From: Albidovulum sp. | GTDB lineage: Bacteria; Pseudomonadota; Alphaproteobacteria; Rhodobacterales; Rhodobacteraceae | Assembly (NCBI RefSeq): GCF_008933605.1 | Contig: NZ_WBUS01000015.1 | Span: forward strand, 1 to 41,770 | Length of the DNA: 41,770 bases | Direction: 5' to 3' | Shown: piece after piece, positions 1 through 41,770 of the stretch | How the letters are laid out: each line of letters opens with the position of its first letter | Numbering within the stretch: the first letter of the stretch is position 1 | The notes under the pieces: generated by a model | The model's database searches: none | What the model was told of the DNA's origin: nothing | Seen by the model: only the letters and a program-made list of their open reading frames with translations | Program-made: the position numbers and the translations under genes

Positions 1-1108
1 GTCCCGGCTCGCGCTCGATCGCGGCGAGCCGGGACAGCGCGCGATCCATGTCCGGGGCCCGGCGCAGGTCGTCGCGAAGGTTGGACGCGAGGCGCACCTC
101 CTCGGCCAGGAACCGCACGGCGTCGAGGCGGGCATGAATCTCGTGCAGGTCGCAGGAAGGCGCCGACAACCGCCGTTCCAGGAGCCGCGCGCCGGCCGCC
201 GTCGCGGTGCAGTCGATGGCGGCGATCAGCGACCCCTCGCGCCCGCCCGACAGGCTTTGCGTGATCTCGAGGTTTCTTCGCGTAGCGGCATCGATCTGCA
301 CAAAGCCGCCCGGCAGTTCCTTCACCGGGGGCCGGAGGAGCGGCAGCCTTCCACGCTGCGTGAGGTCGAGGTACTCGATGATCGCGCCGAGCGCGGACAG
401 TTCCGCCCTGTCGAAGCCTCCGAAGGCGTCGAGCGAAGCGACTTCGTAGAGCGCGCAAAGCCGTTTCTCCGCCCCGGCGCTGTCGAAGGCCGCACGCGAC
501 AGGGGGGTCATGGCGGCCCCGGAATCAGACACTACTCCAGCAAGATCGCCCTCTTTCGCCTCGCTCACCAGGACCTCGCGCGGGGCGAGGCGCGCCAGTT
601 CGGGCGCGAGCCGGGAAAGCGGGCAGGGCGTCACCCTGACCTCGCCCGTCGAGATGTCGACCCAGGCAAGTGCCGCGTCACCGCGTACCTCTGCGAAGCT
701 GGCGAGATAGTTGTGCCGCCGCGCCTCCAGGAGCGATTCCTCGGTGAGCGTCCCGGGGGTGACCAGACGCACCACATCGCGCGCCACGACCGCCTTCGAT
801 CCCCGCTTCTTCGCTTCGGCCGGGTCCTCGATCTGTTCGGCAATGGCGACGCGGAAACCCTTGCGGATCAGCGACAGCAGGTAGCCCTCGGCTGCATGAA
901 CCGGCACACCGCACATCGGGATGTCTTCGCCGAGGTGCTGGCCCCGCTTCGTGAGCGCAATGTCGAGCGCCGCGGCGGCCGCCGCCGCGTCGTCGAAGAA
1001 CATCTCGTAGAAGTCGCCCATCCGGTAGAAGAGGAGCGCATCCGGGTGGCGCCCCTTGATCTCCAGATATTGCGCCATCATCGGCGTGACGTTGGCGTCG
1101 GCAGACAC
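1..1108 (-). CDS. mutS: DNA mismatch repair protein MutS, N-terminal part (truncated by window edge)
   Basis: Minus-strand frame open to the window edge; reads (V/M)[40 protein letters not shown]..., the MutS domain I signature. GTG start at 1108 or ATG at 1081. Confidence 0.93.
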
Positions 1109-1234
1109 GGATGACCCCCCTGAACCCCCGCGGGACCCTACAAAAGCGCCCGGCGAGGGAAAAGCCGCAAATCCTGTGGATTGTCACATTCCGGAGCGCT
1201 AAGAGGGCATCGCCCGGAGGAGGACCTGAGCCCC

Positions 1235-3493
1235 ATGTCGAAGAACCGCGTCACGCCGGAAGAGGCGCTTGCCTATCACCTCAATCCTGTGCCGGGGAAG
1301 TTCGAGGTGGTGGCGTCGAAGCCGATGGCGACGCAGCGCGACCTGTCGCTCGCCTACTCTCCCGGTGTCGCGGTGCCTGTCGAGGCGATCGCAGAGGCAC
1401 CCGAGACAGCCTACGACTACACCACCAAGGGCAACATGGTCGCCGTGATCTCGAATGGTACCGCGATCCTCGGTCTCGGCAACCTCGGCGCGCTCGCCTC
1501 GAAGCCGGTGATGGAAGGCAAAGCCGTCCTCTTCAAGCGCTTCGCCGACGTGAACGCCATCGACATAGAGCTCGATACCGAGGACCCGGACGAGATCATC
1601 CAGGCCGTCCGCCTGATGGGGCCGACTTTCGGCGGCATCAACCTCGAGGACATCAAGGCACCCGAGTGCTTCATCATCGAGAGCCGCCTGAAGGAGATGA
1701 TGGACATCCCGGTGTTCCATGACGACCAGCACGGCACGGCGGTGATCTGCGCGGCGGGCCTCATCAATGCGCTGGAACTCAGCGGCAAGAAGATCGAGGA
1801 CTGCCGGATCGTGCTGAACGGCGCCGGGGCGGCCGGCATCGCCTGCCTCGAGCTTCTGAAGACCATGGGCGCGCGGCATGACAATTGCCTCATGTGCGAC
1901 ACGAAGGGCGTGATCTGGCAGGGCCGGACCGAAGGCATGAACCAGTGGAAATCGGCCCATGCCGCGCGCACCGAGGCGCGCACGCTCGAGGACGCGATGA
2001 GGGGCGCCGACGTGTTCCTCGGCGTCTCGGCCAAGGGCGCGGTGACGCCCGCGATGGTCGCCTCGATGGCGCCCAATCCGGTGATCTTCGCCATGGCGAA
2101 CCCCGACCCCGAGATCACGCCGGAAGAGGCGCAGGCGGTGCGCCCCGATGCAATCGTGGCCACGGGGCGGTCGGACTACCCAAACCAGGTGAACAACGTC
2201 CTCGGCTTCCCCTACCTCTTCCGGGGCGCGCTCGACATCCACGCCCGTGCCATCAACGACGAGATGAAGATCGCCTGTGCGAAGGCGCTGGCAAGGCTCG
2301 CGCGAGAGGATGTGCCGGACGAGGTGGCGATGGCCTATGGCCGGAAGCTCTCGTTCGGGCGCGACTACATCATCCCGACGCCCTTCGACCCGCGCCTGAT
2401 CTACGTCATTCCGCCGGCAGTGGCCCGTGCCGGGATGGAGACAGGTGTCGCCCGGCGGCCGATCATTGACATGAGCGCCTACGAGTTGCACCTGAAGTCG
2501 CGGATGGACCCGACGGCGTCGATCCTGCAGGGCATTCATGCCCGCGCCCGCCAGGCGCAGGCGCGAATGATCTTCGCCGAGGGCGACGACCCGCGCGTGC
2601 TGAAGGCGGCCGTCGCCTACCAGCGCGCCGGGCTCGGCAAGGCTCTGGTGGTCGGTCGCGAGGCCGACGTGAAGGAGAAGCTCGCCGCCGAGGGGCTTGC
2701 CGACGCGGTGAAGGAGCTCGAGGTGGTGAACGCCGCGAACACGCGGCATCTCCAGCCCTACAAGGATTACCTCTACGCCCGGCTGCAACGGAAGGGCTTC
2801 GACATGCACGACGTCCATCGCCTTGCCGCCCGCGACCGGCATGTCTTCTCGGCGCTGATGCTTGCGCATGGCCACGGCGACGGGCTGGTGACCGGGGCCA
2901 CGCGCAAGTCGGCGCATGTTCTCGGTCTCATCAACCACGTCTTCGACGCGCGCGCCGAGGATGGGGCGGTCGGCATCACCGCCGTCCTGCATCGCGGCCG
3001 GATCGTCTTCATCGGCGACACTCTTGTTCACGAGTGGCCGGACGAGGAGGACCTCGCCGACATCGCCGAGCGCGGTGCGAGTGTCGCGCGCGCACTCGGG
3101 ATTGAGCCGCGCGTCGCCTTCCTTTCGTTCTCGACCTTCGGCTACCCGGTGTCGGAGCGCGCGACGAAGATGCATCAGGCGCCCAAGGTGCTCGACCGCC
3201 GCGGGGTGGATTTCGAGTATGAAGGCGAGATGACCGTCGATGTCGCGCTCAACATGGAGCAGATGGCACATTATCCCTTCTGCCGCCTGACCGGGCCGGC
3301 CAATGTCCTTGTCGTGCCCGCCCGGCATTCCGCCTCGATCTCGGTCAAGCTGATGCAAGAAATGGCAGGTGCGACCGTGATCGGCCCGATCCTGACCGGC
3401 GTGGACAAGCCGATCCAGATCTGCTCGACCGGCTCCACGGTCAACGACATTCTGAACATGGCCGTGATCGCCGCCTCCCGGATCGGTCTCTGA
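1235..3493 (+). CDS. maeB: NADP-dependent malic enzyme with C-terminal phosphotransacetylase-like domain
   Basis: ORF 1181..3493; MSKNRVTPEEALAYH start at 1235; malic enzyme motifs (YSPGVAVPVEAI, FHDDQHGTAV) and a PTA-like C-terminus. Confidence 0.94.
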   Translation: MSKNRVTPEEALAYHLNPVPGKFEVVASKPMATQRDLSLAYSPGVAVPVEAIAEAPETAYDYTTKGNMVAVISNGTAILGLGNLGALASKPVMEGKAVLFKRFADVNAIDIELDTEDPDEIIQAVRLMGPTFGGINLEDIKAPECFIIESRLKEMMDIPVFHDDQHGTAVICAAGLINALELSGKKIEDCRIVLNGAGAAGIACLELLKTMGARHDNCLMCDTKGVIWQGRTEGMNQWKSAHAARTEARTLEDAMRGADVFLGVSAKGAVTPAMVASMAPNPVIFAMANPDPEITPEEAQAVRPDAIVATGRSDYPNQVNNVLGFPYLFRGALDIHARAINDEMKIACAKALARLAREDVPDEVAMAYGRKLSFGRDYIIPTPFDPRLIYVIPPAVARAGMETGVARRPIIDMSAYELHLKSRMDPTASILQGIHARARQAQARMIFAEGDDPRVLKAAVAYQRAGLGKALVVGREADVKEKLAAEGLADAVKELEVVNAANTRHLQPYKDYLYARLQRKGFDMHDVHRLAARDRHVFSALMLAHGHGDGLVTGATRKSAHVLGLINHVFDARAEDGAVGITAVLHRGRIVFIGDTLVHEWPDEEDLADIAERGASVARALGIEPRVAFLSFSTFGYPVSERATKMHQAPKVLDRRGVDFEYEGEMTVDVALNMEQMAHYPFCRLTGPANVLVVPARHSASISVKLMQEMAGATVIGPILTGVDKPIQICSTGSTVNDILNMAVIAASRIGL

Positions 3494-3504
3494 CGCGTCT
3501 GCCG

Positions 3505-4140
3505 TCAGTGCACGAAGGCCGCTTGGGAACCCCAGAGTTCCTTGACCCGCGCATCCCTGCCGCAGGCCTTGCGGTAGAAGGCATAGGCCTTCGCCTGGCG
3601 CATGGGCCCGCGCCGCGTCAGAACTACCTTCGAGCCCTTGTAGTACCCCTGGTGGTAGGCTTCGGCCTTGAAGAAGGGGCCGGCATCGCGAATCTCGGTC
3701 GCAACCTTCCGGCCAAGCGCGGATTCGGCGTCAGCCTTTGCAGCGACCGCATCTGCGCGCTGCGCTGCGGACTGGACAAAGATGGCCGTGCGGTAGCTCT
3801 TGCCGCGGTCGCAGAACTGTCCGCCGGCGTCGAGCGGGTCGCTCGACCGGAAGAAAAGATCGAGGATATTTCGATAGCTGACCCGGGCGGGATCGAAGAG
3901 GATCTTGACCGCCTCGTAGTGGCCGGTGCTGCCGCTCGAAACCTGCTCATAGGTCGCGTCCTCGGCCACGCCGCCCGTGTAGCCGGAGACGACCTCCTCA
4001 ACCCCCGGCAGGCTTTCGAAATTGCTTTCGACACACCAGAAACAACCGCCGGCGACGATCGCCGTCTCGGTCTTCGCCGCGGCGGGCAGCGCGGCCAGCA
4101 ACAGGATCAAGGAAAGCAGCAGCTTCGCCATCTCACGCAC
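3505..4140 (-). CDS. msrA: Peptide-methionine (S)-S-oxide reductase with N-terminal signal sequence
   Basis: GGCFWCVESNFE active site and GYTGG motif; hydrophobic N-terminus MAKLLLSLILLLAALPAAA. Confidence 0.93.
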   Translation of the reverse strand: MREMAKLLLSLILLLAALPAAAKTETAIVAGGCFWCVESNFESLPGVEEVVSGYTGGVAEDATYEQVSSGSTGHYEAVKILFDPARVSYRNILDLFFRSSDPLDAGGQFCDRGKSYRTAIFVQSAAQRADAVAAKADAESALGRKVATEIRDAGPFFKAEAYHQGYYKGSKVVLTRRGPMRQAKAYAFYRKACGRDARVKELWGSQAAFVH

Positions 4141-4231
4141 CTCACGACGGACGCTACCAGAGGCGTCAGATGGGGCGCATCTGGCAACACACCTTAGCGT
4201 GATCGGAAGACATCCGGCCAGAGACCGCGCG

Positions 4232-4516
4232 TCAGGACAGAAGTCTCGCCAGACCCATCGCCACGCCGAGGTCCCCGGAAACCTTGAGCTTGCCGAGCAT
4301 CACCCCGGTCATCGGATTCAGCTTGCCCGCAAGGAGCTTCCCGAGGTTCTCCTCGGAAATCGTCAGCGTGCAGTCCGTGGCGCGGTCCTCTGTCGTTGCG
4401 GTGCCGTCTGCCAGCACGATCACCCCCGCCGGGCCGCAATCGAATTTGAGAGTTCCGGAGAAGCGCCGGGTCTCCAGCGCCTTGCGGATGCCGGCGGCAA
4501 TGGTTTCTAGGGACAT
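4232..4516 (-). CDS. SCP2 sterol-binding domain protein
   Basis: MSLETIAAGIRKALE...DCTLTISEENLGKLLAGKLNPMTGVMLGKLKVSGDLGVAMGLARLL is typical of single-domain SCP2 proteins. Confidence 0.85.
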   Translation of the reverse strand: MSLETIAAGIRKALETRRFSGTLKFDCGPAGVIVLADGTATTEDRATDCTLTISEENLGKLLAGKLNPMTGVMLGKLKVSGDLGVAMGLARLLS

Positions 4517-4610
4517 GGGTGCTCCGCTCGGGTCAGGTGGGTCGGGCATAACGTCCGGACGGACGTCCCCGCAAGCGGAGCGCAGCGTCATGCGGGCGCC
4601 GCGCCGCAGG

Positions 4611-5837
4611 TTAGCGCTTCACCCGCGCGTTCCGTGCCGCGATCAGCCGCAGCCGGAGAGCGTTCAGCCGGATGAAGCCTTCGGCGTCCTTCTGGTCATA
4701 GGCGCCCGCGTCCTCCTCGAAGGTCACGTGCTTTTCGCTGTAGAGCGAATGGTCCGACCAACGCGCGACCGTGGCGGCGCGGCCCTTGTAGAGCTTCACC
4801 CGCACGGTGCCGGTGACATGGTCCTGGGTCTTGTCGATCAGCGCCTGCAGCGCCTCGCGTTCGGGGCTGAACCAGAAGCCGTTGTAGATCAGTTCCGCAT
4901 AGCGCGGCATGATCGAGTCCTTCAGGTGCCCGGCACCGGCATCGAGCGTGATCTGCTCGATGCCGCGATGCGCCTCCAGAAGGATGGTGCCGCCGGGCGT
5001 TTCATAGACGCCGCGCGACTTCATCCCGACGAAGCGGTTTTCGACGAGGTCGAGAACGCCGATCCCGTGCCTGGCGCCAAGCTCGTTCAGCTTCGCGAGG
5101 ATCGTCGCGGGCGACATGGCGACGCCGTCGATGGCCACCGCATCGCCCCGCTCGAAGGCGATTTCCAACAGTTCAGGCGTGTCGGGTGCCTGTTCCGCCG
5201 GCACGACGCGCTGGAGCACGTAGTCCGGGAACTCCCGCGCGGGGTCTTCAAGAACACGCCCCTCGGAAGAGGTGTGCAGGAGGTTCGCATCGACTGAGAA
5301 GGGCGCGTCGCCGCGCTTGTCCTTGGCGATGGGGATCTGGTTCGCCTCGGCAAACTCCAGAAGCTTCGTCCGGCTGGTCAGATCCCAAAGACGCCAGGGC
5401 GCAATGACGCGGATCGCCGGGTCGAGGGCCGCCGCCGAAAGCTCGAACCGGACCTGATCATTGCCCTTTCCGGTCGCTCCGTGGGCAACGGCATCCGCGC
5501 CGTGGCGGTGGGCGATCTCGACAAGGTGCTTGGAAATCAGCGGCCGCGCGATCGACGTGCCGAGGAGATAGAGCCCCTCGTAGAGCGCGTTTGCCCGAAA
5601 CATCGGGAAGACGAAGTCGCGCACGAATTCCTCGCGCACGTCGACGATGTGGATGTTCTCGGGTTTGATCCCGAGCAGGATCGCCTTTGCCCGCGCCGGC
5701 TCAAGTTCCTCGCCCTGGCCGAGGTCGGCGGTGAAGGTCACGACCTCGCATCCGTACTCCGTCTGCAGCCATTTCAGGATGATGGAGGTATCGAGGCCGC
5801 CGGAGTAGGCGAGCACGACTTTCTTCGGGGCGGACAT
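4611..5837 (-). CDS. argG: Argininosuccinate synthase
   Basis: [26 protein letters not shown]-terminus with PP-loop SGGLDTS; full-length. Confidence 0.97.
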
Positions 5838-5904
5838 GTGGAACCTCCGTCGGCCAGAGACGATCGAGCCGCGATTATCGGAGAATATGCCCAAGGGCAA
5901 GGAG

Positions 5905-5927
5905 CCCCGCCGATCGGGCCGGCGGGA
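5905..5927 (-). terminator. Candidate hairpin downstream of the Gly-rich exported protein gene
   Basis: CCCGCCG (5906-5912) pairs with CGGCGGG (5920-5926); about 24 nt beyond the stop at 5950 on the minus strand; no strong T tract. Confidence 0.4.
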
Positions 5928-5949
5928 CTCCGGATCGGTGCCCGCCCGG

Positions 5950-6822
5950 TCAGAGGCCGAGCTGTTCGCGCAGGAAGTCGATTGCCGGGTCGGAGAGCGT
6001 GCGGCCGTTCGCGGCGGTCGTCAGGGCCTCGCCCTCCGCCATCTCGGCGTCCGCAAGCGCTGTCTCGGCGTCGGCCGTGGCCGTCTCGGCGTCGGCCACC
6101 GCCGCCTCGTTCGTGGCGATCTCGGTCTCGAGAGCCGCGCGATCCGTCTCGTAGGTCTCGGCTGCGGTGCGCTCCGCGTTGAGCACGTCGAGGCTCGACT
6201 GATAATCGGTCGCAGCGGGGTCCAGCGCGGCGATGTCGGCGTCGATCTCGGCGGTTGTCCGGCCGCTGTAGTTCTGGTCGAGATCGGCCAAGGCCTGTTC
6301 GCTGGCGGAAAGCGCCGCGGTTGCCTCCTCGAGCGCGGCCGCGGCCTCCGCAGCCGCTTCGCCGGCGGCAACGGTCTCCAGCGCGGCCTCTCGGTAAGCG
6401 GCGATCCGGCCAACCTGGCTGTTCGGGCTCGCGTTCGCGAAGGCGGTCTCGCTCGCGTGGTAGGCGTTCAGCCCCTTCAGTTCCGAGGCCATCTTCCCGT
6501 GCGCGTTGGGGGCGGTCTCGACCGGTTCGGCGATGGCCACGGTGGTGGCCGTCGCGGTCACAGCCGTACCGGCGGCAGCCTTGGCCACATTTCCGGCCCC
6601 CTTGGCCTTGCCGCCGGCGTTGGCCTTGCCGGCGCCGCCCTTGCTGCCGGAGTTCCCGCCCTTGCCGTTGCCTCCCCCGTTCCCGCCGCCATTGCCGCCA
6701 CCGTTGCCTTTCGCGAATGCCGGCGTGGCGCCGAACTCGAACGAGACCGGGGCAAGGGGTCCGAGGATCAGGGCAGACAGTGCCACAGCCGTCGCCAGTG
6801 TCTTTGAGCGGAACATGTTCAT
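5950..6822 (-). CDS. Predicted exported protein, Gly/Asn-rich N-terminal region plus Ala-rich heptad (coiled-coil-like) region; function unknown
   Basis: [37 protein letters not shown] signal-like start preceded by tGGAGGca; (GNGG)n tract; [21 protein letters not shown] heptads. Confidence 0.8.
6041..6103 (-). repeat. Three 21-bp tandem units encoding the heptads xADAExA
   Basis: Plus strand: atctcggcgtccgcaagcgct / gtctcggcgtcggccgtggcc / gtctcggcgtcggccaccgcc at 6041, 6062, 6083. Confidence 0.8.
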
Positions 6823-6984
6823 TGCCTCCAGGTAAAGCGCGCGATGGCGCGGCGCAGACCCCCGCGCAAGTATAAGCGGTAGATCCGTGGCAAAACTATG
6901 GCGCACCCGTCACTGGGGCGATGGACTTTGCCGCGAAACCTTGGCACCTCGTCGCAATGGTTCGATCTGAGTTCGGAGGGCGGC

Positions 6985-8232
6985 ATGGGCGAATTCTCGC
7001 GGCGCGCGCGTGCGGCAACCGAGGCGCTGCGCGATCTCTTTCCCGCGACGCCGCTGCAACGCAACGAGCACCTGTCTGCCCGATTTGACGCCGAGATCTG
7101 GCTGAAGCGCGAGGATCTGACACCGGTCCGAAGCTACAAGCTGCGCGGTGCCTTCACGGCAATGCGCAGGGCTCTCGTCGTCGATCCGGGCAAGGCACAT
7201 TTTGTCTGCGCGAGTGCCGGCAACCATGCGCAGGGAATGGCCTATGCCTGCCGTCATTTCGGCGTCCGCGGCACGATATTCATGCCGGTCACGACGCCGC
7301 AGCAAAAGATCGACAAGACACGCATTTTCGGCGGAAACAGTGTCGAAATCCAACTCGTCGGCGACTATTTCGACCACACTCTTGCCGCTGCGCAGGATTA
7401 CTGTGCCAAGGCCGCCGCGCAGTTCCTGTCGCCGTTCGACGACGACGACGTGATCGAGGGCCAGGCCAGCATCGCGGTGGAGATTCTCGATCAACTGCCC
7501 GACCCGCCAGACCTGGTGATCCTGCCCGTGGGCGGCGGCGGGCTTGCCGCCGGTGTCACGGCGGTCTTCGCGGAGTCGGCGCCGGCCACCGACTTCCGCT
7601 TCGTCGAACCCCTCGGTGGCACGAGTCTCGCCGCGGCCGTTGCGGCGGGCGAACCCGTGACGCTGAAACGCGTCAACAGCTTTGTCGATGGCGCCGCCGT
7701 GGCGCGAATCGGCGCGCGCCCGTTTGCACGGCTGAATGGGATCCGCGCGGAGCAGGTGCTCGCCGCGCCCGAGGACCGGATCTGCATCACCATGCTCGAC
7801 ATGCTCAACGTCGAGGGTATTGTCCTGGAACCGGCCGGAGCGCTTTCCGTCGATGCCCTGCCGGACCTGGCCGATGCCATACGCGGCCGGAGGGTTGTCT
7901 GCGTGACCTCGGGCGGTAACTTCGATTTCGAGCGCCTGCCCGAGGTGAAGGAGAGGGCGCAACGCTACGCCGGGTTGAAGAAGTACTTCATCCTGCGCAT
8001 GCCGCAACGTCCGGGCGCGCTGCGCGAGTTCCTGGAGATGCTCGGGCCCGACGACGACATCGCCCGCTTCGAGTACCTGAAGAAGTCAGCCCGGAACTTC
8101 GGCTCGGTTCTCATCGGCATCGAGACGAAGTCGGCGGACAGCTTCGCGGAGCTAAGGCGCAAGATGGACGAGGCCGCGTTCAGCTACCGCGACATCACCA
8201 ACGACGAGGCGCTGGCAGATTTCCTCGTCTGA
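6985..8232 (+). CDS. ilvA: Threonine ammonia-lyase
   Basis: PLP motif RSYKLRGAF, CASAGNHAQG, GGGGLAAG, C-terminal regulatory region; start MGEFSRRARAATEAL with upstream GGAGGGC. Confidence 0.93.
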   Translation: MGEFSRRARAATEALRDLFPATPLQRNEHLSARFDAEIWLKREDLTPVRSYKLRGAFTAMRRALVVDPGKAHFVCASAGNHAQGMAYACRHFGVRGTIFMPVTTPQQKIDKTRIFGGNSVEIQLVGDYFDHTLAAAQDYCAKAAAQFLSPFDDDDVIEGQASIAVEILDQLPDPPDLVILPVGGGGLAAGVTAVFAESAPATDFRFVEPLGGTSLAAAVAAGEPVTLKRVNSFVDGAAVARIGARPFARLNGIRAEQVLAAPEDRICITMLDMLNVEGIVLEPAGALSVDALPDLADAIRGRRVVCVTSGGNFDFERLPEVKERAQRYAGLKKYFILRMPQRPGALREFLEMLGPDDDIARFEYLKKSARNFGSVLIGIETKSADSFAELRRKMDEAAFSYRDITNDEALADFLV

Positions 8233-8238
8233 GGCGCG

Positions 8239-8589
8239 TCACGCCGCGTTGTCGTCCCGGTTGCCGAGGTCCGCGAGCCCGGACATGAATTCCGCCTTCG
8301 AGGCGAAGTAGGTGGCGACGATCGTCGCCGCGTCCACCTCGTCCTGTCGCCCGCTTGCAGCCCGGCGCTCCCCGTCTTGGCAGAGAGCACCGAACGCCGC
8401 GAACCCGAGGTTCCAGGCGCTCCCCTTGAGGAAGTGCAGATCCGCCTCGAACTGCGACGGGTCCGGCCGCTCGTTCAGGCGCTTCACTACGGATTCGACC
8501 TCGTCCAGAAAAAGATCAACGATTTCGGCGAATCCGTCGGCGCCGATCTCCGAGCACAGCTCGCCCGCGCGCTCCCAATCAATCATCAT
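8239..8589 (-). CDS. Histidine phosphotransfer (Hpt) domain protein
   Basis: Single Hpt domain: FEADLHFLKGSAWNLGFAAFGALCQDGE contains the HxxKG phosphorylatable-His motif. Confidence 0.87.
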   Translation of the reverse strand: MMIDWERAGELCSEIGADGFAEIVDLFLDEVESVVKRLNERPDPSQFEADLHFLKGSAWNLGFAAFGALCQDGERRAASGRQDEVDAATIVATYFASKAEFMSGLADLGNRDDNAA

Positions 8590-8746
8590 CTTCACCACCA
8601 CTTGCCACCCCTTGGCAGCTGCAGCGTAGGCCCGCCGCGTTTCGCAGCCGTTAATCGGACCCGGGGCGCGAGGCATCGGCTGTCTTCAACGCGTGTTAAC
8701 GACGCGACGGCTAAATGGCCGATGAAGTCCGGTGCAGTGAGAGGCG

Positions 8747-10027
8747 ATGGCCCAGTCAGAGGCGGCGATGACAGAAACGGGACTGCCCGAGGTTCCGGCC
8801 CGGGCGGTCTGCCGCGTTCTGATCGTCGACGACAGCCGGATGCAGCGCAGGATCCTCTCCGCTCAGCTTGCCCGTTCCGGCCTAGCCGCGATGGAGGCGG
8901 GCACCGCCGAAGAGGCGCTCCGGCTCTGCGACCGGGATCCGCCGGACCTGGTGATCTCCGACTGGATGATGCCCGGCATGACCGGCATCGAATTCTGCCA
9001 GGCACTGCGCGCCCGCGTCCGCACACACTACGTCTATTTCATCCTGCTCACCTCCAAGACGGAAACCGCCGAGATCGCCCGTGGCCTGGAAGGCGGGGCG
9101 GATGACTTCCTGACGAAGCCGGTCAGCGGCGACGAGTTGCGCGCTCGGATCGCCGCGGGCGAACGCATCCTCAGGATGGAACGGGAGTTGACCGACAAGA
9201 ACCGGCTTCTGTCCGACACTCTCGCCGAGCTCCAGAGCGTTTACGACTCGATCAACCGAGATCTCATCCAGGCGAAGAAGATACAGGAATCGCTCGTGCC
9301 CGAGCGGTCGAAGACATTCGGCGCGTCGCGCTTCGGCCTGCTGCTCAAGCCAAGCGGCCATATCGGCGGCGATCTTGTCGGGCTCTTCACTCCCGGTTTC
9401 AACCAGGTCGGGTTCTACAGCCTCGACGTCTCGGGCCACGGCATCACCGCCGCGCTGCTCACGGCGCGGCTGGCAAGTTATCTGTCGCCGTCGAACCTTG
9501 CGCAGAATGTCGCGATGGAGCAGCGGCAATGGCACCTCTACCGCCTGCGCAAACCGCAGGAGGTGGCCACCGCACTGAACGCCCGCATGACCAACGACAC
9601 CGGAGTCGATGAATACTTCACGATGGTCTATGGCGTGGCCGACCTCTTTTCGGGGTCGGTTCGGATGGTCCAGTGCGGGCATCCGCATCCGCTTCTGCTC
9701 AGGGCCGACGGCACGGCCGAGTTCCTCGGCGATGGCGGCCTGCCGATCGGAATGTTCGCCGAGATCGGCTGGAGCGAGTTCGACATCACTTTGGAGCGCG
9801 GCGAACGCCTGTTGTTCTACAGTGACGGTCTCACCGAGTGTCGGCTGAAGGACGGCAGCATGCTGGAGCCGGAGGGTTTGGTGCGTATCGCGCGACGCGC
9901 CGCGTCGGCAGGACAAGGGGGAGAGTTCGTTGACGACCTCTTCTGGTTCCTCAGCCAGGAGATGGCCCCCGGCGCCTCGCTCGAGGACGACGTCTCGGCC
10001 ATCGTTTTCGAGTTCGGCGGCGCGTAG
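8747..10027 (+). CDS. Response regulator (REC) fused to PP2C/SpoIIE-type serine phosphatase
   Basis: REC: VLIVDDSRMQRR, VISDWMMPGMTG, LLTSK, LTKP. PP2C: GGDLVG, SLDVSGHGITAALLTARLA, FYSDGLTEC, EDDVSAIV. Confidence 0.93.
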   Translation: MAQSEAAMTETGLPEVPARAVCRVLIVDDSRMQRRILSAQLARSGLAAMEAGTAEEALRLCDRDPPDLVISDWMMPGMTGIEFCQALRARVRTHYVYFILLTSKTETAEIARGLEGGADDFLTKPVSGDELRARIAAGERILRMERELTDKNRLLSDTLAELQSVYDSINRDLIQAKKIQESLVPERSKTFGASRFGLLLKPSGHIGGDLVGLFTPGFNQVGFYSLDVSGHGITAALLTARLASYLSPSNLAQNVAMEQRQWHLYRLRKPQEVATALNARMTNDTGVDEYFTMVYGVADLFSGSVRMVQCGHPHPLLLRADGTAEFLGDGGLPIGMFAEIGWSEFDITLERGERLLFYSDGLTECRLKDGSMLEPEGLVRIARRAASAGQGGEFVDDLFWFLSQEMAPGASLEDDVSAIVFEFGGA

Positions 10028-10083
10028 GCTCGCCAGCTCGCGCAGAGACGGAGCGGCTCAGAAAGGGCAGGACCACAGGTAGG

Positions 10084-10524
10084 TCAGGCGCCGGCGACCG
10101 CGCGGGCGAAATGCCGGTCGCCCGCATTTCCGAGCATCCGGGGAGCAGCGGAGAGCGGCATCCAGACGGCTTCGTGGCCGGGCTCCGAGGGATTGCCGAG
10201 ACGCCGCACCGGGCGCGCAAGGTAGATCGCGCAAAGCTTTTCGGCCCAGCGATCATACTCCGGCATGTAGACGAAGCGACGGAAGGCGCCGATCCGGCGC
10301 GGCGCCGCGATGGACCAGCCGGTCTCCTCGAAAACCTCCCGGTGGAGCGCCCGCAGCGGGGACTCGCCCGGATCTATGCCGCCACCCGGCAGCTGGAACT
10401 CCGGCTCCGGTTCCGCCTGATGCGTCAGGAGCACGTCGCGCCCATGCACCAGCAGGGCATAGACACCGTGCCGTATCCGGTAGCTTTGCCCCCGTACCAG
10501 AGGCTCCCCGAACCGTCTGATCAT
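10084..10524 (-). CDS. NUDIX hydrolase
   Basis: Nudix box GGGIDPGESPLRALHREVFEETGW; start MIRRFGEPLVRG at 10524. Confidence 0.9.
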   Translation of the reverse strand: MIRRFGEPLVRGQSYRIRHGVYALLVHGRDVLLTHQAEPEPEFQLPGGGIDPGESPLRALHREVFEETGWSIAAPRRIGAFRRFVYMPEYDRWAEKLCAIYLARPVRRLGNPSEPGHEAVWMPLSAAPRMLGNAGDRHFARAVAGA

Positions 10525-10534
10525 GGTGCGCCCT

Positions 10535-10562
10535 CTTGGCCTCCGGGTTGTCGTCCCCATAT
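10535..10562 (+). promoter_or_regulatory. Candidate RpoH (sigma-32-like) promoter of hslO
   Basis: CTTGGC (10535-10540) - 14 bp - CCCCATAT (10555-10562), compared with E. coli sigma-32 CTTGAA-N13-17-CCCCATnT; 40 bp upstream of hslO ATG. Confidence 0.55.
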
Positions 10563-10602
10563 TCACGCGGTATGGCAGGGCGCAAGCGCCGAGGAAACCC
10601 CC

Positions 10603-11604
10603 ATGACAAGCCTGTCGATGATCGCCTGGGACGATACCGTCCTTCCGTTTCAGCTTGACCGGTCCGACATCCGTGGCCGGGTCGCGCGCCTCGACGGCGT
10701 GCTGGACCGGGTGCTCTCGCAGCACAACTACCCGATGGTCGTCGAGGCCCTGGTGGCCGAGGCGGCGCTCCTGACCGCGCTCATCGGGCAGACGATCAAG
10801 CTGCGCTGGAAGCTGTCGCTCCAGATCCGGGGCGACGGTCCGGTGCGGATCATTGCCACCGACTATTATGCGCCGGCCGAGAACGGCGGCAGCGCGCGGA
10901 TGCGCGCCTGGGCCTCCTTCGATACCGAAAGGCTCGACCCGGCCGCGCCGGGCTTTTCGCAGATCGGCAGCGGCTATCTCGCGGTTCTGCTCGACCAGGG
11001 GCCGGGTACGACGCCCTACCAGGGGATCACGCCCTTGGCCGGAGGCTCGCTTTCCGCTTGTGCAGAGACGTATTTCGCGCAATCGGAGCAGCTGCCCACG
11101 CGCTTCGCGTTGAGTTTCGGCAAGTCACGGCTGCCGGGCGGCGCCGAACGCTGGCGTGCCGGCGGCGTGATGCTGCAGCACATGCCCAAAGCCTCGCCCT
11201 TCGTGGCGAAAGAGGGTGGCAGCGGCGAGGGAGGTCTGCTTGCTCCGGCCGACATCCTTGACGGCCTCGAAGGCGAGAACTGGGCGCGGTCGAACCTTCT
11301 CCTCGACACGGTGGAGGAACTGGAATTGATCGGGCCGAGCGTCACGCCCACGGATCTTCTGGTTCGGCTGTTTCATGAGGAGGGCCCGCGGGTCTTCGAT
11401 TCGCAAGCCGTGCATTTCGGCTGTTCCTGCTCGCAGGACCGGGTGCGCGAATCGCTATCGATTTACTCGGCCAAGGACATCCGGCACATGACGACCGAGG
11501 CGGGCATCGTCACCGCCGACTGCCAGTTCTGCGGTGCGCACTACGAGTTTGATCCGGCCACGCTCGGCTTTGAGGCGACGAAGAGCCCCGATGACGCCGG
11601 CTGA
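10603..11604 (+). CDS. hslO: Hsp33 redox-regulated chaperone
   Basis: C-terminal redox zinc motif CSCS...CQFCG; N-terminal Hsp33 fold sequence. Confidence 0.94.
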   Translation: MTSLSMIAWDDTVLPFQLDRSDIRGRVARLDGVLDRVLSQHNYPMVVEALVAEAALLTALIGQTIKLRWKLSLQIRGDGPVRIIATDYYAPAENGGSARMRAWASFDTERLDPAAPGFSQIGSGYLAVLLDQGPGTTPYQGITPLAGGSLSACAETYFAQSEQLPTRFALSFGKSRLPGGAERWRAGGVMLQHMPKASPFVAKEGGSGEGGLLAPADILDGLEGENWARSNLLLDTVEELELIGPSVTPTDLLVRLFHEEGPRVFDSQAVHFGCSCSQDRVRESLSIYSAKDIRHMTTEAGIVTADCQFCGAHYEFDPATLGFEATKSPDDAG

Positions 11605-12193
11605 TCCGCTCGCCCCGGTGGTCGAGGCGCTTGCCCGGCCGGGGCGGCCAACCTCGGACTACGACCTCAATCCCGGCACCAGCTTGCCGGAGGGGCGGGT
11701 GCTCTGCCCCGCGGGGGTGCTCGTCGCGCTGCAACCCGGGCCGCGCGGGGTGGACGTGATCCTGACGAAGCGCTCCTCGCGGCTCAAGCATCACCCCGGA
11801 CAGATCGCCTTCGCCGGCGGAAAGGTCGATGCGGGCGACGCCGACGCCGTGGCCGCCGCGTTGCGCGAGGCGGAGGAGGAGATCGGCCTTCCCCCAAGGC
11901 AGGTCGAGGTCCTGGGCCTCGCAGAGGCGCATGAGACGGTGACGGGCTTCCTCGTGACCCCGGTCTTCGGCCTTATCCGCGGAACCTTCACTCCCGTTCC
12001 CGAGGTGGGCGAGGTCGAAGAGGTGTTCTCCGTCCCGCTCTCCCATCTCGTCGACCCGGCGCGGTACAGGATCGAGGGGCGGCGGTGGCGCGGCCAGCAC
12101 CGGCGTTACTATGCGGTGCCCTACGGGCCCTATTACATCTGGGGCGCGACCGCGCGTATCCTGAGGGCGCTTGCGGACCGGATGGCGGAATGA
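11591..12193 (+). CDS. CoA pyrophosphatase-type NUDIX hydrolase
   Basis: LTKRSSRLKHHPGQIAFAGGKVDAGDADAVAAALREAEEEIGL motif; overlaps hslO end by 14 nt. Confidence 0.9.
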   Translation: MTPADPLAPVVEALARPGRPTSDYDLNPGTSLPEGRVLCPAGVLVALQPGPRGVDVILTKRSSRLKHHPGQIAFAGGKVDAGDADAVAAALREAEEEIGLPPRQVEVLGLAEAHETVTGFLVTPVFGLIRGTFTPVPEVGEVEEVFSVPLSHLVDPARYRIEGRRWRGQHRRYYAVPYGPYYIWGATARILRALADRMAE

Positions 12194-13332
12194 GGATCAC
12201 CGATGCCTGGCTCAGGGACGAGGGGTTGCAGCAGGTGCTGCAGCTCCTGACGGATGCCGGGCACCTGGCACTCCTGGTTGGCGGGTGCGTGCGCAATGCG
12301 CTTCTCGGCCAGCCGGTCGCGGATATCGACATCGCCACGGATGCCGTGCCGGATCGCGTGATCAAGGTCGCGGGCGCGGCCGGGCTGAAGGTGGTGCCGA
12401 CCGGGGTGGAGCACGGCACGGTGACGATCGTCGTGGACGGCGTCCCGCACGAGGTGACGACGTTCCGGCGCGACGTGGAGACATTCGGGCGCCACGCGAC
12501 CGTCGCCTTTTCGACGCGGGTCGAAGAGGACGCGGCGCGGCGGGACTTCACCATGAACGCGCTCTATGCCGACGCGGCGGGGCAGGTCGTCGATCCGATC
12601 GGCGGACTTCCCGACCTCAAGGCGCGCCGGGTCCGGTTCGTCGGCGAGGCCGGAGAACGCATCCGCGAAGACTATCTGCGAATCCTGCGCTTCTTCCGGT
12701 TCCATGCCTGGTATGGCGATGCGGAGGCCGGGATGGACGACACGGCGCTCGCAGCCTGTAGTGAGAATTCGGCCGGGTTAGACACGCTTTCCCGCGAAAG
12801 GCTCGGCCACGAGATGCGCCGTCTTCTGGCCGCGCCCGATCCGGCGCCGGCGCTGGCGGCGATGCAGGTCACCGGGGTGCTCGCCCGGGTGCTCCCCGGG
12901 GCGGACGTGGCGGCGCTCGCGCCTCTCGTCCATCTCGAACCGCCCTATGCGCCCGATTGGATCCGCCGTCTTGCCGCGTTGGGAGGGCCGGAGGCCGAGG
13001 ATCGCCTGCGGCTTTCGCGCGCCGAAGGACGGCGGCTTGCCATCCTGCACGCGTGTCTCGCCGAAGGCACCCGTCCCGCCGAGATCGCCTATCGCCACGG
13101 TGCCGAAGTCGCCCGCGACACCGTCCTCCTGCGCAGCGCGAGCCTTGGCGCCGCGCTGCCGCCGGGCTGGGAGGAGGCCGTGGCCGAAGGCGCCTCGGCG
13201 CTTTTTCCGCTGCGCGCCGCCGATCTGATGCCCGGCCTGTCCGGAGCGGCCCTGGGCGAACGGCTGAAGCTGCTCGAGGACCGCTGGATCGCCTCCGGCT
13301 TCCGATTGTCACGGGAACAATTGCTGGCTTGA
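12190..13332 (+). CDS. CCA tRNA nucleotidyltransferase / poly(A) polymerase family
   Basis: LVGGCVRNALLGQPVADIDIATDA; RRDFTMNALYAD; ATGA overlap with preceding gene. Confidence 0.93.
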   Translation: MRITDAWLRDEGLQQVLQLLTDAGHLALLVGGCVRNALLGQPVADIDIATDAVPDRVIKVAGAAGLKVVPTGVEHGTVTIVVDGVPHEVTTFRRDVETFGRHATVAFSTRVEEDAARRDFTMNALYADAAGQVVDPIGGLPDLKARRVRFVGEAGERIREDYLRILRFFRFHAWYGDAEAGMDDTALAACSENSAGLDTLSRERLGHEMRRLLAAPDPAPALAAMQVTGVLARVLPGADVAALAPLVHLEPPYAPDWIRRLAALGGPEAEDRLRLSRAEGRRLAILHACLAEGTRPAEIAYRHGAEVARDTVLLRSASLGAALPPGWEEAVAEGASALFPLRAADLMPGLSGAALGERLKLLEDRWIASGFRLSREQLLA

Positions 13333-13383
13333 AGGCGCCCTGTCAGGCGCGGCAGGATGGCCGCCTGATCTGGACCTGCTGCC

Positions 13384-13980
13384 ATGATGCTCGACACATT
13401 TCCCGCGCTCCTCGCGCTCGCCGTCGCCACGCTCTTCACGCCGGGGCCGAACAACGCCATGCTTGCGGCCTCCGGTGCGAACTTCGGCTTCCGCCAAACC
13501 GTGCCGCATCTCCTGGGGGTTGCCCTCGGGTTCCCGTTGATGCTGCTGATCGTCGGCCTGGCGCTGGGCGGGATCTTCCAGGCCAGCGCACTCCTGCGCG
13601 AGGGTCTGCGCTGGGGTGGCGCGGCAATGCTGCTCTGGATCGCCTGGAAGATCGCCCGGTCGGGCGGAATCGGGTCGAAGGCCGAAGGCGCGCACCCCAT
13701 GCGCTTCCACCAGGCGGTGGCGTTCCAGTGGGTGAACCCGAAGGCTTGGTCGATGGCGGTCGCCGCGACCTCGCAGTTCGTCCTGCCGGAGACGCCGCTG
13801 ATCACGGCGGCAGCCGTGGCCGCGACGTTCATGATGCTCGGTCTCAGCTCGTCGGCAACCTGGACCTATGCCGGCCAGGCCATCGCACGGTGGCTCACGA
13901 CCGCGCAGCGGCTCAGGGCCTTCAACCTCGTCATGGCGGGCCTCATCGCGCTCTCCGTCGTCGAACTCGTCCGGCACTGA
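13384..13980 (+). CDS. LysE family translocator
   Basis: FTPGPNNAMLAASGANFGFRQTVPHLLGVALGFP motif. Confidence 0.9.
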   Translation: MMLDTFPALLALAVATLFTPGPNNAMLAASGANFGFRQTVPHLLGVALGFPLMLLIVGLALGGIFQASALLREGLRWGGAAMLLWIAWKIARSGGIGSKAEGAHPMRFHQAVAFQWVNPKAWSMAVAATSQFVLPETPLITAAAVAATFMMLGLSSSATWTYAGQAIARWLTTAQRLRAFNLVMAGLIALSVVELVRH

Positions 13981-14036
13981 GTTCCCCTATCTGCCGGTCT
14001 GATGTATATCCGGCCGGCAACCCGAAAGGCGCCGCG

Positions 14037-15887
14037 ATGTTCAGGTTCTTCGAGAGCCTTGTCGATCCCTATGTCGCTTACGAGGAGAAGGATGCGCCTC
14101 CCCGGCGGCTCCTTCCATTCCTGATGGAGTATTCGCGGCCGTTCCGCGGCGTGTTCCTGGTGACGGCCGCGTTGAAGTGCGTCTCGGCGGCCCTCGACGT
14201 GGCGCTGATCTGGTATGTCGGGCGGATGGTGGACCTCCTTTCCCAAGGCACGCCAGCCGAGGTCATGGAGTCCCACGGGACGGAGTTCGTCCTCGCCGCG
14301 CTGGTGGTTCTCATCGTGCGCCCGATCGTTTCCGGCATAGACGTGGCGCTCTTGCACAACACGATCCTCGTGAACTACGGGGCGCTCTTCCGCTGGCGCG
14401 CGATCCGCCATGTGCTCCGCCAGTCCGTCGGCTGGTTCGAGAACGATTTTGCCGGACGCATCGCGAACCGGCTGATGCAGACGCCTCCCGCGGCCGGCGA
14501 TGCGGTGTTCCAGGTCTTCGACGCCGTTGCGTTCGCCCTGACGACGCTGGTCGGAGCCGTGATCCTGCTCGGAAATGCGGATTCCCGGCTGATGGCGCCG
14601 CTCCTGATCTGGGCCGCGCTCTACCTCGCGCTGATGCTTTGGACGGTGCGTCGTGCCGGTCCGGCCGCAACGGCCTCGTCGGACGCGCGGTCGTCCGTCA
14701 CGGGTCGGGTGGTGGACAGCTTCACCAATATCCATTCGGTCAAGATGTTCGCCCACGATGACCGCGAAGTCGCCTATGTCGGCGAATCCATCGAAAACCT
14801 TCGCGCGACCTTCGCCCGCGAGATGCGCATCATAACCAGAATGGACGTGGTGCTGACGATACTCAACGGTGCGTTGATCGTGTCGGCGACGGCCTTGGCG
14901 ACCTATCTCTGGTATCGGGGCCAGGCCACGGTCGGAACCGTTGCCGCGGCATCGGCGCTGGTCCTCCGGCTCAACTCGATGACCTACTGGATCATGTGGG
15001 CAATGACCAACCTCGTGCAGTCGCTCGGCGTCGTCGCCGAGGGGATGGCGACGATCGCACAGCCGATCGGCCTGGTGGACCGGCCGGGCGCGCGGCCGCT
15101 CGACTTTCGCGAGGGCCGAATCGAGATCGACGTGCTGAGCCACCACTACGGCCGCGGCTTCGGCGGGCTCGACCGGGTCAGCCTGACGATCCGGCCGGGC
15201 GAGAAGATCGGCCTCGTCGGGCGATCGGGATCGGGGAAATCGACCCTCGTCAAGCTTCTCTTGCGTTTCTACGACCCGGAAGGCGGCCGCATTCTGATTG
15301 ACGGACAGGACATTGCCGGGGTGACGCAGGATAGCCTGCGCGGCCGTATCGGAATGGTGCAGCAGGACAGTTCGCTCCTCCACCGCTCGGTGCGGGACAA
15401 CATCCTCTACGGCCGTCCGGACGCGAACGAGGCCGAAATGATCGAGGCCGCACGCCGGGCCGAGGCGCATGACTTCATCCTTCAGCTCACCGATCCCGAA
15501 GGACGCACGGGCTATGACGCACAGGTGGGCGAGCGGGGGGTGAAGCTTTCAGGCGGACAGCGCCAGCGCGTGGCACTTGCCCGCGTGATCCTGAAGGACG
15601 CGCCGATCCTCGTCCTGGACGAGGCGACCTCGGCGCTCGACAGCGAGGTTGAGGCAGCGATCCAGGAAACGCTCTACGGAGTGATGGAGGGAAAGACCGT
15701 GATCGCCATTGCGCACCGGCTCTCGACCATCGCGCGGATGGACCGGATCGTCGTGCTCGACGACGGCAAGGTCGCCGAGGACGGCGGCCACGAGGCGCTT
15801 CTCGCCAGGGGCGGCCTCTACGCCCGCTTCTGGAACCGGCAATCGGGCGGCTTCATCGGCACGGACGAGGCGGAGGCGGCAGAATGA
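14037..15887 (+). CDS. ABC transporter, permease + ATP-binding (exporter half), copy 1
   Basis: ABC membrane domain; Walker A GRSGSGKST, LSGGQRQR signature, Walker B ILVLDEATSALD. Confidence 0.94.
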   Translation: MFRFFESLVDPYVAYEEKDAPPRRLLPFLMEYSRPFRGVFLVTAALKCVSAALDVALIWYVGRMVDLLSQGTPAEVMESHGTEFVLAALVVLIVRPIVSGIDVALLHNTILVNYGALFRWRAIRHVLRQSVGWFENDFAGRIANRLMQTPPAAGDAVFQVFDAVAFALTTLVGAVILLGNADSRLMAPLLIWAALYLALMLWTVRRAGPAATASSDARSSVTGRVVDSFTNIHSVKMFAHDDREVAYVGESIENLRATFAREMRIITRMDVVLTILNGALIVSATALATYLWYRGQATVGTVAAASALVLRLNSMTYWIMWAMTNLVQSLGVVAEGMATIAQPIGLVDRPGARPLDFREGRIEIDVLSHHYGRGFGGLDRVSLTIRPGEKIGLVGRSGSGKSTLVKLLLRFYDPEGGRILIDGQDIAGVTQDSLRGRIGMVQQDSSLLHRSVRDNILYGRPDANEAEMIEAARRAEAHDFILQLTDPEGRTGYDAQVGERGVKLSGGQRQRVALARVILKDAPILVLDEATSALDSEVEAAIQETLYGVMEGKTVIAIAHRLSTIARMDRIVVLDDGKVAEDGGHEALLARGGLYARFWNRQSGGFIGTDEAEAAE

Positions 15888-17716
15888 GGGCCGGCGAAAT
15901 GATCGACGCCTTCCGCCCGGCCGAAGGCGCGCCGCCACAGACGCTCGGGCGCTTCTTCCTCTGGTGCCTGTCGGGCGCCTGGGGGCCGCTTGCCGTCGCA
16001 GCCGTCCTTTCGGCGATTGCCGGGGTGATGGAGGTGGTGACGGCCTGGTTCCTCGGCGCCATCGTCGACGCGGCGCAGGCCGGAAGCCCGGCAGCACTGC
16101 TGGCCGATCACTGGCCGCTGCTCGCCGGATTCGCGGTCTTCCTCCTGGTCCTGCGCCCGCTCGCCTTCGGGCTTTCTGCAGCCTCGAATTCCATCGTCGT
16201 GCAGCCGAACGTGCTGCCGCTGGTGCTGTCGCGGCTGCACCGTTGGACGATGGGTCATGCGGTGACCTTCTTCGACAACGATTTCGCGGGCCGGATCGCG
16301 CAGAAGCAGATGCAGGCCGCGCGCGCGGTCACCGATGTGGCGAGCGAGACGATCAACACGGTTGCCTTCGCGCTGGCCTCGCTTGCGGGCTCCGTCGCGT
16401 TCCTCGTCACAGTCGATGGCTGGATGGCGGCGGCGCTCGGGGTCTGGATCGCGGCCTACCTTCTCCTCATACGCGCGTTCCTGCCCAAGGTCCGGGGCAA
16501 GTCCGCGGCGCGGGCCGGCGCGCGGGCGATGGTGACCGGGCAGGTCGTGGACACGATCACCAATATCAAGACGGTGAAGCTCTTCGCCCACGCCGACCAC
16601 GAGGACAAGGCCGCCCTGCGCGCCATGGCGGGCTTCCGCGACACTGCGCTCGACTTCGGGGTGCTCTCGGCCTGGTTCCGGCTGTCGCTCATGGTGCTCG
16701 CCGGCCTCCTGCCGCTGATCCTGATCGGCGGCTCGCTCATTCTCTGGACGAAGGGGCAGGCGACAACCGGCGACATCGCTGCCGCCGGGACGATCGCGAT
16801 ACGCATCGCGCAGATGACCGGGTGGGTCAGCTTCGCGCTCATGTCGATCTACGGTTCGATCGGCGAGGTTGAGGACGGGATGCGCACGCTGACGCCGCCC
16901 CACACGCTGACCGATGCCCCCGGCGCCGCCGTGCTTGGCCGCGTGAAGGGCGCGATCCGCTTCGACGACGTGAGCTTCGCCTATGGCCGCACAACCGGCG
17001 GACTCGACCATGTCACGCTGACGATCCAGCCCGGAGAGAAACTCGGGATCGTCGGCGCCTCGGGGGCCGGGAAATCCACCCTGGTCGCTTTGCTCCTGCG
17101 GCTCTACGACGCGGAAGAGGGTCGGATCCTGGTCGATGGCGAGGACGTGCGCAGCGTGACGCAGGAAAGCCTGCGCCGGCAGATCGGCATGGTCACGCAG
17201 GAAACCGCGATGTTCAACCGCTCCGCCCGGGACAACATTCTCTATGGCCGACCGGACGCGACCGAGGACGAGATGATCGCGGCGGCCACAGCGGCAGAGG
17301 CCGACGAGTTCATCCGACACCTGCAGGACCACAAGGGCAGGCAGGGCTACGACGCCTTTCTGGGCGAGCGCGGCGTGAAGCTTTCGGGTGGCCAACGCCA
17401 GCGGATCGCGCTGGCCCGCGCGTTCCTGAAGGACGCTCCGATCCTCGTCCTCGACGAGGCGACCTCCGCACTCGACAGCGAGGTGGAGGCGGCAATCCAG
17501 GGGGCGTTGCACCTGGTGATGCAGGGCAAGACCGTGCTTGCCATCGCGCACCGGCTCTCGACCATCGCCGAGATGGACCGGATCGTCGTGCTCGACCGCG
17601 GCCGGCTGGTGGAGGAGGGGACGCACGCGGAGCTTCTGGCAAGGGGCGGGCTCTATGCGCGGTACTGGAACCGGCAGTCGGGCGGGTTCATCGGCACCGA
17701 AGAGGCGGCGGAGTGA
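15884..17716 (+). CDS. ABC transporter, permease + ATP-binding (exporter half), copy 2
   Basis: Walker A GASGAGKST, LSGGQRQR, LVLDEATSALD; ATGA overlap with copy 1; C-terminus NRQSGGFIGT shared with copy 1. Confidence 0.94.
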   Translation: MRAGEMIDAFRPAEGAPPQTLGRFFLWCLSGAWGPLAVAAVLSAIAGVMEVVTAWFLGAIVDAAQAGSPAALLADHWPLLAGFAVFLLVLRPLAFGLSAASNSIVVQPNVLPLVLSRLHRWTMGHAVTFFDNDFAGRIAQKQMQAARAVTDVASETINTVAFALASLAGSVAFLVTVDGWMAAALGVWIAAYLLLIRAFLPKVRGKSAARAGARAMVTGQVVDTITNIKTVKLFAHADHEDKAALRAMAGFRDTALDFGVLSAWFRLSLMVLAGLLPLILIGGSLILWTKGQATTGDIAAAGTIAIRIAQMTGWVSFALMSIYGSIGEVEDGMRTLTPPHTLTDAPGAAVLGRVKGAIRFDDVSFAYGRTTGGLDHVTLTIQPGEKLGIVGASGAGKSTLVALLLRLYDAEEGRILVDGEDVRSVTQESLRRQIGMVTQETAMFNRSARDNILYGRPDATEDEMIAAATAAEADEFIRHLQDHKGRQGYDAFLGERGVKLSGGQRQRIALARAFLKDAPILVLDEATSALDSEVEAAIQGALHLVMQGKTVLAIAHRLSTIAEMDRIVVLDRGRLVEEGTHAELLARGGLYARYWNRQSGGFIGTEEAAE

Positions 17717-18951
17717 GGCTCACCGTCGAACGGCTCGGCCACCTGGGCGACGGGATCGCGCGCGGGCCGGACGGCACCCCGGTCTTCGTGCCCATGGCCT
17801 TGCCGGGCGAGGTGGTGGAGGGCGAGGTCGCCGACGGGCGCATGGAGGAGGCGAAGATCGTGACGCGGTCCCCCGACAGGGTCAGGCCGCCCTGCCCGCA
17901 CTACCGCGCCTGCGGGGGCTGCGCGTTGATGCATGCCTCGGACGCCTTCGTCGCGCGCTGGAAGGAGGACGTGGTGCGCACCGCGCTCGCCGCGCAGGGC
18001 ATCGCCGCGCCGTTCCGCCCCGTCGTGACCTCGCCGCCGCGCTCGCGCCGCCGGGCGACACTGGCCGGTCGGCGCACGAAATCCGGCGCCATCGTCGGAT
18101 TTCATGGCCGCGCGTCGGGCACGATCATCGAGGTGCCGAGATGCGAACTGCTCCACCCGGGGCTCATGGCGACGCTGCCCGCGCTCGCCGAGATCACCGC
18201 GCTCGGCGCATCGCGGAAGGGCGAGTTGGCACTTGCGCTGACGCGGGGCGACTCCGGGCTTGACGTGGCGGTGTCCGGCGGAAAACCGCTGGATCAGAGC
18301 CTTTTCTCCGCGCTTGCCGCCGTGGCCGAACGCGCCGATTCCGCGCGCCTGACGTGGGAGGGTGAAGTGGTTGCCGCCCGCCGCCCGGTCGCGCAGCATT
18401 TCGGAACCGCGCGCGTCGTGCCGCCGCCCGGGGCCTTCCTGCAGGCCACGGCCGACGGGGAGGCGGCGCTCCTGTCCGCCGTGCGCGACGCGGTGGGACC
18501 GGCACGACGTGTCGCCGACCTCTTTGCGGGTGCCGGGACCTTCGCCCTGCCGCTCGCGAACCGTCGCGAGGTGCACGCGGTGGAAGGCGACGCCGCGATG
18601 CTCTCGGCGCTCGATGCCGGCTGGCGGCAGACGCCGGGCCTGCAGCGCGTGACGACGGAGGCGCGCGATCTCTTCCGGCGCCCCCTGCTGCCCGACGAAC
18701 TGACGGCTTTCGGCGCCGTCGTGATTGACCCGCCGCGCGCGGGGGCCGAAGCGCAGATGCGCGAGATCGCGGCATCGCGCGTCGCCGTCGTCGCCGCGGT
18801 GTCGTGCAATCCGGTCACCTTCGCCCGCGACGCGCGCCTTCTCCTTGCCGCGGGCTTCGTGCTCGACTGGGTGCAGGTCGTCGATCAGTTCCGCTGGTCC
18901 ACTCATGTCGAGCTTGTGGCGCGCCTCAGCCGCGTCATCACAGGGTCGTGA
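17713..18951 (+). CDS. Class I SAM-dependent RNA m5U methyltransferase (RlmD/TrmA-like)
   Basis: TRAM-like N-terminus, Fe-S cysteines CPHYRACGGC, SAM motif DLFAGAGTFALPLA, catalytic VSCNPVTFARDA; GTG start overlapping copy 2 stop (GTGA). Confidence 0.9.
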   Translation: MRLTVERLGHLGDGIARGPDGTPVFVPMALPGEVVEGEVADGRMEEAKIVTRSPDRVRPPCPHYRACGGCALMHASDAFVARWKEDVVRTALAAQGIAAPFRPVVTSPPRSRRRATLAGRRTKSGAIVGFHGRASGTIIEVPRCELLHPGLMATLPALAEITALGASRKGELALALTRGDSGLDVAVSGGKPLDQSLFSALAAVAERADSARLTWEGEVVAARRPVAQHFGTARVVPPPGAFLQATADGEAALLSAVRDAVGPARRVADLFAGAGTFALPLANRREVHAVEGDAAMLSALDAGWRQTPGLQRVTTEARDLFRRPLLPDELTAFGAVVIDPPRAGAEAQMREIAASRVAVVAAVSCNPVTFARDARLLLAAGFVLDWVQVVDQFRWSTHVELVARLSRVITGS

Positions 18952-19057
18952 GGCACGGGATGCGCGGAAAGACGCCGACTTCCGGTTGCGGGCCGAGACG
19001 TATATCCTCCCCGGTCAAAAGCCGGAACGGCAAGGATCAAGGGGCAGCATACGCGAG

Positions 19058-19564
19058 ATGAGACGCAGGACATTTCTGACAACCGCCGCAATCGGTATCC
19101 TGGGGACGGCGCTGCCGGTGGCGGCGCGCTCCAAGTTCCGGAGCTATTCCGGGCCAGAGATCACGCAGATCGTTGTCCACAAGGCCAAGCGCCGGATGTA
19201 CCTCGTGAGCGGCACCGATGTGGTGAAGCGGTACCGCATCTCGCTCGGCGGGAATCCGGTCGGGCCAAAGCAGTTCGAGGGTGACGGCAAGACGCCCGAG
19301 GGGCTCTATTACATCGACCGGCAGAATCCGGTCAGCGCCTTTCACCTCTCGCTCGGCATCTCCTACCCGAACGAGGAGGATATCGCGCGTGCAGAGGCCG
19401 CAGGCAAGTTGCCCGGCAGCGACATCTTCATTCACGGGCGCGCCAGGAAGAATCGCGGGCGCGGGCGCGATTGGACCGCCGGTTGCATCGCCGTGAAGGA
19501 TCGCGAGATGGAAATGATCTACTCGATGGTGAAGATCGGCACTCCGATCTTCATCCTTCCGTAG
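19058..19564 (+). CDS. L,D-transpeptidase (YkuD) family protein
   Basis: Export-signal N-terminus RRRTFLTTAAIGILG; HGRARKNRGRGRDWTAGCIAV active-site region. Confidence 0.9.
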   Translation: MRRRTFLTTAAIGILGTALPVAARSKFRSYSGPEITQIVVHKAKRRMYLVSGTDVVKRYRISLGGNPVGPKQFEGDGKTPEGLYYIDRQNPVSAFHLSLGISYPNEEDIARAEAAGKLPGSDIFIHGRARKNRGRGRDWTAGCIAVKDREMEMIYSMVKIGTPIFILP

Positions 19565-19596
19565 ACTCCGACAAAAAAGCGAATTCCGGCAGTGCT

Positions 19597-20106
19597 TTAG
19601 CCACCGGTGACCAGCGTCCACCAGATCTTGCCGCCGGGCTCCTGGAACCAGGCGAAACCGACATCCCGCGCGGCGGGATCGAGGATGACCGCGCGGGTAT
19701 CGGGCAGTTCCATCCAGGCCGAGAGGGTTTCCAGCTCGGTCTCGTACGTCTCGGAGATGTTCTCGCCAAGCATCCGGCCCTGATAGCCGGTCCGCTGGGC
19801 GCGGAGCAGCGGCGATGAACCGTCGGAGCCGAAATGCCATGGCCGGTTCTGCACTGCCATGTCGCGCGAATGGGTCGCCGCCGCCGCCGTCAGGAGGGGG
19901 TTCAGCGTGAGCGGCGCGGCGCCCGCGGCGGAGCGCAGGGAGTTGATGGAATCGACCATCGAGTAGGTAATCCGACCCTCATCTCCCGCCTTGATCACGT
20001 AGGCCTGCGGCAAGGGCCGGCCGTCTGGGCCAAGCTGGGGCGGTGTCGCCACACAGCCGGCAAGGGTCAGGGCCGCGGCAAGGCTCAGGATCAAGAGACG
20101 GGTCAT
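19597..20106 (-). CDS. CAP/SCP-domain putative lipoprotein
   Basis: Lipobox LTLAGC; MVDSINSLRSAAGAAPLTLNPLLTAAAATHSRDMA...MLGENI CAP signature. Confidence 0.88.
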   Translation of the reverse strand: MTRLLILSLAAALTLAGCVATPPQLGPDGRPLPQAYVIKAGDEGRITYSMVDSINSLRSAAGAAPLTLNPLLTAAAATHSRDMAVQNRPWHFGSDGSSPLLRAQRTGYQGRMLGENISETYETELETLSAWMELPDTRAVILDPAARDVGFAWFQEPGGKIWWTLVTGG

Positions 20107-20221
20107 CTGGGAACCTTCGGGTTTTTCGCAGGCCAGTCCTTTACAGCCTCGCCCGCGGGTGTTCAAACGCCAACTTGCGCGTCGGCGGCAGGGCGCAACC
20201 CTCGGGTGACACGAGAGTGAA

Positions 20222-20250
20222 TTGAGAAAGGCGCAGCGCCCGACTAGAAT
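20222..20250 (+). promoter_or_regulatory. Sigma-70-like promoter for the downstream L,D-transpeptidase
   Basis: TTGAGA (20222-20227) - 17 bp - TAGAAT (20245-20250); spacer contains the palindrome GGCGCAGCGCC. Confidence 0.6.
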
Positions 20251-20326
20251 GACATCGTTTGTGCGGCCCCACGAGGACGCCAAGCGCACACGAAAGACAC
20301 GGATCTTCAGACCGGGACCCTAGAGG

Positions 20327-20935
20327 ATGAGCATCAAGAATCCCCGCGGCCTCAGCCGCCGCACTCTCATCGGCACGGCCGCGGCCGCCGTCGGAAGCGC
20401 ACTCGCCGCGCCCGCGCTCGCGCAGAGCGGCGCCGGCACGACCGAGTTCGAAAACGACCTCAACTCGAACATCCGCCGCAACATATCGAGCTTCCGCTCG
20501 TTGCAGTGGCAGCCCTATTTCTCCGATACCAAGAACGGCGCCGTTCTCGTCGACACCACCTCGCGGGCCCTGCACTTCTGGTCCGAGGACCAGGGTGTCT
20601 ACCGCCTCTACCCGACGAGCGTTCCCCTGACCGAGGACCTGACGCGCCGTGGACGCACGGCGATCGTGAAGAAGGTGATCGGGCCGGAGTGGCGGCCGAC
20701 GCCGGCGATGAAGGTCCGAAACCCGGAATGGCCCGATTATGTCGGCCCCGGCCCCGACAACCCGCTTGGAACCCACGCGCTTTATCTTTCGTGGGAGTTC
20801 TACCGCATCCATGGCACGCATGACACGCGCAAGATCGGCCGGCGTTCGTCCAATGGTTGTATCGGGTTGTATAATGAACACATTGCCGAGCTTTATTCGC
20901 TGACGAATGTGGGCACGCAGGTGTTGCTAATTTGA
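20327..20935 (+). CDS. L,D-transpeptidase (YkuD) family protein, Tat-like signal
   Basis: SRRTLIGTAAAAVGSALAAPALAQ; HGTHDTRKIGRRSSNGCIGLYNEHI active site. Confidence 0.92.
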   Translation: MSIKNPRGLSRRTLIGTAAAAVGSALAAPALAQSGAGTTEFENDLNSNIRRNISSFRSLQWQPYFSDTKNGAVLVDTTSRALHFWSEDQGVYRLYPTSVPLTEDLTRRGRTAIVKKVIGPEWRPTPAMKVRNPEWPDYVGPGPDNPLGTHALYLSWEFYRIHGTHDTRKIGRRSSNGCIGLYNEHIAELYSLTNVGTQVLLI

Positions 20936-21018
20936 CGATACGGGCAAAACTTTCGTTGCGGCGAGACGGCTTCATTGCGCGAAATGTGCCATCTGGGTTA
21001 GTGGGATTCTGAGGTGTT

Positions 21019-21047
21019 TTGACTGCCGCGACGACCTCGCTTATCCA
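21019..21047 (+). promoter_or_regulatory. Sigma-70-like promoter for the 58-aa gene
   Basis: TTGACT (21019-21024) - 17 bp - TATCCA (21042-21047), about 28 bp upstream of the ATG at 21075. Confidence 0.6.
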
Positions 21048-21074
21048 TCCGTCGCGGTGAAAATGGAGAGTTAG

Positions 21075-21251
21075 ATGAAGAAGCTCGCGCTCGCCGCTGC
21101 CCTTTCGCTCGCTGCTACCTCGGCTTTCGCCGGTGGCGTGGAACCCGTCATGGAGCCGGCGCCTGTCGAACAGGCCGCGTCGTCCTCGAACGGCGGCCTG
21201 ATCGTTCCGCTGCTGCTCCTGGTGCTCGTCGCCGCTGCTGCCAGCAACTGA
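21075..21251 (+). CDS. Small (58 aa) predicted secreted/membrane protein, function unknown
   Basis: Direct translation: MKKLALAAALSLAATSAFAGGVEPVMEPAPVEQAASSSNGGLIVPLLLLVLVAAAASN*. Signal peptide plus C-terminal hydrophobic stretch; not in supplied ORF track because it is under 60 aa. Confidence 0.85.
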   Translation: MKKLALAAALSLAATSAFAGGVEPVMEPAPVEQAASSSNGGLIVPLLLLVLVAAAASN

Positions 21252-21278
21252 TTTTTCGGCTCAGGCCGAATTGGAAAG

Positions 21279-21303
21279 GGCGGTGGGGTTCCACCGCCTT
21301 TTT
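21279..21303 (+). terminator. Rho-independent terminator of the 58-aa gene
   Basis: GGCGGTGG - GGTT - CCACCGCC followed by TTTTT. Confidence 0.85.
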
Positions 21304-22382
21304 CATTTGCCGTGGGCTTCGGTCCAGCCCGCGAGGTTCGTTTCCAGCACCGCCATGAGCGCCGCGATATGCGCGTCGTCGTCATTGAGGCAGGGGACAT
21401 AGGTGAAGCTCTTGCCGCCCGCATGAATGAAGGCCTCGCGGATTTCCCCCTGGATCTCCTCCAGCGTCTCAATGCAGTCGGCCGAGAAGGCGGGCGAGAT
21501 GACCGCGATGCGTTTCTTGCCGGCCCTCGCAAGCTCGACGACATGCTCGACCGTGTAGGGCCGCAGCCACTCCTCGCGGCCGAAGACCGACTGGAAGGTG
21601 GTGTCGACCGAGCCCTCGGCCCAACCCAGCCTTTCGCGCAGGAGCCGCGAGGTCTTCTGGCACTGGCAATGGTAGGGATCGCCTTCCATCAGGTAGCGCT
21701 TCGGCATTCCGTGGTAGGAGGCGACCAGAATGTCGGGCCGGTGGTCGATGCCGGAATATGCCCGCTCGACCGATTGGGCCAGCGCCTCGATGTACAGGGA
21801 ATGGTCGAAATACTCCGGCACGATCCGCACGGCGGGCTGGCGCTTTTCCTTCATTAGCGCGCGAAAGAACTTGTCGTTCGCGGTGGCCGAGGTGGCGCCG
21901 GCGTATTGCGGATAGAGCGGCAGGAAGACGATCTTCTCGCAGCCGGCGGCAACCATGCGGCGCACGACGCTCTCGGTCGAGGGATTGCCGTAGCGCATGC
22001 AGAACTCGACCATTAACCCCTCGCCGAAGCGGAGGGACACGGCCGTGCGAAGCTTAGCCACCTGCGCCTTCGTGATCGTCATAAGCGGGCTCTCGCCCTT
22101 CTCGTGGTTCCAGATCGACTTGTAGTTGGCGCCGGAGGTGAAGGGACGCTTCGACAGGATGACGAGCTGGAGGAGAGGCTGCCATTTCCACGCCGGGAAG
22201 TCGATCACGCGCCGGTCCGAAAGGAACTCCGACAGGTACCGCCGCATCGACCAGTAGTCGTAATTGTCGGGCGTGCCGAGGTTGGCGACCAGGATACCGA
22301 TGCGCGCCCGCGCTACCGGCGGGTGATCGGCCGGGGCATGGGTCAGGCGGCCCGCTCCGGGGCGAACGATCTCGGTATCCAT
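21303..22382 (-). CDS. hemH: Ferrochelatase
   Basis: ARIGILVANLGTPDNYDYWSMRRYLSEFLSDRRVID; SYHGMPKRYLMEGDPYHCQCQKTSRLL. Confidence 0.95.
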   Translation of the reverse strand: MDTEIVRPGAGRLTHAPADHPPVARARIGILVANLGTPDNYDYWSMRRYLSEFLSDRRVIDFPAWKWQPLLQLVILSKRPFTSGANYKSIWNHEKGESPLMTITKAQVAKLRTAVSLRFGEGLMVEFCMRYGNPSTESVVRRMVAAGCEKIVFLPLYPQYAGATSATANDKFFRALMKEKRQPAVRIVPEYFDHSLYIEALAQSVERAYSGIDHRPDILVASYHGMPKRYLMEGDPYHCQCQKTSRLLRERLGWAEGSVDTTFQSVFGREEWLRPYTVEHVVELARAGKKRIAVISPAFSADCIETLEEIQGEIREAFIHAGGKSFTYVPCLNDDDAHIAALMAVLETNLAGWTEAHGK

Positions 22383-22430
22383 GGCATCCTCGCGCTCAAC
22401 CAGTCCGACATAGAGGGAAATCCGCGCCGG

Positions 22431-23264
22431 TCAATCTTCCGCACGCGGCAGCGGCGCTTCCGTCGCACCCAGGGCGTCGGCCAATCGCTGGACGGCCGAG
22501 CCGGGGCGAAGCGGCTTCGGCTGGCTTGGATCCGGCGCCCATCCGGTCAGCCAGATCATCTCGAAGGTTGCGGCGATGCGGCCGCCTCCCGCCGGGAAGG
22601 CGGCCGCGTAGATCTCTGCGGCCGCCGGAAAGAGCGCACGCGGTGCGGCTCGGCGGGATCGGGCCGCCAGCGCGTTGCCCTCGCCCATCGCGCGCAGGTC
22701 CGCGATCAGGTGGAACAACGTGGCGTAGGTCACGGTCTTCTTGACCGTGTCGGCCACCGGCAGGGCGAATCCCGCACGCTGGAGCAAGGCGCCGAGGTCC
22801 CGGATCTCGGCCATCGGCAGGACGCGCGGCGAGAGGCCGCCGGTGAGCCGGCTTTCGGCCTCGGCCAGCGCCACGCGTAGTTCCGAAAGCGTCCGCCCGC
22901 CGAAGAGCACCCCGAGGAAAAGCCCGTCGGGACGTAGCGCGCGCCGGCACTGGATCAACTGCCCGACGAGATCCGCCGACCAGTGCAGCGACAACGCATG
23001 GATCACCAGATCGTGCGCGCCTTCCTCCAGGGCCAAGACCTCCTCGTCGGCGACGATGCGCGCGCCGGGCAGGATTTCCGCCCAGGGAGCCGGAAAGGCC
23101 GTCACCACGGCGGGGTCCGTAAACCTTTTGTTAACCTCGCCCAGTCTCTCCTCGGCTTCGGCGGCGGCCTCGTCGTGGAGGAAAAGGTCGGCCCCCTGTG
23201 CCAGCGCACGGGCACGGTTCCTGGACAGGGCGGCGCGGTCGATGAGGTTCGGCGGATCGGACAT
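22431..23264 (-). CDS. Methyltransferase-fold (BioC/NDUFAF5-like) protein lacking an obvious SAM-binding motif I
   Basis: MSDPPNLIDRAALSRNRARALAQGADLFLHDEAAAEAEERL...HDLVIHALSLHWSADLVGQLIQCRRALRPDGLFLGVLFGG; motif IV/VI regions are present but no GxGxG. Confidence 0.8.
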   Translation of the reverse strand: MSDPPNLIDRAALSRNRARALAQGADLFLHDEAAAEAEERLGEVNKRFTDPAVVTAFPAPWAEILPGARIVADEEVLALEEGAHDLVIHALSLHWSADLVGQLIQCRRALRPDGLFLGVLFGGRTLSELRVALAEAESRLTGGLSPRVLPMAEIRDLGALLQRAGFALPVADTVKKTVTYATLFHLIADLRAMGEGNALAARSRRAAPRALFPAAAEIYAAAFPAGGGRIAATFEMIWLTGWAPDPSQPKPLRPGSAVQRLADALGATEAPLPRAED

Positions 23265-23295
23265 GATGGGTGAACCTAGGGTGCTTCGCGCGGGA

Positions 23296-24012
23296 ATGCA
23301 AAGCGCGCTCCGCCTCCTCTTTCCGCCGCAGTGCATCTCCTGCGGCGAACCCACCGCGAGCGATTTCGGTCTCTGCGGCGAGTGCTGGCGGCAGACGCCC
23401 TTCATCTCGGGGCTCGTCTGCGACCGCTGCGGCACGCCGCTTCCCGGCGAGGAAGAGGGGCGGGCCGAGTATTGCGACGACTGCCTCATCCTTGCCCGGC
23501 CCTGGGAAAGGGGTCGGTCGGCGCTCGTTTACCGGGACAACGGCAGGAAGCTTGTCCTGGCCCTGAAGCATGGCGACCGGCTCGACCTGGCCCGGCCCGC
23601 CGGCGCCTGGCTGCATCGCGCGGCGCAACCCATCCTGCGCGACGGCATGCTCGTCGCGCCGGTCCCGCTGCACTGGGCCCGGCTCTTCCGCAGACGCTTC
23701 AACCAGTCGGCGATCCTGTCGAAGGCGCTGGCCCGGGTGGCGGGACTCGACCATTGCCCCGACCTCCTGCTGCGCGCGCGGCGGACGCCGAGCCAGGACG
23801 GGCGCGACCGTGACGGACGCTTCGCGAACGTTGCCGGGGCAATCCGCGTGCATCCGCGCCGCCGCGGCCGGATGGTGAACCGGGACGTGCTTCTCGTCGA
23901 TGACGTGATGACCTCCGGCGCGACGCTTGCCGCGGCAGCGGAGGCCTGCCTCGCCGCCGGTGCCGCCTCCGTTTCGGTTGTGACACTGGCGCGCGTTGCC
24001 AAGGATTCCTAA
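23296..24012 (+). CDS. ComF family (phosphoribosyltransferase-like) protein
   Basis: Paired Cys zinc-ribbon CISCGEP...CGECW...CDRCG...CDDC; PRTase motif VLLVDDVMTSGATL. Start could be 23263/23266 or 23296. Confidence 0.9.
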   Translation: MQSALRLLFPPQCISCGEPTASDFGLCGECWRQTPFISGLVCDRCGTPLPGEEEGRAEYCDDCLILARPWERGRSALVYRDNGRKLVLALKHGDRLDLARPAGAWLHRAAQPILRDGMLVAPVPLHWARLFRRRFNQSAILSKALARVAGLDHCPDLLLRARRTPSQDGRDRDGRFANVAGAIRVHPRRRGRMVNRDVLLVDDVMTSGATLAAAAEACLAAGAASVSVVTLARVAKDS

Positions 24013-24053
24013 ATCCCTATAGTCACGGCGACTTTCGGATAGAGGCCAGTTCC

Positions 24054-24311
24054 TTGCCCCGCATCGAGATCTACACCACGCCCTGGTGCGGCTATTGCCT
24101 CGCCGCCAAGCGCCTTCTGGAGGCGAAGGGCGCCGCCTACGTGGAGACGGATGTCTCCCGCGATCCTGCCATGCGGTCCGAGATGATGCAGCGTGCCAGC
24201 GGCCGCCGGACCGTGCCGCAGATATTCATCGGCGAACGCCATGTCGGCGGAGCGGACGATCTTCACGCACTCGACCGGGCCGGCAAGCTCGACCTGCTGC
24301 TTGCGTCCTGA
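24054..24311 (+). CDS. grxC: Glutaredoxin 3
   Basis: TTG start; IEIYTTPWCGYCLAAKRLLEAKG; TVPQIFIGERHVGGADDL. Confidence 0.92.
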   Translation: MPRIEIYTTPWCGYCLAAKRLLEAKGAAYVETDVSRDPAMRSEMMQRASGRRTVPQIFIGERHVGGADDLHALDRAGKLDLLLAS

Positions 24312-24315
24312 ACCG

Positions 24316-25146
24316 ATGCGCGCAGCCCTCCTCCAGCTTTCGGTGACGGACGATCCGGCGGAAAACCTGCCGGTGACGCTCGCACTTGTGCGCGAGGCGG
24401 TGGCGGGCGGCGCGGGGTTCGTCCTGACGCCCGAGGTGACCAATTGCATCTCGTCCGACCGCGCCCACCAGCACGCGGTGCTGCGGCACGAAGATCAAGA
24501 CGCGACACTCGCGGCGCTCCGGGCGGAAGCTGCGGCGCGGGGCATCTGGCTTCTCGTCGGCTCGCTCGGGCTGCTGACGCACGACGCAGACGGACGCTTC
24601 GCCAACCGTTCTTTCCTCGTCGCGCCCGATGGCGGCATCGCGGCGCGCTACGACAAGATCCACATGTTCGACGTGAACGTGTCCGAGACCGAGCAGTACC
24701 GCGAATCGTCCGGATACCGGCCGGGGACCCGGGCGGTTCTGGCCGAGACGCCTTTCGCGCGCATCGGCCTCACCGTCTGCTACGACGTGCGCTTCCCGCA
24801 CCTCTACCGCCGGCTCGCACAGGCCGGGGCGCAGGTCCTCACGGTGCCGGCCGCCTTCAACGACACGACCGGCGCGGCGCACTGGCATTCGCTTCTCCGC
24901 GCCCGGGCGATCGAGACCGGCGCCTACGTGCTCGCGCCCGCCCAGACCGGGACCCACGCCGCCCATAACGGACGTCCCCGGCGCACCTACGGCCATTCGC
25001 TTGCGGTCTCGCCCTGGGGCGAGGTCCTCGTCGATGCCGGAACCGAGGTAGGCGTGAGCTTCGTCGATCTCTCGCTCGCCGAGGTGGACCGTGCACGCGC
25101 GCGGGTGCCCTCGCTCGGCCATGACCGCGACTTCGAGGGGCCGTGA
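24316..25146 (+). CDS. Carbon-nitrogen hydrolase (nitrilase superfamily amidohydrolase)
   Basis: Glu-Lys-Cys triad regions LTPEVTN, YDKIHMFDVN, LTVCYDVRFPHLYR. Confidence 0.92.
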   Translation: MRAALLQLSVTDDPAENLPVTLALVREAVAGGAGFVLTPEVTNCISSDRAHQHAVLRHEDQDATLAALRAEAAARGIWLLVGSLGLLTHDADGRFANRSFLVAPDGGIAARYDKIHMFDVNVSETEQYRESSGYRPGTRAVLAETPFARIGLTVCYDVRFPHLYRRLAQAGAQVLTVPAAFNDTTGAAHWHSLLRARAIETGAYVLAPAQTGTHAAHNGRPRRTYGHSLAVSPWGEVLVDAGTEVGVSFVDLSLAEVDRARARVPSLGHDRDFEGP

Positions 25147-25147
25147 G

Positions 25148-25588
25148 ATGTCGGATGGAAACGAACCGCTCGCCGTCGCGCTCTTCTCGGAAGTGTTCAT
25201 GGCCGACCAACTCGTGCGGAACCGCATCAGCCGGGCCCTGCCGAAGGGGATGGAGCTAAGCCACTTCGCGGTGCTGAACCATCTTGCCCATCTGAACGAC
25301 GAGCGTTCGCCCGCGCAGCTTGCCGACGTGTTCCACGTGACCCGCGGCGCGATGACCAACACGCTCGCCAAGCTGGAATGGGCCGGGCACGTCCACATCC
25401 GCCCCGACTGGGACGATGCCCGGCGCAAGTTCGTCTCGATCAGCCCGGCCGGCCGGTCGGCGCGGGATGCGGCGCTTGCGGCGATCGCGCCCGTGGTCGG
25501 TGACGTGGTCCGCTCGGTCGGTGCCGACCGGGTCCGTGCGGTCCTTCCGGTCCTGCGGGAGATCCGCCTTCGGCTTGGCGAGGACTAG
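25148..25588 (+). CDS. MarR family transcriptional regulator
   Basis: Winged [46 protein letters not shown]. Confidence 0.88.
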
Positions 25589-26331
25589 GCGCGCTTCATG
25601 CCCGCCATGACATAGTTCACCGAGAGGTCGCGATCCGAGATCGTCCAGGTCCAGGCAACCGGGTTGAAGACGAAGCCCTTGCCGTCGACCGGGTCAAGCG
25701 CCGCACCCCGCAGGAAGCCTTCAAGCTCCGCCGGCGTGATGAACTTCGCCCAGTCATGCGTGCCCTTGGGCAGCCAGCGCATCACCCACTCCGCGCCGAC
25801 GATCGCCATCATGAAGCTCTTGGGATTGCGGTTGATCGTGGAGGCGACGATGAGCCCGCCGGGCTTCATCAGCGTCTGGCAGGTTGCAAGGAACGCCTGC
25901 GGATCGGAGACATGCTCGACGATTTCCATGGCAAGGACCACGTCAAAGATCTCGCCCGCCGCTGCCAGCGCCTCGGCAGTGGTGTGGCGGTAGTCGATGT
26001 CGAGCCCCTGCTCCGCGGCGTGGATGCGCGCGACGGGGATGTTCCGCTCGGCCGCGTCCGCGCCGAGGACCTGCGCGCCGAGCCGGGCCATCGGCTCGGA
26101 CAGAAGCCCGCCGCCGCATCCGATGTCGAGGATGCGCAGCCCCGCAAAGGGGGTCGGTGCCTTCAGGTCGCGCCCGAACTCGGCCGCGATCTGGGCGGTG
26201 ATGTAGCCGAGCCGGACCGGATTCATCATGTGCAACGGCCGGAACTTGCCATGCGGGTTCCACCACTCGGCGGCCATCGCTTCGAATTTTGCCACTTCGG
26301 CGGGATCGACCGTGGATGTCGCGGACTGCAT
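25585..26331 (-). CDS. ubiG: Ubiquinone biosynthesis O-methyltransferase
   Basis: [53 protein letters not shown]. Confidence 0.95.
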
Positions 26332-26396
26332 GCGTCTCTCCGTCTGGGGCGTCGGACCCGTGGCGGTCCTGAATCTTTGCGCTATATAGTTGAAGC

Positions 26397-27377
26397 ATGG
26401 ACCGGATCGCAGGGCAAAAGCGCACCAGCGTCACTCTCTACCCGCAGATCGAGCCCTTCGATCAGCGTTTCCTCGATGTCGGTGACGGCCATACGCTATA
26501 TGTCGAGCAATGCGGCCGGCCCGATGGGCTTCCGGTCGTGGTGCTTCACGGCGGACCGGGTGGCGGCTGTTCGCCGGCCATGCGGCGCTATTTCGACCCC
26601 GCGGCCTATCGGATCGTCCTCTTCGACCAGCGCGGCTGCGGCCGGTCACGCCCGCACGCCAGCGTCGAGGCGAACACCACCTGGCACCTCGTCGCCGACA
26701 TCGAGCGTATCCGCAAGCTCCTCGGGATCGAGGACTGGATTGTCTTCGGCGGAAGCTGGGGTGCGACGCTGGCACTGGTTTATGCGCAGACCCATCCGGA
26801 CCGTGTGCGCCACCTTGTCCTGCGCGGCGTGTTCCTCATGACGGAAGGCGAGCTTGCCTGGTTCTACGGCGGCGGTGCCGGCGCCTTCTGGCCTGACCGG
26901 TGGAACGATTTCGCGCGGCTGATTCCGCCGGGCGAGCAATACGACATGATCGCCGCCTACCACCGGCGGCTGTTTTCGGGCGACCTGATGACCGAAACGC
27001 GATTCGCCCGTGCCTGGGCGGGGTGGGAGAATGCGCTCGCCAGCATCGAACAGGACGGTGTGGCGGGCGACGCACCGGCGGACTACGCCCGCGCCTTCGC
27101 CCGACTTGAGAACCACTACTTCATCAACAAGGGCTTTCTCGATACTGACGGCCAGATCCTGCGCGACCTGCCGAAGATCGCGGATGTGCCGGGAACGATC
27201 GTGCAGGGCCGCTACGACATGATCTGCCCGCCCGTTTCCGGATGGACACTGGCGCGGCACTGGAAGCGGTCCGACCTGCGCATCGTCCCCGCTGCGGGCC
27301 ACGCGTTGTCGGAACCGGGGATCTCGGCGGAATTGCTGCGCATAATGGACGGTTTGAGAACCCAGCGAAGCGGCTGA
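26397..27377 (+). CDS. pip: Proline iminopeptidase (S33 family)
   Basis: [38 protein letters not shown] nucleophile elbow; C-terminal GHA. Confidence 0.94.
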
Positions 27378-27401
27378 GGCCGAGAGGAGGCGGAATTGCA
27401 G

Positions 27402-27854
27402 ATGACCACTTTCCTCGGCTTCCTCGGCGCCTGTATCACAGCGGCCGCGACGGGCATGATCTTCCAGCCGGGCGTCTGGTACCGGAACCTCCGGAAGCCG
27501 ACCTGGACCCCGCCGGCCTGGGTCTTTCCGGTGGTCTGGACGATTCTCTATCTCCTGATGGCCCTCGCCGCCACGCGCGTGGCGGCCCTGCCAGGCAACG
27601 GCACTGCGCTGGCGCTCTGGGCCTTCCAGATCGCACTCAACACGCTCTGGACGCCGGTCTTCTTCGGCGGGCACCATATCCGAGCGGGTCTTGTGGTCAT
27701 CGTGCTCCTGTGGCTCGCCGTGGCGCTGACGATCCTGGCCTTCTGGGCATTGGACTGGATCGCGGCACTGATGCTGGTGCCCTATCTCGTCTGGCTGAGC
27801 CTGGCCACAGCTCTCAACTTCACCATCTGGCGCGCCAACCCGACCGGCAGCTGA
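27402..27854 (+). CDS. TspO/MBR (tryptophan-rich sensory) family protein
   Basis: WYRNLRKPTWTPPAWVFPVVWTILYLLMALAA and FQIALNTLWTPVFFG motifs. Confidence 0.92.
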   Translation: MTTFLGFLGACITAAATGMIFQPGVWYRNLRKPTWTPPAWVFPVVWTILYLLMALAATRVAALPGNGTALALWAFQIALNTLWTPVFFGGHHIRAGLVVIVLLWLAVALTILAFWALDWIAALMLVPYLVWLSLATALNFTIWRANPTGS

Positions 27855-27872
27855 GCGCGGCGTACTCTTTCC

Positions 27873-27901
27873 TTGCAACGCCGCCGGCCTTCGCCTATAT
27901 G
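27873..27901 (+). promoter_or_regulatory. Sigma-70-like promoter of the rimP-nusA-ylxR-infB operon
   Basis: TTGCAA (27873-27878) - 17 bp - TATATG (27896-27901). Confidence 0.65.
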
Positions 27902-27907
27902 CGGGTT

Positions 27908-27980
27908 AACAGCGCGGCTGCGGGGTCCAAACCCGCAACCCACCGGGAAAGATCGACGGGCCGCTCTGGCCCGTTTTTTG
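27908..27980 (+). promoter_or_regulatory. rimP leader: candidate transcription attenuator
   Basis: Upstream hairpin TGCGGG(27919-27924)/CCCGCA(27932-27937), then intrinsic terminator ACGGGCC-GCTCT-GGCCCGT-TTTTT (27956-27979) ending 14 nt before the rimP ATG. Confidence 0.7.
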
Positions 27981-27993
27981 TTGCTTGGAACCG

Positions 27994-28563
27994 ATGACCG
28001 ACCTCATCGCAAAGACCGCCATCGACCGGCGCCTGGCCGAGATCGTGACCCCCGCCATCGAGGGCCTGGGGTTTGAGCTGGTGCGCATCCGGCTGATGGG
28101 TGGCCTGCACAAGACGCTGCAGATCATGGCCGACCGGCCCGAGGGCGGGATCGACGTGGACGACTGCGGGCGCATTTCCATCGCCGTGTCGGCCGTGCTC
28201 GACGTCGAGGACCCGATCGAGGACGCCTATACGCTCGAGGTCTCCTCGCCCGGCATCGACCGGCCGCTGACGCGGCTGAAGGACTTCGACGCCTGGAAGG
28301 GCTACGAGGCGCGGATCGAGACCGAGGAGATGATCGACGGTCGCAAGCGATTCAAGGGGCGTCTCGCCGGCACGTCGGGCGACGAGGTCCTGATCGAAAT
28401 CGAGGAAGGCACCATCGGCCTCAGGTTCGACTGGCTCGCCGACGCCAAGCTCGTGCTGACGGACGAGCTAATCACCGAGATGCTGCGGCAGAAGAAGGCC
28501 ACGGAGCACGTGGACGATGCCGCGTTCGACCATATCGAAGAAGACACTCCCGAGGAGGACTGA
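27994..28563 (+). CDS. rimP: Ribosome maturation factor RimP
   Basis: [45 protein letters not shown] motif; directly upstream of nusA. Confidence 0.95.
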
Positions 28564-30168
28564 ATGGCAATCACCTCTGCCAACCAGCTGGAACTGCTGC
28601 AGACGGCCGAGGCCGTCGCGCGCGAGAAGATGATCGACCCCGCCCTCGTCATCGAGGCGATGGAGGAGAGTCTCGCCCGTGCCGCGAAGTCCCGCTACGG
28701 CTCGGAAATGGACATCCGCGTGAAGATCGACCGCAAGACCGGCCGGGCGAACTTCACCCGCGTGCGCACCGTGGTCGAGGACGACGCGGTGGAGAACTAC
28801 CAGGCGCAGCTGACCGTGGCGCAGGCGAAGCAGTATCTTGCCGATCCCAAGGTCGGTGACGAAATCGTGGACGAGGTGCCGCCGGTGGACCTTGGCCGCA
28901 TCGCCGCGCAATCCGCCAAGCAGGTGATCCTGCAGAAGGTGCGCGAGGCCGAGCGCGACCGCCAGTTCGAGGAATTCAAGGACCGCAAGGGCACGATCAT
29001 CAACGGCGTAGTCAAGCGCGAGGAATACGGCAACATCATCGTCGACATCGGCCGGGGCGAGGCGATCCTGCGGAGAAACGAGAAGATCGGCCGCGAAAGC
29101 TACCGCCCGAACGACCGCATCCGCTGCTACATCAAGGATGTCCGCCGCGAACCGCGCGGGCCGCAGGTCTTCCTTTCCCGGACCGATCCGCAGTTCATGG
29201 CGGAACTGTTCAAGATGGAAGTGCCGGAGATCTACGACGGCATCATCGAGATCAAGGCCGTCGCCCGCGATCCGGGGTCGCGCGCCAAGATCGGCGTCAT
29301 CTCCTACGACAGTTCCATCGACCCCGTCGGCGCCTGCGTCGGCATGAGGGGCTCGCGTGTGCAGGCCGTGGTGAATGAGCTTCAGGGCGAGAAGATCGAC
29401 ATCATTCCGTGGAACGAGGACCAGGCGACGTTCCTCGTGAACGCGCTGCAGCCCGCCGAGGTTGCCAAGGTCGTCATCGACGAGGAGGCCGGCAAGATCG
29501 AGGTCGTGGTCCCTGACGAGCAGCTTTCGCTCGCCATCGGTCGGCGCGGCCAGAACGTCCGCCTCGCCTCGCAGCTGACCGGGCTCGACATCGACATCCT
29601 CACGGAAGAGGAAGAAAGCCGGCGCCGTCAGGCCGAGTTCGCCGAGCGGACAAAGCTCTTCATGGATGCGCTCGATCTCGACGAGTTCTTCGCCCAGCTC
29701 CTGGTTTCGGAAGGCTTCACCAACCTCGAAGAGGTGGCCTATGTCGACATGGACGAGCTTCTTTCGATCGAGGGCGTGGACGAGGCCACCGCCGAGGAAC
29801 TTCAGGCCCGCGCCCGGGACGTGATCGAGGAGCAGAACCGCAAGGCGCTGGAAAACGCCCGGGCGCTCGGCGTCGAGGACAGTCTGGTGAACTTCGAGGG
29901 GCTCACCCCGCAGATGATCGAGGCCCTGGCGCAGGACGGCGTGAAGACGCTCGAGGACTTTGCGACGTGCGCTGACTGGGAGCTGGCCGGCGGCTGGACC
30001 ACCGTGAACGGCGAGCGGGTCAAGGACGAGGGCCTCCTCGAGAAGTTCGACATGAGCCTCGAGGAGGCGCAGCACCTTGTGATGACGGCACGTGTCCAGC
30101 TCGGCTGGGTCGATCCGGCCGAGCTTGAGGCCGGCGAAGAGGCCGAAGACGAGGAGGCCGAGGCCTGA
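28564..30168 (+). CDS. nusA: Transcription termination/antitermination protein NusA
   Basis: S1/KH1/KH2 order; [42 protein letters not shown]. Confidence 0.97.
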
Positions 30169-30191
30169 TATGGGCCTCGGAGGATCGCCAT

Positions 30192-30821
30192 ATGACCCGC
30201 GGTGGACGCGACACGGATAAGGACGGGCCGGAGCGGCGCTGCATCGTCACGGGTGACGTGCAGCCCAAGGCCGGACTCGTGCGTTTCGTCGTGTCGCCCG
30301 AGGGCATGGTGGTTCCCGATCTCGCCGGCAAACTGCCCGGCCGCGGCATCTGGGTGACGGCTGACCGGACCGCGATCGAGACCGCGGCGAAGAAGGGCCT
30401 CTTCTCCCGCGCCGCCCGTATGCCGGTCACCGTGCCCGAGGGTCTGGCCGATCTCGTCGAGGCCGGCCTGGCGCGGCGCGTGGTCGATCTTGTTTCCCTG
30501 GCACGCAAGGCGGGACTTGCCGTTGCGGGGTTCGAGAAGGTCAAGGGCTGGCTTGCCGACGGCAAGGCCAAGGTCCTTCTTCAGGCCTCGGACGGTTCTG
30601 ACCGCGGCAAGGGAAAGCTCTGGACGCCGCAGGGCGGGCGCTGGTTCGGCTGCCTGACTTCGTCCGAGCTCGGTCTGGCCTTTGGGCGAGATAGTGTGAT
30701 ACATGGCGCGCTCGGCGCTGGCGGACTCTCCCAACGTGTTGTAGAGGAAGCCGCGAAACTGTCGGGCTTGCGCGCGGCAATCGGCGGAACGGACGCCGGG
30801 AAGGATACGAAGACGGCATGA
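30192..30821 (+). CDS. YlxR-domain RNA-binding protein fused to L7Ae-like domain
   Basis: [20 protein letters not shown]...[10 protein letters not shown] (DUF448/YlxR) followed by L7Ae/YlxQ-like segment; between nusA and infB. Confidence 0.9.
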
Positions 30822-33346
30822 GCGATACAGACGGCAAGAAACCCCTTGGCCTCGGCGGCGGGCGTTCCGGTCAGGTGAAGCAGAGCTTCAGCCACGGCCG
30901 GACGAAGAATGTCGTCGTCGAGACTAAGCGCAAGCGGATCGTTGTGCCGAAGCCGGGCGGGGCGCCTTCGGGACCGGGCGCGACGCCGACGCTCGGGGAT
31001 CCCTCGCGCCGGCCTGCCGGCATCTCCGATGCCGAGATGGAACGCCGGCTGAAGGCGCTTCAGGCCGCCAAGGCCCGCGAGGCAGAGGAGGCCGTGCGTC
31101 GCGCCGAGGACGAACGCCAGCGCGAGGAAGAGCGCGAGCGCCGCCGGGCCGAAGCCGAAGCCAAGGAGCGCGAGGAGCGCGAGCGCGAAGAGGCGCTGAG
31201 GCTCAAGGCCGAGGAAGAAGCGCGCAAGGCCGAGGAGGCCGAGGCCCGCGCCGCGCGCAAGGAAGACTTCAAGAAACCGGCCGCCGCCAAGCCCGCACCG
31301 GTCGATCAGGCCGCCGTTCAGGCGGCCGCGGCCCGTGCCGAGACCAAGGGCGTCCCCGTCGGCGGACCGCGCAAGACCGACCGCGAGCGGGACGATCGCG
31401 GCGGCGGTGGCGGCGACCGCGACCGCGGCCGCGCCGGACGTGACGAGGGCCGCAGGGCAGGCAAGCTGACGCTTTCCGAGGCGCTTGACGAGGGCGGCCG
31501 CCAGCGCTCGCTCGCGGCGATGAAGCGCAAGCAGGAAAAGGCGCGCGCCAAGGCCATGGGCATGGGCCACAAGGCCGAGAAGCAGGTGCGCGATGTCCAG
31601 CTCCCCGAGACGATCGTGGTCCAGGAACTTGCCAACCGAATGGCCGAACGCGCGGCCGACGTGGTCAAGGCGCTGATGAAGATGGGCATGATGGTCACGA
31701 TGAACCAGACCATCGACGCCGACACCGCCGAACTCGTGATCGAGGAATTTGGCCACCATGCCGTGCGCGTGACCGATGCCGACGTCGAACAGGCGATCGA
31801 CACGGTCGAGGACCGCAACGAGGACTTGCGCGCGCGCCCCCCGATCATCACGATCATGGGACACGTCGACCACGGCAAGACGTCGCTTCTCGACGCGATC
31901 CGCCACACCAGCGTGGTCTCCGGCGAGGCCGGCGGGATCACGCAGCATATCGGCGCCTACCAGGTGAGGACCGACTCCGGCGCCGTGCTGACCTTCCTCG
32001 ACACGCCCGGCCACGCGGCCTTCACCTCCATGCGCGCTCGTGGCGCGCAGGTGACCGACATCGTCGTCCTGGTGGTGGCGGCTGATGATGCGGTGATGCC
32101 GCAGACGGTCGAGGCGATCAACCACGCGAAGGCCGCCAAGGTGCCGATGATCGTTGCGATCAACAAGTGCGACAAGCCCGACGCAAATCCGCAGAAGGTG
32201 CGGACGGACCTTTTGCAGCACGAGGTCGTGGTCGAGGCGATGTCGGGCGACGTGCAGGATGTCGAGGTCTCCGCCAAGACGGGCAAGGGGCTCGACAATT
32301 TGCTTGAGGCCATCGCGCTTCAGGCCGAGATCCTCGAACTGAAGGCCAACCCGAAGCGGGCGGCTTCGGGCGCGGTCATCGAGGCCAAGCTCGACGTCGG
32401 GCGCGGCCCGGTCGCGACGGTACTGGTGCAGAACGGCACGCTCCGCCAGGGCGACATCTTCGTCGTCGGCGAGCAGTGGGGCAAGGTCCGCGCTCTCGTC
32501 AACGACAAGGGTGACCGGGTGAAGGAAGCCGGGCCCTCGGTCCCGGTCGAGGTGCTGGGCCTGAACGGTACGCCCGAGGCGGGCGACGTCCTGAACGTGG
32601 TCGAGACCGAGGCGCAGGCGCGCGAGATCGCCGCCTACCGCGAGCAGGCCGCAAAGGACAAGCGCGCGGCGGCGGGCGCGGCGACGACGCTGGAACAGTT
32701 GATGGCCAAGGCCAAGGCCGACGAAAGCGTGGCCGAACTGCCGATCCTCGTGAAGGCCGACGTGCAGGGGTCTGCCGAGGCGATTGTTCAGGCTATGGAA
32801 AAAATCGGCAACGAAGAGGTGCGGGTGCGTGTCCTGCACTCCGGCGTCGGTGCCATCACGGAATCCGACATCGGCCTTGCCGAGGCCAGCGGCGCACCTG
32901 TCATCGGCTTCAACGTCCGCGCCAATGCGCCGGCCCGCGCCGCCGCGAACCAGAAGGGCGTGGAGATCCGCTATTACTCGGTGATCTACGATCTCGTGGA
33001 CGACGTGAAGGCGGCGGCCTCCGGCCTTCTCAAGGCCGAAGTGCGCGAGAACTTCATCGGCTATGCCGAGATCAAGGAGGTCTTCAAGGTCTCCGGCGTC
33101 GGAAAGGTGGCGGGCTGTCTCGTCACCGAGGGCGTGGCGCGCCGGTCCGCGGGTGTCCGGCTGCTGCGCGACAACGTCGTGATCCACGAGGGGACGCTGA
33201 AAACCCTCAAGAGATTCAAGGACGAGGTCAAGGAAGTCCAGTCCGGCCAGGAATGCGGCATGGCGTTCGAGAACTACGACGACATCCGCCAGGGCGACGT
33301 GATCGAAATCTTCGAGCGGGAAGAGGTCGAGCGCAAGCTCGCATGA
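30818..33346 (+). CDS. infB: Translation initiation factor IF-2
   Basis: [32 protein letters not shown]-domain motifs; charged N-terminal region; ATGA overlap with ylxR-like gene. Confidence 0.98.
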
Positions 33347-33350
33347 AAAA

Positions 33351-33368
33351 GGAGGCGGCAGCGCCTCC
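33351..33368 (-). terminator. Hairpin with T tract in minus orientation, just downstream of infB
   Basis: GGAGGCG-GCAG-CGCCTCC flanked on the plus side by AAAAA (33346-33350), i.e. TTTTT after the stem on the minus strand. Confidence 0.6.
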
Positions 33369-33390
33369 CGCAATCCGCAAATGAGATAAC

Positions 33391-33413
33391 GGCCGCCTGA
33401 CGATCAGGCGGCC
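33391..33413. terminator. Perfect 10-bp inverted repeat between infB and the convergent small ORF
   Basis: GGCCGCCTGA-CGA-TCAGGCGGCC; includes the stop codon of the small ORF. Confidence 0.6.
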
Positions 33414-33541
33414 GCTTTCACGACGGGGTAACCCTCGAACAAGAGCTTCCCGACCCGGACGAGGATCTTGCCGTTTTCGAGCTGCCGCTCGAACGTCCCC
33501 TGTACCGACACACAGCTTCCGAGAGTGATGGTTCGCAGCAT
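33404..33541 (-). CDS. Small (45 aa) uncharacterised protein
   Basis: MLRTITLGSCVSVQGTFERQLENGKILVRVGKLLFEGYPVVKAAA, preceded by GGGGAGAAAAGGCG; track ORF extends to 33613 but the ATG at 33541 has the better ribosome-binding site. Confidence 0.65.
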   Translation of the reverse strand: MLRTITLGSCVSVQGTFERQLENGKILVRVGKLLFEGYPVVKAAA

Positions 33542-33719
33542 CGCCTTTTCTCCCCAACCGCGGGCTGCTTTGAAGTCTAGTCGGCACTCGTTAATCTCAG
33601 GCAAACTGGCCACGACATATTTTTGCCATAGTCGATCCGACTTGGAAACAATAATCCCGCCGCGTCCGGCGGTGGGCGGAAAAGTTCCACAGCTTGTGAT
33701 TGTACGGCATCACCCGTGA

Positions 33720-34118
33720 TCAGAGCCAGTCGCGCAGCACCGGGATCAGCGGCAGGTCCGCGGGTGGCATCGGATAGCCGCTGAGGTCCTTCGGCCGCAC
33801 CCAGGAAAGCTCCTGCCCCTCGCGGGCCTGGGGCGTGCCCTGCCAGCGACGGCAGGCGAAGAGCGGCATCAGGAGGTGGAAATCCTCATAGGCATGGCTT
33901 GCGAAGGTCAGGGGCGCGAGGCAGCTTTTCCAGGTATCGATACCCAGCTCCTCGTGCAGTTCCCTGATCAGCGCGGCCTCCGGCGTTTCCCCCGGCTCCA
34001 CCTTGCCGCCGGGAAACTCCCAGAGCCCGGCCATGGGCTTTCCGGGCGGCCGGCGGGCAAGCAGGACCCGCCCGTCGGCGTCGATCAGCGCGACGGCCGA
34101 AACCAGGACCGTCCTCAC
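33720..34118 (-). CDS. mutT: 8-oxo-dGTP diphosphatase-like NUDIX hydrolase
   Basis: LLARRPPGKPMAGLWEFPGGKVEPGETPEAALIRELHEELGI; GTG start at 34118 overlapping argJ stop (GTGA). Confidence 0.88.
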   Translation of the reverse strand: MRTVLVSAVALIDADGRVLLARRPPGKPMAGLWEFPGGKVEPGETPEAALIRELHEELGIDTWKSCLAPLTFASHAYEDFHLLMPLFACRRWQGTPQAREGQELSWVRPKDLSGYPMPPADLPLIPVLRDWL

Positions 34119-35536
34119 GACCGGTAGTCGGCGTTGATGTCGATGTAGCGATGCGTCAGGTCGCAGGTCCACACCGTGCGGGCGGCCTTGCCGACGCCGA
34201 GATCGACCGAGATCACCAGCTCCTCGTTCTTCATGTAGGCGCTTGCCGCCTCCTCGCTGTAGCTCGGGCTGCGCCACCCGTTCTCGGCCAGCGTGAGGTC
34301 GCCGAAGCGGATCGACATGGCGTCGCGGTCCGCCCGTGCGCCCGACTTGCCAACCGCCATCACGACACGGCCCCAGTTCGCATCCTCGCCCGCGATGGCG
34401 GTCTTCACGAGCGGCGAGTTGGCGACGGCCATGGCGGCGCGATGGGCGTCGGCCGCGTCGGCCGCACCGGTCACGCGAATCTCGACAAACTTCGTCGCGC
34501 CCTCGCCGTCGCGCACGACCTGCTGCGCAAGGTCGAGCATGACCCGGCCGAGCGCGGCCTCGAACTCCTTCGCGACGCGGCTCCTCAGATCGGTAATCGG
34601 CTCGGCTTCCGATTGCCCGGTCGCGGCGACGATCAGCGCATCCGAGGTGGAGGTGTCGCTGTCCACGGTGATCGCGTTGAAGGTGTCGCCGACTTGGCGC
34701 GCGACGATCTTCTGAAGCGCGGCCTGCGGAATCGTCGCGTCGGTGAAGATGTAGACGAGCATCGTCGCCATGTCGGGTGCGATCATGCCCGAGCCCTTGG
34801 CGATCCCGGCGATGCGGATGGGTCCGCCCTCGCCGTCGATCTCCGCCGCGGAACCCTTCGGGAAGGTATCGGTCGTCATGATCGCGCGGGCCGCCATCTC
34901 GATTCCATCCGCCGACAACGCCGCCTTCAGCTCGTCGAGCTTCGCGGTGATCCGCTCATGCGGCAGCGGCTCGCCGATGACCCCGGTGGAGGAGGAGAAG
35001 ACCCGGGTCGCCGGGACTCCGAGCGCCCTCGCGACGCCGCCCGTGACGGCCGAAACCGCCTCGGTTCCGAGTTTGCCGGTAAAGGCGTTGGCGTTCCCGG
35101 AATTGACGATGATCGCGGCGCCGGCGCTCGTGCCGTCGGGCTTCTTCAGCTTCGCCTCGCAGTCCAGCACGCAGGCCGCCCGCGTGGCCGAGGTGGTGAA
35201 GGCTCCGGCGATCGTCGTACCGGGGGCAAGCCGGACGAGCGTCACGTCGGTACGTCCCGGATACCGGACCCCGGCCGCCACCGCCGCGAACTCGACCCCT
35301 GCGATACGCGGCAGCGCAGGGAAGCCGCCCTTCGGCGCGAGTGGCGAAACCGGGTTGGCCTTCTTCCTCGCCGCGGTCGCCGCAGCCTGCACCGCGTCGC
35401 CGACGGCATCGGCCGCGGCGGCCAGCGCACCCTCCACGACGGGCGCGACTTCTGTTTCCATGCGGATCCGCAAGGCCTTCACCCTGGCCTTCAACTTCTT
35501 GGCCTCGGCCTTCCACTCGTCCTTCGTCTTGGCCAT
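34115..35536 (-). CDS. argJ: Bifunctional glutamate N-acetyltransferase / amino-acid acetyltransferase, with N-terminal extension
   Basis: VSPLAPKGGFPALPRIAGVEFAAVAAGVRYPGRTDVTLV; autocleavage region KGSGMIAPDMATML; preceded by about 60 residues of K/A-rich sequence. Confidence 0.94.
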   Translation of the reverse strand: MAKTKDEWKAEAKKLKARVKALRIRMETEVAPVVEGALAAAADAVGDAVQAAATAARKKANPVSPLAPKGGFPALPRIAGVEFAAVAAGVRYPGRTDVTLVRLAPGTTIAGAFTTSATRAACVLDCEAKLKKPDGTSAGAAIIVNSGNANAFTGKLGTEAVSAVTGGVARALGVPATRVFSSSTGVIGEPLPHERITAKLDELKAALSADGIEMAARAIMTTDTFPKGSAAEIDGEGGPIRIAGIAKGSGMIAPDMATMLVYIFTDATIPQAALQKIVARQVGDTFNAITVDSDTSTSDALIVAATGQSEAEPITDLRSRVAKEFEAALGRVMLDLAQQVVRDGEGATKFVEIRVTGAADAADAHRAAMAVANSPLVKTAIAGEDANWGRVVMAVGKSGARADRDAMSIRFGDLTLAENGWRSPSYSEEAASAYMKNEELVISVDLGVGKAARTVWTCDLTHRYIDINADYRS

Positions 35537-35558
35537 CTCGGGTACTCCCTGCGCGGTC

Positions 35559-36398
35559 TCAGTTTTCGATCAGGTCCACGTTCTTCAGAATCGCGGGGTC
35601 GATGCCATCCACCGTCTTCTCGACCTTCGCGGCGTCGGTCAGCTCGGTCACCTTCGCCTCGACCGCTCGGCCCTGAAGCTCGCCCTCAAGCTCTGCCCGC
35701 ACATCCTCGATGGTCGGCTTGGCTGCGGTGCGCACCTCCGTCAGCCGGATGACATGCCAGCCGAACTGGCTCTGCACCGGGGCAGAAGTCTCGCCCGCCT
35801 TCATCGCGATGACCGCGTCCTCGAAGGGCTTCACCATCATGCCGACTCCGAACCAGCCGAGGTCTCCGCCGGCGGCGGCCGACCCGCGGTCGGTCGACTT
35901 CTCCTTGGCGATGGCGGCAAAGTCGGCGCCGCCGTCAAGATCGGCCTTGATGGACTTCGCCTCGTCTTCGGTCGCCACGAGGATATGGGCGGCGTTGTAT
36001 TCCTTGCCCGGCTCCGTCGCGGCATACTTTTCGTCGAAGAGCGCCTGGACCGCGTCGTCGGTGACGGCCGCGCGCGCGGTCTCGTCAAGCGTCACGCCCG
36101 AGAGATATCCGCGCCGCTGGTTGTCCAGCATCAGCGTGTCGCGCTTGCCGATGCTGCCTTCGGCCACTTCGGCGAGCGCTTCCTGCTGGATGATCTGGTC
36201 GAGAATGCCGTCGAACAGCGTCTTGTCGTCGAGCTGCAGGTACTGCGGCGGCAGGCTTTCGCGCATGGCGATCATGTGGCCAAGCGTGATGGCCTTGCCG
36301 TTGACGGTCGCCACCACGGTGTCGGCCGTCGGGTCTTCGGCCCAGGCGGCTGTGGCCGTTACGGCGAGGAGGGCGCCGAGAAAGGCGGATTTCAGCAT
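35559..36398 (-). CDS. Parvulin-type peptidylprolyl isomerase, exported
   Basis: MLKSAFLGALLAVTATAAWA signal; AAHILVATEDEAKSI...GGDLGWFGVGMMVKPFEDAV...FGWHVIRL rotamase signature. Confidence 0.93.
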   Translation of the reverse strand: MLKSAFLGALLAVTATAAWAEDPTADTVVATVNGKAITLGHMIAMRESLPPQYLQLDDKTLFDGILDQIIQQEALAEVAEGSIGKRDTLMLDNQRRGYLSGVTLDETARAAVTDDAVQALFDEKYAATEPGKEYNAAHILVATEDEAKSIKADLDGGADFAAIAKEKSTDRGSAAAGGDLGWFGVGMMVKPFEDAVIAMKAGETSAPVQSQFGWHVIRLTEVRTAAKPTIEDVRAELEGELQGRAVEAKVTELTDAAKVEKTVDGIDPAILKNVDLIEN

Positions 36399-36436
36399 CG
36401 TGAGGGCTCCCAAAGTGGCCGCGGCGGGGCGCAGCG

Positions 36437-36464
36437 TTGACTATCCGATGGCCGCCCCTTACAT
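36437..36464 (+). promoter_or_regulatory. Candidate sigma-70-like promoter of secA
   Basis: TTGACT (36437-36442) - 16 bp - TTACAT (36459-36464). Confidence 0.4.
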
Positions 36465-36584
36465 CGCGAGGGTCCCGTGAGGGCCGGCCCATCCTTGTTT
36501 CGCCGCCGTTCTTAGGATGCGCGAGGGGTGCCGGCAAGGCCAGGCTTATCACGAGCACGCCAGTCGAACCCGAGCGGAGAAAAC

Positions 36585-39284
36585 ATGCTGGGCCTCGGAA
36601 CTATCGCGAAGAAGGTCTTCGGCACGCCGAACGACCGCAAGGTCAAATCGGTCCGCCCGCTCGTCGAAAAGATCAACGCGCTGGAGCCCCAGTTCCAGGC
36701 GCTGAGCGACGAGGGCATCAAGGCCAAGACGGCCGAGCTGAAGGAGCGGGTGGCGGGCGGCGAAAGCCTCGAACACGTGCTGCCGGAAGCCTTCGCCAAC
36801 TGCCGCGAGGCGGCGCGGCGGGCGCTCGGGCTGCGCGCCTTCGACGTGCAGCTCATGGGCGGGATCTTTCTCCACCGCGGCAACATCGCCGAGATGCGGA
36901 CGGGCGAAGGCAAGACGCTCGTTGCCACCTTCCCGGCGTACCTGAACGCGCTGACCGGCGAAGGGGTCCACATCGTCACGGTCAACGACTACCTCGCCAA
37001 GCGCGACGCGGACTGGATGGGCAAGGTCTATGCCCAACTGGGGATGACGACCGGCGTCGTCTACCCGTTCCAGTCGGCCGAGGAGAAGCGCGCCGCCTAT
37101 CGCTGCGACGTCACCTATGCCACGAACAACGAGCTCGGCTTCGATTACCTGCGCGACAACATGCGCGCGACCATCGACGACATGATGCAGCGCGGGCACA
37201 ACTTCGCCATCGTCGACGAGGTGGACTCGATCCTGATCGACGAGGCGCGCACGCCCCTCATCATCTCGGGGCCGAGCCAGGACCGGTCCGAACTCTACAT
37301 CACGCTCGACAAGTTCATCCCCGAACTCCTGGACGAACACTTCAAGCTCGACGAAAAGCAACGCAACGCGACCTTCACCGAGGCCGGCAACGAGTTTCTC
37401 GAACAGCGGCTCTGGCAGGCGGGCGTGCTGCCGGAGGGTCAGACGCTCTACGATCCGGAATCGACGACAATCGTTCACCACGTGACGCAGGCGCTCCGGG
37501 CGCACAAGCTTTTCCAGAAGGACCAGCACTACATCGTCCGCAATGGCGAAATCGTGCTGATCGACGAGTTCACCGGCCGGATGATGCAGGGACGGCGTCT
37601 TTCGGACGGGCTTCACCAGGCCATCGAGGCCAAGGAAGGCGTGAAGATCCAGCCCGAGAACGTGACCCTCGCCTCGGTGACCTTCCAGAACTACTTCCGG
37701 CTCTACGACAAGCTCGCCGGCATGACCGGCACGGCCGAGACCGAGGCCGAGGAATTCATGGACATCTACCGGCTGGGCGTTGTCGTCGTCCCGACGAACA
37801 AACCCATCGCCCGGAAGGACGACCACGACCAGGTCTATCGCACTGCGCGCGAGAAATACGAGGCGATCATCGCCCGGATCAGGAAGGCGCACGAAAAGGG
37901 CCAGCCGATCCTCGTCGGCACGACCTCCATCGAGAAGTCCGAGATGCTGTCGGAGATGCTGAAGAAGGAAGCCATCCCCCACAACGTCCTGAACGCCCGC
38001 CAGCACGAGCAGGAAGCGAAGATCGTCGCCGAGGCCGGGCGCCTCGGGGCGGTGACCATCGCCACGAACATGGCCGGCCGCGGCACCGACATCCAGCTCG
38101 GCGGCAATGTCGAGATGAGGGTGCTCGAGGAGCTCGACGCCAACCCGGGGGCGCATCCCGACGAGGTGCGCGCCCGGATCGAGGCGGAACATGCCGCGGA
38201 GAAGGCCAAGGTGCTTGAAGCCGGCGGCCTCTTCGTGCTCGCCAGCGAGCGGCACGAAAGCCGGCGCATCGACAACCAGCTTCGCGGCCGGTCCGGCCGC
38301 CAGGGAGACCCCGGCCGATCCTCCTTCTACCTCAGCCTCGAGGACGACCTCATGCGCATCTTCGGGTCGGACCGGCTCGACAAGGTGCTGTCGAGCCTCG
38401 GCATGAAGGAAGGCGAGGCGATCATCCACCCCTGGGTGAACAAGTCTCTGGAACGCGCTCAGGCCAAGGTCGAGGGCCGCAACTTCGACATGCGCAAGCA
38501 GCTTCTGAAGTTCGACGATGTGATGAACGACCAGCGCAAGGTGATCTTCAGCCAGCGGCTGGAAATCATGGAGGCGGAGGATCTCGAAGAGATCGTCCGC
38601 GACATGCGCCACCAGATCATCGACGACCTCGTGGACGACCATCTCCCGCCGAAGAGCTACCCTGAACAGTGGAATACCGAGGGGCTCTATGCCGCGGCGA
38701 TGGAAAAGCTCGCGCTTGACGTTCCGGTGATCGACTGGGCGAAGGAAGAGGGTGTCGATCAGGACGCGATCCGCGACCGGCTCTACGAGGCGTCCGACAA
38801 GCTCATGGCCGGGAAGGCCGAGGCCTTCGGCGCCGAGACGATGCGGCAGATCGAAAAGCAGTTCCTCCTCCAGACGATCGACAGCAAGTGGCGCGAACAC
38901 CTGGTGACGCTCGAACACCTCCGCTCCGTCGTCGGTTTCCGCGGCTATGCGCAGCGCGATCCCCTGAACGAGTACAAGACCGAGGCCTTCCAGCTTTTCG
39001 AGAACCTTCTGGACGGCCTGCGCGAGGATGTGACGCAAAAGCTCGCCCAGGTGCGCCCGATGACGGAGGAGGAGCAGCAGGCGCTCTTCCGCCAGATGAC
39101 GGAACGGCAGGCTGCGCTCAACGCGCCAGTCGCCTCGACGGTCGCCGCGGAGGCGCCGAAGCAGCCGGTGCTGGCGGGCTTCGACGAGAACGACCCGGCG
39201 ACCTGGGGCGACCCGGGCCGGAACGACCCCTGCCCCTGCGGATCGGGCGAGAAGTTCAAGCATTGCCACGGAAAGCTCGCCTGA
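36585..39284 (+). CDS. secA: Preprotein translocase ATPase SecA
   Basis: [42 protein letters not shown]-terminal zinc motif [17 protein letters not shown]. Confidence 0.98.
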
Positions 39285-39309
39285 TTCGAGTGATCTGTGG
39301 CGAAATTAT

Positions 39310-39336
39310 GGCGGGCGGGCCCCAGGTCTGCCCGCC
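39310..39336 (+). terminator. Stem-loop after secA (possible terminator, no T tract)
   Basis: GGCGGGC (39310-39316) / GCCCGCC (39330-39336). Confidence 0.4.
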
Positions 39337-39480
39337 ACCCCACCATCTTGGAGCACGGATCGTTTCGTGACCAAGATAGGGTAGCGGTCCTTCGGCCCCA
39401 CCGTTTCCCGCCGTCGCCGCGCCGCCATTCCCCTGCCCCGATCCCGCGCTAGGCGTGAAGGGAACCTTGGGGAGACGACC

Positions 39481-40653
39481 ATGCAGATCAATCGCAGGGC
39501 GATTACCGTCGGGACGACCTTCTTTCTGGCCGCGGCGACCGGCCATGTCATGCAGAACGGCGAAACCATCAGCGCGCGGCTGAGCGGCGCCGATGCACCG
39601 GCGGCACCGGTACTCGCCAGCGTGACGTCGACCGCGGCGACCGTGACCGTCACGGAGACCCCAGCCCCGGTTCCGGCACCGGAGCCGGTCGGCGTGCCCG
39701 CGCCTGAGGTAGTCGAAGCGCCGCCCGCCGCCGTGCCGGAACCAGCGCCCGCACCGGCCACCGCCGAGATCGTTGTCGCCGCCGTCCCGGCAGCCCCGGA
39801 ACCGGTCGCCGCCCCGGCGCCGGTCCGCGCCGCCTCGGGTCTTCCCGACCTGCCGCCGGTAGAGCCGGTGGCGTTGGCTGCGGATCTGCGGCTTGCGGGG
39901 CGGATCGGCGCGCTTGACGCGGGCTACACGAAGACCGACACCGCCGCGGATGCAAGCTACAGTGTCTTCGGCATTGCCTGCGCCGACCCGACGCTCGCAC
40001 TCGAGCCCTCCGCGCGCGGCATGATGAAGATGACACTTGCCGCCCCCTGCTTCGCCAACGAAAGGGTGACGGTGAGCCATGCCGGGCTTGTTGTCGCCAT
40101 GGCGACCGATCCGGCCGGCGATCTCACAATGATGCTCCCGGCGCTTTCCACCACGGCCAGGGTCGATGTCCGCTTCGCTTCCGGCGACATGGTGGCCGCG
40201 ACGCAGACCGTAAGCGGGCTCGACGCGCTCGCCCGCGTCGGCGTGCAGTGGCGCGGCGTCGATGGGTTCCGCCTTCATGCCTTCGAGAACGGCGCCGGAT
40301 TCGACATGCCGGGCCATGTCTCCGCAGCCGCGCCGCGCGAGCGGACGACCGCCGACGGCGGGTTCCTCGCGGTTCTCGGTGATCCGGCGGTGGATCATCC
40401 GCTGATGGCCGAAGTCTACACGGCCCCGGCGGGTACGGTCCTGAGCGAGGTCATGGTGGAGGCACCGGTGACGGAGGCGACCTGCGGGCGGCTTCTTGCC
40501 GGCCAGGCGCTCCGCATGGTGCCAGATGCGGCCGCCACCACCGAGACGGTCAGCTTCGCCATGCCCGCCTGCGACGCCGTGGGGGACTCGGTGATGCTCG
40601 GCCTCGCGCCGGTTGCCGTTCCCGCGGTTGCGATGGTCACGGCCGGCGACTGA
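39481..40653 (+). CDS. Predicted membrane-anchored/exported protein with Pro/Ala/Val-rich linker; function unknown
   Basis: MQINRRAITVGTTFFLAAATGHVMQNG N-terminus; ETPAPVPAPEPVGVPAPEVVEAPPAAVPEPAPAPA linker; well-formed GGGGAG RBS. Confidence 0.78.
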   Translation: MQINRRAITVGTTFFLAAATGHVMQNGETISARLSGADAPAAPVLASVTSTAATVTVTETPAPVPAPEPVGVPAPEVVEAPPAAVPEPAPAPATAEIVVAAVPAAPEPVAAPAPVRAASGLPDLPPVEPVALAADLRLAGRIGALDAGYTKTDTAADASYSVFGIACADPTLALEPSARGMMKMTLAAPCFANERVTVSHAGLVVAMATDPAGDLTMMLPALSTTARVDVRFASGDMVAATQTVSGLDALARVGVQWRGVDGFRLHAFENGAGFDMPGHVSAAAPRERTTADGGFLAVLGDPAVDHPLMAEVYTAPAGTVLSEVMVEAPVTEATCGRLLAGQALRMVPDAAATTETVSFAMPACDAVGDSVMLGLAPVAVPAVAMVTAGD

Positions 40654-40670
40654 GCCGGCGCGGGCCGTCC

Positions 40671-41429
40671 TCAGAGATAGCCTTCCGAACGGAAGCTCAG
40701 TTCGCGCGACTTGCCGACGATCAGGTGGTCGTGCAGCACGATCCCCATGACCTCGGCCGCGTCGCGGATCTGACCCGTCACGACGATGTCGGCCTCCGAC
40801 GGCGTCGGATCGCCGGACGGATGGTTGTGCACGAGGATGAGCGCGCTCGCGTTCAGTTCCAGCGCCCGCTTTACCACCTCGCGCGGATAGACCGGCACAT
40901 GGTCCACCGTGCCCCTTGCCTGTTCCTCATCGGCGATCAGCACGTTCTTGCGGTCGAGGTAGAGCACGCGGAATTGCTCGGTCTCGCGGTGCGCCATGGC
41001 GGTGCGGCAGTAGTCGAGCAGCGCATTCCACGAGGACAGCACCGGACGATGCAGCACCTTCGCCCGGGCAAGACGGTGCGCCGCGGCCTCGACGATCTTC
41101 AGCTCCTGCACCACCGCGTCGCCGACGCCCCGCACGGCGCGGAGCCGTTCGGCCGGCGCCGAGACGACGCGGTTGAAGTCGCCGAAGGTGTCGAGAAGCA
41201 GGCGAGCGAGCGGCTTGACGTCCTGCCGCGGGATGGCACGGAAGAGCACGAGTTCCAGGAGCTCGTAGTCGGGCATCGCCGCGGCACCGCCTTCCATGAA
41301 CCGGGACCGGAGCCTCTGCCGGTGGTCGCGGATATAGGAGGGCAGGCGGCCACCGGGCAGCACCGCTTCCGGCGCCTCGTCGGCGGGAAAGAGCAGCGGG
41401 GCTTCGTGAAAGGCGCGAGTCTGGCTCAT
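40671..41429 (-). CDS. radC: RadC family JAB-domain DNA repair-type protein
   Basis: LPSYIRDHRQRLRSRFMEGG; HNHPSGDPTPSEADI metal motif. Start could be 41429 or 41450. Confidence 0.93.
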   Translation of the reverse strand: MSQTRAFHEAPLLFPADEAPEAVLPGGRLPSYIRDHRQRLRSRFMEGGAAAMPDYELLELVLFRAIPRQDVKPLARLLLDTFGDFNRVVSAPAERLRAVRGVGDAVVQELKIVEAAAHRLARAKVLHRPVLSSWNALLDYCRTAMAHRETEQFRVLYLDRKNVLIADEEQARGTVDHVPVYPREVVKRALELNASALILVHNHPSGDPTPSEADIVVTGQIRDAAEVMGIVLHDHLIVGKSRELSFRSEGYL

Positions 41430-41463
41430 GCCCTCAGATTCCCGTTGCATGGTGAAGGAAAGG

Positions 41464-41770
41464 TTAATCGCGTGGCGGCCGCCCGAGATAGGCCGCGAGT
41501 TCGGCGGGCGGATCGGCCATGAGCGCCGCCGTCGGCCGCGGGGCATGGGCCACGCCATTCGCCACCAGCACCGTCAGCTCGGCGAAGCTGAGCGCATCGC
41601 CGGGATCGTGGCTGACCATGAGGACGGTCGCGCCGGTTTCCCCGGCGATGTCCGCCACCAGTTCCAGCATCTCGGCCTTCAGCGCCGGCCCGAGCGCGGC
41701 GAAAGGCTCGTCGAGCAGCATCAGCGGCCGCGCCCGCAGCAGGACGCGCGCCAGCGCCACCCGGCTCTGC
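41464..41770 (-). CDS. ABC transporter ATP-binding protein, C-terminal part (truncated by window edge; ThiQ-like)
   Basis: QSRVALARVLLRARPLMLLDEPFAALGPALKAEMLELV...VLMVSHDPGDAL. Confidence 0.82.
   Translation of the reverse strand, partial: QSRVALARVLLRARPLMLLDEPFAALGPALKAEMLELVADIAGETGATVLMVSHDPGDALSFAELTVLVANGVAHAPRPTAALMADPPAELAAYLGRPPRD

What the first reader, a model, noticed from the sequence alone, without database searches (positions are those of the whole stretch)
21019..21303. Untracked 58-aa signal-peptide/transmembrane protein gene with its own promoter, inverted repeat and strong terminator
The supplied ORF track misses it because it is under 60 aa. The sequence gives a complete transcription unit: TTGACT-N17-TATCCA, a perfect 8-bp inverted repeat CCGCGACG/CGTCGCGG (21026-21033 / 21050-21057) straddling the -10, a ribosome-binding site, the ORF MKKLALAAALSLAATSAFAGGVEPVMEPAPVEQAASSSNGGLIVPLLLLVLVAAAASN, and a textbook terminator. 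Processing after AFA would leave an acidic/Ser linker plus a short C-terminal hydrophobic segment of about 15 residues. A monocistronic, probably well-expressed miniprotein of unknown role.
Basis: seen in the sequence. Interest (0 to 1): 0.62.

Follow-up and report, generated by a model that had tools for sequence, protein, structure and literature searches.

The report
Conserved miniprotein with structured RNA leader
A tiny 58-residue exported membrane protein that standard annotation misses is a real, conserved gene throughout one large family of marine and freshwater bacteria. Its mRNA begins with a conserved folded RNA element, absent from RNA databases, that probably controls how much protein is made, and it sits beside known cell-division and cell-wall genes.

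Summary
The gene is real. Members occur in 171 of 199 sampled genomes of its own family, Rhodobacteraceae, and in none of 24 genomes of other families. It evolves under purifying selection and matches no Pfam, NCBIfam or PHROG family.

The "inverted repeat" is not a DNA operator. It is one helix of a conserved 5'-leader RNA: its sequence changes freely between genera while the base pairing is kept. The proposed promoter TTGACT/TATCCA lies inside that RNA and is not conserved (1 and 2 of 92 leaders). A conserved TTGC-N(2)-N17-TTA element lies further upstream.

The leader occurs once per genome, ends at the start codon of this miniprotein, and matches nothing in Rfam. GAGG and CCUC segments could close an H-type pseudoknot, but they never vary, so this part is unproven.

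The neighbours are dalA (divisome lipoprotein), its partner L,D-transpeptidase and hemH; dalA is the most persistent (90 of 93 loci). Most likely it is an envelope miniprotein working with the DalA/L,D-transpeptidase module, with translation set by its leader.

The parts
20975..21003 (+). Conserved promoter-like element: TTGCGC (20975-20980) and TTAGTG/GTTAGT (20997-21003); transcript start expected near 21009
   Evidence: 68 of 92 orthologous leaders have TTGC followed by a TTA-like motif, 58 of them 17 nt after the hexamer; alignment. The start site itself is inferred.
21009..21074 (+). Structured 5' leader RNA
   Evidence: Covariance model built only from other genera has its best hit in the window at 21005-21077 (13.8 bits, next 7.5). 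Genus model hits 21003-21077, E 3e-10, but the window is in its training set.
21011..21015 (+). Helix P1 5' arm GAGGU (possible pseudoknot partner of 21034-21038)
   Evidence: GAGG and CCUC both present in this arrangement in 60 leaders but practically never varying, so pairing is not shown
21024..21033 (+).
   Evidence: Compensatory changes: A5 8 of 11 pairs, 35 cells against 11.9 +/- 3.2 in shuffles, 0/500; own-genus A6 18 cells against 7.6 +/- 2.1, 0/500
21034..21038 (+). Helix P1 3' arm ACCUC, directly after the P2 5' arm; alternative partner could be the Shine-Dalgarno GGAG
   Evidence: pairing partner inferred
21050..21059 (+).
21065..21068 (+). Shine-Dalgarno GGAG
   Evidence: Sequence; GGAG within 18 nt of ATG in 92 of 92 leaders
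21075..21251 (+). 58-aa miniprotein gene: signal peptide (1-19, AFA|GG), acidic/Pro/Ser linker, C-terminal hydrophobic helix (about 40-56)
   Evidence: cleavage site inferred from sequence
21272..21305 (+). Intrinsic terminator, overlapping the end of convergent hemH
   Evidence: conserved GGCGGTGG..CCACCGCCTTTTTC in orthologs
20327..20935 (+). Neighbour: YkuD L,D-transpeptidase, counterpart by synteny of R. sphaeroides RSP_1199
   Evidence: PF03734 E 3.9e-19; within 400 nt upstream in 78 of 93 loci
19597..20106 (-). Neighbour: dalA counterpart, 169-aa CAP/SCP lipoprotein (lipobox LAGC)
   Evidence: PF00188 E 3.2e-17; synteny with RSP_1200 DalA (PMC10470522, PMC9275681); within 2.5 kb in 90 of 93 loci
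21303..22382 (-). Neighbour: hemH ferrochelatase, convergent
   Evidence: PF00762 E 4.7e-104; within 400 nt in 72 of 93 loci

Best explanation
The locus is a monocistronic envelope gene of the Rhodobacteraceae. Transcription starts near 21009 from a TTGC-type promoter. The first 65 nt or so of the mRNA fold into a conserved leader: a long hairpin (P2) directly upstream of the Shine-Dalgarno sequence, flanked by GAGG, CCUC and (in other genera) UCUUGG segments that can pair in mutually exclusive ways. With GAGG on CCUC the leader is an H-type pseudoknot and the ribosome site is free. With UCUUGG on the site, or CCUC on GGAG, the site is masked. The leader therefore most likely sets translation of the miniprotein; the trigger, if any, is unknown. 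The protein is exported, cut after AFA, and leaves a peptide of about 39 residues: a Gly-Gly start, an acidic Pro/Ser linker and a hydrophobic helix that holds it in a membrane. I infer that it serves the neighbouring DalA/L,D-transpeptidase module of peptidoglycan remodelling at division, as a small membrane partner or regulator. Shown: the gene family, purifying selection, the P2 helix, one leader per genome at this gene, and the neighbourhood. Inferred: the start site, the pseudoknot or switch, control of translation, topology, and the DalA/LDT partnership.
For: Family and selection. P2 covariation; sliding the partner by one column cuts pairing from 96% to 33-38%. Leader restricted to this gene: 87 of 199 genomes, one hit each; 80 end at the ATG of a listed family member, one more by its listed coordinates (G075), and five of the other six lead into a family member when read. 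In the own genus two genomes also have one extra marginal hit each elsewhere. No Rfam match. Possible masking of the ribosome site: RNAalifold pairs UCUU.GG with the SD. Promoter. Neighbourhood: dalA in 90 of 93 loci, and it stays as the next gene in most loci lacking the ldt. DalA binds peptidoglycan and co-precipitates with LDT RSP_1199 (PMC10470522). CenR is reported to bind there and to control both genes directly (PMC9275681). Paralogs beside another CAP-domain gene and between murC and murB.
Against: P1 (GAGG:CCUC) shows no covariation, and flanking bases do not extend it. GAGG is kept in genera that have lost CCUC, so it may serve something else. Single-sequence folding leaves the SD about half accessible, with no clear off state. 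The window leader folds no better than shuffles (z -0.58). Gene neighbourhood in a syntenic region can be passive, and the loci were gathered with a query of this ortholog type. No expression, localisation or mutant data exist for this gene in the papers held (no paper names RSP_1198).
Confidence: 0.45

Rival explanations
1. The leader hairpin is only a stabiliser or insulator of an abundant small mRNA. It protects the 5' end and holds the ribosome site open, and there is no switch.
For: P2 sequence is free to change as long as it pairs. The SD is about half accessible in single-sequence folds. No second gene in the genome uses the element, unlike most metabolite riboswitches.
Against: Unpaired blocks ACGAGGUACAGUCUUGGGUGC and CCUC are strongly conserved, which a plain stabilising hairpin does not need.
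Confidence: 0.3
2. The protein is an exopolysaccharide or capsule export miniprotein, a Rhodobacteraceae counterpart of GfcA/YjbE.
For: A paralog group lies beside yjbF and yjbH genes (PF11102, PF06082). Same rough layout: signal peptide, Ser/Thr-rich stretch, hydrophobic segment, no known domain. GfcA is described as a short Thr-rich inner-membrane or secreted protein of unknown function (PMC8592465).
Against: No Pfam YjbE match in window or paralogs. The paralog is convergent with, not in, the yjbF/yjbH unit. The window copy has no exopolysaccharide genes beside it.
Confidence: 0.15
3. The mature peptide is a substrate of the neighbouring L,D-transpeptidase, joined through its N-terminal Gly to peptidoglycan as a membrane-to-wall tether. 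This is functionally like Lpp, which most Alphaproteobacteria lack.
For: LDT gene directly upstream in 78 of 93 loci. The outer-membrane proteins bound to peptidoglycan in R. sphaeroides are stated to be unknown, and Lpp homologs absent (PMC10470522). Cleavage after AFA would expose Gly-Gly.
Against: No lipobox, no C-terminal Lys. The anchored fragment reported in R. sphaeroides is Lys-Arg, and the mature window peptide has neither residue. The miniprotein persists where the neighbouring LDT is gone.
Confidence: 0.1
4. The repeat is a DNA operator at a promoter that overlaps it, as first read.
For: A perfect 8-bp repeat near a TTGACT hexamer in the window.
Against: The repeat sequence changes completely between relatives while complementarity is kept, which no sequence-specific DNA-binding protein would require. 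The hexamers are not conserved.
Confidence: 0.03

Closest known systems
GfcA / YjbE (group 4 capsule and yjbEFGH operons of E. coli; Pfam PF11106)
   Same: Very short, signal peptide, Ser/Thr-rich stretch and hydrophobic segment; a Rhodobacteraceae paralog lies next to yjbF/yjbH
   Different: No profile match; different gene order and strand; the window copy sits with dalA/ldt/hemH
DalA (RSP_1200) / L,D-transpeptidase RSP_1199 module of Rhodobacter sphaeroides (PMC10470522, PMC9275681)
   Same: Same chromosomal neighbourhood and a similarly wide spread in Rhodobacterales
   Different: I found no mention of the miniprotein in the passages read; no sequence similarity to DalA or LDT
SAM-II and SAM/SAH riboswitches (small riboswitches of Alphaproteobacteria; PMC1273637, PMC7367207)
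   Same: Short possible H-type pseudoknot near the ribosome site (H-type fold of SAM/SAH from the PMC7367207 abstract; that of SAM-II from general knowledge)
   Different: No Rfam match; found at one miniprotein gene only; the pseudoknot helix itself is unproven here
Pos19 small coding RNA of R. sphaeroides (PMC5036791)
   Same: Short mRNA with its own promoter and terminator that encodes a peptide of about 50 residues
   Different: Different locus (cxp-fadB), RpoE promoter, not found in other species; no relation seen

Membership tests
GfcA/YjbE (PF11106) | Match to the Pfam YjbE profile | tested here: not met
   No match for the window protein or paralogs; no genome hit over the cut-off
GfcA/YjbE (PF11106) | First gene of a gfcABCD/yjbEFGH operon | tested here: not met
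   Window neighbours are ldt and hemH; the paralog is convergent with yjbF/yjbH
VirB2/TrbC pilin (PF04956) | Profile match above the curated cut-off | tested here: not met
   13.3 bits against 27.9
VirB2/TrbC pilin (PF04956) | Type IV secretion genes beside it | tested here: not met
   Neighbours identified contain none
Lpp-like peptidoglycan-linked lipoprotein | Lipobox cysteine at the signal-peptide end and C-terminal Lys | tested here: not met
   Sequence: AFA|GG, ends SN, no Cys
Lpp-like peptidoglycan-linked lipoprotein | Covalent bond to peptidoglycan | not testable with these tools
   Needs sacculus proteomics
Known Rfam cis-regulatory RNA class | Match to an Rfam family at gathering score | tested here: not met
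   window; six loci with the leader, permissive search
Structured cis-acting mRNA leader | Conserved helix supported by compensatory change | tested here: met
   P2:
Structured cis-acting mRNA leader | Consistent position in front of a particular gene | tested here: met
Structured cis-acting mRNA leader | Changes expression of the downstream gene | not testable with these tools
   Needs reporter assays
H-type pseudoknot riboswitch | Second, crossing helix supported by covariation | tested here: inconclusive
   GAGG:CCUC practically invariant
H-type pseudoknot riboswitch | Ligand binding | not testable with these tools
   Needs in-line probing
Pos19 | RpoE promoter and cxp-fadB location | tested here: not met
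   Window synteny against PMC5036791

The most novel reading that the evidence does not exclude
A family-wide, dedicated RNA switch (H-type pseudoknot against a masked ribosome site) controls synthesis of an unannotated membrane miniprotein that regulates, or is attached by, the DalA/L,D-transpeptidase machinery that joins envelope layers at division in Rhodobacterales.
Probability: 0.15. Interest if true: 0.85.

Novelty: new variant of a known kind. Interest (0 to 1): 0.62.

Why it matters
Two unnamed conserved things come together here. One is a miniprotein family in about 86% of sampled Rhodobacteraceae genomes that Pfam, NCBIfam and PHROGs lack. The other is a covarying mRNA leader, absent from Rfam, dedicated to one of its ortholog groups. 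Their place beside dalA and its partner transpeptidase gives a direct candidate for missing pieces of division and envelope attachment in a group that lacks Lpp. Both parts can be tested with simple reporters and a clean deletion in a laboratory Rhodobacterales strain.

Tried and rejected
- DNA operator or promoter reading of the repeat: rejected by comparison.
- Known protein family: none above cut-off; no plasmid match.
- Pfam YjbE in relatives: only scattered sub-threshold hits.
- Peptidase_S74 link: only one array member (L028 4965-5393) carries the domain. S74 occurs in 4 of 61 genomes, so it is not a general partner.
- Pos19: different locus and not conserved.
- All-leader alignment across divergent genera: RNAalifold found nothing because MAFFT misaligned the 3' arm, so two subgroups were aligned apart.
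- Model R1 with strict filters missed the own genus; it was recovered unfiltered and with genus model R2.
- The search for related loci with the diverse alignment A1 failed; the closer set A2 worked.
- AF2 gives only two helices at moderate confidence, so no fold search was run.
- Three attempts used wrong coordinates or terms and were repeated or replaced.

Full report
The observation. The window holds an ATG ORF of 58 codons at 21075-21251 with the stated sequence, a GGAG ribosome site 6 nt before it, and a strong terminator behind it. The terminator hairpin at 21272-21305 folds at -25 kcal/mol, z -4.4 against shuffles. The repeat is at the stated place. The promoter is not convincing on its own: it scores 8 of 12 and is not reported by the consensus scan.

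The gene is real. Searching 61 genomes with the 58 residues found members in 32, all in the window's own family and none in 24 other families. A 27-sequence profile found members in 171 of 199 genomes of the family, nearly all of different genera. Organism names from a second collection place it in Rhodobacteraceae: Defluviimonas, Rhodobacter, Tabrizicola, Jannaschia, Roseobacter and others. The consensus is MKKLALAAAL..AFAGGMAEPVMEPxPVVEExSSSxxGIxVPLLLLxLxAAAASx. Reading frames stay open at 58-67 residues. dN/dS is 0.09-0.39 for the window against its nearest orthologs, with median 0.30 over 2616 pairs whose synonymous differences lie between 0.05 and 0.6 per site. No protein family database has it.

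Paralogs. Several groups exist. The window's group lies beside an L,D-transpeptidase and hemH. A second group lies directly downstream of a CAP-domain gene and faces yjbF and yjbH (PF00188, PF11102, PF06082). A third forms tandem arrays of two to four copies between murC and murB, before ftsQ. Arrays of up to six occur elsewhere (L028), where one copy has gained a Peptidase_S74 domain.

The leader RNA. When leaders of the window's group are compared, the repeat is found nearly everywhere, but with different sequences: GCATGCCGTCG/CGGCGGTATGC, GCGTTACGTCG/CGACGTGACGC, GCCTATTGCCG/CGGCGGTAGGC, and in the window TGCCGCGACG/CGTCGCGGTG. On 22 leaders from other genera, 8 of 11 pairs show changes on both sides. 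There are 35 such cells against 11.9 +/- 3.2 in shuffles, none of 500 reaching it. Sliding one arm by a column drops pairing from 96% to 33-38%. On 15 own-genus leaders, 18 cells against 7.6 +/- 2.1, again 0 of 500; two measures that count pairs or types are not significant in this smaller set. A covariance model built only from other genera has its best hit in the whole window at 21005-21077, ending at this ATG (13.8 bits, E 0.3, next hit 7.5). This is selection on base pairing in RNA, not on a DNA operator.

Where the RNA occurs. The model hits 87 of 199 family genomes, exactly one hit each. Eighty hits end at the ATG of a listed family member. Of the other seven, one (G075) matches a member by its listed coordinates, and five lead into a member when read: L156, L157, L166, L167 and L168. 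L159 was not resolved by my filter. The genus model, which includes the window in its training set, finds the leader in 19 of 22 own-genus genomes and in none of 17 others. It is at the miniprotein in nearly all, twice in G020 where the gene is duplicated; two further marginal hits (E 0.05 and 0.08) lie elsewhere. The element is therefore dedicated to this gene. Rfam has nothing like it.

Possible pseudoknot and switch. In 60 leaders a GAGG before P2 faces a CCUC that, in the best-aligned ones, directly follows the P2 5' arm, the geometry of an H-type pseudoknot. In 22 leaders from other genera RNAalifold instead pairs UCUU.GG with the ribosome site. The two arrangements should exclude each other because the linker is too short; this is my geometric inference. 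GAGG and CCUC practically never vary, flanking bases do not extend the helix, and GAGG persists in genera without CCUC. The pseudoknot is therefore possible but not shown. Single-sequence folds leave the ribosome site about half open, and the window leader is no more stable than shuffles.

The promoter. Upstream of the RNA, 68 of 92 leaders carry TTGC followed by a TTA-like motif, 58 of them with 17 nt between hexamer and motif (alignment). In the window this is TTGCGC at 20975-20980 and TTA at 20998-21000, which predicts a start near 21009, just before GAGG.

The neighbourhood. The window order is ldt, dalA (opposite strand), ldt, miniprotein, hemH (opposite strand). It matches R. sphaeroides RSP_1201, RSP_1200 (DalA), RSP_1199 and RSP_1197 (hemH); the last assignment is from PMC3413700. 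No held paper names RSP_1198, and I could not check that R. sphaeroides itself has the gene. DalA is an outer-membrane lipoprotein that binds peptidoglycan, sits at the septum and co-precipitates with RSP_1199; the authors note that outer-membrane proteins bound to peptidoglycan are unknown in R. sphaeroides (PMC10470522). CenR is reported to bind there and control both genes directly (PMC9275681). A site resembling the reported CenR sequence lies at 20207-20221 between dalA and ldt (one mismatch; matches of this looseness are common by chance). Among 93 loci, dalA is within 2.5 kb in 90, the ldt within 400 nt in 78, and hemH within 400 nt in 72. The thresholds differ, and the loci were collected with a query of this ortholog type. 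Still, in most loci without the ldt, dalA becomes the next gene.

Mechanism. I commit to an exported membrane miniprotein that serves the DalA/L,D-transpeptidase module, with its synthesis set at translation by the leader. The protein family, selection, P2 helix and restriction of the leader to this gene are shown. Promoter use is well supported but not measured. Translational control is likely (about 0.6). The DalA/LDT partnership rests on gene neighbourhood (about 0.35-0.4). A GfcA/YjbE-like role in polysaccharide export and an Lpp-like tether are the main rivals for the protein; a plain stabilising hairpin is the main rival for the RNA.

Limits. MAFFT alignments were used for pair counts, E-values from the short calibration are rough, gene calls around loci came from my own simple caller, and no expression data were available.

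Noticed in passing
L031:6268-6459 and counterparts L025, L029, L030, L033, L039, L042, L044, L049: A second paralog group of the miniprotein lies directly downstream of a CAP-domain gene and, in most of these loci, opposite yjbF/yjbH. Most of its leaders share a different hairpin (AGCUGCC..GGUGGCU) before GCGGAG.
   Followed up: partly
L022:6223-7227, L026:6246-6741, L027:6251-6737: Tandem arrays of two to four miniprotein paralogs sit inside the division/cell-wall cluster between murC and murB.
   Followed up: partly
L028:4965-7389: Six tandem paralogs; the last carries a C-terminal Peptidase_S74 (endosialidase chaperone) domain after the membrane helix.
   Followed up: partly
L028:8326-9270 and L048:5109-5873: Polysaccharide deacetylase genes lie near two other miniprotein paralog loci.
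   Followed up: no
window 20207-20221: TGACACGAGAGTGAA, one mismatch from a pattern modelled on the CenR site reported upstream of RSP_1199, lies in the dalA-ldt intergenic region.
   Followed up: no
L126:3626-5198: Five tandem miniprotein copies in a Tabrizicola species; in my leader comparison only the first carries the conserved structured leader.
   Followed up: partly
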